Positions 1-64,000 of a DNA stretch of 64,000 bases are shown here, one piece after another (positions within the stretch are counted from its first letter, which is position 1; each line of letters starts with the position of its first letter). A program made the position numbers and the translations under genes. The DNA comes from Nannochloropsis salina CCMP1776. Taxonomy: Eukaryota > Sar > Eustigmatophyceae > Eustigmatales > Monodopsidaceae. Location of the stretch: the NCBI GenBank assembly GCA_004565275.1, contig SDOX01000011.1, positions 581,881-645,880 of the forward strand. The letters run 5' to 3'. The notes below the pieces were generated by a model, which ran no database searches, was not told where the DNA came from, and saw nothing but the letters and a program-made list of their open reading frames with translations.

Positions 1-727
1 GCGAGATACGAGTGGAAACGATGCTGTTTTTCGTGACTCAGGAATACGTCCGCTTGAATGGTATTCGAAAACAATTCGAGGTGAAGGCAGCTTAAGAAAA
101 TGAAACACGTTGAAAATGATGCGCGGGCAATTTAGGCCTTTATATTTCTGCTCATGGCTGTGCGGTCCGTAAGGCGAGTTGGCTATGTCTCTTTATTTTG
201 CTAGGTCTTAAGAAGTAGGTCTTTCGACATGCTTGTTGCTTCGTTTCATCCAATGATGCTTCTTTGTCAAGGTTATAAGTGACATTATTTGGGTGAAAGC
301 TGCCGACAATGGGGAAAGGCGAAATGCTAAGTCTCCTCGGGCCCTAACGCTCTACGTCTACCTTGGTGGGTTTGGCCACGACAGTTTCGTCGATCTTACA
401 CTTTTATCGCCTTGATCTGGTTAGGTCTTCATTAAATTTATTACCAGTGCTGGACCACACTGACTCATGCACAAAATCCTCTGGGCAGCAAAGACGAGCC
501 CTGTTCCTGGCGCGGTGGCAGTGGTGCAACGGAAAAGCGACCCGGAGACGCTAACCTCCTGCCCCCTGTGCATCCGAGAATGCTTGCGTGTGACCTGAAA
601 CCCTTGGAAGCGCAGTTTCGCATGACTAGGTATTTGTTTGTATCACTGCTGATTTTTGAATGCTAATTTCGGCCCAATTCACAATGATTTCTAAACAACA
701 CAGACAGAGCGGTTGTTTGAGTGTAAG
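1..727. other. Upstream region without a recognised gene
   Basis: I see no gene I can support here. The short open frames are not conserved-looking and lack splice context. The 3' part, just before the ATG at 728, presumably holds the promoter and 5' leader of the F-box/FIST gene (inference from position). Confidence 0.5.
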
Positions 728-2448
728 ATGCCTGCCACGTCAACATTCTCGTCGGACCCTTTGCCGTCCTTCTTCACTCCTGTTTCAACAGAAGTCTTGC
801 TCGAAATTGTGTCATTTTGTGACCTTGAGACTTTGTGTCAGCTTCGAGCAACTGCGAGGCTGTGGACTGTGTTAGTTGCCGAGTATGAGCAAGCCAATCC
901 ATCCTTCACTGCTCTAGTTGGACCGATGCCGGCGCTCCCTGCTCAAGCTAAGCGTCTTTGTAGAGCAACTCCTTCAGTCGGTTTTCTTTTCAATCAGATG
1001 CGTTCTTCACCTACAGAAGTTGCCCAAATGCTGTCTCACTTGCCGCCGCGCTGCCAAGTTATCGGCGGCGACAGTCAATATCCTTTTACAGGAGCAGACA
1101 AGAGAATTGTACAAGGAAACACTTACGCGCAAGAAGCGATTTTGAACCTTCTTTCCCTACCTGAAGCGTGTACTCAGACATTTACAGTTCAGAATAGTGA
1201 TCTTGAAGCTGTAACTGTCGCCTCCTGCGAGCGGGAGGGGCGACGCTGGCTACGTGAGGATATTCTGGGGTTGAGTCCTTCGATTGAGTACAAAGTGATG
1301 GTGGTTTTGCCCGGACAGCGCGCTGACAACGTCGAGCTCCTTTTGAAAGCTCTTCAAGAGGGATCTCCCTCCGCAGCCATTGTTGGGGGCATCTTTGCGC
1401 GAAATCTCTTTTGCTGGAAGGACGGCGCCTTGCGAAGGCCGGGAGGGGAGGGAGGGAACGCTGAGGACGGTATCGTGGGCATGGCCCTCTGGGGCAACGT
1501 GCCCCTGCAAGCCGTCGTTTCACGAGGAGTTGTGCCATGCTCGCCCTCCTTCACCGTCTCCAGCTGGGAGTACGAGGGAGAAGCTGTCGTGGTGAAGAGC
1601 CTTTCACGTCCAGCGTCAGGTGACGCGCGCTTGGACTCCGCCCCCGACGTGGTGGTCAATCCCTTGGTGGCCTTTGAGCACGCTCAGCGCAACGGAGATG
1701 TCTACGTGGGATTACAAATTGAGGATTCCGCGGTGCCAGTGAATGGTGGAGTCGATGGAGGGGGGGCGGGGCACGGCTCAGGGGTACCAGAGTCGGCGTT
1801 TAAGTCCCCCCCCCCCCCTACGAACTGCTCTCGTTCGTTTTCGCAGTGGACGAGGGCGCCCCTGTCCTCCTTTTGTCTTTCGTGAACAAACTGCAGGGTG
1901 GACCACCGCCCAACGCGCGGCTGACTGTCAAATTCTTCGATTTGAAGACGCAGAGCGCCCAGGCCCACGTCCAGAAGAAAATGCGGGCGGTGGCGGAAGA
2001 GCTTCGGCGCAACGGGCAAGATGTCCTCGGGGCCCTCCTCTTCTCATGCAATGGTCGAGGCCCTCGCCGCTTTCTGGATGCGAGGAGAATGCACGTGGAT
2101 GCCTCCGCCTTCACGGCGGAATTCCCAGGAAGGGAAGTGGGGGGGATGTACGCAATGGGTGAGATTGGCCCGCAAGCTACGTACATGGATGAGGAGGAGG
2201 AGGACGACGAAATGGCGGGAACAGATGCTGGTATGGTTGTTGAAAATGGAAAGGGTTTGGGGGCGGGGGGCTCGCAGATTCTACGCAATAGTCAGTCTGG
2301 GTCATGCGCGCTGCAGGGCTTTACGGCCGTTTTTGCCTTGTTGGTCGCGCCGAGGAGGTCGTCTCAGTCGTCACATTTGCTCGACATTCTCAACAAGGAT
2401 GGTCTGAGTGCCGCAATACGCCTTGTGCTGGGTCTTGGTGCCAAATGA
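728..2448 (+). CDS. F-box and FIST-domain protein (FBXO22-like)
   Basis: Two exons are proposed, about 728-1745 and 1847-2448, giving about 539 residues. The first ATG in the open frame is at 728. Residues ~10-60 form an F-box-like segment with the sequence STEVLLEIVSFCDLETLCQL, followed by a FIST N/C-like region (SIEYKVMVVLPG, AAIVGGIFARN, GALLFSCNGRGPRRF). This order matches FBXO22, the substrate receptor of an SCF ubiquitin ligase (family knowledge). The two halves are in different frames. A clear acceptor (pyrimidine-rich, ending TTCGCAG) lies at 1846, and the phase-compatible donor is a weak GTGGAG at 1746. The intron carries a G-run near 1759 and a C-run at 1806-1818. An acidic DEEEEDDEMAG stretch interrupts the FIST_C part. 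The exact donor is uncertain; the domain call is fairly safe. Confidence 0.72.
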
Positions 2449-3783
2449 GGGCTGCCAAGGGTTGGTGTTTAGGATTGAGCTTGTCGATGCGACCACGAGT
2501 TGGATGTTACTTTTTGTTCCTATTGACAGTCTAGAACGCGCAAGATGGAGGGTCAGAGTATGGGAGTTGTAGATTGCTTGTGCACATGGTGAGGGGTGAC
2601 TTAGCAAATTTAGAAGGAGGTGGTTTCCTTTATCCTAGAAATTAGTTGAAAGACACGGAATATGTGAAAGAAAGAGATTTCTTTAGGATTGTACCCTCGA
2701 ATCCTCTTCAGGGAAATGGTATGGAGGAGTCGTGTGTGGAGAGATATTATAAATTGTGAAAAACAAGTAAGTGATAATGTCGCGGTGGTGGCATCATAGC
2801 GGAACAATAGTAACTTTTTTTGGCTTGTTTCTGCTGTCGATGAAATATAATTTCATCTTAAACAGACGCTGTGAAAGAATTCTTATCACACCAGCTACAA
2901 AGGTACCCTTTTTGACCAGCACTTTACAAGTCCAAATGAATATACTGTCAGAGGCCTTGAATCGTGAGAAATAGCAAAATGTCCTACGCCGAACGCATAT
3001 CTAATATTGTGGTGTAAAGCGGCGAAGGCTGTCAGTTCCCATTATAGCGGCAAGCGCATTCAAGCTTATTATGCTTTTCTCGATCAATTTGAATTCGGAT
3101 GGAAAAAAAAATGAAGAGGAGGTCAAAGTCGCAATTGTTTGTAAAACGTGCCGATGCGTCTTTTAAACAACTGGGTAAATGAGAAAAAGTTACGAGCAAG
3201 GATGCCAAATTTGAAGCTCCATAGAATCACCACAAAATGAGTCTCAATATAACCCATTAAAATACGGGATGCAGAAGTCGATTTCCCCATACACTTCCTC
3301 AAAAGTAAGAATTGAACAAATTGCTTAATAGGGCCAGGGAAAAAAGGGGGGGAGGTTGCGACCTGGTGCATGTCGTCATTCCTCGCCGAGGCCGATGAAC
3401 GGCTCCGCGACGTCCCATGCGCCTGACCTTTCATTTGCTTTCACTGTTGGATTACGCCTCCCTGGTCACGTCATGAATGAGTCTGCGAATGGGTAGATGA
3501 GCCCACTGTGTAGGGGAAGGCGTAGCTGATGTATCTTTGAGGTCAAGATAAGGGCAGTGTGGTCTGTAAGCCCCTCAACCATCCGCACGCAATTCCTCCC
3601 GCCCCCCCATTATTACCGTGCCCCGTTTTCTTCGTCCAGGGGGAGGACATTTTTTGATAGTCGTAGTAACTTCGCGCAGGGCATGTTTATCAGCCAGCTT
3701 TCTTTATCTAGTTGTCATACCTGGTTTTCATGTCCATACCACAAACTCGGTTCTCTGCCTGGTTCCCTTCTCTATCAGATATT
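2449..3783. other. AT-rich intergenic region
   Basis: This 1.3-kb gap separates two same-strand genes. The only long frame is a minus-strand ATG frame at 3123-3434 (103 residues). It is basic at its N-terminus and hydrophobic later, but shows no recognisable domain. The stretch before 3784 is probably the promoter of the eS26 gene. Nothing else is supportable. Confidence 0.4.
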
Positions 3784-4363
3784 ATGACGGTCAAGCGCCG
3801 CAACCACGGGCGTAACAAGAAGGGTCGTGGCCACGTGAAGCGTGTACGGTGAGTCCGTTTGCATGGGCTTGAGGGATACAGTGCCTCGCGGAACTTGCTT
3901 TACCGATGTGACCTGGGCCTCCCTTGCTTGAAACGGATGCCTCGGACAAGCAGTTTCGATGTGGTTTGGCAGTCCTTCAGTCTGAATGAGAGACAAGATC
4001 AGCCTGAGTGTTTTGGCATAGCTTGCCTTCCACATTCTACCAGTTATCCTATGAAGACGCCTTCGGATTGCTCACCCGCCTTGCGCCTTTCTCTGTCCAC
4101 ATTGCAGATGTGCGAGCACAGGGAAGGCGGTCCCGAAGGACAAGGCCATCAAACGCATGGTAGTGCGTTCCATTGTGGACCAATCCTCTGCTCGTGACAT
4201 TAAAGAGGCGCGTGTGTTCGAGAACTACCAATTGCCCAAGCTGTACATCAAGCAGTACTACTCCGTGGAGGCGGCTGTGCATCAACGTCTGGTCCGCTCG
4301 CGCAGCAAGGAGGACCGCCGAATTCGCGAACCACCTGAGAGAAAGCGCCCGGGCGGGCGCTAA
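3784..4363 (+). CDS. RPS26: 40S ribosomal protein eS26
   Basis: The exons are 3784-3848 and 4108-4363, with a GTGAGT donor and an ATTGCAG acceptor after codon 22, giving 106 residues. The start MTVKRRNHGRNKKGRGHV and the later blocks VPKDKAIKR and FENYQLPKLYIK identify eS26, a protein near the mRNA exit channel of the small subunit (family knowledge). The C-terminus is a short basic tail rich in Arg and Pro. Oddly, the zinc-ribbon ligands are mostly gone. Cys23 remains, but position 26 is Thr, 74 is Ser and 77 is Ala, where animals and plants have Cys. The intron is 259 nt. The following TPP1-like gene converges on it, with 529 bp between stops. Identity is very safe. Confidence 0.95.
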
Positions 4364-4892
4364 GTTTGCAGGACGCGTGTGCGAGCAGCAGGGGCTAGAC
4401 GGTTATTGCCGCGCCTGGCGGAACTCTGACAGCACGTTTCCTCGTAAAGCAGCAGTTTATTCATCGCATCCTGCGGGATCGCGGAGGAATAGGATGTGGT
4501 TACAGGAAGGGGAAGTGTCAAGGGAGGATGTGACAGGCAAGCGAAAGGCAAGAGACGTCTGGTCTGTCATGGCTCGTCACGCATTCGTTAGTGAGTTAAG
4601 CCGCGGCGGGCGCCTGTCCAGTCCATCCGATGAGGGCAGATTAAGCAATCAACGGTTTCGGTGGGGATCAGTACTTGTTTCTTCATTAAGTATTGTTGTT
4701 TATTCGTTTGTTTTGTTGCAGCTTTGAAGACTCCCTCGTTATCGATTTTTTTAAAAAAGGTCCGCATGAGTCCTCTTCTTTGAACCACCCAACTTCAGCC
4801 CTTGGGCAGCTGCGACACAGCCATCTGGCTCGAGGTTACAATCTCGGCAGCTGTTCATTACCAGCCACGCACAGCCCTGCGATTCTTATCCC
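4364..4892. other. Convergent 3' intergenic region
   Basis: This gap holds the 3' ends of the eS26 gene (+) and the TPP1-like gene (-). No independent gene is recognised. Confidence 0.5.
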
Positions 4893-6920
4893 TCACCTTT
4901 TGCCGGCATCTCCACCGCCGAGGCTCCCCCGCGCCCCCTGAAGCGTGCGGCGCGACTTGCCTGCCGCGGGCGGATCCCCTGCTTTCAGGAAACCCAAGAG
5001 GCCCCACACCGTCGAACGGCCGCCGAAGGGCCTTGCCGCGGCCAGCAGGTTGCCCTGCTCCTCCCTCTTGTCAGACTTGGCCCCCGCTTCCCTGCCAGAC
5101 GCATAGGACCCACGAAAGGCCGGGGGCGTGGTGGCCGCGCGCGCTCGCGGAGATGAGAGGGACAACCTCCCTTCGACAGCCAGGGAGCCGGATGCTGCTC
5201 GTCGTTTCCTGTCGGAGGCATCGGGAGAAACGGGTGGCGAGTACCGGCGAAGCACGTCCTCCGCATTAATGTCCCTGCCCTCACCCTCCTCCGGGACCTC
5301 CACCTGCGTGAACTCCACTTGCGTTTGGCTGAAGATTTGTGTCTGCAATTCAATCGCCACAGCCTCTGCGCTGAGATGGCGTGAAGGATAGGTTCGTGGC
5401 GGAGGGGGCGCACCCAAGGCTCGCAGGTCGTTTGTCTTGCTCGGAGTTCCCGCCTGAATGGCTCCCCTGTGCCCCTCCGTCTTGTCCCTTTCCACGCGCC
5501 AGAGGGAAGCCTCGCCTCCCTCCTTCCCCGTCCCGCCTGCGCCGGGCGGCTCCTCTGACTGTGGCAGCCCTTGTCCAGCATCCATATTGGACCGCGAGGC
5601 TCGCCTCTCTTCTCCCTTCGTTGGGGCCTCGGCACCCTGGCCCTCTCCCTGCCCCGGGTGCTCCTCACGCGCACGTTTACGGGAGGTAGGGGTATCTTCA
5701 GCCGTGCCCCTTCGCGTTGAGCGAGTTGGGCTCACTCGGATAGCTTGGACAAGCGGTGGTAAAGGTTCTTCCTCCTCCTCCTCCTCCTCCTCCTCCTCCA
5801 TGTCTTGAGTCTCGAAATTTCGGAGCGGCGAGGCTCCAAATTGAGACGCCATTTCTCCCTCGCCCTGCGACATCCCTCCATTTCCTCCTCGTTTCGCTAT
5901 TTGTTCTTCGTGGAGGACATTCTTGTCTTGTTCCCGGGGAGACCGGACCTCTTCCACTCCGCGCAAGGGGCCTACAGCCATCGCCTTCCCCCCCACACCT
6001 TCTCCGTCACGGCCACGAAGCCGCGCTTGACCTGCGCTGGACTCAAGAGCTTGGCGCATTGACGTCGGCGCTAGATGGTCATCTTCCTGAGCGCGTTGAG
6101 GCAGGGAAGATCCAAGACACCTGGGCCGTTGCCCCTCCGGCTGGGGTCGATGCTCCTCTCCGCGGACGGTTCCGGCGACATGGCTAGCTGGCCCTCCCAT
6201 GGCCTTGGCCTCCTCCGCAATGATCCCACTGGCACCAGCGATTCGCTCCTCCCTCTTTCCCTCCTCGCAACGGAGCATATATTCGACCTCCTCCATGGTG
6301 ACGGGCCGCTTATTCCCGATGGGCTCCGGCAGAACATCATTTCCACTACTGTCAGGAAGCCGGGGTAGACCTTGATGCCGCGCCAAGAGCATCATCAGGG
6401 CATTCGTGTCCAGCTCTCGGTACAGGCTCTTTATCTCAGGTCGGTCGTTGACGCTGTGCGGGGCACCGTACGTGGACTGCCCTCGTTCCGTCGCTACCAC
6501 CGAAAACTGGGACACCTGGAGACACAGTGGCGCGAAGGAAAATACGTCCTCTCCATGCAACTCGTGCGCAAGGCAGGGGCCCGTTGCCGAGTCAAATGCC
6601 AATGGCTGGTATGAAACAAGCCATCGTTCAAGCTTGATAATGCAGGTGCCGAGACCAGCGAGGGAAATTTGCGGCATGGCCTTTTTAAATGCTAGGTGCG
6701 CATCAGGCGTTATGAAGGCTGCCAATCTGCTTTCTTTATCGCTTACCTCTAAGTATTTATGCCTGCTGGACCCGCGTATCACCTGGACTAGCTTGGGTCG
6801 AAGGTCCTGAAACCCTTCCGACATGCTGCTGCTCGCACGAGTTAGCCCTCCAGTGTCTTTACCGCCCAGGGCCGCCTTCACGGCGGGCAGAATCCACGGG
6901 TTTGACATCGTTTTGGCCAT
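4893..6920 (-). CDS. Candidate TPP1/ACD-like telomere OB-fold protein
   Basis: One uninterrupted exon of 675 codons begins with ATG at 6920. Residues 1-170 resemble the OB fold of the shelterin subunit TPP1 (ACD). A PWI motif lies at residues 8-10, followed by strand-like LVQVIRG, RLAAFITPDAH and CIIKLERW. A signature strand CLQVSQFSVVATERG sits at 133-147, and a closing helix RPEIKSLYREL at 160-170; human TPP1 has LQVDRFSLLPTE and a VQKKLYDCLEE-like helix at the same places. In this family the OB fold recruits telomerase and a following segment binds POT1. The remaining ~500 residues are disordered and charged, with an 11-Glu run (DNA 5770-5802) and a RKRAR nuclear-signal-like patch. The acidic TEL-patch residues of human TPP1 are not obviously kept. 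Homology is inferred by eye; an unrelated OB-fold protein remains possible. Confidence 0.6.
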   Translation of the reverse strand: MAKTMSNPWILPAVKAALGGKDTGGLTRASSSMSEGFQDLRPKLVQVIRGSSRHKYLEVSDKESRLAAFITPDAHLAFKKAMPQISLAGLGTCIIKLERWLVSYQPLAFDSATGPCLAHELHGEDVFSFAPLCLQVSQFSVVATERGQSTYGAPHSVNDRPEIKSLYRELDTNALMMLLARHQGLPRLPDSSGNDVLPEPIGNKRPVTMEEVEYMLRCEEGKREERIAGASGIIAEEAKAMGGPASHVAGTVRGEEHRPQPEGQRPRCLGSSLPQRAQEDDHLAPTSMRQALESSAGQARLRGRDGEGVGGKAMAVGPLRGVEEVRSPREQDKNVLHEEQIAKRGGNGGMSQGEGEMASQFGASPLRNFETQDMEEEEEEEEEEEPLPPLVQAIRVSPTRSTRRGTAEDTPTSRKRAREEHPGQGEGQGAEAPTKGEERRASRSNMDAGQGLPQSEEPPGAGGTGKEGGEASLWRVERDKTEGHRGAIQAGTPSKTNDLRALGAPPPPRTYPSRHLSAEAVAIELQTQIFSQTQVEFTQVEVPEEGEGRDINAEDVLRRYSPPVSPDASDRKRRAASGSLAVEGRLSLSSPRARAATTPPAFRGSYASGREAGAKSDKREEQGNLLAAARPFGGRSTVWGLLGFLKAGDPPAAGKSRRTLQGARGSLGGGDAGKR

Positions 6921-7896
6921 TTCCTTTGTGTGTGTGGCAGAGGACCGACTGTTGGGGTATATATTGTGCTACGCTGAGTGTATTCTGGCGCGCACATCGT
7001 TGTGACGGACAGCCGAATCGACGATTTCCTTGTCAGGGGCAAGGCGTGCCTTTTCCCGTACCACCCCACAAAAAGACCGTCCAGTCGGCGGCAGCTTGCA
7101 CGTACAAAACCACGATTTTGCTTGCTTTTTTCTTAAGGGGATGGGAAAGTGAGCACCTTTCTTGAACGTTTCTCGGAGAGATCATGTGTGATTTAACCGC
7201 GGTCACCGTCCTTACACATGAATTATTGCTTCACCAGGGGAAATCGGAAAAACGAAACAAAAATGGAAGATAAAACTGAAATTTTGAGAGACGTACATGA
7301 GCGCTTTTTCTTTTAATTCTAATTTTCATTAAATCGGAAAAGACTCGTATCGCCTTTCCCGAATGGTTGATCTTTCCTTCAGACTTTTTAGTCAATTCGA
7401 CCCCTACAGCCACAGAGCTTGTTATGTTGCTCTCTTACAACTCATAAATAGTCAAAGCAATTTTTATCGCCCGGAATCAATTCGATATGCTTCCAAGATA
7501 TTTACTGGGACAATATTCGGACCGTCACGAAAAGAAATGCATCGGCAGCATAAGTGCTATATTATTCCTGAATGGATCACTTCCGTCACTATGTATGCAC
7601 CAGAGAGTCGTACATTCTCGTGATTGCGTCTCCAAAAAAAGTGTTATAGTATCCAACTCTTCAAGTCTAGTCACTTTCGATGTCTGACCCTGTCATAAGG
7701 CGCTCTGTCACCACTGTTTAATTGCCTTCCCGTAGCCAATATTATACATTTCTTTGACTTTTCCCCCTCAATGTGCCAAAGCCGCCCCATCGCACAAAAA
7801 CATTTTAAGTTGCTTGTTTGCTGCATGATTATGATCTCTTCATCGTTTGTAGCTTTTTCATCGAAAATCCTTTCGTTCTCCCCTTTTCATCCTTAT
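6921..7896. other. AT-rich intergenic region
   Basis: This is a nearly 1-kb AT-rich gap between two minus-strand genes. The 5' end of the TPP1-like gene and the 3' end of the coiled-coil gene lie here. A TATA-like tract (GGGTATATATTG) near 6955 is a possible promoter element about 35 bp upstream of the 6920 start codon. No gene is recognised. Confidence 0.45.
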
Positions 7897-8772
7897 TCAT
7901 TCCTTCCCCCCGCCCAACCCTCCTCGGTCACCCGCTATCCTCATTCTTGCATCTCTTATGGCCGTAGTGTAGGTCTCCAACTCGCTCACCGTTTCTTCCG
8001 TGCCCGTTATCTCTTTATCCATAGCTTTCATTTCACCGACCAGGCGCCGGGTTTCCTCTTGCCCTGCCCCAAGTTCCTCTGAGAACATGTCTCGCTCCTT
8101 CTCTATCATCTCTAGTCGCTTCTCCGCCTCCAGACAATCTTCCTTGGCCGATCTTACTCCCTTTGCCGCCACTTTCAACTCCCGACGCACCTCCATCAGC
8201 CGCGCGTGCGTCCCAGCAGCCTTCTCCATTTCCTCGCCCATCTCCCTCCGATACCGTTCCTGTAGGAGGGCCATCTTGTCTATGAAGCCGGTATAGAAAG
8301 AGTGTATTTCGCCCTCTAAGGCTCTCACCAGCCCCACGCGCCAAGCCAGATCAGTCCGCCTCGCCTCTAAATTGCTGAGAGTCGTCTGAATCGCCGCCGC
8401 CCGGTCCTGAGCCTGTCGTGTTTCAGAAATTACCGTAGCCATGCCCTCCAAGAGCCGCTGCTCCTCCTTCTTCTCAGCCAGAAGTTCTGCGCCTAGGCTT
8501 TCATTCTCAGCCAATGCAGCTTTTAGATCTTTAGACGCCTCATCCGTGCTCTGCCGCAGGTCATTTACAAAGGTGAGTAAGCGATAGGAGGAGGACGAGG
8601 AAGATGAGGAGGAGGACGAGGAAAAGGAGGAGCCGAAAGCAGCAATGGTTGGGGACTCATGTCTTATGTTACTGGCGTCGGGCTCTCGGGCTGCTGGAGG
8701 GTGGCAGGAGCAGGTGGTGGAGGGGCAAGACGAGGACGGAGGGCGGACAGGTGCTTGGTCATCAGTAGCCAT
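7897..8772 (-). CDS. Coiled-coil protein, family unknown
   Basis: A single exon of 291 codons starts with ATG at 8772. The N-terminal ~65 residues are low complexity (Pro/Ser/Cys), ending in a serine run encoded by AGC/TCC-type codons near 8588-8634. From about residue 70 to 275 the protein is heptad-like, with many Glu/Lys/Leu (AENESLGAELLAEKKEEQ, KERDMFSEELGAGQEETRR) and no enzymatic motif. This suggests a structural or scaffold protein that forms a long coiled coil; no family can be named. It is a tandem neighbour of the RpiB-cupin gene on the same strand, 313 bp away. Confidence 0.65.
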   Translation of the reverse strand: MATDDQAPVRPPSSSCPSTTCSCHPPAAREPDASNIRHESPTIAAFGSSFSSSSSSSSSSSSYRLLTFVNDLRQSTDEASKDLKAALAENESLGAELLAEKKEEQRLLEGMATVISETRQAQDRAAAIQTTLSNLEARRTDLAWRVGLVRALEGEIHSFYTGFIDKMALLQERYRREMGEEMEKAAGTHARLMEVRRELKVAAKGVRSAKEDCLEAEKRLEMIEKERDMFSEELGAGQEETRRLVGEMKAMDKEITGTEETVSELETYTTAIRDARMRIAGDRGGLGGGKE

Positions 8773-9085
8773 GACTTCGCGCGGCTTGCGCGTGCCGGCT
8801 AGTTTTTTCTACATAGAGAAATCGATGGTCAAAACATGTGTGAGTGATCGGGAGAAAAATGCGGTGTGCTTACTCATTTCACATCTCTCACTACACCGAG
8901 GGACAGTGGGCTCGAAAGGTTCATGGCCCTTAATTTGGCCCCCTTCAATCCCAATTGGATTTTCAAATATGATGCTCCATGCCTCACACATTGTAGGGCA
9001 AGTCAAAGCTTTTTGACTGATTCTTTGCTCGTCTAGACCTTAAGGACAAACAATTTGTATCCACCTTTGCCCCTTCCTCCCCGTA

Positions 9086-10057
9086 TTAAATCTCATCCCA
9101 AAAAACGTCAAAGCGACCGTCACAGCACAGAATGAATTCTGTGTCCTCATGGTACACAACACGATGTCTCTCTCCCGCTCCCGTGTACAGATACGACCCC
9201 GCCGATAGTTCAAAGCTCTTGCCCAGCGTTAAGTTTTCCACCCGCTTCCTGCCCTTGGTCACGAAAACATCGTGCCCGTGGGTGTGATGGTGCGTGGGCT
9301 CCACGCTTCCCCCATTGAATCGAACCACCGCGCGGGTGGGTGCGTCTCTTGTTTGTACCCATTCTGCACCCTGTACGCCCGCAACAGGTTGGAACGGATG
9401 ATTGCTCGATCCTGCAGATATGCAACAGACAGGGCAGCGACCGCCTTTGTTTTCCTCTCGTTCTGGGCCACATTCATGCGAACGCTTCTCATCTTCTTTC
9501 TCCTGCTCTTCGGCGGGAGATAAAACGGCTGGTCGCGAGGCGTCCAATTCGGCCAAGGCCGGCATGGACCCATCCAGAAAGCTCTGGACCTCGTCCGGCC
9601 ATCCTTCACACTTGTTGGCCGGTGCGGGGCCTTTGAAAGGGGTACAATGCCAAGCCTTTACTATTGCTTTTGCCATTTCAGGGGCTGTCACCATGCTTCC
9701 TAAAGCGAGAACATTGCTATTATTGACGCTTCTGCTGTTCACTGCGGCGACAACATTTTCAGCCACTGCCGCCCGGATCCCAGAAATTTTGTTAGCAGCA
9801 ATGCAGACCCCCATGCCCGTACCACAAAGTACAATACCGCATGTGCCACAATCAGCACTCACGAAATCGGACGATGAAAGTGTCGTGAGTTGCGCCACCT
9901 GTCGTCCGACATTCGCCGCTATCGTGTAGTAATCCCCAGTACCAAGGCCCCTAACGTTAAATCCTTCTTGTTGGAGGTACGGCAGGAGTGCATCATAGAG
10001 CGGAAGACCAAAAGGATCAGTTGCGATGAAAATTGTCTTATTTTGTTGTTCATTCAT
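9086..10057 (-). CDS. RpiB/LacAB-type sugar-phosphate isomerase fused to a cupin (DRT102-like)
   Basis: A single exon of 323 residues. The first in-frame ATG is at 10057; a longer reading would need a non-ATG start. Residues ~5-155 are RpiB-like: IFIATDPFGLPLYDALLPYL, then CGTCGIVLCGTGMGVCIAANK, the phosphate- and sugar-binding signature of the ribose-5-phosphate isomerase B/LacAB family. Residues ~240-323 form a cupin barrel with the metal-site histidines in HHHTHGHDVF and a second motif GAGERHRVVYHEDTEF. The same two-domain order occurs in the plant DRT102 protein, once reported as a DNA-damage toleration factor (family knowledge; true activity unclear). The linker is acidic and lysine-rich. 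The gene diverges from AP-1 mu across 729 bp. Confidence 0.85.
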   Translation of the reverse strand: MNEQQNKTIFIATDPFGLPLYDALLPYLQQEGFNVRGLGTGDYYTIAANVGRQVAQLTTLSSSDFVSADCGTCGIVLCGTGMGVCIAANKISGIRAAVAENVVAAVNSRSVNNSNVLALGSMVTAPEMAKAIVKAWHCTPFKGPAPANKCEGWPDEVQSFLDGSMPALAELDASRPAVLSPAEEQEKEDEKRSHECGPEREENKGGRCPVCCISAGSSNHPFQPVAGVQGAEWVQTRDAPTRAVVRFNGGSVEPTHHHTHGHDVFVTKGRKRVENLTLGKSFELSAGSYLYTGAGERHRVVYHEDTEFILCCDGRFDVFWDEI

Positions 10058-10786
10058 TCCTATACAACAAGAAGCAAGCTTCCTCTTGTTCAGTAAAGAG
10101 ATATGGGGAGACAGGTGAAGAGGCAAGGGAGGTTATGAGCGCAAGCCAGCACCATGCTTTGGAGCCATTGCGTCGAATCGTTGACTCTCGGTACAGATAT
10201 AATATAATGCATGTACAGAGTAGTTGTGCGTGTATTACCTTTTGAACCGCTGCGAGTCGAGACATCTAGTTGAACTTATGCTTCCAACTATCGCTGCAGG
10301 CAGTTTCTATCAGACTGCTCTCGCCATTTTTCGCTGTTCTTTCTGTTACTCTCTTAAAATGCCTCCATAAGGCTTTCCATACATGACTAATGACCATGCA
10401 AGAGCAAGGAGAATTGACACCGAGTTGAAAAAGGAGGGAGGCACTCCCTCCCCATCACCCAGGGAAACGGGAGGAGGTTGAGGTGACGAGATGATGGGAT
10501 GATGTGATGAAAGACGACCCCGTTCTCGCCCCGCGCCTCCGACTTCCGCGTCATGCATGGGTCTTGGAGCTTGGTCTTGCCGCCTCGATGTACAAGTATG
10601 GCCTGTGAGACGGTTGCCTTCCCAATTTAAGCTTCTTATATGCTTGACTCATTATTATATAAACGGCAGTAATCTGATGTGATCCTCTACACTTATAGAT
10701 TCCTCCCTAGGTTGGCAGCCCGGGCGCACGACGCCCGTCATCCGTCGCATCGCCCTGCTACTCCGTTTGCTATCTTCAGGGCAATC
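10058..10786. other. Divergent intergenic region
   Basis: This stretch separates the start codons of the RpiB-cupin gene (-) and the AP-1 mu gene (+), so it should hold both promoters. A short GATGA/GATGATG-rich tract lies near 10480-10510. No gene is recognised. Confidence 0.45.
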
Positions 10787-12561
10787 ATGGTAGCATCAGC
10801 TCTTTTTATCATGGATCTGAAAGGGAAGATCATCATTTCACGCAACTATCGGGGGGACATTCCCATGACTGTTTCTGAAAGGTGAGCATTTGCGAAACCT
10901 ATTGATGCATTTTGGTCGTCGGGGTATACATATAAGGGCAGGGGCAGGGAAGGCGGCTGGTCGCTTGCCTGAAAAGGGGCAATCGTCAGGACGAATGTCC
11001 TCCAGCCTTCCTCTTACGCAGCTACTCATGTAAATTTGATATACATATCCCCCCAAATCTCAAAAAAGGGTCATACATACATTGCTTGTGCTCTACTTCT
11101 TCGTCGTCACTCATCCCCCTCCCTTACTCAGCTTGACATGTCCATGCCCTTAATTCCTAGCTGAAATGGAACAAAAGTTGCTTGACCTTTGCTCATGTAC
11201 ACTCTGGTGTTGTCTCACACAGGTTTGCGACGTATCTTCAAGAAAAAGAGGAGTCAGAGCAACGGCCCATTTTTACCGAGGAGGGCTGCACATTCGCTTA
11301 CCTCAAGTACAATAATCTATTTCTTCTTAGCGTCACAAAACGCAACTCCAATGTGGCTCTCATGCTCGTGTACCTGTCCCGTCTGGTGGACGTGTTCAAG
11401 GAATATTTTGGGGAGCTGGAAGAAGAGAGCATCCGGGACAACTTCGTCATCATCTACGAGTTGATGGACGAGACCATGGACTTTGGCTACCCTCAGACGA
11501 CGGAGGCGAAGATTCTCCGGGAGTACATAACACAAGAGGGCAATCGCTTGGAGGCGGCACCTCGGCCCCCTGTAGCATTAACAAACACTGTCTCGTGGCG
11601 ATCGGAGGGAATTAAGCACCGAAAGAACGAGATCTTTCTTGATGTTATCGAAAAACTTAATCTGCTGGTGTCAGCAAATGGAACGGTGCTTCATTCGGAG
11701 ATTATTGGAGCTATCCGCATGAAATCTTTTCTCAGCGGCATGCCTGAGCTAAAACTAGGCCTCAATGACAAACTCATGTTCGAGGCATCGGGCAGAGCAG
11801 TTTCGGCATCCACCAAGGGGAAGGCGATTGAGCTGGAGGATATCAAGTTTCATCAGTGCGTGCGTCTGGCGAGATTTGAGAACGATCGGACGATATCGTT
11901 CATCCCTCCAGACGGAGAGTTTGATTTGATGACATATCGTTTATCGACGCAGGTCAAACCACTCATATGGGTGGAAGCAGTTGTCGAACCACACTCACAC
12001 TCGAGGATTGAATACATGATAAAGGTACGTGTGGTTTTTTGGGGGTAAGATCATTTGGATGGATGAAGCGGGAGAAAGATCACGTCGTATCTCTTCCTTG
12101 TGCAACGCTGATCTCTTGTCACCTTTTCAACGATCAAACCCCCTTCACACCAGGCCAAAAGCCAATTTAAGTCTCGATCCATCGCTAACAATGTGGACAT
12201 TATCATTCCTGTGCCTTCGGACGTCGACACACCTTCCTTTAAAGCCTCTATCGGCACAGTTACTTATCTTCCAGATAAGGATGCCATAGTCTGGGGCATT
12301 AAGCAATTTCATGGTCAACGTGAGTATCTAATGCGCGCCCACTTTGGGCTACCCTCAATTGCAGCTGAGGGATCATCAGCGAACGCCACGGAGAAGTGCT
12401 GGAAGAAGCCTGTGCAAATCAAATTTGAGATCCCATACTTCACCGTCTCGGGCATTCAAGTCCGGTACCTCAAGATCATAGAAAAAAGTGGCTTTGCTGC
12501 TTTGCCCTGGGTTCGATACATAACGTGTGCAGGCGACGTATACCTTCGCATGGGAACCTAA
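10787..12561 (+). CDS. AP1M: AP-1 clathrin adaptor complex, mu subunit
   Basis: Three exons, 10787-10881, 11223-12024 and 12154-12561, join in phase to 434 residues. The start MVASALFIMDLKGKIIISRN and the blocks TFAYLKYNNLFLLSVTKRN and DFGYPQTTEAKILREYI are diagnostic of mu1. An N-terminal longin-like domain (~1-140) is followed by the mu-homology domain (~165-432), which binds YxxPhi sorting signals on cargo. It acts at the trans-Golgi network and endosomes. The last exon gives a normal C-terminus ending in RYITCAGDVYLRMGT. Length is close to the 423 residues of the human protein. Splice sites are GTGAGC, GTACGT and standard CAG acceptors. Confidence 0.95.
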
Positions 12562-13073
12562 CGGAGGAAGTCAAAGCGTTGACAACTGAGGGTAAATGGT
12601 AACTTTGTACTAGAGCTCCAGCGACTCGGCAAAAAAAAATGTACACCAAAGTCCAGATTGTCAAGATTTTTTGTGGGCACATTATTTTCATGCGTCTTGT
12701 CACTTGTTTCGACGGATACTTTTTACGTGTGATTATATCCATCGCAGCGGTCCTTGTAAGAGACGCCCTTGCGGCTTCTGCGGGACGGCCGTTACGGCCC
12801 AGCCGTTAACGAAGAGAGTCTAGACGTGCCTATGCTTGGTCGTGCGCAAGGACTTGAACCCTCTTGTGGTGTCCACGCTTCAATCCCTTGCACTTACATG
12901 AATCGAAATTCAAATGGCAGGTTTCACTCTACTGTGCCAACTTGTCACCGAATTTTCTTGACTCTATACTTCAATTCAAAAGAGGACTAAGCGGAGACCT
13001 CAACACAGACACAAAGAGAGAAGCCGACGAAAGCATCAAGTGGACAGAGAGCAAGCAACGTGTCGCCCTTACC
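12562..13073. other. Intergenic region with an AACGG palindrome
   Basis: This gap lies between AP-1 mu and the VASt gene. It carries a GC-rich inverted AACGG/CCGTT element at 12789-12811, resembling elements near 26295 and 53109. Upstream exons of the VASt gene could lie here, but none was identified. Confidence 0.35.
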
Positions 13074-14307
13074 ATGCAAAACAACGCGCATCAACGAGTA
13101 TCATTGTCTCATAGTTTTTTGAAGCGCATGAAGAAAAATCAGACCACAGTATGCGGTCGCTTTTTGGTGATGTTATTAAGCTTTGTCGCAGCGAGCTCAG
13201 ACCCCGAAATTAAGCGCACCTCCGCCCCAATCCTCCTGCTCGATCTCAATCTTCCCTCTATCACTCCCGATGAGTATCTGAAATCCTTCTGGCATGATAC
13301 AACTTTCTATGAAAATTTTCTTAAAGAGTCCGGTACGTACACGGAAATACTTGATTGCAGCGCAGAAAGGCATCTGTCTTGTGCAACCGATACCTTTTCT
13401 TCGTTTTATCAGGCATACGTATGTAGCATAGCCAGAATATACGTATATCTTGACGATTTGATGCGTTATGAAGGAGGATCTTCTGGATCATAACGAAAAA
13501 TACCCTGGGTTTATATCTCGAACAAATTTTATTTTACAACACGTTACCGCGACACTTTGTCACTCGAAGGCATTGATTATCTTCTTTTATCCCTCACAAC
13601 AAATTGTAGGCGATCGTGATGTAAGCGTTAAATCCTGGTCTCCGGCCCAGCCCTCTACACATAGCGTGGCGCACCACAAAATAACGCACAGGACTCGCAC
13701 AATCGTGACAAAACACCCAGTGAAGACAAAGATGCCTGGGATACCGAGCCATGTTCGGAGTACCAAAACCCAGGTCTTATCTGAGGAAAAGATCAATAGA
13801 AATGGCTCCGTTATCATCCGGGTTCACGAGACTAATGAGGTCGAGGGAGTGCCATTCGCAGATCGCTTCCTTGTCGCGGTAGTGTGGACTGCAACCTGGA
13901 CCGACCACACGAGCGAAGAAGAGCGGAAAAATAACCCGAAAACAGTGCGACTGACAGTCCACCAGCATGTTATATTTCGTCAATCTTTCTTACTGGAGAA
14001 AATGGTGGAGAGAGATTCGAGAAAGGAGACGCTCGACACCGTGAAACTGTGGAGCACGCTAGTCCATCAGCAGGTGATGGCGTCAGAAGGTGCGCCGTCA
14101 TCAACACCCCTGCAGGGAGGTGACGAAGGACAAGAGGCGAAAGCCAAGAGAGATCATGAATGTATCTTAATGGCAGTGACACGGAAGGTGCTGGTGACGG
14201 GTGCTGCGGCAGTCTTCATTCTTTTAGTGGGCAAAACCGCTTTTTATCTTCCCGACGAACTCGCCAGACTGGCGCGTTGTCGTCGGCAGAAACCGAAAAA
14301 TCAATGA
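13074..14307 (+). CDS. VASt-domain lipid-transfer protein with C-terminal membrane anchor
   Basis: The exons are 13074-13332 and 13610-14307 (GTACGT donor, AATTGTAG acceptor, phase 1), giving 318 residues. The VASt core runs from TTFYENFLKES through KMPGIPSHVRSTKTQ, HETNEVEGVPFADRF and VHQHVIFRQSFLLEKMVE to about residue 245. VASt domains of the LAM/Ysp/GRAMD1 (Aster) proteins carry sterols between membranes at contact sites (family knowledge). A single membrane span at ~280-300 (VLVTGAAAVFILLVGKTAF) sits near the C-terminus, as expected for an ER anchor. The N-terminus has a hydrophobic patch but no GRAM domain; an upstream exon may be missing or the gene may be a GRAM-less form. The stop codon overlaps the first possible ATG of the next gene. 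Confidence 0.8.
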
Positions 14308-16315
14308 GTTGTAAAAAATCAGCAAGCACAATTTGTACATGGCAAAGAAAAAACGACGCAATGAACGGTTTCCCTAACACAGGCGGAATCGATTTCATTT
14401 CTTTCTCGGAAAATACCTCCATGTTAAGCCCGGGGAACGCGATGATGAGGTCCCACCGAGTCGAAGAAAGCAGCGCGTACGGTAGAACCAGGAAAGTGTG
14501 CGACAAAACCACGCTAATCAGCCGACTTCAGGCGCACTTTGTCAGTCCATGTTACAAGCCATTACATGTGTCGGACTGCGAGGCAAAAGAGCACAAAGTG
14601 TCCTTGTCCAGTGTACCCCCCTCGCCTCGAGACGAAGGCATGACTCGGCGAGTCGCCAAAAGCACGCTCGTCGCTTTGCCAGGTGGAGAAATAAAGTGAG
14701 TGTTGATTTTTAAGTGACAACTTACGAGGGGATAACTATACCTTCATCAAGCATCAAAGTAGGTCATCAACGCTGTATGTGCCCTTGAAATATTTGCGGG
14801 TTGTCGGTGGGAAGCGGATGAAGACGACGGGGAGCATCGGCTCTCTACAACTCCCTCAGACCAAGTCCTCGGGACAGATTGAGCAACAAAAGCTCGATGA
14901 TGACGGCAGTGAATCGGTACATGTTGGTGAAACTGGTAGCTGCGTAATCAGCAGTAGGGGTGGCAAATCGATGGACATGGGTGAGGTGAGGAGGTTGTTC
15001 TTCAAACAAACACAGAGGGCCAACATCCTTCTGTGGAGGCAAACAGAGCTTGACAGTCTTTATCAACGCATGCATAAGAAACATCTGAACCTGGAAAATG
15101 ATTTCAGTACTGCTGAGACCGAGTTAGAGACAGTGCAAGATTCTTTACAAAGGCTCCAAGGCCTTGAAAAGAAACTTGAAAAAAGATACGAAAACCTCAT
15201 TGAAAATCGTCAGTCCGAAATGGAAGCCGAGGCTGCTCGGTGCTCTGCGCGATCAAAGAGGTTGCAAGCGTTGGTGGAGGAGTTTCAGGCAGAGCAAAAC
15301 CGTGTGTACGAGAGAAGGGAAAGTTTGCGAGCACAAAGGGACAATCTGGCCACTCAGGTAAGATCCGAGCTTGCAGCTGTAGACAAAATAACTTCAGAGA
15401 AGAAGGTAAAAGAACAAGCCCAAGAGACACAGACGGCCATTTACAAAGAGCAGTTGGAAGAGCTGGACAGGGCATTTGAAGTAATGAATGCCGAAATGAA
15501 AGACTTGGATTGCAAGCTTCAAGCAGACGAGAAACGAATCGCTCTGTCTCGCGAGCGTCTAGCGCAAAGCAACTTTCAAATCAGTCACATGATGCGTGAG
15601 GGGAACGAAATGGAAAGCGGATTTGATAAAAGGTCAGGCTATGACGTGAACATGGAGACATCTAGAGAAGGCAGCAAAGAAACCAACAAAAACGTACTGA
15701 CAGAAGGAGATCTGGCAAGATTACAAAAGAAAGTGAAGGTAAGAAAGGTGTTCGAGGATCGTTGGCATGTTGGAGTAGACGGAGCGGAATCAATACTCTC
15801 ACACATGAAATGAAAGATTTGAGAAAAAAATGCAATCCACTCATACGCTTTGGTAAGCGAGGGCTCCACAAGACTGGCCAGAATCAAAATAATCGTATCA
15901 TATACAAATAATCCACCGAATACATATTTTAATCGTATCTACAGATGCTCGAAAAGGATCGAAAACGCTTTGAGGCTATCAAGGATCGCCAAAGTGAAGT
16001 ATGTTTAGATTTGCGTGCGAAGGACGCGAAAATTAAAGCTGAAATCAAAATCGTGCAAGTAAGTAGGGGTAGTGCTGGTCAGACATGCTTTCATGTCATT
16101 TTTTGTTTGAAGAAAGGCTTTTACCATGTTGAGTAATTGCTTATTGGGAAGTGCCTTGGTGCCACGCCCTGGTGTAAACCTTGAATCGCTCATAGATTTT
16201 TTCTTCCCGTCAGGCAAAGAAGAGTCGCTTGGAGGACCTGGTAGCCAAATTGCAGGAGGAGGACGCAAAACTCAACAATCAAATTTCAAATGCTTTGCAG
16301 GAGCATCAGTTATAA
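14304..16315 (+). CDS. Coiled-coil protein, four exons, family unknown
   Basis: The exons proposed are 14304-14695, 14760-15738, 15945-16058 and 16214-16315, all in phase, giving up to 528 residues. Exons 2 to 4 are well supported by GTAAGA/GTAAGT donors and by continuous heptad character (LENDFSTAETELETVQDSL, RLEDLVAKLQEEDAKL). Exon 1 is less certain: it overlaps the stop of the VASt gene by four bases, and translation could instead start at ATG 14818 inside exon 2. The protein is highly charged, rich in Gln/Glu/Lys, and has no catalytic motif. A cytoskeletal or centrosomal role would be typical of such coiled coils but is not shown. Confidence 0.6.
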
Positions 16316-16724
16316 TGTTTTAAAGTGGGATCGGTTTCCCCCTCCCAAAAATAAAAATAAAACAAACCTTAGATTAATCACAATCTCAGGCCGCATCCCT
16401 TCGCGTTTGAATTTCCGTTTTTTCTCCAAACCGTTACGGATCCCTCGCAAGTTTGCAAGCGAGAGCTTTCCATATGGAAAGTGTTCTCAGGGCTAGTCAA
16501 ACTTATTGTAAATGGTAATCATGTCATTCATGAATTGTGTACGAAAGTACCGGTACTGCTTCAATGTTGTCGCGATGAGATTTCACGTGGGAAGACAGCT
16601 AGGCAGCGATCTTATTTTCTTCCCGCCTCGGTCTAAACCTTCCCGCCCCGTAGCAGGCTATAATTCGAATCACCTGAATTTGAAAGCTACCACTTGGTAT
16701 TGTAAAGGATCACAACACACTAAT
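16316..16724. other. Intergenic region
   Basis: This stretch holds the 3' end of the coiled-coil gene and the probable promoter and leader of the F-BAR gene, both on the plus strand. An open frame runs into the F-BAR gene from upstream, but the first convincing ATG is at 16725. Nothing else is recognised. Confidence 0.4.
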
Positions 16725-18737
16725 ATGGCCTCGGCCACGACGCCGGATTCATTGTTGAGCAGCCTTTCCAAACATTTTACACACGACGAGAAAATTCATA
16801 CTTCATCTCCTCCTTATTCCTTCGCCACCGATCTTTTGGGGTCCTTTGAAAAAGCGAGGAAGAACCATACACAAACTCTGAAGGTTCTGGAGGAGTTGGC
16901 CATCATGATAAAAGGTCGGGCAGCTGTTGAGGAGGTATATTCTCAGCAAATGGCGCGTCTGGTATCAGACCACACTCACGGTCTCCGCCGTTTAGGTGAA
17001 GCATTGGCCCGCAAAGCTGGAGGTGGGGGGGTCAATGAAGGAAATTATGTCACTGAAACAAGCTCATGTACCATTGAGAGCACTTTTCGAGAATGTGTGG
17101 AAAGTTTGAAAGCGGATATGCTTAATAGGTCTGTGCAACGCAAACAGCTCGCTAAAAATATCCTTGCAGACGTATTCGCACCACTTGAAGACATATATGA
17201 TAGGTTAGCATCTGAAAGCAGGGGCTTGGAGGACCTCTTGGGGACATTAACAAAGCAGGGACGAGCATGTGAAAGCCGATACCGAAGCGCTCACAAGAAA
17301 TACGAGCAGGCCGTCCAGCTGGCGACCAATGCCTGCGACATTTTGACCGAGAAACGCCAGTCTCTTCCATCTCTTGATATACAACTTCTGCATCAACAAT
17401 ATTCCAACTCTTCTCGTGCCGCTAGTTCTGCTACAGCATCGCCATTCGATTTAAAGAAGGAGGACTTTAGTGCTATCTTGGCGGAAAGCCCCAGAAAGAT
17501 CTCTGAAGCATTTACGCAGGCAGCGAAGAAGGATATAACGTAAGTGGATTCTCACGCATTACCCTTTGTCTTTATTGGTTATTTTTCTTCGTTATGATCT
17601 TGCGTCGAGCAATAACCCTAACATTAACCCTAATTATGATATCCCTTCGCTTACAGCACCTGGTTGCTCCCCCTTGATAAAGGTCGGCGGGATGACCTCG
17701 ATACGATCGCCAAAAATCACCTTGAGATGGCTGAATTGTTTCGGTTTGCTTGTTTGGAGAGATTCGACGAACTCAGTACATTCGCACGCCGCGCGGCGCA
17801 TGAACTTCAGAGAGTCCTGTGTCATTATCAATCATGCGAGGAGCGCTGTATTGAGAGGCTGGCCGTAGTACTCCGAAAACAGATCGTGTTCGAGTCCAGC
17901 TGTCTCGCGAACGAGCAGTTTGAGGCTCAAATCATTTTCAAGGTTATCGAAGCCATGGATAAGGACAAGGACCTTGAGGCCTTCATCCATGCGCATAAAG
18001 TGCCATTCCCAGGAGCCGATGTTGACAGCACGCTCAAGAGCCTCGGGTTGATAGGCAACCCCTTGCCCGCACCACCCGCTCCTCCAGAGGAAATTGGCAA
18101 CACCACATGCGATGAAAATCTTTTACATGCGAGCGGCACCGTGATTATCGGTAGAGAAGATCTGCCCCACCTCAGTAGCCCCGCCCCCCGCGTTGTTCCT
18201 GCGACCACCGTCCTTCGCCTCCTCGGGGGGAATTTGTCGGCTTCCGGCACTCCTACACCGACGCCTCATCATTCTTCGACTCTGCGCACCACAAATGGGA
18301 ACCCGTTCTCGGAGTTCTCCTCCATGCTGAACAAGAGTCTCAGGTCTCCTCTCGCAGCAGCACTATCCTCAAAAACCGCTGCTCCCCCTCCCCACGCGCC
18401 CTCGCAGGTCCTTATGTCCCCACCAGTCCCTGAAGTCGGCCTCGAAGGTCTTCCTTTCGAACTTCAGGCCCCTCCCTCCGTGCGGCTGGGCAATATGGTC
18501 GAGCCCACTCAGAGCCTGGACGACGAGGGCCACGACAGCGTGGAAGACGAGGTCGAGGAGGGGGGAAATGACGAGGCGGGATTTTCCGCATTGCAGAAAC
18601 AAGCTGGACTTTTACGAGGGGTTGCAAAAAAGTATAGTCCCTACCAGGGGGAGGGAAATAGATCAGCAATCAGCTCACCTTTGATACCGTTGGAGGAGAT
18701 TCCCACAGCTGATGGTGGAATCGAATATCGGCTGTAA
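16725..18737 (+). CDS. F-BAR domain protein
   Basis: The exons are 16725-17539 and 17657-18737 (GTAAGT donor, TTACAG acceptor), giving 631 residues. The N-terminal ~310 residues match an FCH/F-BAR module: FEKARKNHTQTLKVLEELAIMIKGRA, given here only as the family-typical pattern of a start helix followed by AAVEEVYSQQMARL. Long helices with CESRYRSAHKKYEQAVQLA come next. F-BAR dimers bend membranes and link them to actin or endocytosis (family knowledge). The second half is disordered, rich in Pro/Ser/Thr, with acidic patches and no SH3 domain, unlike many animal members. It converges with the decarboxylase gene, with only 135 bp between stops. The intron carries two telomere-like CCCTAA units. 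Confidence 0.82.
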
Positions 18738-18872
18738 AGACAATATAAATCAACTAGCTGTACACAGGCGCAGAGAGAGAATGAGTAGAGTGATCATATG
18801 GCTTTCCGGAGAACAAAAGAGCAACTAATGCTCTGCGTTCATAATGCTTTCCTTTACTTCCCTTTTAATATG

Positions 18873-20720
18873 TCATTTCTCTTTTTCCCAACACAATACA
18901 CGAATCTTCCCCAGGCTGGGGTCGCTGCACCCTGTCACCGACCCCCCCGTTGAAAGCACGCCTTTTAGAAAGCGCAACACCTCCACGGTAATGATCTCGC
19001 CCGGGAGTAGGACGGGAATGCCGGGGGGGTAGGGGCAAACGGTCTCCGCGCTCGCTCGACCCACAACTCGCTCGTCGTTTGTGGACAGCACCTCGGAGGC
19101 TGTGAAATAGGCATCGCGCGGTCCGCATTTCAAGCTCCCCGCCGCAGCCTGCTTGCCGTCGAAAGGGGGGAAATCGGCCATAAACGACGACGCTTCTTCC
19201 CCAGCCATGTCCCGGCTCCGATCCCTCTTCCCTTTGTCTACCAATGTAGCCAATGCCTTGAAGGCAGCGACGAGGCAATCTACATCTTCCTCCTCGCTCC
19301 CAGGTCCCACCGCGAACGTCAGTGTGCGAGACGCCGGCAGCTCCGCGTACACCCCGTGCTCCTCGATCAGCACCTCGTCAGCGTCGAAGCCACTCATCCC
19401 GGTCCCCATCGTCCCGACGGTCAATCGGAGCGGATCCAAACCCACAAATGCCCCCCCCTTGGGCCGATCTGGGGGTTTCAAAATCGGAAAGGGCGTCTCC
19501 TCCAGCAGCAAGCGCTTGGCCTTTGCTGCTAGTTTCTGGGCCCGATGCAATGCTGTCCGCCCACCCCCCAGGGGGGAGCCAAGCTGCCATCGCGCCCCGT
19601 CGAGCGACGCCAGCAGCACGTAGTTGGGTGAGCTGCTCTGCACAAGTTGTAGAGCCGATCCCACAAACTCGAGCATTGCACTGTCCACCAAGGGGCCCTT
19701 GCCAGCGTGCATCATCGCACACTGACTGACTGCCGTGAGGGTCTTGTGCGTGCTCTGGACGACCAAGTCTGCACCCTGAGCGAGGGCACCTGTCATGGCT
19801 CGCGAAGCGAGCGGGCCTGCGTTGCCCGGTTCGTTTATTTCTACTTCTAGGAAAGCCAGGTGTGCTCCATGCGCCTCGTCGACTATCAGGGGGACCTTGA
19901 ACTTTGCGCACAGAAGCGCGGCTTGCTCTATATCCATGACCGCGCCGTGATAGGTCGGCGAGACGAGCAGCACGGCCGCCACCTCCGATCCAGAGGCGTG
20001 TTCTTCCAAGGCCTGCTGCAGCGCGCTTTCAATCGGGACACCGTGACAGATGTCCCATGCGGGGTCGTAGACGGGACTGAGGAAGACAGGGACGGCCCCA
20101 GCGAGAATGAGACCATTGATGGCCGATTTATGGACGTTTCGAGGGAGAAGCACCTTGCTCTGGATAGACCTTCCTGAACGCGCCGGGTGCTGCTGCCCTT
20201 CTTGTTGGTGCCTGCGCACGAGTGCAAGCAGAGCTGCCAAAACACCCGCCGTACTCCCGTTCACCAGAAACCACGTCCGCTGTGCGCCTCCGAAAGTTTC
20301 TGCTGCTAGCGTTTCGGCATCTCGAATAGGACCTTCGGGAGCAAAGAGGTTGTCGAGCTCTGGAATTTCTGGAAGATCGTACTGCCACACAGCATCCCTG
20401 TGGAGGCGCGTCCTATTCAGGGCAGTGTTGGTTTCGGCAAAAGGGCCAGGCAGCCCCACGGGGAGTCCTCGCCCCATCTTGTGCCCTGGAAAAAAGAAAG
20501 GTGCTTTGATGCGTGCTGCGGCCAAGGAGAGGGCTTCGACAATGGGAGATTTCGATTGGTCCGCCCCATGCTCTCGTGCCCACCGGCGCAACGGCCTGGC
20601 AGCGCTCTCGTAGCGCGGACGAGGACGACAAGGCGCGACGAAAGCATGGGCCTTGATGCATCCTACAAGGCCTAGAAGCAGCAATGCTGCCTCCAACCGC
20701 CCAAGGGAAAAGGCGATCAT
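18873..20720 (-). CDS. PLP-dependent Orn/Lys/Arg decarboxylase-like enzyme, probably plastid-targeted
   Basis: A single exon of 615 residues begins with ATG at 20720. The leader has a hydrophobic signal peptide followed by AHAFVAPCRPRPR, which resembles the ASAFAP-type cleavage motif of plastid proteins in algae with secondary plastids (inference). The catalytic core is a fold-type I PLP domain: KMGRGLP, TWFLVNGSTAGVLAALLA, PRNVHKSAINGLILAGA, the cofactor-pairing DEAHGAHL and the Schiff-base lysine in STHKT near residue 326. This is the wing-less type found in bacteria and plastids, which decarboxylates lysine, ornithine or arginine; the substrate cannot be read from sequence. The C-terminal domain is complete (CPYPPGIPVLLPGE). 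It lies in tandem with the hydrolase gene upstream. Confidence 0.85.
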   Translation of the reverse strand: MIAFSLGRLEAALLLLGLVGCIKAHAFVAPCRPRPRYESAARPLRRWAREHGADQSKSPIVEALSLAAARIKAPFFFPGHKMGRGLPVGLPGPFAETNTALNRTRLHRDAVWQYDLPEIPELDNLFAPEGPIRDAETLAAETFGGAQRTWFLVNGSTAGVLAALLALVRRHQQEGQQHPARSGRSIQSKVLLPRNVHKSAINGLILAGAVPVFLSPVYDPAWDICHGVPIESALQQALEEHASGSEVAAVLLVSPTYHGAVMDIEQAALLCAKFKVPLIVDEAHGAHLAFLEVEINEPGNAGPLASRAMTGALAQGADLVVQSTHKTLTAVSQCAMMHAGKGPLVDSAMLEFVGSALQLVQSSSPNYVLLASLDGARWQLGSPLGGGRTALHRAQKLAAKAKRLLLEETPFPILKPPDRPKGGAFVGLDPLRLTVGTMGTGMSGFDADEVLIEEHGVYAELPASRTLTFAVGPGSEEEDVDCLVAAFKALATLVDKGKRDRSRDMAGEEASSFMADFPPFDGKQAAAGSLKCGPRDAYFTASEVLSTNDERVVGRASAETVCPYPPGIPVLLPGEIITVEVLRFLKGVLSTGGSVTGCSDPSLGKIRVLCWEKEK

Positions 20721-21035
20721 GCCCGCTGTGAGGGTCGGAGAGGAAGGGGAGGAGCCATGAGTGCGACCACGTTGTCGAGGCGGATCCAGTTTGGGATCGA
20801 CGCTTCCTTCTTCCACCGTGCCTTTGAAAGAGCTTCCCTAAATATTGTGAGCACATCGCTATAGTCAGGTCGGCGCGGGCTCGGGACCGGGGAAAATCGA
20901 GCAATATAGAAGTCCCCCTAGTTCACGGCATTGGTAAGCTCGGCTTCCGATGTGCCAAGTCGATTTCTCGATGCCATGCCCGTTGGTGTGATACATCGAA
21001 TTCTTGAACAGGCTTATTTAACACCGCACTTTTAA
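20721..21035. other. Short intergenic region
   Basis: About 315 bp separate the decarboxylase start and the hydrolase stop, both on the minus strand. It is presumably the decarboxylase promoter; no gene is seen. Confidence 0.4.
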
Positions 21036-22314
21036 TCACAACGAAGAGCGCTTGTTTCCACACACTTCATTCGAGGCCTCTCTCCCCACAGTCTGCAAGA
21101 CGTGTCCCCAGACCAACTCCGCAACCCTGTCCACGTCCTCCATCAGGACAAAATGGCTGGCGTTTGGCACCACGAAAACCTTCGCTCTCGCCCCCATCAT
21201 TCCCACCAACGTCTTGGCTGCATCGGCACCCGATATAACAGCCTGGGTCGCGGAGAGCACGGCAGGCATGTGCTCCGATTTCTCCCCCGCTATAAATGTC
21301 ACAGGACGAGCCTGTCCAAGCTGGTGGAGCTGCGGCCAGACACTGGCGCCAGAGCCTGTGTAGTAACCAGCCTCAGTCTTGGGTTTGCATTTCAAGACAA
21401 TTTCCACGCTGTCTCGATCACTTGATGGCTCGCGAGCAGAAGGGCAGTCTGTCAGGTCTTCGTCGTGAGAGGCGTCGGTAAGGGCCCTTTCCTCCATCCC
21501 TCCCTCCAGGTAGGCATCCAGTGCTCTGGAATCCCAGCGTTTGAATATTGGCCTTCGTCCCATGTACTCCCGGACAGCTTCCTTCGAAGGCCTAGTAGGC
21601 AAGAATGTATAGAAAGGACACATTCGAACTTTTACTCATCCCTAGTCTCGGGTCTGTGCAATGAGAAAAGAAGAATACACATGTTGCAAGCTACCCTCCA
21701 GCTTCATCACAAGCATGTGTTGATAAAATCGAGGAACTGCCGTCATGGTGTGTTGATTTCTCCTGATATGATGAATGGGATTCTTACCACGATGCACGTC
21801 GCCGCAACGCTCGCTCTGAAAGTGATTTTGTCATGGTGCTCTCTCCGCCCACAGGCACTAAAACAGGCTCTATCAGTACCAAACCCATAGAAAATATGCC
21901 CGGGTGCGCTAATTCTACCAATGTCATGGCCGAAGCCCCCAGCGAGTGCCCCACGCCAATGCACGGCGTCCGCCCCCTTTGGCCCATCTCCTGCAACATT
22001 TCCATCACATCACTGCCAGCCCCTTTTCGCCAGTCGTAGCGTTCGTTTCCCAGAGGATGTCTGCTGTCTCCATGGCCTGTGAAGTCAAAGGAGACAAGTA
22101 TAAGGGGGGACCGCAGCCCTTTATGCGCCTGCCACCGCCTTTCAAGGTCCTCCCAGACTGGAAGGAAAATCTCCTTATTAAATCCATTGGCATGTCCGAA
22201 CAAGATTGTACAGGGCTCCGACGAGTTAGATGTGCTACATGAAGGCAAGGACTTCATCAAGTAAGCCAGACCATCGCGCGTGGTTCCTGTTGTATGGGAG
22301 TATGTGTCAAACAT
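21036..22314 (-). CDS. Alpha/beta hydrolase, Lpx1-like
   Basis: Two exons, 22314-21788 and 21591-21036, join in phase 2 (GTAAGA donor, CTACTAG acceptor), giving 360 residues if ATG 22314 is the start; an upstream exon cannot be excluded. Seen are the oxyanion-loop motif GHANGFNKE, a SFDFTGHGDS strand-turn, the nucleophile elbow GHSLGAS, an Asp-bearing ARPVTFIAGEKSEHM region and the final His in PNASHFVLMEDVD. The layout resembles yeast peroxisomal lipase Lpx1. The protein ends in RSSL; SSL is a weak peroxisomal PTS1 form known from plants, so a peroxisomal location is possible but unproven. Residues 212-245 form an acidic, low-complexity insertion. Confidence 0.75.
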
Positions 22315-23551
22315 GAAGCCAGGGGGTACCAAGTACCGTCCGATCGAGCCGCAGACTCCCAGCAACTCCCAATGAACTTACGTCTCTGCACCTGCAACAT
22401 GGTGAGTGAGCGCCAAGGGTGTCCTCCAGTGTGCGACAGTAGTGCGGCCGTCTTCGAGACGAGTTTCTTCCCTGCCTTGGGTTGACCTGCCGCGTTAAGT
22501 TGGTAAAGATGCAATATGACGTGAAGACAGCGCCCGCGGAAGCGGCCTCGCCAAGGTCGCAACGTCTTCGGCTTCGATCCCATCCCTCGGGACCCTCCCC
22601 CCGCACGCTGGCCGACGCTCACTCCACGAACACACGCAGGAGCATGCCTTCGATGGCTCGACAAGAATGTGTGTGACGAGATGGATGGAGGTGTATCCAC
22701 ACAGGCTTGAGCGTTGTTCATGCACTCGGGGCGATGGCTTCTTTTTTGCCCGTCCCTCTCAATCCCTCGCACCACAAGCCACGCCATCGCAACGAGGAAG
22801 AAACAGTATTAGGAAAAATCGCACGCACGCCGTGCCCACCCCTACACCTGCAATGGGTGGCTGAAGCCGAATGTAAGCGCAGACTTCCTGGCTGGCGGGC
22901 GACGGAAGACTCAAGGGCGGACGCCGGAGGCAATGCATGTTCACCTGCTCGCGGAAGAATTCGTGCCCACTTGGGCAAATATGGGGCGGGTAGTCCACTG
23001 TCAAGCAAGCAGCTGAAACTGTGATGCATGTGATCGATATGAGACGATCACCCTTTCACATTTTTCTGCGTGTCATTTTTAGGGCTTTGGTCAGGGCTGA
23101 TATAGCCGTGGGGTCAGAGTTGCCCGATTGCCCTTTGCCGCGCGTTCTAGCCTCATTTTGGCAGGCTATATGTGCATCCATTTTGTTCGAAGGCCTACGA
23201 GAACACTCTGTGCCACTCATAGAGACTATTAATCGCTCGTAGGACTGTCAAATCTTGGCACGTGCTCTTTTAGCCTTGGTAGAGCAGGTCCGCTCTTCGG
23301 AACTTTTTCATGAACATTGCGAGGACTGAGCATCACCCTGCTTTCTCGTTCAAAACCCTGTCTGGAAGGACCACACGAAGTCGTTCAAAAGCTATTTTCT
23401 CACAAGAATCCTTTCACACTCTCGGAGACAGGACCCTCCCCGCCCTGCTTAGGAAGACCCCGGAAGGCGGCCTACCCTGCCCCGTCCCCCAACTTCTTTC
23501 ACGCCCTCGGTCGTCTTGGACGCTGTCTCATCACGAGCTGGGTGTGCAAAG
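22315..23551. other. Divergent intergenic region, 1.2 kb
   Basis: This stretch separates the starts of the hydrolase gene (-) and the Rab gene (+). Several overlapping open frames exist because the DNA is GC-rich, but none shows a domain or a convincing splice pair. A first exon of the hydrolase gene could be hidden at 22380-22780. Confidence 0.35.
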
Positions 23552-24407
23552 ATGGCTCGACAAGAAAACCCGTTCGACATGCAGATCAAGCTGCTGATGA
23601 TAGGGGACTCGGGGGTGGGAAAGACCTGTCTGCTCCTGCGGTATGCGAACGACTCGTTCTCGCCCACCTTTATCACCACCATCGGGTAAGGGATAAAAGA
23701 GGGAGGGCTTTGGCAGAGGTGGCGGATAAAGACCAGCGCTTCGATCGCGTAAGACACGCTCGGGACCCTTGCGCATGACAGCACGAATAAAGTTCCGTTT
23801 TGAAGTCTGACGTGTGAACGCTTTTCAATCGGCGTCTCTGTAATGAGGTCAAGTACGTACTGCTACCAATTAAACTGCCTCAGCGCTCATCTCTATCTGC
23901 TTCCTTTCCATGCTATTCCTTCTCGTCAGCATTGACTTTAAGATCAAGAATTTGGAGCTAGACGGGAGGCGGATCAAACTCCAGATCTGGGACACAGCGG
24001 GGCAAGAGCGTTTCCGAACAATCACCACGTCCTACTTCCGGGGAGCCCAAGGCATCCTTCTTGTCTATGACGTGACAGATCGAAGATCTTTCGAATCCAT
24101 TCGTAACTGGGTCGGTCAGATCCAACAGCACGCGGATGTGCACGTGAATAAAATCTTGATTGGAAACAAATGCGACATGACGCCGCAGCGGGTGGTGTCC
24201 ACGGAGGAAGGCCAGAGCCTGGCAAACGACTTCGGCATTCAATTTTTCGAAACGTCAGCGAAGAATGACATTAATGTGGAGAAATCGTTTGTAACGATTG
24301 CGCGGGAGGTGAAGAACAGGATGTTGGTGGACGGAGGTCCGCGGGCGACGGGAGGGAAGGCGATTGTGGACGCGAAGAGGTCAAACGAGGCGAAGAAGTG
24401 CTGTTAG
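23552..24407 (+). CDS. Rab8-like small GTPase
   Basis: The exons are 23552-23685 and 23930-24407, joined in phase 2 inside the switch I glycine codon, giving 203 residues. All G motifs are intact: GDSGVGKT (residues 18-25), effector-loop TTIGIDFK, WDTAGQE, GNKCD and ETSAK. The C-terminus ends KKCC, a geranylgeranylation site. The IGIDFKIK and [15 protein letters not shown] stretches place it in the Rab1/8/10/13 branch, closest to Rab8, which drives Golgi-to-surface exocytosis (family knowledge). It converges with the thioesterase gene, with 502 bp between stops. Confidence 0.95.
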
Positions 24408-24909
24408 GCCCATAGGCTCACATAGCGGGCTCATGCGGCGCGGGAAGGGTCTCGGGGATGGGACGAGGGGGTTGGGCGGCATGTACGGTGTGGCGGTAGA
24501 GGGAGCAGCCGATTGAGTAGGGCAAAACGTGTGACGAAACGCTACGTACGATATAGCGAAAGCGCATGCCTCCCATGTCTGTGTTTGGGTGCGGGGCGAA
24601 AAGCGACGGGTGAAAGATGAGGGAGCAAAGAATCCTTCGAGACCAGCGGTGGCGAGCCATGAGACGAAGGGCTCTACCATCCCAAGAGAAATTTGACAAT
24701 TCCCAAGGGCATCCATAAAGGTCATTGTTTGTTGTATAGGCGGACGTTCCCTTTCTCGAGGTTTACTTATGGCATCAGCACTATAAAGGACAAGGGAACT
24801 CGGAAGATATTGGAAGCAAAGAAGGAAAATTAGGTTGTAGACGAATAAATCCTAGACAAAGCGAGGGTTTTCTTTATTGACAGGTTTGAAGTGAAGATGA
24901 TCGCCCCCT
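24408..24909. other. Convergent 3' intergenic region
   Basis: This gap holds the 3' ends of the Rab and thioesterase genes. No independent gene is recognised. Confidence 0.45.
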
Positions 24910-26283
24910 TCAATCGTCTTCCAGTCCCGCGGTCATGCGCTCGATCATTCGCTTCGCTTGATCCAAGTTGGCGGGCAGCACCTTTCGAACCGTGGGCCTC
25001 CCGGGCACGCGAAAGACGAAATTGAAGGTGTTGGAGATGGTGCTGTGCACTGTCTCGGGCCGACAGATGGACGCCACGACCTGGACATGCACATGGGGCG
25101 AGCCCGTTTCTTGGCCTGTGTGCGTGTAGAGGACAGCAGCGTCAAAACGCATCAGGTCTCCCACATCTACGGGACTAGTGAAATCGACGTGCGCCACCTG
25201 GAAAAATTCTGGTCGACTCCCCGCAAAAAGATAGCAAGTGGAATACGCGATTTCATAAGCTCTTCTCATCAAAAAACCACCAAAGACACGATTCAGCATA
25301 TTGCGTTGCTGAGGCTGCATTATGCTGGAGTTCGATGCCCGTGTCTTATCCACCAAAACGCATGTAGGATCCGCTAGGCAAGGCATTTCCATCAAAGGCC
25401 GCGCTTGACTCAACAACAATTTTATCATGGTCTCAACATCCACCGCTCCCGATTTAAGGGATGGGCTGCCTTCTGTCCCTTTTGCCTTGCGCAATGTCTT
25501 ACGGCGTTGATTTTTTTGTTCCACTGCTGAGAATGTCTCCCTCTCTGCGGCACTCTCCGGCTTCAACTTGTTGATGGCTGTTGCTTTACCCGTCTGAGGG
25601 TGCCGGGCTACAAATGTGAAGGATGCACTTATCCAAGGCTTGCCATCAGGCAATGCATGCACCTCTAAATCTATCTGCATGCTTGAAGACCCTGTCCATA
25701 CAACTTGCCCCGTCATCTCCATGTCGCGATCCAAATTAGGATTGCTCGAAAGTCTAATCCTATCTACACTCGCCGTTACAAGCAATGGAACCTTGCCGTC
25801 CTTTTCGCAATGTTTACTCGCGACGTTCCCCGCGAGTGCGTCCATATCTTCCAAGAGCTTTCCTTTCCGGAAAAATCCCCAAGGGTTTTCGTAGCTTTGA
25901 GACAGAAAAGGTTCCCGAGTGAACTCATACGTCACAGACGTTCGGGATTCGCTAGGGGTTCGCTCTACGGGCTCCCTCATAGAATGAACGTCTATCTCTA
26001 ATTCTTTGCCAGTTGCTCGTTGTGACCACAGTTGCGTGATAATAGGCGACTTGAAGCGACCAAGCCCGCTTGTTTTTTTGGGCGTACCCAGCCGCCGACG
26101 AAAGAGGACAAGTGGTGGGATAGTTGATGAGATCTGGAAGCGCCATTTATTGCCTGTACGCGGAAGCTTTTTGGCCACCAAAGTTGGCCACAGGCGTGAC
26201 ATGTGGCTGTATAAAATGTTAAAATTAGTACGCGTTTGATGTTGTGTTAAAATATGAGGTGTGTTGTGTAAGTGCAGCGCCAT
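24910..26283 (-). CDS. Acyl-CoA thioesterase, ACOT9-like double hotdog, probably mitochondrial
   Basis: A single exon of 457 residues with ATG at 26283. The N-terminal ~70 residues are basic, hydroxylated and free of acidic residues, which fits a mitochondrial presequence (inference). Two hotdog domains follow, about 115-250 (GKLLEDMDALAGNVASKHC, MTGQVVWTGSSSMQIDLEV, ASFTFVARHPQTGKA) and 310-440 (NRVFGGFLMRRAYEIAYST, FTSPVDVGDLMRFDAAVLYT). This order and the NRVFGGFLMR helix match ACOT9/ACOT10, which hydrolyse acyl-CoA esters in mitochondria. The upstream leader holds an inverted AACGG/CCGTT element at 26295-26316. Confidence 0.88.
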   Translation of the reverse strand: MALHLHNTPHILTQHQTRTNFNILYSHMSRLWPTLVAKKLPRTGNKWRFQISSTIPPLVLFRRRLGTPKKTSGLGRFKSPIITQLWSQRATGKELEIDVHSMREPVERTPSESRTSVTYEFTREPFLSQSYENPWGFFRKGKLLEDMDALAGNVASKHCEKDGKVPLLVTASVDRIRLSSNPNLDRDMEMTGQVVWTGSSSMQIDLEVHALPDGKPWISASFTFVARHPQTGKATAINKLKPESAAERETFSAVEQKNQRRKTLRKAKGTEGSPSLKSGAVDVETMIKLLLSQARPLMEMPCLADPTCVLVDKTRASNSSIMQPQQRNMLNRVFGGFLMRRAYEIAYSTCYLFAGSRPEFFQVAHVDFTSPVDVGDLMRFDAAVLYTHTGQETGSPHVHVQVVASICRPETVHSTISNTFNFVFRVPGRPTVRKVLPANLDQAKRMIERMTAGLEDD

Positions 26284-27158
26284 GTAGCCAAAGGCTTAAC
26301 GGCCAGGGAGCCGTTGGGCGTGTATCATTCCCGGGTGAACTCACATTAGAGCTGAGAGACAAAAGGACAAGAAATGTGCAAATGTCTCTGCGTGATTGAT
26401 TCTTTCTCCCGTGCGCGCGTATGCAAACAGGCCAAGGCCACACAGACCTGTTGGCAGGAGTCTCGCCCTCTCGTGCCACCCGTCCCGTAGGTATAAGTAA
26501 AGGTCCTTATAGGTTGACGGTACCCACATGAAGAAGAAACGCACAGAGGAATACCGAATACGTAAAACTATGACAACGCCTTCTCCCCCCCAAGGAAAAG
26601 TCCATACTCCCCTGGGTGCATCCCGCCGGGTGGTACCCCCAGCTCTGCCCTGAGCAGCGGCCGTGAGGGTAAATCCTGGCATGGCGTAGTGCATGGCGAG
26701 GCAACCACTGTGAGTAATAATGCTGCCGGGCCTTGCCTTGCACGTCATTTGTGCGCTTCACACACCTCTGAAGGCAGAAATCAGCATGCATCGAGAAATC
26801 AGCATGAGATAATGATAGGTGGAAGAGATTGTCTTTTGATGGTTGTCCAATTATCGATAAATTTCACCAATCACCCGTCTCGACGAAAAGTGAGTTCCTG
26901 GTACCCTTCGTAGCAAGGGCTACGCTTGCACATGTATTGCCAAAATGCATTTATGGGCAGCAATGGCAGCATGAAAACCCTGCATATCCCATGCCGTGTG
27001 AATTCTTCGCACATGTGATTTCCGGCGAGGCGCTTGTGTCAGTCAGTGGCCACATTTATGGATGCACAAAGGGAGAGGCTATGATGATGACGCGAATAAG
27101 GAACTACTCCTTCGACGACCCGTTGCTAAATGACGTTGCATTGGTCTTTCTTTATATG
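26284..27158. other. Intergenic region
   Basis: An 875-bp gap between two minus-strand genes. Open frames on both strands (26341-26748 minus, 26829-27167 plus) lack domains. It probably holds the thioesterase promoter and the OTU gene 3' end. Confidence 0.4.
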
Positions 27159-28302
27159 TTACAGTGAGATGGCGGCTAGTCTGACAGCTAGTTTTTCTTC
27201 TCCGATGCCATTTTTTACATGTTCTTCATGAACCTGTTCGTGCCTCATTGCATTATATCCATTGATGTGGTGAATGTGACGCTGCCGTTGTCTCTCAACT
27301 TTGCGACAGCACTTCCGCCACTTCTTTCCAGATCGACACGGACACTGACCGCCCCTTTTCAAGACTTTCTCTTCTGTTGCCCGAGGCTCGTCACGGTCAA
27401 TACTGCCGTCCGACTCATCGCTGATATCTTCCATTTCCTCGCGCGTCTTTCTACGTAATTCATCATCTTCGTCACCTCGCTCTTTGATCTCTGCACCCGG
27501 TATCAATTTTCCCTCCCGTCGATGTGGCGCCAAGGAAGGTGAAGAAGAGAAGGATGTGAGCGTTGAAGTTTTTGACGTCGAGAGGGGTAAGGCAGTCAGA
27601 GCCAGAAAGGGCTTGGCAGGATCTCCCATCCGGCAGGGATCATCCCATGCACGAATGCTGTTATAATGAGAAGCGCCGTGGAAAGATAGATGAATGGTTG
27701 GCGCGCTAGCTTTGAAGAGAATTTCAAAGCGTGGGCAGTCTAGCTGATGAATGACTACGTTGACGTGAAAACAACGACTGGCAGCACATATCTCTTGCTG
27801 ACCTCCCCACTCTCCTTCGTTCCGCATCCTATGTACATAATCTGAGAGTTTCTCATCGTCCTCCACAAATGGCGCAAAATCTGTTTCATGTGCTTCTATG
27901 AAGTCGATGACGTTTTGACGAATTTCCCCATGATCCTCGGGCCGTCCCCGCAATTGGTCAGCCAAAGCTCGAAAGAGACAATTTCCGTCTGACTCCATGA
28001 TCAAAATTCGTGCACCAAGATCCTCGACATGTTGCATAAACCTTTGCTCCTCGTCTTTGTCGAATCGCTTTCCTTTCTGTTTCTGGAATGTGTGTGCGCG
28101 ACGGTGAAAAGGCGGGTCGCTCCAGATTTTTGAAAATTGACACTCATGGAAAGTCGTAGATTGCTGTAAGGTGCAGGAAGGTCGTTACCTGTTGTTTTCC
28201 TCCGTTCCAGCGACCCTCGGGTGCCATCATGTACTCGTCCTTACGACTATGGCTACCCATATTCCCTTTACGACGGACGAGTCCTGGGCCTCGCTTCCCC
28301 AT
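27159..28302 (-). CDS. OTU deubiquitinase with SEC-C zinc motif (OTUD3-like)
   Basis: Exons 28302-28189 and 28076-27159 join in phase 0, giving 343 residues. Exon 1 encodes a basic, glycine-rich N-terminus (MGKRGPGLVRRKGN). The OTU cysteine-protease domain spans ~55-185. The catalytic residues are visible: Asp68 and Cys71 in ESDGNCLFRALADQL, and His175 in ASHYNSIR. An acidic, serine-rich linker is followed by a SEC-C zinc-binding motif, CPCRSGKKWRKCC, near residue 290. An OTU domain followed by a basic or zinc-binding tail is typical of OTUD3-type enzymes that remove ubiquitin chains (family knowledge). Everything needed for activity appears present. Confidence 0.9.
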
Positions 28303-28844
28303 GTCGGCTATGACCGCAGGAGAGCGGGAGGAAAGCTCAGCTTTGAGCTCGAAAAGAAAGGCTGAAGATGGAGACTGGGAATTTATCAAGATGTTTCTGT
28401 GATAAATCAGTCAAATTGTCACATACTTGCGTGAACGACTTCCATAATCACGCCCTGTTTATTTGTAATCGTGTGTGTGGTCGATTGAGAGCTATACATT
28501 AAGCTCTTTTGGAAAAAAAGATGAGAAATTATGGCGATGCCATGCACGTGCACGGCGAGCTCTCGTGCCTCTGCCAACTTGAGATATCTGAGGAGCAGAA
28601 GCCTCCGGTGAGCGCCTATTAAAGACGCATGTTTACGCTATTAAAAATGTGTCTTCGACCACATATTCCTTAGAATATATATTCGTAAAATTTCTTCGTA
28701 TCACACGTGTTTAACCGCATACGCAAAAGTAAACATGTAGTTGTAGCTACCACTTAATCTGCTGCCTCGCTACCCGACTTGCTTTATTCAATCCGCCACG
28801 AATAAAATTGCACGATTTGATACTTACCGGAATCATGCCAAGAT

Positions 28845-29540
28845 ATGGCTCGTTATAAAGCTGCCTCAATTATCTCAATCTGGTTGGTACTGATTTTGCT
28901 CGCTGACTGGAAACTGCCATCAGTTCAGGCGCCTTACAACTTTGCTCCTATCTCTCCTGTCTTTTTAAAGTACCCGTGAGTAGCATCCCTATACGCATCA
29001 TTTAGCACCAAAAACCATGCACGCTTCTAGAAAACAGTAAGTCATTCTTTAATAACTCTATACGGCTGATTGACTCCGACCATCAGATCACAAGCTTGGA
29101 CCATGCCAGAACGCCGCTAGGCTGTCCTATTATTTTTTGTTTCATTTCCAGGACTTGTGCATCCTGTGCAGCTCTATGGACGGTACGAGAAGGACGAATT
29201 TTACAGGGGATTCGCTTACACTCCTCTGCTGTCCAGAGGCGATATGATGCTCGGTTGGTTTTACCGTAGCGGCGCAGTCAGTATTGCCACGACGACTTAA
29301 TCTTATTCCACTTTCAGTTTCGAGAACTCAGTCAACCTCTTGCTGCCATAAAAATCTACCGCATCATTTTTTCCCCCAGCGGATAGCTTTTATTTCGCAG
29401 ATACCTGGAGCTGACCCTGTTCCCGTCCAGCGCTGTTTTTTACATACTGCCTTTTCTGGTGCTATTTAAAATCTTAAGGCAAGAGCTGCACAAGTCTGCC
29501 ATTTTATCGACTTTCAGCATCGTCCCTGATGTATAGGGGT
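28845..29540 (+). other. Possible multi-exon gene or gene relic with a signal-peptide exon
   Basis: An ATG at 28845 opens a 44-codon segment with a strong signal peptide (IISIWLVLILLADWKLPS) that ends at a good GTGAGT donor (28976). Downstream, after a pyrimidine tract ending in CAG at 29151, an open segment reads LVHPVQLYGRYEKDEFYRG then FAYTPLLSRGDMMLGWFYR. A further segment from 29401, after TTTCGCAG, encodes a hydrophobic stretch (FPSSAVFYILPFLVLFKI). The peptide character looks protein-like, but the first donor and second acceptor do not agree in phase with the best-looking frame. Either an exon is missed, the gene is decayed, or the resemblance is chance. No family recognised. Confidence 0.3.
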
Positions 29541-30167
29541 TGCAAAGAGCAGGGAAAACGAAGTTATCCTACAAGGTAGGTGCACATCTTTGGACGATGC
29601 TACCGAGGCAAAAGCAATCGTGCGACCGAATATCATGAACTCAAAAGATATCATTAAAGTAAGAGATGACATTACGAATCTATCTTCAGTTTAGATATTT
29701 GACAGTGTCACAACATCTATGAGCTTCGACAACATTATTGATGAAAGATGTCTTAAGTTCGTTATGGATATTTAGCAGGAGGATACGGCTAGCCATGTTA
29801 AACTGATTATCACTGCTATAGATTTTTTTTTCTTGTTGTTGAGCAAAAGATTGTCTCGTATAAGTAAATCCTACCTCCTGCGCGAACAGCAGTTGTGACT
29901 CTTCGTTGAAGCGATTTTAAATTTATAGCGAGCTGGACAAGACGGAACAGGAGTCTCACGTTCCACATCTGAAGCTCTCAAAAATACATCGAATACCTCT
30001 TCAAGGCTTTTGATACGAATAAGCATGATTTATATTTCCCAATCGCCTATGTGATTTGGAACAAAAATTAAATGCTTCTGTATACTGGGTGTTGCAAGAA
30101 CAGGTGACGGAGGGATCAGCTAGCCTTAGTAGTTGTTTCATTGAGCCTGTGAGGATTGGTTTTGAGT

Positions 30168-30381
30168 ACCTACCATGATACAATGATACACGCAATAGAG
30201 TTTCGCTTTCCATCGAATACAAAGAGACTTTCATCTCGGCTTGGAAGATTTCTGCCTTTCTGTGATCGTCCTCCAGCCATGTGGGATAGTGTCCGTTCTC
30301 AGGGTAGAGGGTTTTTAGTCGGCTGATAATCCTTTTGAAGGGCCACCACGAGATCCAAGGTTTGATTCCGATCCGAAACAT
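30168..30381 (-). other. Possible coding exon, unknown
   Basis: A minus-strand ATG at 30381 opens about 71 codons (FRIGIKPWISWWPFKRII, then FQAEMKVSLYSMESETLLRV) that end at a strong GTAGGT donor near 30168. The same frame stays open to 30001. The composition is plausible for protein, but no partner exon and no family could be identified. Confidence 0.2.
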
Positions 30382-30656
30382 AAATTACTAGATTTCGTTA
30401 CATTTCTGAGATATGGATTGGATGCTTTTCTTAACAATAGGGGCGTCAATCCAGGAGGTAAATCAACCTCCCCTACCCCACCTTTTTGAATTTTCGAATC
30501 CCTGCCTGTCCAGAAACACCACATGCCATGCCCCATCAGTGAGCTACAAGGTAACCACCCGTGCCATCCTTAAACACGAGAAGAAACCTTGAGATTTTGA
30601 AGAATCAAATTATCACCCAATTCGAGATTTATAGATGTGCATATTTTTTCCCAGGC

Positions 30657-33050
30657 ATGCCGCCTTCAGCATCACTGTCGTCTCGACATGGCGGCCACGG
30701 ACCTCTAACATGGACGCTCAGAAGCTTACGGTCCCAACGACCTAGACAATTGTCGAGCCATCTTGCCAGCGCAGTAAACATAAAACGGGCGAAAAGGGGT
30801 TTTTGGCACATGGAAAACATTTTTGTATCTTTGTGTGGTCATGGTGCTAAAATCTTGCGGCAGTGCGCTTGCAAGGCCGCCTCATCGTCGCGTATGGACG
30901 TGCTTGTGGCGTTTTCTGACCTGCCCCCCCGTTGCTACCATACAAAGCGTGCCTTCGCGACGTCACATTCACCATTTTCAAGTAATGAATCACGTGTCAC
31001 CTCACGGGTCGTCGTCGAAGAAGTCCCAACCGTGAGATCGGAAAACATGCGATTGCTTGCGCTGAAACGTTCAAGCAATCCAGCGGAAATCGTTAAGATC
31101 GTGACAGATGCATGGGTGGCCGCCGAAGCACCAAATGAATTTAGCTACAGCCTTGCTATCAATGCATGTGCACAAATGTGTAATTATCAGCAGGCCTGGG
31201 AGTTGCTGCGGCGGGCGGAGACAACTCATAGGATCACTCCTTCCGAATGGATGTGGGGTGCGCTCTTATCCGCTTGCGTTCGGGCTCGCCGTCTCGATGA
31301 AGTGCTCAAGGTGATAAATAGCATGAAAATTAGGGGTGTTAGAATGAACGCGCACTTTGTGGCCCAACTTGTTGATGCATACGGCCGCGAAGGGGATTGG
31401 AAGGGGGCATTGTTGGCGTTCGAAAGCCACCGAGCGGACTTGCTGCGGCAGTATGCGGGACGCTCTGGCCACGAGAAAAAATCACTAACTGTTTGCTTTA
31501 CGACCCTCATCACTGCACTGGGCCGGGGCCGACAATGGGAACGAGCGCGTGACGTTCTGTTGACAGAAATGCCTCGTGAGAGGGTGTCCCCTGACCTGGT
31601 TGCCTACGGAAGCGTCATGCATTCTTGCGGGCGGGCAAGGCAGTGGAGGGAGGTGTTGGCCCTTTTCAACCATCTCCAATCCCAAGCCGAGCTGGAACCC
31701 TCCAACGTCATAATTCATTTCGTGCTGCATGCCTATTATTGGAGCGACGCTGCCAGCTGGCGGGGCGCGGTCCACCTTTTCAACGACATGGAACAGGGCA
31801 AATACGCACGGGCACGCCCCACCGCCCCTATCTGTCGGACTTTCTTTAAAGTGCTTGGAAAATTCGCCCCCGCCGCAGAGGCTCACGCGTTTTATAACAA
31901 GCTCCCTGCGTCGTACAAGAACTTGACCACGATCGCTGCTGATGTACTGCTCGCCTACGCTAACGAGAAGGACGGCAAAGGTGCTCTCGCCTTCTTGCAG
32001 CACCTTCGCGAACACGGTCCGGAGCCGGACGGAATCTGCCTCTCGAATGTTGTGCTAGCATGCGGGAGGGCGGGCTTGATGGAGGATGCACAGGCGCTTC
32101 TCCAGGAAGCTCGGCAATCCAGCCCTTTTGGAGGGTCGAAATCCGCCTTCCTCTTGGAGAAAATGAGCAAAGTTGAGGCATTTGAAGAAGCGACGGCTTT
32201 CTACTCTGCCATCACCCATACTATTCCAGATCACCCTGGGGCGATGCCGCCACCCGTGGCCATGAACACGGGCCTCCACGTTTTTTGCAATGTTGGGGAT
32301 TGGGAGAGCGCCGTCAAAGTTTTCCGACAAATGGCGTCCGGCGGTGTGCAACCCATCGAGGCAAACCGTGCATCTATACTGTTGGCTTCTAGCTCGGCGG
32401 GACAGTGGCCTGTGGCGACTTATTTGCTCGAGGAGGGGGCTTTTCTGCGCCTTAAGAACGTGGGAACCAGCGGTTTTGAGGCTTGGGCGCAAGGGGTGGA
32501 GGACGGCATTCTCACGGCTTTCGGACCGGCTTTATACAGGCAGCTGCAGCAGCAGGGACTTGTTGATCATACTCATAAAGAAAGTGAGGCAGCGAAGAAC
32601 GTGAAGGTGGTAGACTTTCATGGCCTGGGAGCCCGTCAGTGCGTATGTGCCATACTGACCTTGTTGCAAGATTTGGAAAATGTGGAGGCACTGAAGGCTG
32701 CGAAAAAGCGGCCGTTGCGCAGTAGAAGTCATGAACAGGTCGCATCTAAATATGGTACATTGGTGCCCAAGAATGAGAACGAACTCTTACACCGTCGCCG
32801 AAATGGCAGGGACTTTGCTTCAACAGATGAACATGATCCCGTTCCCAGCATTGTGATGGTGGTGGGTAGAGGTAAGCATAGCGTTGCAGGTGTAAGCATC
32901 TTAAACCCCTCCATTTTAAAGGCTCTAGCGACGCCTTCTCTATTCCAGCCTCCAATGAATGCGCGACCAGTGCCCAACAACCCGGGGCGGATAGTCTTGT
33001 CGCGACAGGAGGTGAAAAAGTACATCGACGCACAACTAAGCCGACGCTAA
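30657..33050 (+). CDS. Organellar PPR protein with C-terminal Smr domain
   Basis: A single exon of 797 residues; the first in-frame ATG is at 30657. The N-terminal ~90 residues are Arg/Ser-rich and look like an organelle presequence. From ~125 to ~600 runs an array of roughly ten or more 35-residue pentatricopeptide repeats (NEFSYSLAINACAQMCNYQQ, TLITALGRGRQWERARDV, GICLSNVVLACGRAGLMEDA). The C-terminus carries an Smr domain: VVDFHGLGARQCVCAILT, then VMVVGRGKHS and a final NNPGRIVLSRQEVKKYI. A ~60-residue basic insertion splits the Smr domain. PPR-SMR proteins bind organelle RNA; some, such as GUN1 and SOT1, act in plastid signalling or rRNA processing (family knowledge). Plastid or mitochondrial location is not decided. 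Confidence 0.88.
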   Translation: MPPSASLSSRHGGHGPLTWTLRSLRSQRPRQLSSHLASAVNIKRAKRGFWHMENIFVSLCGHGAKILRQCACKAASSSRMDVLVAFSDLPPRCYHTKRAFATSHSPFSSNESRVTSRVVVEEVPTVRSENMRLLALKRSSNPAEIVKIVTDAWVAAEAPNEFSYSLAINACAQMCNYQQAWELLRRAETTHRITPSEWMWGALLSACVRARRLDEVLKVINSMKIRGVRMNAHFVAQLVDAYGREGDWKGALLAFESHRADLLRQYAGRSGHEKKSLTVCFTTLITALGRGRQWERARDVLLTEMPRERVSPDLVAYGSVMHSCGRARQWREVLALFNHLQSQAELEPSNVIIHFVLHAYYWSDAASWRGAVHLFNDMEQGKYARARPTAPICRTFFKVLGKFAPAAEAHAFYNKLPASYKNLTTIAADVLLAYANEKDGKGALAFLQHLREHGPEPDGICLSNVVLACGRAGLMEDAQALLQEARQSSPFGGSKSAFLLEKMSKVEAFEEATAFYSAITHTIPDHPGAMPPPVAMNTGLHVFCNVGDWESAVKVFRQMASGGVQPIEANRASILLASSSAGQWPVATYLLEEGAFLRLKNVGTSGFEAWAQGVEDGILTAFGPALYRQLQQQGLVDHTHKESEAAKNVKVVDFHGLGARQCVCAILTLLQDLENVEALKAAKKRPLRSRSHEQVASKYGTLVPKNENELLHRRRNGRDFASTDEHDPVPSIVMVVGRGKHSVAGVSILNPSILKALATPSLFQPPMNARPVPNNPGRIVLSRQEVKKYIDAQLSRR

Positions 33051-33690
33051 AAGCAAATTATGGATCAACGTTGACCACGTCAATAGTGTAGAGTAGTACG
33101 ATAGAAGCTGTAACTATGTAAATGGGAAAAACAAGAATGCAACATGTTAGTAAAGCCGACGGATATGGAAAAGGGATGCCGTACCATAAGATTCTTTTGC
33201 TTCTTTATCTTTCTCTCCTTGTGTAAAGCGACGCACAATGTTGGCTACCGAAAGAGCCATTTTCATGGTTTTCACAGGAATGAAATGTACACACTTGTTT
33301 TTTGCCGGTCTTCACAGTTCTCGTAGACGCACGCCGCCATCCTCTGAGTCGGTCCTCCTCTTACGCGAGGCATCGCGGTAATGATAGGGGCGATAAGTCC
33401 CGATCCCGGAGATTTTATAGTGCGAAGATCCTCAGCGCAGCCTATGAAAATGATCAATTCAACGACGTCCTACTCAAGGAGACTGGTAGAAAAGCGAGAA
33501 AGATTTTTGGGCAGGTGCATTTCCTGACAATTTGGTGCTTTGAAGCGTACTTGTTATTTATCACGTCGCAAATATTTAAGGGTCGTGGTCAAACACGCCA
33601 TCTAACGCATTTCAAATGTTTGCAGAGTGATTGAGGCAAAATCATCTGCCCTCGGGTATTTGCCTCGAGGACGCTTTGGCCATCTGCCCC
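33051..33690. other. Convergent 3' intergenic region with a weak small ORF
   Basis: This gap lies between two convergent genes. A plus-strand frame from about 33302 to 33634 has a basic, serine-rich N-terminus and an acceptor-like CAG just upstream, but no start codon or domain that convinces. It is left as non-coding. Confidence 0.4.
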
Positions 33691-36600
33691 TCAAATGCCT
33701 AAAGAGTTGCGGTCCGAGGTCAACAATCTCTTGATGCTCTGGACGACGGCCTGAGCTTTGGCCTTGCGTTTCTCTTCCATGGCTTGCACGGGGTCAGAGA
33801 ATTTTTCCAGAAGAAGTTGATTCAGTTCGTGTCGGATATACTTGACGAGAACGGCACTTGACGCTGTCATTCGAAAGGAAAGCCAGTTGTCCATCGTCAC
33901 GGCTATGGATCGATCGCCTTCCAGGGATCCATGCTCCCATTGAATTTTAATATCCCCTCCAAAAAGAAGAATAGTGAAGGGAGACACGAAAGTACTGTCG
34001 TAGGCGTATACCTTCGTGGACTGAACTTTCTTGTGATACAAGAGGAACGCATCCTTCCCCGAGGGCGCCAAGTTCATGAGCCGCGTGAAATTGATAGACC
34101 CGGGGTGCACAGCCACTTTGGTCTTATCCCTCAGCTCGAATGTCGCCCCTTCCCCTGTTTTTTGTGGACGAACAAGCTTTCCCACTTGCGGATACAGCGC
34201 TGCAAACAGGCAGCACCGAATAAGATTGACGTCAAGGGCATGGGTTTCCTTCCCGTCCGATCCCCCCCCGATATCGTCCACCGTGTAACCATCCTCGCGG
34301 TTGGCCCCCGCCCTGAAGGCTCGCGCGCTCTCATGACCTTGATCATTGCGACATTTTTTATCATCATTTGACCGTCCACCATCGCAGCCGCCGCCGCCCC
34401 CCTCCGCATTGCCCCGCCCTCCTGGCTGCCCTGCCGTACCCGCAGCACCGCGACCTCCACCATACATTTTGCGCGGCTCTCTCGCGCCAAAGCCTATATC
34501 GATAAGCTGCCGTCTCAATTCTTTTCGCAGGGCTTCAATCTGCTCCAAGGTGGCGATCGACAAAAAATTTTCCGTGCAGTAGTCTTTGCGCACACGATAA
34601 GGCTCATTCCGAAGCTCTGCCCACCCATTGTATGCTTCCAAAGCCGCAATGTGGTCTGACAGGGCCGATCCGTATTTGGCATGTGCCCTGTCCGCTTCTT
34701 GCTGCATACCAAATGGGTTCGAAAACGGACTTTTGTAGCTCAAGCAGGCTGCTATTGTCAAAATGGGCTCTAGACATCCCAAAATGGAGCCAATGATCAG
34801 CATTTTCCCGATACGCGCGTCGCACGGTAGGTTTGCCAAGTGGAAACCTAAAGGCGTCAGGTAATAAGACACTTCTTTGGTGTCCAAATCTTTCTGCTTC
34901 CGTAATGCGTCGATTTCTCGGAGATTTTTGACTGCAGTCGTAATCGCCTCAGGAGGTGGGGGTTCGATGGCTCGTGCCAGAAAGTCGGCGGGACTGCCCA
35001 ATTCCAGCGCCAAGATGGTCAGCGACAGCTCTTCCAAGGGGGTGCGCAGCATCTCTGGAAGAGTATACTTGGGCATTTGCGCCTCCATGAAGCTTTTACT
35101 GTACAGCCGAAAGCACGTTCCTTCCCGCACACGCCCGGCCCGACCGGCTCGCTGGGAGGCGGCGGCTTGGGAGGTCCAAACACTCACAAGGGAGCTCATG
35201 TGTGTTTCTGCGTCGTACCGCATCTCCTTCACGCGTCCGCTGTCGATCACACTGGAGATATCGTCGATGGTGATGGAGGTTTCCGCAATGTTGGTGGCAA
35301 CCACGATCTGCGCGGACAAATGGGTAGGGAGACAGGCCCACAGTGAGAAAACTTCACTCTCCTCAAAACTTTGCAAGGGGGGGAAGCGAAAGACACAGAA
35401 GGCAACCGTTCTGGACAAAAATCAGGGTAATACCTTGGTCACACCCTTGGGCATCCGCCGGAAGACGGCTCGCTGCGCGTCGGAGGGGAGGGAGGAGTGC
35501 AGGGGGTAGGCCTGGACGCGTTTGGGGTTCCCCAGGACCGCATGGGCCGCCATCAGCTTGCAAAGCTCGTTGATTTCCTGGAAGCCCGAGAAGAAGACCA
35601 AAACGGCACCGCCCACTTCGTTGTCGTCTGCCTCTCGGATCGTGACGAGGAGGGTCAGCAATTTGACGATGAGCTGGTAGTCGATCGGGTCCTCAGCTTT
35701 AGGCGAGATCAGCGGGGGACCTGCGGCGCCATTCCCATTCTCATTGCCGATTCCTTTCAAACTCCCATTGCTCGAGTGTCTGTGCTCCTTTCCAAGGCCG
35801 CGCCCGCCTCCATTCCCTCTCCCCCCTAGGCCTCTGCCACGTCCGCCCCCCCGACCTCCTCCCCCTAGGCCGTTGCCTCCCACACCGCCCTGGCTCATGC
35901 CAGGCACGGACTTGATAGAGGCCAGCTTGGTTTCGATGTCCTCCAGGAAGACGTGCCGGACGGGGAACGTGCGTCCAGGCACGTGGACGGCCGGGCAGTT
36001 CCCAAAGTACTCCTGAAAGAGGTCTGCCTGCAGTGTAGCGCTCATCAGGATCAGCTTCAGTCCCTTCCGCCGCTCCAGCAGCTCTTGCATGATGATGAGA
36101 AGGAAGTCCGAATGGATGTCGCGCTAGATAGAGTTCGTGGAGAGGAGAGAAAGGTAGCCGAGTCGTGAATGGCTTGCTCTGTCGCCCCGCTCGGCCCCTC
36201 CGACCCTTCTCGGCAGCCGCCCCCACCGTGCGACCTGACAACTCCCCCTCCCCACCCTACCTCGTGCACTTCGTCAATCACCACGTGAGAGACGCCCTGT
36301 AGGTCGGGGTCCTCTTGCAGGCGCCGGAGGAGCAAGCCTGTGGTCACGAAGGTCAAGGCGGTGGAGTCCGACACCCGTGCCTCCAGGCGAATCGAGTAGC
36401 CCACGTCCCGGCCCACCTCCACGCACCGCTCTGCCGCCACTCGCTCGCAAAGCGAGATGGCGCTGATGCGTCGAGGCTGGGTGACGAGAATATTGACCTG
36501 GCTACCCCGACCCCCTTCGATGTAATGGTCGAGCAAGAACTGCGGCAGCTGCGTCGACTTCCCGCTGCCAGTAGCGCCGCTCAGCACTATCACCGTGTTC

Positions 36601-37682
36601 TCCTCCACCAACCGCACCACCTCCTCCCGCATTGACCAGATCGGCAGCCTCTCGCGCGCCCGGAGCATCTCTCTGTACCCTCTTGTCTCCCTGATACGTT
36701 CCAGACGCTGCCTCAGCATGCGAGACAGGGCCTCGCTCTCGGCCGGGCTGCGCTCGTGCCGCTTCTTTCCCCCGGCTGCCCGCCTAATGGCTCGCACACG
36801 GTACCCCTCCTTGATGTCTTCCAGCTTCTGCTGGTCTGCCGCAGCTGCCGCAGCCTTACTTTGCTCCATTTCTTCCCTCCGCGCCGCCCTCTCTGCGGGC
36901 GTCAGAGGCAGTACCAGGCCCCCACCGCCGGGAAGGGGCACCCCGGCCGCCTCCGGGACCTTGGTGGTCACACATATCACCGTGTCCTGCTCCACGGCCA
37001 TGGTGTCCGAGAGATACAGCCCCGTGTCCAGGACAAAGGCTGCCTTGGGTCTTTTGATGAAGAGGGTGTCACGGGCCGCCTCGAAAAGCGTGGTCAGGTT
37101 GGGGGCGCGGCCTACCACCACCCGCTTCTGAGTGGTCTCTGGGTGGTGCCATGCGCATATGATTACTTGCACCCTGGACGACCGGCCACGGGGGGCAAGG
37201 CGTTGCGCCTCTTTTTGTCGCACGACCGCGGACTTCTTCGTGGCCGCGTTTACGAGATTAGTCTCCAGGAAGACCCGCTTCTCCTCTTTGAGGAGCAGAT
37301 TCAGGAGCTCGGCGCCGCCCATCCCGTCGTCCCCGTCCCCATCCGTCAAATGCAGCTGCTCTAAAAGCTCCAGCATCAACCGCTTATTCTCCGCGCCGAT
37401 CACCACATGGTTCTTCTTCAGTCCCGCCCCGTCCCTGCCGCCACCCGCTACGCCTCCTCCACCAGTATTCCTCCCACTGGCCCCGCCCCCGCCTCCGCTA
37501 CTGCTCCCTCCGCGGCCTCTATCACTACTTACACGGCCGCTTCCACCGCCCCCCCCGCCTCCCCGCCCACCACCAGCAGCTCTCCCGCTCCCCCGGCCGC
37601 CGCGCCCCCCCCGGCCCATTCCTCCACGGGCCACGAACTCACGACGACCACGCCCGCCGCCTGCGTTAGGCCCTCGACCCAT
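33691..37682 (-). CDS. DEAH/RHA-type RNA helicase (DHX36/DHX57-like)
   Basis: Three exons, 37682-36261, 36123-35434 and 35307-33691, all phase 0, give 1242 residues with ATG at 37682. The first ~95 residues are Gly/Arg-rich (RGG-like), typical of RNA-binding tails. Helicase motifs in order: I GATGSGKSTQLPQ (~367), Ia TQPRRISA, II DEVHE (470-474), III SATLQ (~500), V TNIAETSITIDD, VI QRAGRAGR (~755). Winged-helix, ratchet (HA2) and OB-NTases-fold regions follow (LRTPLEELSLTILALELG, GSINFTRLMNLAP). Two further Gly-rich inserts interrupt the core, one between motifs III and IV and one before the C-terminal domain. The layout fits DHX36/DHX57/YTHDC2 relatives, which unwind RNA or G-quadruplexes. 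All motifs look active. Confidence 0.93.
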
Positions 37683-37860
37683 CCCTTATCCCTGTCGACA
37701 ATGTGTTTGTTCCACGTTGATTGGTTTATTTCTTTGCATTTATTTCATCTCCCAAAGTGTCTGTAAATCATTTATGTCCATCTCTTCCGTCTCGTGGGAC
37801 TGAGAGACGGAGGAGCACATCACACGTTTTCGCAAGGAGGAGCACGACGACGGGACACGA

Positions 37861-38094
37861 TCAAAACCAGTCGTCATCATTCTTGCTCTTAGGAGGTTTC
37901 TCAAATTTAACCCCTGTCCGTTTCGCGATGTCTTTCAAGGTCTGCGTGTTGCGGCGCGCGACTAGGACTTGTCCGGCCACGGTCCCGAGGACCAGGACGG
38001 CGATGACGACATTGCGAGTGGTAGCCAGGCTTGCGGGCGGGTCTGACGCCTCCTTATCCTTGTCTGAGCTAGAAGGAGGTGGCGACGGCGCCAT
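37861..38094 (-). CDS. Small single-span membrane protein, unknown
   Basis: A 77-residue frame with ATG at 38094. The N-terminus is Pro/Ser-rich and acidic. One membrane span lies at ~27-46 (NVVIAVLVLGTVAGQVLV), followed by a basic stretch ARRNTQTLKDIAKRTG and a C-terminus ending in SKNDDDWF. A hydrophobic segment followed by positive charge suggests a tail or N-in anchor. It lies 179 bp upstream of the helicase start codon on the same strand and diverges from the RNase H2B gene across 553 bp. No family recognised. Confidence 0.55.
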   Translation of the reverse strand: MAPSPPPSSSDKDKEASDPPASLATTRNVVIAVLVLGTVAGQVLVARRNTQTLKDIAKRTGVKFEKPPKSKNDDDWF

Positions 38095-38647
38095 TTTGGG
38101 GCTTGTGGCTTACGCGTCACACACCCGTAAGGAAAAGGAAGGCTAGTGGGATGAGAGGGACGGGGTGCATGAGCAGACGAACGAAGCTTCGTTGTCGCGT
38201 CCCGGGCACTTGTATTGTCCGTAAAGCGTGACGCAAGCAATTTCCATCTCTTATGCGTGGGAGCGAGGCATGACAGCCCCACTCCAGCAGGTTTAGCGGT
38301 CATTCGCGTGAGGCCTGAAGGCGAGAGCGGGGAGGTGGCGAGCAAACAAAAAAGATACGAGGATGCATGCACTCCCAAAAGACTGACTCTGCGGAAGACC
38401 CATTGAGTACGCAAATTAAATGAACGACTCCATCGTATCGATGTCTCTGCGAGATTTCATAGTGGGCTTTACAAGCACCAGCCGCATTCTCGCTGGGTCT
38501 AAGTCCATCGCTTTATTTCCCTCGACAAGAAGAATATCGCTGGCATTTAATTAATGCTTAGCCCCGACAGGCGCCTTCGCGACGCGTTTCTCACCTGGTA
38601 CACTTCCTTCGACATTGTTCTCCGCCCCCGCACACACATTCTAGGCT
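38095..38647. other. Divergent intergenic region
   Basis: This stretch separates the small membrane protein gene (-) and the RNase H2B gene (+) and should hold both promoters. No gene is recognised. Confidence 0.45.
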
Positions 38648-39893
38648 ATGTCACCTTCTGAGGTACCGCGCAGTCGATTGCTGTGCGTTCCTGAATCGAT
38701 TTTGTCATCTGAGCCCTCCCCTTCCTCTTCGACAGCGACAGCGTGTCAGACTTCCCCGCAACTGGGCCAGGTGCTTGCGTTCACGCATCCACGCGGAGGA
38801 TATCCATCGCAATACCTGCTCTCACCAGCGGGACAACTTTGTGAGCTCCAATCCTTCCGGCCGTCCGGAAGCAAATTTGGGAGTTGGTTCGTCGAGCAGC
38901 GTGTGGTGTCGGACGGGCTTCTATATGTAGCCTCTCCTGTAGACCCTAAGCTCATCCTCCTCCCGGTTCTTGAGAAGCATGGTGCCACACGCTTTTCGCC
39001 GCTGGCGCAGCTTCTGGCCGCGGAAGCAGACGGGGCCTACCTTGCTTTACGGCAATGTCAGGGGTTGGACTTGCACCTGGTGTGCGACGTGAATGACCAG
39101 CTCGGTGAGGACATGCTCTTGTACCGATTGAATGCCGAGAAAACCATGGATTGGCTTGCCAAGAAGGTGGCACGCGCGACACAAGCCTTGGTTGCCCTGG
39201 AGGCTGCCAGGGAAGAGCAGAACAACGGCATGGGCTCTGGCTTTGCCGCCGGGTTTGTGGTCGAGGCAGGCGCGATCCAGGGAGGCAGCACGGGAGAAGA
39301 CAAGCGCAGCACAGGGGCCGGTGGCAAAGTGCAGACACGAGGTGCGTTCTTTCAACTCGCTCGAGGGGGATTTTAGCCTGGATCTATTTGTGTGTTGTCC
39401 GCTCTCTCTTTCTCCCACTCCTTCCCAACGCGCTTCCTCTCATTTATCAACAAACCCTCCCTGGCCTCACTCCCTTTCACCCGGCCATGCGCGTGTGTAC
39501 GGCTCAGAAGCGACGCGGGAGGAGGCTCGACTGGCGGTGGAGCTCGTCAGCGAGTATTTGAGCGAGGCATGGGCCGTTAAGCTGCAGCACCGCTGTGGCT
39601 TCAGCGAGGAGGAAATGCGGCAAGGCGCTGGGGCGAAAAAACGGTCGGCCTGGGACGGCGACGGGGATCTCGAGCAGGGCACAGCGATGGCGTTGACGCA
39701 AGGCAAGCGTGGCAAAGGCGGGGGGGAGGGAGGCAGAGAGGGTCCGGGTGGGCCGGGCGGCGAGCCAGGGGGCGCAGGAGGCATGCGCTCAGCGCAGGGG
39801 GGGCAGAGCCTGGCACAGAAAAAGTTGGCAAAGACCAATTTGAAGGGAGTGAAATCCATCTCCTCATTCTTTGGTAAGAAGGCGAAGGCTTAA
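38648..39893 (+). CDS. RNASEH2B: Ribonuclease H2 subunit B
   Basis: Exons 38648-39341 and 39508-39893 (GTGCGT donor, GGCTCAG acceptor, phase 1) give 359 residues. The N-terminal triple-barrel part reads LLSPAGQLCELQSF, SWFVEQRVVSDGLLYVASP and VDPKLILLPVLE, followed by the helical region LGEDMLLYRLNAEKTMDWL, which matches the B subunit fold. The C-terminus ends in a PCNA-interacting-type motif, KGVKSISSFFGKK, at the same place and with nearly the same residues as human RNASEH2B (KGMKSIDTFFG). The complex removes ribonucleotides from DNA. The Gly-rich linker before the PIP motif is unusually long and repetitive. Confidence 0.93.
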
Positions 39894-40054
39894 TGTACTG
39901 AAGGCAGATACACGGACGCAGGGACCTTGTCCGGGATGGAATGGGTGCATGAAAATAAAAATTAGCATGACAGCACTTGTGATCAACAAAATAACTGTGA
40001 AGTTACTGCCAGCGCATACAGCACCAAATATTGCCTCCATCTTTCTTCGCATTA

Positions 40055-40369
40055 CTACTGTAAGGCTTGCTTGCTCCCGTCCGCGTCGGTACCTATGGCT
40101 CCCTCCCCCTTCCCCCCACACTCAAGCAGCGACCACTGCTTCTTCAATGGTCCTCTTATCTTCTGCTCTCCTCCCTTCTGCTCTCCCTTCCAGAAGAATA
40201 CACCCCAGGCTTTGCCATGCCTAGGGTCTCCTTGCTTGAGGACAACGCGCTTCACATCCCAGTATGTGCCCGGCTCCCCGTGCCATATCGAGCGGGTCAA
40301 CCGCGCTCCTACGCCATAGTGTCGCAAACCATTGACGATCTGGAAGAAGCTTTGACCGGAGGGTGCCAT
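40055..40369 (-). CDS. Mitochondrial small-subunit ribosomal protein mS34 (MRPS34-like)
   Basis: The segment HYGVGARLTRSIWHGEPGTY followed by WDVKRVVLKQ and HGKAWGVFFWKG matches the MRPS34 core pattern (YGVG-R-TR-W, then YW, then HGKAWG). mS34 is a protein of the mitochondrial ribosome small subunit. The start is uncertain: ATG 40369 gives 104 residues and begins just ahead of the core, but the frame stays open to 40486 without an ATG, so an upstream exon joined at an acceptor near 40450-40475 is possible. The tail after residue 65 is basic and then acidic/Gly-rich. It converges with RNase H2B (161 bp between stops). Confidence 0.72.
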   Translation of the reverse strand: MAPSGQSFFQIVNGLRHYGVGARLTRSIWHGEPGTYWDVKRVVLKQGDPRHGKAWGVFFWKGEQKGGEQKIRGPLKKQWSLLECGGKGEGAIGTDADGSKQALQ

Positions 40370-40982
40370 GCCCGGCACCGCCTTCCCTGTCGCAATATAA
40401 AGGGAGATAGGCGGCAGGGCATGAGTGCGCTGTAGTACATGTGCCTTGAATGCAAGACCAATAAAACCGTCCTGACACTTTTCCACATACTTTTATTGTC
40501 AACCAATTGCAACCATCAATTTTGATACGATACTTGGTCGGTGTTATCCGTTCCTTGGCGCGGCACAGATGCCGACCAGGCACATTCTCATCACCATCAC
40601 CAGCATCATGCACGCAAGCTTCCCCCCCCCCATTTCATAGACACAGCAACAAAAATGCTCTTGCGCGTAAAATTTTGCCCCGTCAGACTCGACGTCAGGC
40701 CCAAGAGAGCAGCATGTACGGAATGTCCTCGCAAAATTGTCGACTTCTCACAATCCCCCCTTGCCAAAGCAGTGGGGACGTGGAAGACAGTGAGTCGCCA
40801 GCCCAAACGCCAGGCCCAGCCCGCTGCACATTGGCACTTGCTCGGCCTCGAACGAACCGTGCTTTGCCGCAGAAACACCACTGTAACTCTGATCAATTCC
40901 AATTCCTCCATGTTCTTGACTTATCGTACCATCAATAGGCCTCCCCTGGCTTGCGCTTGCTCATTTGCCAGGGGTCCGTCCC
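40370..40982. other. Divergent intergenic region
   Basis: This stretch lies between the mS34 gene (-) and the glycosidase gene (+). A minus-strand ATG frame at 40606-40911 (101 residues, basic N-terminus) could be an upstream exon of mS34 but has no supporting motif. A short CAT-rich tract (CATCACCATCACCAG-like) lies near 40588-40605. Confidence 0.3.
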
Positions 40983-43732
40983 ATGCCAAGACCCAGCAGA
41001 CCTTCGACCGCTGCCTTCCTTCTCGGTCTCGTTGCCCCCTTTTTGACCGATGCACAGCATGCATGCAACACAACTCTCCTTCTTGACAAGGCCAAAACGC
41101 TTCTGCTGACAAATTTCGATGCGGAACAAGGTTGGACAGTTCCTTCCAAAGCGACGGCGCCCTACCTAGACTCGACCTCCTCCCTCTTCACAGCCTATGC
41201 ATACGCAAAATTTGATCCAGATGCCGGGATGAAGGAGCTGATTGCATGGTACGCTTTGCAATCCGAGATGGTCGGTTGTAGTTTTTGGCGGGGCAATAGC
41301 ATGATGTGCGGAAGAAGAGTGAAGTGCTTCTGCCGTTTGTGATATGCCTTTCATCTCGGAAGCTACCCCTTGATGGCCATTTCATAGCATTTGACCCATC
41401 CTTATGTCTTTCAAATCCTTTCCTCCTTTGCTTCTGTCCCTTTTTCAGCCTATCAGGGCAGTGGCCCTTCACCGGCCTCGTTCCCCGCATCCGCTTTCCC
41501 CCCTCGAGTGAGGGCTCGGCCTGGCTGGAGGGCACTTACTACCCGGGACCGGCTCAGTGGCAAACCCCACGCGACGGGTCTGCTGCTGCTCTGAGCACTG
41601 CAGGACTGGCTGCGCTACCGTGGCATGCCATCGTGGCCATGCAGCTTTTCAACGTGCGCCGTGACGATGCCGGCCTCAGCTTCCTCGCTCAGGTCTTTCC
41701 CCCGATCTTCAAGTATCACCAATACCTTCACACCTCCCGCGACGCCAAGAACCACCTGGTCTTTTCGTATCATCCCTGGGAGAGCGAGCTCCCAGGAGAC
41801 TCGCCCGTGTGGAGCGCGGCGCTGGCAGCGACCAAGGAGCGGGTGGCGGCCGAGGCCTGGAGCCCCCGCGTGCCCTTGGACGAGCCGGCGGCCGCGCCGG
41901 GCTACCCGGGGGACGATGTGTTCGGGCCGGAATTGTATCTGGTGGAGCTGATGGCCCGGCTGGAGTACGAGGACGCGCGCATCCAGCAATCCACGCCCTT
42001 CTTGGCGCTGGACGTGGAGTTCAACGCCGTCTTGGCCGCCGCCGACGTGGCTCTGGCGGACATGGCTAAAGTACTGCAACTGCACAGCTCCAGCACCGTC
42101 GATGACGCCATGCGTAGTGCCGCGACGGGCTGGGCGGATTCGGCGACGACACGTTTGGAGTACTTGTGGACCGGGGAGAGGTACGCGAGCTATTTGCTGG
42201 CGACCCGCGCTCAGCCAACTCTGGACGAGGCCTCAGAGGGAGAGAGCATGGCGGTTCGTGCGGACTTGCTGGAGGGCGACGGTTTAAAGATACAGCGGGC
42301 TGACGTAAAGCTTGTCGGGGGTGGGGGTGGGAAGCGGTCTCGGTCGTGGGGCTTCGAGGGGCGGGCGAGCAGGCTGTACCCGCCTTCCTTCCCCTCCACG
42401 GCCGCCGATCCCCAACGCGCCCCGGGCAGCCGCAATCATTCCGTTCCGTCTCCTTGGCGACCTCCTACGAGACAAAGGCAGCTGCGACACCACGGTCACT
42501 CGGGTTCCAAGCCCAAGCTCGTGCTGCCCTCCACAGTGTCCTCGCCTCCATCCCCGCCCCCCGTGCCCCTCCCCCCCGGGGCCTTCCTCCCCTTGAGCGT
42601 GGTGAGTAGTTTCTGGCCTCTCTATGTGGAAGGGGGGACACCCCGCTCCCGTCTCGACGATCTCTTGGTGGAAATCATCACGCCGGGGCTCGACGCGTCC
42701 TTCGACTGCCAGGGCGACGTCTTCCGCCTGCCCGTCAGTGGCTGCGCTGTGCCCGACCCCCTTCCCCGAGTCTCCCTGCTCCACAACCTGGTTGTCCAGA
42801 GGGGACTGGCGGTCAACGGCGACGTGGGCTTCAATCGCTGGCTTCTGAACAACACGGTGGCCTTGGTCTGCGCCGCCAGCATGGATCCTTTCGCTCAGCC
42901 TCCCCCAAAACCACCGGCCTATCGGTTTTCGCGCTACTTCGACCCCGTGTCAGGGACGGCCTTTGGAGAAAAGCAGGACATGTTTGGGAAAGAGTCCACG
43001 CTGGCAGCAGCCTTGGTTTGGATCTTGCTGCATACGGACGCGCCAAACAGGGCAGAAACGCCGCCCATAAGCCACGATGTGACGTTCGCGCTGGTGGTTG
43101 TAGAACTTATCATTGCTTTTGCCACGGGGGTGGGCTGTTTCGTATTTTCATTAAGCCTGTTCCGCGAGCTCTCACGGGCGGACAAGGAAGGATTAGGCTC
43201 CGTATCGTCCATGTTGAATGTGCGTGACGACGCGGAAGACGATGAGCAAGGGCCGCGGCAGGGGAGGCGCGAAGGGGTTGTGCGGGATAGCCAACGTAGG
43301 AATGCGCTTTACGGCTCGAAGGATGATCACGACACGGAGGAGGAGGAGGATGAGGAAAGCAAGGGTCATGGGCTCGCATTGGATGGCAGCGATCACGGGG
43401 AAATCGATCACCAAAGGACGGCGGCACGCAGAAAGAAAGGAGCTTACTACGGGCCATTCACCGCGCCAGTCCCGGGTCGGGCACCTAATCGGGGTCTCTA
43501 CCAAACGTTCCGCTCATTTCCACGTATGCAAGCGCTTGAGAACGACGACAATAGTACAATTCATGGGACCGAGCTACGGCGCGTCGAAAGCGAGGGGGAC
43601 GGTATGAATGGCGGCGGGGAAAGCGGGCGCGGGGGGGGGATCGTCTCCGCCCTGGGGACCGCAGCTGGTTCAGGCCTGCGAAATCTTGGCTCTGCTGTGA
43701 AGAGTGGCGTGTCTTTCTTGAAATTCTGGTGA
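40983..43732 (+). CDS. GH63-like glycosidase, secreted or lumenal, membrane-anchored
   Basis: Exons about 40983-41274 and 41457-43732 give about 855 residues. The donor (GTTGTA at 41275) is weak but phase-compatible. A signal peptide (FLLGLVAPFLTDAQ) is followed by an (alpha/alpha)6-barrel pattern: GQWPFTGLVPRI, GTYYPGPAQWQTPRDGS, LPWHAIVAMQLFN, HPWESELPGDSPVW near residue 204, FLALDVEFNAVLAAAD and GFNRWLLNN. The HPWES-then-SPxW signature is typical of GH63-type enzymes such as mannosylglycerate hydrolase-like and alpha-glucosidase relatives; substrate unknown. A basic, Pro/Ser-rich ~95-residue insert (DNA ~42300-42600) sits before PLSVVSSFWPLYVEG and could include an unspliced intron. A membrane span near residue 650 (DVTFALVVVELIIAFATGVG) is followed by a ~190-residue charged cytosolic tail. 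Confidence 0.75.
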
Positions 43733-44209
43733 CAACATACATCGTAGGATAAGTAATGTATAAAATCGACATGTTCTATAAAATTATAAATGCCCGGGGA
43801 TCGGAAATGGCCCAAAACAAAAGATCTTTTCACTACGTGGGCCATGCGCGCATGCTGGAAACCTTTCACACCCTCCAAACTCGTTTAAAACTAAGTTGTT
43901 GCCATTTTTAAATTGATCATTCTTTTTCTTCGGATTTGGCAGAGAAGATGAGGTGTGTTTCACAATGTCGACTTGCCTGCCGGCTAGGTTTTGGGGGGTG
44001 GGGAGGTTAGCTTTCCACGTATCGGACCCTTATTTTTATTGTGTTGAACGATTGAATCCTGCCAAACCTACGCTGGCTTTATGGGAAAAATGACGTGGCT
44101 GTAGAAAGCCAGTTACTGACTGATCTATCACAAAGATAAGTTATTTGTCTTTACACTCTCCTTTGCTTATGAAGCCCTACTCGATTACAAATACATCGCA
44201 GGTGCCGTC
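43733..44209. other. Intergenic region
   Basis: An AT-rich gap between two plus-strand genes. It presumably holds the 3' end of the glycosidase gene and the promoter of the metallophosphatase gene. No gene is recognised. Confidence 0.45.
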
Positions 44210-45847
44210 ATGAGACCGACAACCCGTCTCTTCATTCCATTTCTGTTTTCACTTGTCTCGCTACCAAGCACGATATCATTTATTGGTCGTACTGCCTGTT
44301 CTTCGAAGTCGCAGCGAGCCCTGCGGAGAAGAGAGGGCGCTCCCAAGGCCGTCGCTTTCAAGCCTCAGGAGGGTCTCGCGCATGACTTTTGCCTCGCAAT
44401 TTTAGGGGATCTTCACTTGGACCCGACAGACATGAAGCTTCATAATGAAGGACGCAAGCATATCATAGATGTACTAGGGGGAATGAAAAAGTCGCTTTCC
44501 TCGAGCAAGTCGCAAGCTCACCTCATCAGTCTCGGGGACCTAGGCGCATACGGCGAGGCAGGCACCACGGCTTGCTTCGAGCACGCAAAAGCTTACCTTG
44601 ACGGCTTCCAATTGCCTTACAACCTCGTCACTGGGTAAGAGTTCTTCGTCGGTGCATTTTTTGATATTGAGGGCACCGCCACTCACAGGTGCCTGGCATT
44701 CCACTTCTTTTCCCGCCTCAGGAATCATGATTTGGAGGGCATGGACGAGTTTGCCACGGATGTGGAAAATCTGCAAGCCTGGAAGAAAGTCTTTGGTATC
44801 AATGCACCAACCTTCTGCCATCAAATTGGAGACAAGACTCTATGCGTGGGTCTGAGCACGACCCGTTTCCGCTCCTCGCCCTTCTCCTCGCACGAAGTTT
44901 ACATCCCGAAGGAGCAGACCATCTGGCTCGAAAATTTGCTGAGGCAACACCCCGAGGAAGAAGGGTGGCGAGTGCTCGTCTTCAGTCACGCCCCGCCCAT
45001 GGGAGCGGGCATCCGGGTGGTCCAGAATGTGCACATCAAGAATGGTTGCGCCTTTTTGAATCATTCGAGCGGCGACGAGGAACGACGTGTCTTCATCCGC
45101 CTCTGCAAACAGTACCACTGCATCAAGGCCTGGTTTTCGGGGCATTTCCACCTGTCCCACGACTACGAGGACTCCATTACGGCCAAGGAGGGCACTGTCT
45201 TTGTGCAAACGGGGGTCATGGGCGAGAAGTCGACGAGGGACGGTCGGCGCCAGAGCCGAGTCGTGCGAGGAGATGGGGCAGGCCTGCATGTGTACACTGT
45301 CAACCACCACAAGGGCGGGGAGCTGCGCCTGGACGTTTCCATCCGTTACAAGCCAGGCGGAGAGGACCTGGTGGAGGCGCACGGGCACGAGGACTACGCG
45401 CATGACAAGTGGTTCTCGGCGTACCGACCCCAGGAGGAGGACGGGTGTTATCTGCAAAGTCCCGACGGGATTATTTTGGAGGCGAGCGACCACGGGGGGG
45501 GTGAAAAGGTGTGCTGGTGGCACATGGCGGACGGGCGCGTGCTTGGGGTGCATGAGGGGCAAGTGATCGAGTATGACGCCGAGACGCTCTCCCCGCTGGG
45601 AATCGTGGTGGATAGGGAGCAGCTCCAGGGTCGAGAGATGGTGGTGGTCGGGGAGGGGCAGGCCTTGATTCTCGTGTCCTCCCTGGACGCGCTGAACGAG
45701 AAGACCACGGCCGCGGACTACGACATCATCCACCCCAACCAGGACGGGAGTTACTGGCGGCGGTGGCAGCGAAACAAGCTCGTGCGGCAGAGGGAGAAGG
45801 AGCGGGAGAAGATCGCAGCGGATTGGCTCAAGCAAAATTTCAAGTAG
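44210..45847 (+). CDS. Calcineurin-like metallophosphoesterase with putative plastid leader
   Basis: Exons 44210-44634 and 44722-45847 join inside the GNHD motif in phase 2, giving 516 residues. Metal-binding motifs are complete: GDLHLD, GDLGAYGE, GNHD, FSHAPPMG and GHFHLSHD. The N-terminus is a signal peptide (LFIPFLFSLVSLPSTISF) followed by a Ser/Arg-rich transit-like stretch with Phe at the likely cleavage point, consistent with plastid or endomembrane targeting (inference). After the catalytic domain lie ~200 residues of strand-rich sequence (CYLQSPDGIILEASDHGGG, VCWWHMADGRVLGVHEGQV) with no recognised family, ending in a basic helix. It acts on phosphate mono- or diesters; substrate unknown. 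It converges with the dehydrogenase gene (177 bp). Confidence 0.85.
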
Positions 45848-46024
45848 ATCTGGTTTCAGCATTGAAGCTGCGTGGCGACGGGCCATTGTACCATGGTTAT
45901 ATTAGCAGTAGTGGAGAAGACTCGCGCGTAATGATTATGAATGACGGGATGCAAGTAAAAACTGCATTGTGTTTCACAACTATATTCGAACATTTTTTTT
46001 CATTATATCCCTCATTGTCGGATT

Positions 46025-47773
46025 TTACATGGCACCAACGAAACTGGCCCGGTCAGGTGCGTGCGCCTGGCGCACTCCCTGATCTAACTCTTTCTTACCC
46101 CCCTCCGCCAGGGGTGCCGCCCCACCGCCAGCACCGTTGCTCTCGCCCTCAGGAAATGCCCACTTGCTAGTAATCTTGCGCTTGTTTGTCATGAACTCCA
46201 AGCAGCCTTCGCCCGTGATGTCCACCATGCTCCCGTACTTGCTGCGCGTCCCGAAGAGCCCCCCGAAAGAGAAAGGCTCCCGAGGTACGGGCACGCCCAC
46301 GTTGACACCGATCATGCCGGCCCTGAACCTCGTCTCGAAGAACTGAGCATGTGCACCCACAGTAGTGTAGACGCAGGCGGCATTTCCGTGCGGATTCGAG
46401 GCCTCGATGGCCAGCGCCTCCTCCCAGGTGGCCACGCGGATTACAGAGAGGACAGGACCGAAGACTTCCTCCCGCATTGCCTCGTCGTCCGCGCGCGTGT
46501 GGAGGAGAATGGTCGGGCCCACCCAGGTCCCTGCCTTCGCCGCCCGAGCCCAACCACGCCCGTCCAGCAAGAGTGTAACTCCTTGTTTCTCTGCCCCGTC
46601 GATATAGCGGAGAATGCGCTCCTGGGACATAGCATCTATGATCGCTCCCACTTGCCCCGGCTCCACGCCCGGCCTCAGGGCCCCTGCCTTGCAAATGACG
46701 GCCTCCAGGAGGGAGGCTTGTTCTCCGATCAGGATCAGGACGGTGGCCGCCTGCCGGACGAGAGAAATGGATCAATCAGTCAAAATTTCAGGGAGGGGTA
46801 GAAGGGTTCAGAGCTGGAAAGAAAGCAAGGGGAAGGCCGCATCGTTCAAGCCGTCGCCACAAAACAGAGGAGGGGCAACACTGACCATGCACCTTTGACC
46901 CGCACAGCCGGCAAAGCTCGCCACAATGTCACTGGAAGCGCTTTCCACGTGGCAGTCCGGCAGCGCGACGAGGTGGTTCTTGGCCCCGCCCATGGCCAGC
47001 ACCCGCTTGTTGAGCCGACTCGCCCGCTCCGCCACCACCTCGGCCACGCGGGAGGAGCCGACGAAGGTGACCCCGCGGACCAAGGGGTGGTCGATCAAGG
47101 CATTGACTGCCTCCACCTGTCCGTTCACGGTCTGAAAGACGCCGGGCGGTACGCCGGCCTCGTGGAGAAGGGCGGCGACGCGGTGCATGGTCAGGGGGAC
47201 CTTCTCGGAGGGCTTCAGAATCATGCAGTTCCCCGCGGTTAGGGCGATGGGGATGGTCCACATCGGGCACATGATCGGGAAGTTGAGAGGACAGACGCTT
47301 ACAACCACGCCGATGGCCTCACGCATGTCGCAACAGGTCACACCGCGCGAGACCTGCAGCGTTTTCCCTTGCGCCATTTGGGGTAATCCACAGGCCCACT
47401 CCACCGTCTCATTGCCTTTCGCCACTGACGCCCGTGCCTCCGCCAAATTTTTCCCATTCTCCCGCACGACCAAGAGGGCAAGTTCCTCGGCATGCTGCTC
47501 CATCAGGTGCTGAAACCGAAACATTATGCTGGCCCGCGCCTTCATCGTCATCCCACTCCACGCTGGGAACGCACGTTGAGCGCACGCCACCGCCGTACTT
47601 ACGTCGGAAGCGTCTGACAGGTACACTTTGCCGATTTGGACGCCATCAGTGGGTGATATTACAGGGAGGTAGTCCCCTTTTGAAGTCTGGTACTGCCCAT
47701 CTACAAAATTTTCGCACACTATCATGCCGCCAGAACCGTGACCTTGGAAAAATAGAGGGGGGAAGACTGTCAT
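46025..47773 (-). CDS. ALDH6A1: Methylmalonate-semialdehyde dehydrogenase (CoA-acylating)
   Basis: Exons 47773-46886 and 46750-46025 join in phase 0 directly after the catalytic Cys-Met pair, giving 537 residues. ATG 47773 is the first in the frame. Family marks: FVDGQYQTSKGDYLPVISP, GNETVEWACGLPQMAQG, VCPLNFPIMCPMWTIPIAL, GGAKNHLVALPD, CAGCAGQRCM-type active site with the catalytic Cys near 295, EEVFGPVLSVIRV and the ending PFSFGGLFGTRSKYG. The enzyme converts methylmalonate or malonate semialdehyde to propionyl- or acetyl-CoA in valine, pyrimidine and beta-alanine breakdown. A mitochondrial presequence is expected for the family, but the visible N-terminus is short and hydrophobic, so an upstream exon may be missing. 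A ~30-residue Gly/Ala-rich tail follows the normal end. Confidence 0.92.
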
Positions 47774-48680
47774 TGGCACAAATATTGCGCAGTCACGTTT
47801 ATGAGCGCGTCGCCTTCCACACCAGACGCGCACCGAACCCGGACTATGAAACCACACCACTTGACATCAGCCTCAGCCCACGAACGCGCAGGGAACACAA
47901 CACGCTTGCACTCAGGCAAGTGCATTATCTTGGCGATGGCAATGGAGGTCGACCGTAATCGCGTCGCACCGGCCCCGGGGCCGTAATAATGGGCACCAAG
48001 TGGGCGATGGACCGCTCCAAGGCGTGGGGTGTGCGACTTGAGGCGGGCGGCGAGGGCGGAGGGGAAATTGAAGCACTGGATGCGGCCTGCCAGAGGGTCG
48101 GCGTCGTCTTGCCCCCCCGTGCGGGGCGGTCGACAGGCGTCTTCGATGGTGTGCTCACTTGATCCACACCGGCATGAATGCATCGGCATCGCTGCGGGCG
48201 TGGGCGTGTGTTTGTATAGTCCTGGATCCTGATCTTCAGCCCCGGACAAGAGCGGAGGACAGCACTGAATCAGAGAGGGGAGAGAGATCTTCCCCGCCCG
48301 TGCTTAGCACGACGCGAAATCTGTCGCTCCCCGAGAGGAAGGTTTTACGGTCACGCACACCACATTTCATCTTTGTACGACATTGTCACACACTGTGCGC
48401 CATCGTGGTGTGGCATAGGGTGGGATGCAGGGGGCAACGGCGAGGGACCCACAAGACGCCATCGAAAGATTTTAGGCGGCGGACCTCGAGACTGTCTTCA
48501 ATGTAACGCCAGTGCGCAGAAAAACTCACTCTCTATGCACACATATCTCTCGCAGGTGTAAGGCTACCTCTCTACCTGCTGCAAAAGCCCGCTGTGCGGT
48601 CGCTGTGGGATTTGTCAAGAGGACCAATTCGCTTGTTTGCTGCTTACCGAGGTCGACCAATCAGTTGCACTTCTGTCACC
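47774..48680. other. Divergent intergenic region
   Basis: About 0.9 kb between the starts of the dehydrogenase (-) and HemA (+) genes. A minus-strand frame at 47770-48249 is open for 159 codons and Arg/Pro-rich. It could hide an upstream exon with a mitochondrial presequence for the dehydrogenase, but no donor/acceptor pair was convincing. Confidence 0.35.
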
Positions 48681-50438
48681 ATGTGCCCCCTGCGCGTGTT
48701 TTTCGCATTGCTCCAGCTTCATCTCCTATGTGTTCTCGGCTTGGGAGGGTACGCGTCTTCTGCCGGAAGCGCTCGGGCTACTGGCCGCAACTGTCCTTTC
48801 CGGGGCTGGGCAGTGGGTAAGACCTCTGCAAACACAGCCACGAGTTCATGTGCTTTCGTGGCACCATCCCCGCTTTCTCGCAGCTCAGCCGCGCTCTCAT
48901 TGACCACGAGCGAGGTTGCGGGGCCGTCATCGGAAGGGGGTTTCCGGACCTCCACGGGCCTGTTTGTGGCACCCACTACCGGACACACGGCGCACTCGTT
49001 GTCCCGGAGGCGCCGCGTCGGCCCCGCGCTGAAGCCGCTCTACGCCGCCACTGTGGCTGCCCCGACTGCCAGCATCCCTGCAGATGCGATCGCGGCTGCA
49101 GCGGAGAAGAAGGAGAAGGAGGCGAACAAGAAGAAGCGCAAGGCGACTTCCATGACCCCCTTGGAAGTGCACGTGATCGGCCTTTCTCACCACAACGCGG
49201 CGGTGGAGGTGCGGGAGAAGCTGTCCATTCCGGAGGCCCAGTGGAACGAGGCGGCCAACAAGCTCTGCGGGAGCGGGGTCATCGCAGAGGCATGCACGTT
49301 GTCGACATGCAACCGCTTTGAGATCTACTTCGCGGCCCACGACTCGTACGCCGCCTTCCACGAGGCCACCGCCTTCCTGGAGCGGCATTCGGGCCTGCCG
49401 CAGAGCGTGCTGCGGAAGAATCTATTCCTCTTGTCGGGAGAGGACGCGATCTGGCACCTGATGCGGGTCTCGGGGGGCCTGGACTCCCTGGTGGTGGGGG
49501 AGGGACAGATCCTCAGCCAGGTGAAGCAGTGTTACAACCACGGGATGGAGGAGGACGGGAAGGGTGGCAAGGTCATCTCTCGAATGTTAAACTCGGCGGT
49601 GGCGGCTGGGAAGCGCGTGCGGTCCGAGACGGGCATCAGCAAGGGGGCCGTCTCCATCTCTTCGGCGGCCGTTGAATTCTCGCAGCTCCGGTGCCCCAAG
49701 GACCTGGGCAAGCCCTTCGAGGACAGCCGCGTGGCCATTGTGGGCGCAGGCAAGATGTCGCGCCTCCTGATGATCCACATGGCCTCCCAGGGGGTAAAGG
49801 CCGTGACGCTCATGAACCGAGGGCGCGAGAGAGCGGAGACCCTGGCGGCGGAGTTCCCGGAGATGGAGGTGGCGGTGCGGCTCATGGATGACCTCTGGCC
49901 GGTCATGCATTCCCACGACGTCGTCTATACCTCCACGTCGGCGCAGGGCTGCCTTCTGACCAAGGAGAACATCCAGGCCTCGGGACTGGCCCCCGGGAAG
50001 GTGATTGTGGACATATCGGTGCCGCGCAACGTGGAGACGGAGGTGAGCGAGATCGAGGGCATGTTCGCCTACAACGTAGACCATTTGAAGGAGGTGGTGG
50101 ACCGGAATACGGCCATGCGCAAGAAGCAGATGCTGGAGGCAGAGGACCTGCTGGTGGAGGAGATGGAGAAATTTCGCTCGTGGCAGTTCTCCCTGGGGGC
50201 TGTCCCGGCTTTGATGAAGCTGCAGGAGAAGGCGGAGACGATGCGCATGGAAGAGCTGAAGAAGGCATCCAAGAAACTGAACAACCTTTCAGAAAAGGAG
50301 CTTCAGACCGTGGAACGGCTCACGAAAGGGATCGTCAACAAGCTTCTGCACGGACCCATGTCGCACTTGCGGGCTACGGAGGATCTCGAGAAAAACCTCG
50401 TGGCACTCAAGACGCTGAAAGCCGTCTTCGAGCTGTGA
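48681..50438 (+). CDS. hemA: Glutamyl-tRNA reductase, plastid
   Basis: A single exon of 585 residues; the first in-frame ATG is at 48681. The leader has a signal peptide (FFALLQLHLLCVLGLGGYA) and then a Ser/Thr/Ala-rich part with CAFVAPSPLSR, resembling the plastid-cleavage motif of stramenopile algae. The enzyme starts near residue 160: VIGLSHHNAAVEVREKL, the catalytic Cys210 in STCNRFE, GGLDSLVVGEGQILSQVK, the NADPH-binding GAGKMSRLLM, then YTSTSAQ and the dimerisation helix at the C-terminus. It reduces glutamyl-tRNA to glutamate-1-semialdehyde, the first committed step of tetrapyrrole (chlorophyll, haem) synthesis. Length and motifs are complete. Confidence 0.97.
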   Translation: MCPLRVFFALLQLHLLCVLGLGGYASSAGSARATGRNCPFRGWAVGKTSANTATSSCAFVAPSPLSRSSAALSLTTSEVAGPSSEGGFRTSTGLFVAPTTGHTAHSLSRRRRVGPALKPLYAATVAAPTASIPADAIAAAAEKKEKEANKKKRKATSMTPLEVHVIGLSHHNAAVEVREKLSIPEAQWNEAANKLCGSGVIAEACTLSTCNRFEIYFAAHDSYAAFHEATAFLERHSGLPQSVLRKNLFLLSGEDAIWHLMRVSGGLDSLVVGEGQILSQVKQCYNHGMEEDGKGGKVISRMLNSAVAAGKRVRSETGISKGAVSISSAAVEFSQLRCPKDLGKPFEDSRVAIVGAGKMSRLLMIHMASQGVKAVTLMNRGRERAETLAAEFPEMEVAVRLMDDLWPVMHSHDVVYTSTSAQGCLLTKENIQASGLAPGKVIVDISVPRNVETEVSEIEGMFAYNVDHLKEVVDRNTAMRKKQMLEAEDLLVEEMEKFRSWQFSLGAVPALMKLQEKAETMRMEELKKASKKLNNLSEKELQTVERLTKGIVNKLLHGPMSHLRATEDLEKNLVALKTLKAVFEL

Positions 50439-51169
50439 GAGATGGCACGAAGCTACATGGAGTGCCCTAGAAGCATGGTCATGTCCACCCTGTCGAGTCG
50501 TCCAAGGCGTGTGAGGTGCGGTTTCTCAGGCGAGAGGTTTAGGATTTGTGAGACATGCGTGAGGACACGATCGTCAAGAGTGTCTACTAGTTCATAATTC
50601 ATCCAGCGTGTATATTGTCGACGAAGGAGAAGTTCGTGCTGTCGTCTCGCGAACAGTACCTGATTTAAGCCTTTGTGGTTGATCTGGTGGTAGTGCGGGC
50701 ACAGTATTGATCAAGGAGGAGAAGGACCAAGGCCACATTTATGGCCATGGAGAAGTCAGGAAGTCTAAAACTTCAGCAGCGATAACATAGGGAGAAGAGC
50801 GCTATCTGATGTTTCCATGGCACAATAGGCAGGGACAGACGAAGCACACCCTGAAAACTCTACTGGTGGTCCCGGGACCTTTGACCTCGAACGTGACGTG
50901 ACAGACGGCCGGCTACCATCGACGTTGCCTTAAAGAAAAAAGCACACGACACAAATGCCACTAATGTTTAAGGATTTTAAAGCTTGTTTTGAGCTGCACT
51001 AAGGGTGTTCCCGTTGTTGGTTTGGCTTCACATTGCGAAGAATTGATGTTGGGACCTCTTCCTAGCCGGGAGGCAACCTCCCGGTATAGAAGTAGCGGGT
51101 TTACCACTGAAAAACAGTACTGTACTTTGCATAAAACAAAAGACGCTATACTTACCATTCCCCGCAGGC
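50439..51169. other. Intergenic region
   Basis: A 730-bp gap between HemA and the acetyltransferase gene, both on the plus strand. No open frame or RNA-like structure stands out. It probably holds the HemA 3' end and the next promoter. Confidence 0.45.
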
Positions 51170-52918
51170 ATGGCGACATCTCCTTTCTTCTCTGTTGTAC
51201 AGGGCTTCCTGAATGGGACTGCTGAGGTAAGCACGGTGAGGGGGGCTACGACACAACGAGAGATGTGCTTGCTATTCACAACATTTCAAGCTGCATTTGA
51301 TTTTATAGTGAAGCTAGTCAGTCATGGCGGGGTCCGCCGCATCTCCCCTCGATACAATTCTGCTTTGTTTCTTTCACATCAGCCTTACCAATGGGGAATT
51401 TTGGCCGGCTGTCTCGTCTACATCACCGGAGTGGTGGTTGTCTTGTATTTGCTCGTCGCGGGTGGCTCTTTCGAGCGAATGCGAGAACAGGTGCGTACAC
51501 GACAGGGACAGAAAGCTGGGATTGTCTTTTCCAGTGTTGGCAACAGCGCCCGTGTGACATTATGGTGCCCGACCAAGTCTCTTTGGCCTTTTCTCCATCA
51601 TTTATCCTTCTGTTTACTCGTAATACTCGTAGGCAGAGGCTTACAAGCAACTGGGTGTTAAGGCGCTCCAAGTCCCACTCACAAGCAAGCCTCGCTTGTA
51701 CGAAGCCCTGCTTGAGGCCTCTCGATCCCTGCCTCGCAGACCACGTTTAGATAAGGGGTGCCTGAGGGGGCGCGGCGTGGAGTTGAGGCTCATAGAAACT
51801 GGAGACGAGGTGCAAGCAGCGGATGAGAAGGGCGCACTGGCACGCACCTTGTTTGGGATAAGCGATGGCTCCCCCCGGTACGGACATGGCGGCTATGACC
51901 CGATCGAGCAGATATGGCGCTGGTTGCCAGAAAACTTGGGTCCGCCCGAAGGGGCATTGGAAATGAGGAAGTTTCTGGACAGGACGATGCGGGCGAGAGA
52001 GGCTGATAGCGCGACGTTCTATGTGGTACGTGGCCCGAAGAGCATTTCTTCCGATTGCGAAGAGTACTTTCCTGAGATTAGAGGGGGCCGATAGCGAGAG
52101 AGGCAGAAGAAGGTCAAAGTACGGATATGTAAGCATAGGTAGAAGTGGTGATGGGCTTCACAAGAATGCTCACCGCATATGCTGAGGAAAGGTGTCGCCG
52201 CACGTCATCGCCTTCTTTGCCATTATTTCTCATGAGCACCGATCGGTTAAATTATTCTTCCCTTCAGTTGGATCAGCCCTCAGGGTACGTCATAGGTATG
52301 GCCAGCATCCTGGAAAACACGCCTACACATCTGCGGGCGGAAATCGGTGACATGTGGCTGACGCCCGCGTTTCGAGGGACTTATGCGGGCTTGGAGGCGG
52401 GGCAGCTTCTTCTTCGATTCCTCTTCGAGACGCTAGGGTAAGGGTCCTGGAGAATAGGAAGTTCATGGGGCGTGCAGATGGTCTAGCGCAAAAATAAATG
52501 GAGTCAAGGGGGAGGTCGCTGGCGTTCTTCGTTGCTTTTTTTTAAGGGAAGATTGATATTGTGACGGGCAACATTCGGGGCCTATATTCATTTTCCCCCC
52601 AAAAAATATATATGTGTCAGATACCGTCGCGTGGAATGGCGGTGCGATGCAGACAATTACGCTGCACAGAAAGCGGCCGAGCGAATGGGATTTGTCAAAG
52701 AAGGTGTTCTCCGTAAACACATGATTTGGCGGGAGGCGAATCGTGATACTGTCTTGTACGCTCTTGCAAATTCAGATTGGCGAGATTCTGCAGCGAGTCA
52801 GATTGAGGCGCGTCTGGAGCAGCTATTTGAAGATGTGAAGGGATTGCAAAAAACAGAAGCGAATGCAAAGATAGGAGCCGCAAGAGATAATTCAGCGTCA
52901 GCAAAAAAAGACAAGTAA
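51170..52918 (+). CDS. GNAT-family acetyltransferase (RimJ/RimL-like) with N-terminal membrane anchor
   Basis: Five exons, 51170-51226, 51383-51490, 51633-52025, 52268-52437 and 52621-52918, join in phase to 341 residues, all with good donors (GTAAGC, GTGCGT, GTACGT, GTAAGG). Exon 2 encodes a membrane span (GILAGCLVYITGVVVVLYLL). The GNAT domain lies at ~110-300: RLIETGDEVQ, PSGYVIGMASILEN, EIGDMWLTPAFRGTYAGLEA and the diagnostic WRCDADNYAAQKAAERMGF then EGVLRKHMIWR. This C-terminal pattern is that of N-terminal or small-molecule acetyltransferases of the RimJ/RimL type. Acceptor substrate unknown. A membrane-tethered RimL-type GNAT is unusual. The C-terminus is a short coiled, Lys-rich tail. 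Confidence 0.88.
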
Positions 52919-53697
52919 CATTATTGTCCATTCACATGGTGCTGTTGGTCCATACGCCCTTTGTCTGATATTGATGATTTTATTCCCCTTTTCTTCCTTT
53001 ATTTCACTCCTCCTCTCACTTCTATTTCCATCCGTCGTGCAATCAAAAGAGTTTTTTTAATCCTTTGACGGCCCCGCACAAAATCGGCTATCGAGGACAA
53101 CGGACGTTCCGTAACGGCCCTGTCGTTAAACGCCGTGGAGTTTGAATTCTATCGCTCGGGGGAGGGAACCCGTATTCCACAACTTGTCGTGTGTAGCACG
53201 ACCTTGCACAGCGTGGTCTATCAACATTGGATATTTGAACTCGCCTACACTACAGCGTAAGTTAAGGTTCGATATATCTTAACCTATCGCGAAGGATGAT
53301 GCCCGCTTCGACGCAAAGGCTAGGCATTGGCTGTTCATCACGGAGGGGCAGCAGAAGTTGTTCGAATTAGGTAATCGGCACGACAGGTTCATTATTTTTG
53401 CTGACCATCTTTACAAACGTACTGGCGCACTTTATGCTGCCTTCTTCTCATTATTGTGGGTGCCCATGTCTGCGACAAAATCTAAACCCTCGTCACTCAT
53501 GAGTAATTAATCCCCGACTAGACCCCATACATCAGGAGCGCTGTCTAAGAGTGCCTGTCTCCACCATGGCCAACGCTAGAATGATATGAAGATTCTGATG
53601 CGTGGAACTGATAAATTTTAGTGGTGAGAACACACCTGGGCCGTTTTTTTTTTCAGAAAAAAGTGTCGGTGACATCACTTTGCGGCAGCAAGTTACG
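52919..53697. other. Intergenic region with an AACGG palindrome
   Basis: A 0.78-kb gap before the large repeat-protein gene. It contains an inverted AACGG/CGTTAAACG element at 53109-53132. A T-run ending in CAG at 53644-53656 looks like an acceptor and may end an intron in the 5' leader; no matching donor was settled. Confidence 0.4.
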
Positions 53698-56600
53698 ATG
53701 TGGAGGCGACGGGCATCCACATCAGATACAGTGTCAAGAGCCGGGAGCCCCAGTGATGATGGAGGTCCAAAGCATGGCGATATCACTAGGCAAGCCATGT
53801 CTCCCGTGTCGCTCAATCGATATCTTTGCCAACGTGGCCTGTCGGGAACTCAAAATCGTAAAATGGCGCTTCTTAAGGGCCTCATCCCCATGGTCGCTAG
53901 CACGTTTCTCGTCTTCATCTTATTATATTGCCGGAGAGCAAATCCAGCTACCTTGTCCCCGGCTCAAGGTCAGCAGCAGAAGGCGTCTCCATCCATTTTT
54001 CGGACGCTCCAGTCGCTTTCCATGTACCCGAACCTCTTCTTTTGGAATATGAAGCAGGCCGCCGAAGAGGTGGCGCTACAGGGCGCCTTGACATTCAACG
54101 TGGCACCTGCTCGTGTGGACTCATTTTTTGATAGTTTGGATCCCCTGTCCGATGCAATGGGAGTCACGGCAGACGTGGAAATCTTCGATGATGCCTGGGA
54201 GGGTTTTTGGCTGCGTAACGGGAAGACGTGTCTTGCTCACGACACGCGCAGGCTGATGGAGGCCGTCAACTCCACCGCCTGCGATGTTGTGGTGCTGGTG
54301 GCGGGGCACGTGTACAATTTGGATCGGATGATGCACGTCTACAAGCCGACGACGGTGATCGGTAATCCGGCGGATAGACCCGTGATCAATGCCGCCAAAG
54401 CCGAACGCGCGTTCTTGGTGCACTCCGGGGCCACCTTTGATGTGCGCCACATCTTGTTTTATGAAGGTGACGGAGACCTGATTCGTAATGAAATCCGAAC
54501 GCGCTTTGGGGGAGCTATTTACATGTCCATAGGGACGAGGCTTTTCGCATTTGACTGCCTTTTCACGATTCAGCCCGTGAGGGAGTCATTCATCAATAGT
54601 GCACCTGAATTTATATTCGGAGGAGATATACTCATGGAGGGCGGGGTCATGACGCTGGTGGGCTGCTCATTTTTTGCAGTGGTGCCGGGCTTTATCAACT
54701 CAGTCAGCACCGAGCTGGGCGGAGCCGTTCTCATCCTCTCCGGGGCGGCCACTCTGACCCTGGTAGGTGAAGAATGAGGGAGTACAGGGAATAGGCACTG
54801 TTAAGCTCGCCATCCTCGTATTGTTCATCTCACGATTGGGTCTCTATGGCACGAGAACACTGACTCGCCCCCCCACTTAATTTAGGTGAACTTCATGACC
54901 ACTCAAATCTTCGCTTACAATGCGGGCGGGGGCATGCACTTGACCGTGCTTGGAGGTTCATTGGCCATGACAGCGTGCACGCACACGGCAAACCTTGTAT
55001 TTGCAGGACAAGGTCTCGTGGGTCGAAACATCTTCCTGGGAGGGGGTGTAGCAGTTTTCACGAGTATAGCGGTGACCGATACCATGGCCTTCTTATCTTT
55101 CTGGGGCGCGGGATTCAGCATCATGATCGGATCAGGCCTGGGGATATTTACAGGCTCTGCGATCACTCTCAACGCTGCCTTTGCCCAACTCGCTGGAGTG
55201 GGTGTGGCCTTCGGAGTGGGGGCAGGCATGGCCCTTTTCTACGGAACAGCATTTGCCAAAAACCTGGGCATTGCCGTGTGGCACAGTACTGGCGTCTTCA
55301 TTTTTTGTGGCGCGGGCAGGATAGCCTTGGTTGGCTGTGTCTTCGGGCATCAAAACGCGATAGCTTCATGGCAATTGCTGGGTGGGGCAGTATATCTTGG
55401 GACAGGGCAAGCCGTTTATGTAGGGTGTGCATGGGCGCGCTCACTGGGTCTGGATTTCTTTGCGGGGTTAGGCGGAGACTTGTATCTCGGGGCTGGACAG
55501 ATGGTGCTCGTGGAAGGAGTATTTACCAGCAACACGGGGATTACAGTGTTTTTGGGCCAAGGGACGGAGCTCTTTGTTGCGGCAGGGAGTGCTTTCGTGA
55601 AAAACGTCAATTTTTCTGCGAATGCCGGAATCCACTACTTGAGAGAAGGAACGTTCAGCTTCGTTGTCGGGGGACGAAAGTGTGAAGTGACCACCGAAGA
55701 GAGCACAGGCTCTCTCAATTACCGTGAGAAGGGCTACGGACTGTGCTTCAAGGGTTTCGACGGGTTGGAAAGATCGGATCCGGAGGGAAGCGTCGCGCTG
55801 GGAGTCGATGACGGCAATGTTGTTCCCGCTCTTGTGGTCGAGAAGCTGCATGGACATCAGCATTTCGGCGGCTGGCATGGCTTGACTCCATTGGATACAC
55901 CCCCCCAAGTCATGTATGTGGGCTCTAACATCACTTCGTGCGCCTTGTGTGGCTTGGAGAACGTGGAGGTCCGAGGTCCGGGAATGGAGGGGTGCCCTGC
56001 GGGGACAGAAGAGGCCTGTCCGGAGGAGTCACCTGTATCGTCAGGACGCACGTCGGCTTTGATGGAACCAGCGACGGCAGCGGCAGATGTGGCATCCGGC
56101 AGCGCAGCCACTCCAATCAAGAAGGCAAGAAAATTCTTCGGACTTGGGAGTCGTTTGCGGAAGCTTATCACTGGTGAAAAGGAAGATGATCCGATAAGAT
56201 CAACAGGCACTGACGAAATCAAATCGAGTCATCACTACGACCCCGATGCTCTTCTTCCTGACTCCTATGTGGTTGTAGCAGACCTGATGCTGGAGTGCCA
56301 GACCAACGGTGTGGAGGCCGGCTGTGGTATTTTATTGGAGACGTTGCAGGAAATTGTGGAGTTGTCTTGGCTTAAAGGGCTGGAAGATGAAGCAAGGGTG
56401 CATGTGGCCAAGTTTAAGTCTTCCGATAGCTTGCGTGAAATGCTAGGGATACCCTCAATGGATGGAGTGGAACCCTCGTCGACGGATACCAATATTCCGC
56501 AGAGCAAGCGTAGCAGCTCCGGAAATCTCTCTGAGCCGTCCTGCAATGGTCACGAGGCCTTCGTGGCGTACGCCCACACCTCAGACAAGAGCACCTACGA

Positions 56601-58029
56601 AAGCCTCAAGGCTTCTCTTTCATCGGCTACCGAAAGCGCCACCATCGGATCGGGCAGCGGTAGCACTTTAAGCGCGGACCTCGCCCTTCTCCTTTTAAGC
56701 CAGCAGCCTACCATCTGCACGGCGAACTTCACGCTACAGGACAGTTTCATGGTGCCGGCACCTTTGGCGAAGTTCTCTTCTACAAGCACCGGTAGCAGCT
56801 CCGGCGCGACTGCCAGCAACCGGGCAAAGACAGGTTTCCAAGGCCTCACCCTGCCCCGCGTGTGGATTAACATCACCAGTCCGGTCATAACTCCACGAAA
56901 AATCTATGATATAGTCATATCGGAATTTGATGACAAGGACATCGTGGGGTTGCAGCTTATGGCCAAGCCCTCCAAAGACAAGAAGAAGTCGCTGTTCTTC
57001 AGCTCCACCCCTCGGCTTCTTCACACCTTTCAGCCATTTGATTCCGACAAGCACAATCAGACGTGGGCATGGCGAGTCTCTCCCTTGGTCTTTCAAGGCA
57101 TGGCACCCGGCCCGTATTTCCTTAAGGCCTTCGACGTTCTTGAGCCCAAGCGCTTCGTCCTCAGCCAAGCTTTTCAGGTGGAGAGATCTGCCGCGGAACC
57201 GCGACAAGGCGCAGGAAAGGGCGCTGCGTCGTCTTTGTTTCCCATGAAGGCGGAGCGCATCCTCCACCGTCTCGATCCTCAAAATTCCCCAACCGACGCG
57301 CACCTGGGGGAAGAACCTGAACCCAAGACAGATCGAGAGACTCCGGTCCTAGAGAGCGAATCTAGACAGAAACACCGGCCGCGCCAGCTCCTCGACGAAG
57401 ACAGTAGTGGTAGAGACCTTATCTCTATGATGGCCACCTTGTTGGCAACGCCGGAGGATACGTCGCTCATGGACGAGCTGTGGAAGGCCCTGCTCGCCTT
57501 TCCAGCTTCGCAGACAGCCCTCGCCGACGAAGGACTGGCTCGCAAACTATTGGAGCGAGCACCGGTTCTCCAGACCGCCCCATCCGTCGTGGCTCTCGAT
57601 GCGGATGACGGGGCTGGGTGGAAAGATCCGGGTCAGGTGCAGGCGGCCCTTGGCAAGGCGATCGCCGATTTTGTTGATCTCTCCGTGTCAGTCCTCCGGC
57701 AGCAACGAGGGCGTGGGGACAGACCGAAGGGAATGGGGAAAGCCGACGTGTTCGATGGGCGAGAGGATCCCAATGATAACTGGCCAGCGAGGATCTTGGG
57801 AGGCTTGACACCCGAGGAGGAGGCTTTGGCGGCCCGTGTGGGCCGTGACGGGGATCTGGAGGCTATGGGCGAGCTCATGGACACTCAGGCTGCCCACCGC
57901 TTCGGCGGGATGACCATGGCGAGACTGAAAGCCATGGAATTGGGGGACGAATTTAAGGGCGGGTTAGCATCAGAGATTTTCCGGGACTTAATCGACGATC
58001 CCGAGATATGGCAAGAATTAGAGGCCTGA
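53698..58029 (+). CDS. Large type II membrane protein with 30-residue beta-solenoid repeats
   Basis: Exons 53698-54762 and 54886-58029 (GTAGGT donor, AATTTAG acceptor, phase 0) give 1402 residues. One membrane span lies at ~59-78 (GLIPMVASTFLVFILLYC), so the bulk is probably lumenal or extracellular. Residues ~195-355 resemble a pectate-lyase-like right-handed beta-helix (VVLVAGHVYNLDRMM, PVINAAKAERAFLVHSGAT). Residues 379-618 are eight exact 30-residue repeats without gaps, e.g. GMALFYGTAFAKNLGIAVWH and GQAVYVGCAWARSLGLDFF, each ending near GxG. A strand-rich, Ser/Thr-rich middle part follows, then a C-terminal helical region (DELWKALLAFPASQTALAD). No catalytic motif was seen. A structural or cell-surface role, such as wall polysaccharide binding, is inference only. 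Confidence 0.82.
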
Positions 58030-58383
58030 ACTTACAAATATGCGGTTCGCCCCTCGCTGCATCCTTCAAAGCACGACCACGGGTCAATTGATCTTCAGTC
58101 ATGACTCCATGCATAGAATTAAAAAAATTCGTGGAAAGACGCAGGAATTATATAGAACAAAGCACATGGGAAAGCTGGACTTTCTTCAAATGGTGCGGAA
58201 ATGGTAATACACGATCGAAAGAGTGTCAAAGTTGCTGTCCCAAGTCACGAGCCAAAGTAAAGGATACATTACCACACAATAATTTGCTCTGGAAGAACTA
58301 GACATTCTTAAAATGTGGAATAATTTTACGTACACACGGGCTAACGCTCTGCTATAGCCCTCGAAGGCAGTGTTGCCGCACAA
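58030..58383. other. Convergent 3' intergenic region
   Basis: This AT-rich gap holds the 3' ends of the repeat-protein gene (+) and the small basic gene (-). No gene is recognised. Confidence 0.45.
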
Positions 58384-58801
58384 TTACTTTTTCAGGACCT
58401 GTATATCACAATAAAGGAATGCCACCAGAGCAAGTGAGATGTTGGCTGATTAAAACAGTCCCTTCAAGCCAAAGCACGAGGGAGGCATGCTGACAATCAC
58501 ACCCCTTACTAACATTTACCTGTTGTAAGACCTCCGCCTGTGTACGATGAGCCCCTAACTTCTTCAGCAAGCGCACATTTTCCTCACGCGTAGCTCGCGA
58601 TGCCTTATTCTTAGCAATAATTCTCACCGTGGCTTTCTTACTGGACTTCAATTGTTGTCGTCTTTTGGTTTTGTGCCCCCCCTTGTTTCTCCCTGCTCCG
58701 TTTTTTTGAGCCGCCGTATCCGTAGACCCCTGTGTCGATGTTTTCGTCGCGAGCTTATCTTGCAATCTCTTGAAAAGTTGCTTCGATAATGCTTTAGACA
58801 T
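58384..58801 (-). CDS. Small basic protein, unknown
   Basis: Exon 58801-58520 and a five-codon last exon 58398-58384 (GTAAAT donor, ATATACAG acceptor, phase 0) give 98 residues ending in QQVLKK. Read without splicing, the frame would add ~35 unlike residues, so splicing is preferred. The protein is Lys/Arg/Gln-rich (NKGGHKTKRRQQLKSSKKAT) with a helical C-terminal third (REENVRLLKKLGAHRTQAEV). The charge suggests a nuclear or nucleolar RNA-binding factor. A faint likeness to the C-terminal helix of RPS19BP1/AROS was noted but is not enough for a name. Confidence 0.6.
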
Positions 58802-59579
58802 ACCTGTAGAACATGAAGAAGGTTTTGAACGCTCTCAGCACAGGTTATGCTTGGTTCGTCAATCCAGTAGTCGGTAGATTTAACCTCCTCTCCATTTCCT
58901 GATCAAAACCAGTAGCTAACTTCCACAAGAGAGAAGTAATGGGGAGGGACAACAATTTCAAGCGTTAAGGCTCCTCATAAATACTGGTAATGGAATAATG
59001 GTAGCTGGATTATGTCCTACAGATCCGTCAAACATGTTTCTGGAGTTTTGTACTTAGGTTGCGGTGCTAGTAGCTCCGGTTCTTCAGTGTCTCAAATGTC
59101 TTCCCATTTCACAAAAGCGGCAAGGCCCCCAAAAAATGTAACGTGCAAGATATGAGTAGTAGAGCAAATACAAATGTCGTGAAAAGTTTTTAAATCGACA
59201 AATGGGGTGTTTCTTTGCATCTTTATACCCCAAATGGACAGTGTCTTCTTGCACTCTTCCCTTACAGACTACACGGGATAAGATTTCGTTTGCACATGTA
59301 ATGGAGACAGAGTGCGGGGATGGTGATATGGTTTGTGCGATTATGGGGCGTTCAAGCGACCGAGAGCTGTTGCTCTGTACGCGATGCTCGCGTGTACAAT
59401 CTGTACGAGAAAGAGTCTTGTCAGTGCGAGACAATGACACAGGCGTGCGCCGCTTAAATGCATCCCGCTTACCCCATAGATACAATTGGAGACAAGTAAG
59501 GGCCTTATCCTAGCTCTGCTTTTCCGTCACGAAATGTCTCCGTGCTCTCTCCTGCAACTGATGGCCCTCTCAGTCCTCT
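58802..59579. other. Intergenic region
   Basis: A 0.78-kb gap between two minus-strand genes. A plus-strand ATG frame at 59202 runs 98 codons to a GTAAGG donor-like site at 59497, opposite a minus-strand frame of similar length. Neither shows a domain, and both lie where a promoter is expected. Confidence 0.35.
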
Positions 59580-62355
59580 TCATTCGTCGAGCGTCTCAAG
59601 AGCAAGACGATTCCAGAGGGAGGACACCAGAGAGGCGTCCGCCATGTCGTCCCGGTCTAGGTAGGAAAGAACCTCCAGGGAATTTTGTTTGTTGACGCGA
59701 GACCGGGGACCAAAGACAGAGAGCAAGAATTCGTCTTTGCGGCCTGCCCCTCTTCCTTTCGGCGTCGGCCTGGCGGGCTTGCCAGGCACCGGAATATCAG
59801 GCGTCCCGTCTCCTACGTTCTTGCGCTTGCTCCGGTGTTGAACAGGCGTGAGCGTGGTATCAGGACTTTTCACGGTAAAAATTACATTGCTTGTTCCTCG
59901 GCTCGTTATCCCTGTTCCTATCGACGGCCTTGGCCGACGCGCCATGTGTACATCCAGCTCTGTGGCCAAGCTCGTCGACGAGAAGGCAGCCTCGTAGAAC
60001 TCCCTTTCTTGCTCAGATGTCCTTACGACGTACGGCCTAGAACCAATCTTGACACCTGCATCCAAATCAAGGCCCCTGAGAGACGAGGGCGACGCGGCCA
60101 CAGAGTTCATATCCCCATCCAGACTGCTTCCCCCTTGCATTCGGCCGGCGCTACCGGTGCTCTTTCGCCTCTTTTTCTCCATGATCTTATCAACTGCCTC
60201 AGCCCTCTCCGCTTCACATTCAGCAACATTCGCGCAATTTTGACATTTACAGGAAGGTTGGCAGGTAAAGCCTCCTCGAAAGCACTCGCAATATAGTTTG
60301 AGACAGCGGGATTTCTTGCAGCAGCAGCTGCCTGATGAGGGAGTCCCTTCTGATCTCCTTTCGCAGTAGGAATTCTTCGATCCAGTGGTGGGAGTCTGGT
60401 ATTGCATACCCGCGTCCAAAACGCGGACTGGCTCGGAGGCAGGGGCACCAGCGCTAAAATTCTGGATGCCTGAGAAAGGTTCTTGGGTGGAGGGCATTAG
60501 GACACGAGGCGCGCTCAGGCAAGGGCGAGAGGCATTCCCTTTCTTGCGGTCCGAAGAGAAAACAGAGGGACTCTGAGACAGGGTGACCATGGCCATGGCC
60601 TCCAGGACAGGAGATCCAGGAGCGAAGCCCCCTCGAGAGGCAGTGGTTGTCCGCGGGCTCTGTGGCGGGGCCATGCAGAAGTTGGTGTGGGGGGGGCTGG
60701 AGGAGGCTTCGCGGGAGGGAATCATGGCCGCGATGGCTTCCAGGAGGGAGGGATCAGCAGACAGGGAGTGCTGAGGGGCCTTCTTTTTGACTCGAACTTG
60801 GATGCCACCCCAGTTGGAACCGCCTGGGGAGAAAGGGACGCAAAAACAAGTCAAAGAAGACACTCGTGCACATCGGTCATCGCGCTCTCTCTGAGCGACA
60901 TGACGCACATGATTTCCAGGCCCCATTGCTATTTGCCCCAAACCCCGTGCTTACCATGCTTGTTCATTGGGATCGCTTTCACCTGCGGGGGCGGTGGAGG
61001 ATTTTGGCGTGCGCCCCATAGCTTTATCCCAGTCGTCTCATTCAGCAGCACTTCCGCGGCCTGAAGCCGCTGCTCCTCATCATCCTTGTTTTCTTGCTTC
61101 TGCCCCGACACAGAGATTGCGCCATCCTCTTGTCCCGCACACCCCTTCCAATGCCCCCCGGGCTCAATTTCGCATTTGTCACCATTAGGTTTGCTCTTGT
61201 TCAGGTTGCTCTGAATAGGGGTGCCTCGGTTCTCGGTGCTGTTCAAGTCGCAGCTATCAGTCCTCCCGTTCTTGCAAGCAAAATCATTCTCATTGATACT
61301 CTCAGCACCTCTACCAGTAGAAGAGGCCAAGAAGCCCTCGTAGTCTTCGGCCTGCTGCTTATAAGGTGACCGGGACACGAAAAAGTGGGAGTCTCTCGTG
61401 ATGCTCCCCTGTAAGGCCGCCGCAGGACTCGCAGGCGGGGCGGCTCCCGGCCCCCCCCTCGCCACACGTTGCGTCTCTGAGTCCAAAGAAAGCCAGACAC
61501 AGGAAGCTTTTTCATCAGATGTTCCCGCGAAATCAAGCTTCTTGCTGTATGCTTTTTTCTTAGTCTCTCTTTCACCAATTGTCACTCCTGTTGCATCACG
61601 GTGGATCACCTTGGCTGTCGTAGCCTCATGGACATGCCTATTTAGAGTGTCCTTCTCACTGAGATTGGTGATGCTCGAGGACTGCGACATGGAAGAGAAA
61701 AAACTGGGCATGGACGGGGGATGTTGGCTGCTCTGACAGTCATACGAGTGCGAGGAGAGGCTTTGCGGGGCGGGGGATTGGCCGGGCAAGGGAGACCATG
61801 AGAACTGACTGGGGCTGAAAAACCTGAATATTCAGGGTTGAAGGATGAATAAAGGAAGTACAAAAATTATGTGGAGGATGCTACGTTTATATGAGTCGCA
61901 AACAATCGAGAAAGGATTCGAAATCCGGTCTGTCCGAGAGACGACCGCGAGTTGGTGACGCAAATCAGAAGAGAAGAATGAAACGACACCAAGCTCGCGG
62001 ACCGTAAAAGTTGCTCACCGGTTATAGTTGACAGACGGACTACCATGGCCGAGGCCTTGAGGTGTGGGGAAGCCCATTAGATATTCCCGTCCTGCTGGGC
62101 CCCGTGGCGTGAGGCAGGAGGACCCTTTCTTCGCAAGTCCTGGAGAATTGGTTATTTCCCACAGCGCCTTGGCTGAGGTCAGCCAGAAGTGTGAGGGATA
62201 GTGAGAGGTTGTTATGGACAGTAAATTATGCCATGAGGTATGCGAGCAGCTCCTGCAAGTTTTCAAATTGTGACAGATCGACTTCCGTCCACACTGTCGC
62301 ACTTACCTGCTTCGGATTCATCCTCTAAAGAGGGAGACTGACGTGCAGCCGCCAT
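59580..62355 (-). CDS. CXC-domain (tesmin/TSO1/LIN54-like) DNA-binding protein
   Basis: Four exons, 62355-62307, 62172-62019, 61823-60955 and 60823-59580, join in consistent phase (1, 2, 1) to 771 residues. The start MAAARQSPSLEDESEA leads into ALWEITNSPGLAKKG, a conserved-looking short motif, then ~400 Ser/Pro-rich residues. A cysteine-rich CXC motif lies at ~515-555: CCCKKSRCLKLYCECFRGG followed by CQPSCKCQNC. LIN54/TSO1 proteins carry two such motifs that read CHR promoter elements through the Tyr in KLYC; here only one is visible. The C-terminal ~35 residues (LEVLSYLDRDDMADASLVSS then LWNRLALE) look like the core of an F-box. Likely a nuclear regulator of cell-cycle genes, by family analogy. 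Confidence 0.85.
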
Positions 62356-63825
62356 GATGGCCGCTTGAAGGACAACTGTGTTTGCCTAATTGCTAATTAC
62401 AGAGAGAAATATAGACATGAAAAGAACGCGGATGTGGGCCTACTAGGGCCATCGGAGGAAGAATCAAACGAGATAGTTGTCAGCAGAGAAGCTTGCACGC
62501 GGGACAGTAACCCTGACAGTGCAAACCGCGGTTGCTGAGAATCTCATTACTCCACCATGCCACCAAGTGTAACTTTGCATAGTTTATTTTCCCTTGAAAA
62601 ATTTGCAATAAAAACGAAATCTGCTCTTGCAATTTTTTTCTCATTGCCTTGGGCTTGGAACGAGAGAGGCACAGACGAGATGATGAGGGAAGAAGAGGAG
62701 CTCGCGGGGCCCCCAGACTGATCGTTGCTTTTCCGTAATTTTCGCGTGCTTCTTAACGGAGCGTTAGCTACCCATTTATGACAATTATAAAATATGTTGA
62801 TTGTCAAATTGGTGACTGGTCGCATTCAACTGACTTGCTGTCATCGGTAACAAGTGTTGCAGACCAATCATGACTCGCAGCACTTTTTTTCCCGCGCGAT
62901 TTCTGCACGGCGATGCTTTGGAGAAAGTCGAAAGTGTTGAATGGCTTCTGCAAGCAGGACTCGCGAGTCATTGAGAAAAACTTAGCGCACATTCAGCACT
63001 TTACAATGTAGAGATAATTCAACGCATCTATATATTTTTTGAAGAAATTAGATCGTGATTCATGGCTCAGAAGTGTATACCGAAAAGGTACGAATACCGG
63101 AAAGGGCGGGAAAATCAAAAGAACAACGTGACTCACATCCAGTAACGGACAAATTGCTCCTCGCCGCACACTGGTTCCGAGCCGCTCAATTTCTATCGCA
63201 CGTCGGATCGCATACTCTTCCTGTTCCCGTTATGCAGGCACATTAATTCTGTTCAAATTCTCAAAAGGGTAGCACGACGATGGTATGAGGAGATCTAATG
63301 ACAAAGATCAGGTACCTCCGTATTATGTGACTCAAAAGGAATAATGGAAACAAGCGGCCCTGCAAACGATAATCCAAGACGCTTAAACAATTTTCTGAAG
63401 AAATGCTACATAGTGTAAGCAAAGGTAGTGGTCGTAAGATTAAAACAACAATTAAACATGACATAAATCTTAATGTTATCGATAGAGATGAAATGCTGTT
63501 TTTGTAGCATGGGTCGCAACAGAATGAGAATGACGGAAAAAGGGCGCGAACCGGGCATGAGAGATTTTCGGTAGATTTTGCGTTCTTCACGCAAAACGGT
63601 GGTATCGAACACTTCTCATGTCACTTCTGGAAGTCAGTGAAAGTGGTGATCCCTCATTGACAGCACTTCGTGCATTCTCTGTTAGCTGCCGAGTCTTGAC
63701 AATCTGTGGAGGTGCGCGCCCGCCCGATCGCCCACTCGCCAACAACTTTTTGCCGTTCTTCATTTCCCACTCTCGTATTTCTTTCTTTGTGTACAACTAA
63801 GAAACTTGAAATCCTGTACAGGTCG
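62356..63825. other. Divergent intergenic region, 1.5 kb
   Basis: This AT-rich stretch separates the CXC gene start (-) from the edge gene (+). A minus-strand frame at 62804-62992 (62 codons) and several others show no domain. A candidate 3' splice site (CTGTACAG) lies at 63813-63820, just before the edge gene. Confidence 0.4.
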
Positions 63826-64000
63826 ATGTCCAAAAAAGGGGACGGTGGCAACATTGAAGCGAACAATAGTAGGGGCCCGACGAATGGTGCATCGAGCAGT
63901 ACCAGCCGGCGACCGGGGCGGAATTATGCCAATGCCAGTCAAGCCGCGCGGCTGCAGAAGTCCCAAAAAGCATCGGCGTCCCGATATCGCGCCCGACAAG
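63826..64000 (+). CDS. 5' part of a hypothetical gene cut by the window edge
   Basis: An ATG at 63826, six bases downstream of an acceptor-like CTGTACAG, opens a frame that runs to the window end (58 codons). The peptide is low complexity and basic (SKKGDGGNIEANNSRGPTNG, later SRRPGRNYANASQAARLQKS). The acceptor suggests a leader intron or an earlier exon. No family can be named from this piece. Confidence 0.4.
   Translation, partial: MSKKGDGGNIEANNSRGPTNGASSSTSRRPGRNYANASQAARLQKSQKASASRYRARQ

Follow-up and report, generated by a model that had tools for sequence, protein, structure and literature searches.

The window, meaning the whole 64,000-nucleotide stretch of Nannochloropsis salina CCMP1776 DNA analysed here, carries on its minus strand an uninterrupted open reading frame for a candidate telomere protein of the TPP1/TEBP-beta type (Table 1). 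Stops are found in frame upstream of its ATG. Codon usage was compared with that of eight Pfam-supported genes of the window, with all six frames scored over successive 75-codon segments. Frame 0 ranked first in nine of the nine segments, the low-complexity tail included, with a narrow lead over residues 526-600 (0.08 versus 0.06). Codon usage supports coding over the full length of the 675-residue frame.

The N-terminal region of the predicted protein comprises a candidate OB domain with a closing helix. The motifs singled out by the initial annotation are all present: the PWI start at residues 8-10, the strand sequence LQVSQFSVVATE at residues 134-145 (human TPP1 counterpart LQVDRFSLLPTE), the LY-containing segment IKSLYREL at residues 163-170 (SLYREL at 165-170; KKLYDCL in human TPP1) and a run of 11 glutamates at residues 375-385. 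The domain is followed by a tail of ~490 residues, much of it of low complexity, that has no Pfam match either within the whole protein or when residues 441-675 are scanned alone. A cluster of SQ/TQ sites in this tail may represent putative ATM/ATR-type sites, and two basic stretches, at residues 414-418 and at residues 571-574, resemble nuclear signals.

Table 1 Features of the candidate TPP1-type gene and its predicted product.
Feature	Window positions	Strand	Basis or remark
Candidate TPP1/TEBP-beta-type telomere protein ORF, uninterrupted	4893..6920	minus	675 aa, ATG to TGA
Candidate TPP1-type OB domain and closing helix, residues 1-185	6366..6920	minus	PF10341 match, profile comparison
PF10341-matching stretch, residues 7-99 (PWI start to TCIIKLER)	6624..6902	minus	Pfam scan
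PWI start, residues 8-10 (P8 W9 I10)	6891..6899	minus	common to human TPP1 RPWIREL and Est3 QPWIKAL
VSD, residues 59-61			motif inspection
Residues 81-84 (A M P Q)	6669..6680	minus	aligned with human TEL-patch E168/E169/K170/E171
Strand and closing helix, residues 130-167	6420..6533	minus	aligned to human TPP1 AEFYLQV...KKLY
11 consecutive Glu, residues 375-385, low-complexity tail	5766..5798	minus	sequence
SQ/TQ-site cluster TQIFSQTQVEFTQ, residues 527-539, tail	5304..5342	minus	sequence

Several other genes of the window were noted. Two overlapping plus-strand frames at 713-2448 contain an F-box-like match (below cut-off) together with FIST_N and FIST_C domains, a combination that we take to resemble FBXO22; they are perhaps one FBXO22-like gene split by an intron or a frameshift. 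A single minus-strand frame at 9086-10126 combines a LacAB_rpiB (ribose/galactose isomerase) domain with a C-terminal cupin domain. An Orn/Lys/Arg decarboxylase is encoded at 18873-20816 (minus strand) and a glutamyl-tRNA reductase at 48594-50438 (plus strand). Both enzymes have an AFVAP motif downstream of a hydrophobic stretch (AHAFVAPC and SSCAFVAPS, respectively). Presumably these motifs are of the ASAFAP plastid-targeting type of algae with red secondary plastids, and their sequence suggests ochrophyte-type plastid targeting of the two enzymes. The minus-strand gene at 59580-60941 has a Tesmin/TSO1-type CXC domain and a C-terminal F-box-like match just below cut-off, and a plus-strand frame of 1047 aa at 54886-58029 has no Pfam match at E 0.01.

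The candidate protein was compared with 24,736 Pfam families, among which the TPP1 family PF10341 has a curated cut-off of 26.5 bits. The full 675 residues gave no match. PF10341 was the sole family matched in six of nine N-terminal pieces, at 12.0-13.9 bits and E values of 0.049-0.19, below the cut-off: piece 1-105 scored highest (13.9 bits, E 0.049), and pieces 1-150, 1-176, 1-192, 1-201 and 7-186 scored 12.0-12.8 bits (E 0.11-0.19). The register was constant in all six matches, with residues 7-99 placed on profile positions 2-102. The remaining pieces (36-185, 46-176 and 104-215), all devoid of the PWI start, matched no family. As yardsticks, human TPP1 scores 111.7 bits against PF10341, Est3 167.8 and Oxytricha TEBP-beta 14.7, so that an accepted homologue also falls below the cut-off. 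PF10341 was matched neither by the ten controls derived from the domain (nine shuffles and its reversal) nor by ten pieces of 191-196 aa taken from other proteins of the window. Unrelated families were matched by two of the nine shuffles and five of the ten control pieces, at E values of 0.0037-0.32; for the control pieces, which matches count as chance is our judgement. Since controls yield chance matches of similar or better E value, the PF10341 E value alone proves little; the match nevertheless counts because the family had been named beforehand and the register is constant. Nothing was returned by scans for Rfam families, tRNAs and NCBIfam families, and none of the three PDB sequences listed for residues 1-176 was a credible match, the best (E 0.042) being a designed repeat protein.

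Alignment to individual family members gave a further measure of similarity. The local alignment score of the domain was reached by 38 of 1,000 shuffles for human TPP1, 569 for Est3 and five for TEBP-beta; for end-to-end alignment the corresponding counts were 15, 34 and five. Decoy pieces reached the score of the domain in six of 187 cases against human TPP1 and in none of 187 against TEBP-beta. In tests with 20,000 shuffles each, for which the halves and targets were picked after the 1,000-shuffle result, residues 1-104 attained a score against TEBP-beta that was reached by 31 shuffles, and residues 105-185 scored against the corresponding half of human TPP1 at a level reached by 86 (316 against the whole human OB domain). 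Residues 1-104 did not match human TPP1 (10,859 of 20,000 shuffles reached the score). For the whole domain the counts were 68 against TEBP-beta and 755 against human TPP1. BLASTP between TEBP-beta and the algal protein, a single comparison, returned an E value of 5e-4.

A profile was built from human TPP1, Est3 and TEBP-beta, all matched to PDB chains, with the algal protein left out; it aligned with the candidate domain across 93 columns with a score of 19.8. None of 200 shuffles reached this score, nor did any of 96 decoys, which were overlapping pieces cut from 16 other ORFs of the window (best decoy 16.8); the probability that hhalign itself assigns to the alignment is 1.9% (P 0.025). Using 60 shuffles per comparison, the profile of human TPP1 and TEBP-beta gave z 5.3 for the domain (0/60 shuffles), and that of Est3 and TEBP-beta, with human TPP1 left out, z 3.0; the profile of human TPP1 and Est3 gave no signal (z -0.2). 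As single queries, TEBP-beta (z 3.7) and human TPP1 (z 3.0) found the domain, and Est3 showed no significant similarity to it (z 0.2). When accepted members were left out in turn, human TPP1 was recovered at z 6.3, Est3 at 1.2 and TEBP-beta at 2.2. An HMM built from a hand alignment of the same three members assigned the domain 2.2 bits. Of 2,000 shuffles 15 did at least as well, as did four of 152 scored open-frame pieces (best 6.4); these decoys came from every long open frame in the window, the candidate ORF itself included. This hand-aligned HMM is non-discriminating.

An OB-fold protein of another kind, akin to POT1, CST, RPA or RMI proteins, was weighed against these results and appears very improbable. 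OB folds diverge past recognition, and the Pfam model of the true family could be as insensitive as PF10341. The reverse control of the three-member profile gave z values of -1.6 for POT1 OB1, -1.4 for RPA32 and 1.3 for RPA70, and 1.9 for TEN1, so that a different OB protein scores comparably to two of the left-out true members. Against this, no other OB family of Pfam, those of the POT1, CST and RPA type included, matches the candidate domain, although POT1, TEN1, RPA32 and RPA70 sequences each match their own or related models, and as single queries POT1 OB1 (z -0.1), TEN1 (0.7), RPA32 (-0.7) and RPA70 (0.0) do not find it. The TEBP-beta model of Pfam, PF07404 (TEBP_beta), also had no match in the whole protein or its N-terminal pieces at E values up to 10.

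Chance resemblance is a rather unlikely explanation, though a more serious one. On this view the gene product is unrelated to TPP1, has a long tail of low complexity and shares PWI, VSD and LQVxxFS with TPP1 at its N-terminus by accident. The Pfam E values of 0.05-0.19 lie within the range that unrelated pieces and shuffles reach for some family, and a look-elsewhere effect has to be allowed for, given that the resemblance was noticed among 64 kb of sequence. The non-discriminating HMM and the AlphaFold models are compatible with chance as well: predicted from a single sequence with very low confidence, residues 1-185 (pLDDT 30.7) were modelled without strands, and residues 40-178 reached pLDDT 32.6. 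Matches in the controls, however, fall on random families, whereas those of the candidate domain fall in constant register on the family that had been named. Both halves of the domain match separately and collinearly, and no shuffle or decoy reached the score of the three-member profile. Viral contigs and genome contigs, from collections not of eukaryotes, contained no relatives of the protein.

Taken together, the sequence comparisons indicate, with a probability of roughly 0.7, that the gene encodes a divergent protein of the TPP1/TEBP-beta family rather than a new kind of system. The TPP1-type assignment of the initial annotation is therefore upheld in part: PF10341 is the sole Pfam match and the three-member profile surpasses its controls, but the match stays below the cut-off and the hand-aligned HMM does not discriminate.

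The TEL patch was mapped by our reading of the alignments, ungapped from human T158 (algal T71) for the residues up to L183; the human residue numbers and the membership of the patch are those we assume for human TPP1. Human E168, E169 and E171 align with A81, M82 and Q84, which are non-acidic and directly preceded by K79 and K80. In the ungapped alignment, R180 and L183 are opposite C93 and K96. Human L212 aligns with V142 and E215 with E145, the only acidic residue of the patch that is matched. The earlier statement that the acidic TEL-patch residues do not align is thus mostly right, holding for E168, E169 and E171 and failing for E215. Related proteins differ at this site as well: E74 and K75 of Tpz1 sit at the positions of human E168 and E169, and contacts are described as extensively rewired between species (PMC13419711); H. 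polymorpha Est3 has a positive charge in its TEL region (PMC7338525). Since Tpz1 and H. polymorpha Est3 differ too, a changed TEL patch is compatible with family membership. An acidic TEL patch is a feature of human TPP1 and not of the family at large, and the non-acidic algal patch is no oddity.

By analogy to human TPP1, Tpz1, Est3 and p50, the candidate OB domain (residues ~1-185) would be a protein-binding module, its fold, partners and telomeric role being predicted. Its TEL-patch face, together with the short segment ahead of PWI, would form the docking surface for TERT. Such docking would recruit or activate telomerase at chromosome ends. A peptide motif in the tail would bind a POT1-type protein seated on the single-stranded overhang; the partner peptides of Tpz1, TEBP-beta and TPP1 occupy the OB3 groove of POT1 in different ways, as summarized in part of PMC9333443. 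Within the TPP1 family, the protein could instead belong with Est3 and p50 as a holoenzyme subunit stably partnered with TERT, and not be a POT1-bound, shelterin-type TPP1. The same OB family fills both roles, and Est3 and p50 reside in the telomerase holoenzyme (passages of PMC7619062 and PMC13419711). We consider this variant quite unlikely, as the matches fall to human TPP1 and TEBP-beta rather than to Est3 and the long tail resembles that of the TPP1-domain proteins described in sections of PMC4122937, Est3 being of only 181 aa.

A TPP1-like protein outside the opisthokonts is not new, because ciliates already have TEBP-beta and p50. Beyond animals and fungi, extracts of PMC4122937 and PMC13419711 mention TEBP-beta of Oxytricha/Stylonychia, p50 of Tetrahymena and a TPP1-domain match in Acanthamoeba. 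Of 151 UniProt sequences with a TPP1 domain (release 2013_12), three were outside the opisthokonts, two from Oxytricha and one from Acanthamoeba (PMC4122937, in the portion cited here). Among the matches listed from the open-licence literature there was no report of a TPP1-like protein in stramenopiles, and those listed on Nannochloropsis telomeres had no TPP1 in the title or the start of the abstract.

We put about even odds on the further proposal that the TPP1 of ochrophyte algae was inherited vertically and has a TEL patch that is rewired and non-acidic. If true, this proposal, together with ciliate TEBP-beta and p50, would mean that a TERT-docking TPP1 existed by the time opisthokonts and SAR diverged. 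Vertical inheritance would run against the suggestion, made in a passage of PMC4122937, that, barring very divergent homologues, ancestral eukaryotes may have lacked TPP1 and some ciliates gained it by horizontal transfer. A real stramenopile TPP1 would be just such a very divergent homologue as that passage foresees. It would help to date the module by which animals and fungi bring telomerase to chromosome ends, and it would open the question to testing in relatives of the ciliates. TTAGGG telomeres are reported in eustigmatophyte algae (PMC8570151, in an excerpt); if the host is a eustigmatophyte, a TPP1 with a differing TERT contact would be working on a telomeric repeat of the human type. 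The algal sequence could also serve as a starting query in looking for TPP1 among diatoms, brown algae and oomycetes.

Compared with known systems, the algal domain has in common with the OB domain of human TPP1 (ACD; PDB 2I46, PF10341) the PWI start, the VSD strand, the LQVxxFSxxxTE strand and the LY-containing closing helix. The two are 25% identical in the MAFFT alignment, in which human R220 of the TELR region is opposite algal G152, and the hhalign alignment shows 17 extra residues before strand 5 of the algal protein. Oxytricha nova TEBP-beta (PDB 1OTC/1JB7, PF07404) is the best match of the N-terminal half, its segments VTDGYFFVAPYFTKEAV...FPNVNI...VIVINNW aligning against algal VSDKESRLAAFITPDAH...MPQISL...CIIKLERW; unlike the algal protein, the TEBP-beta stretch compared lacks PWI. 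Fission yeast Tpz1 and Tetrahymena p50 are likened to the algal protein by function class only. Saccharomyces Est3 (PDB 2M9V, 9SWN) has the PWI start in common and differs in having no long tail, in contrast to the 675-residue algal protein. A TPP1 domain is usually N-terminal and often followed by more than 200 domain-free residues, as noted in part of PMC4122937, and the algal layout of an N-terminal domain with a domain-free tail fits this typical architecture of TPP1-domain proteins.
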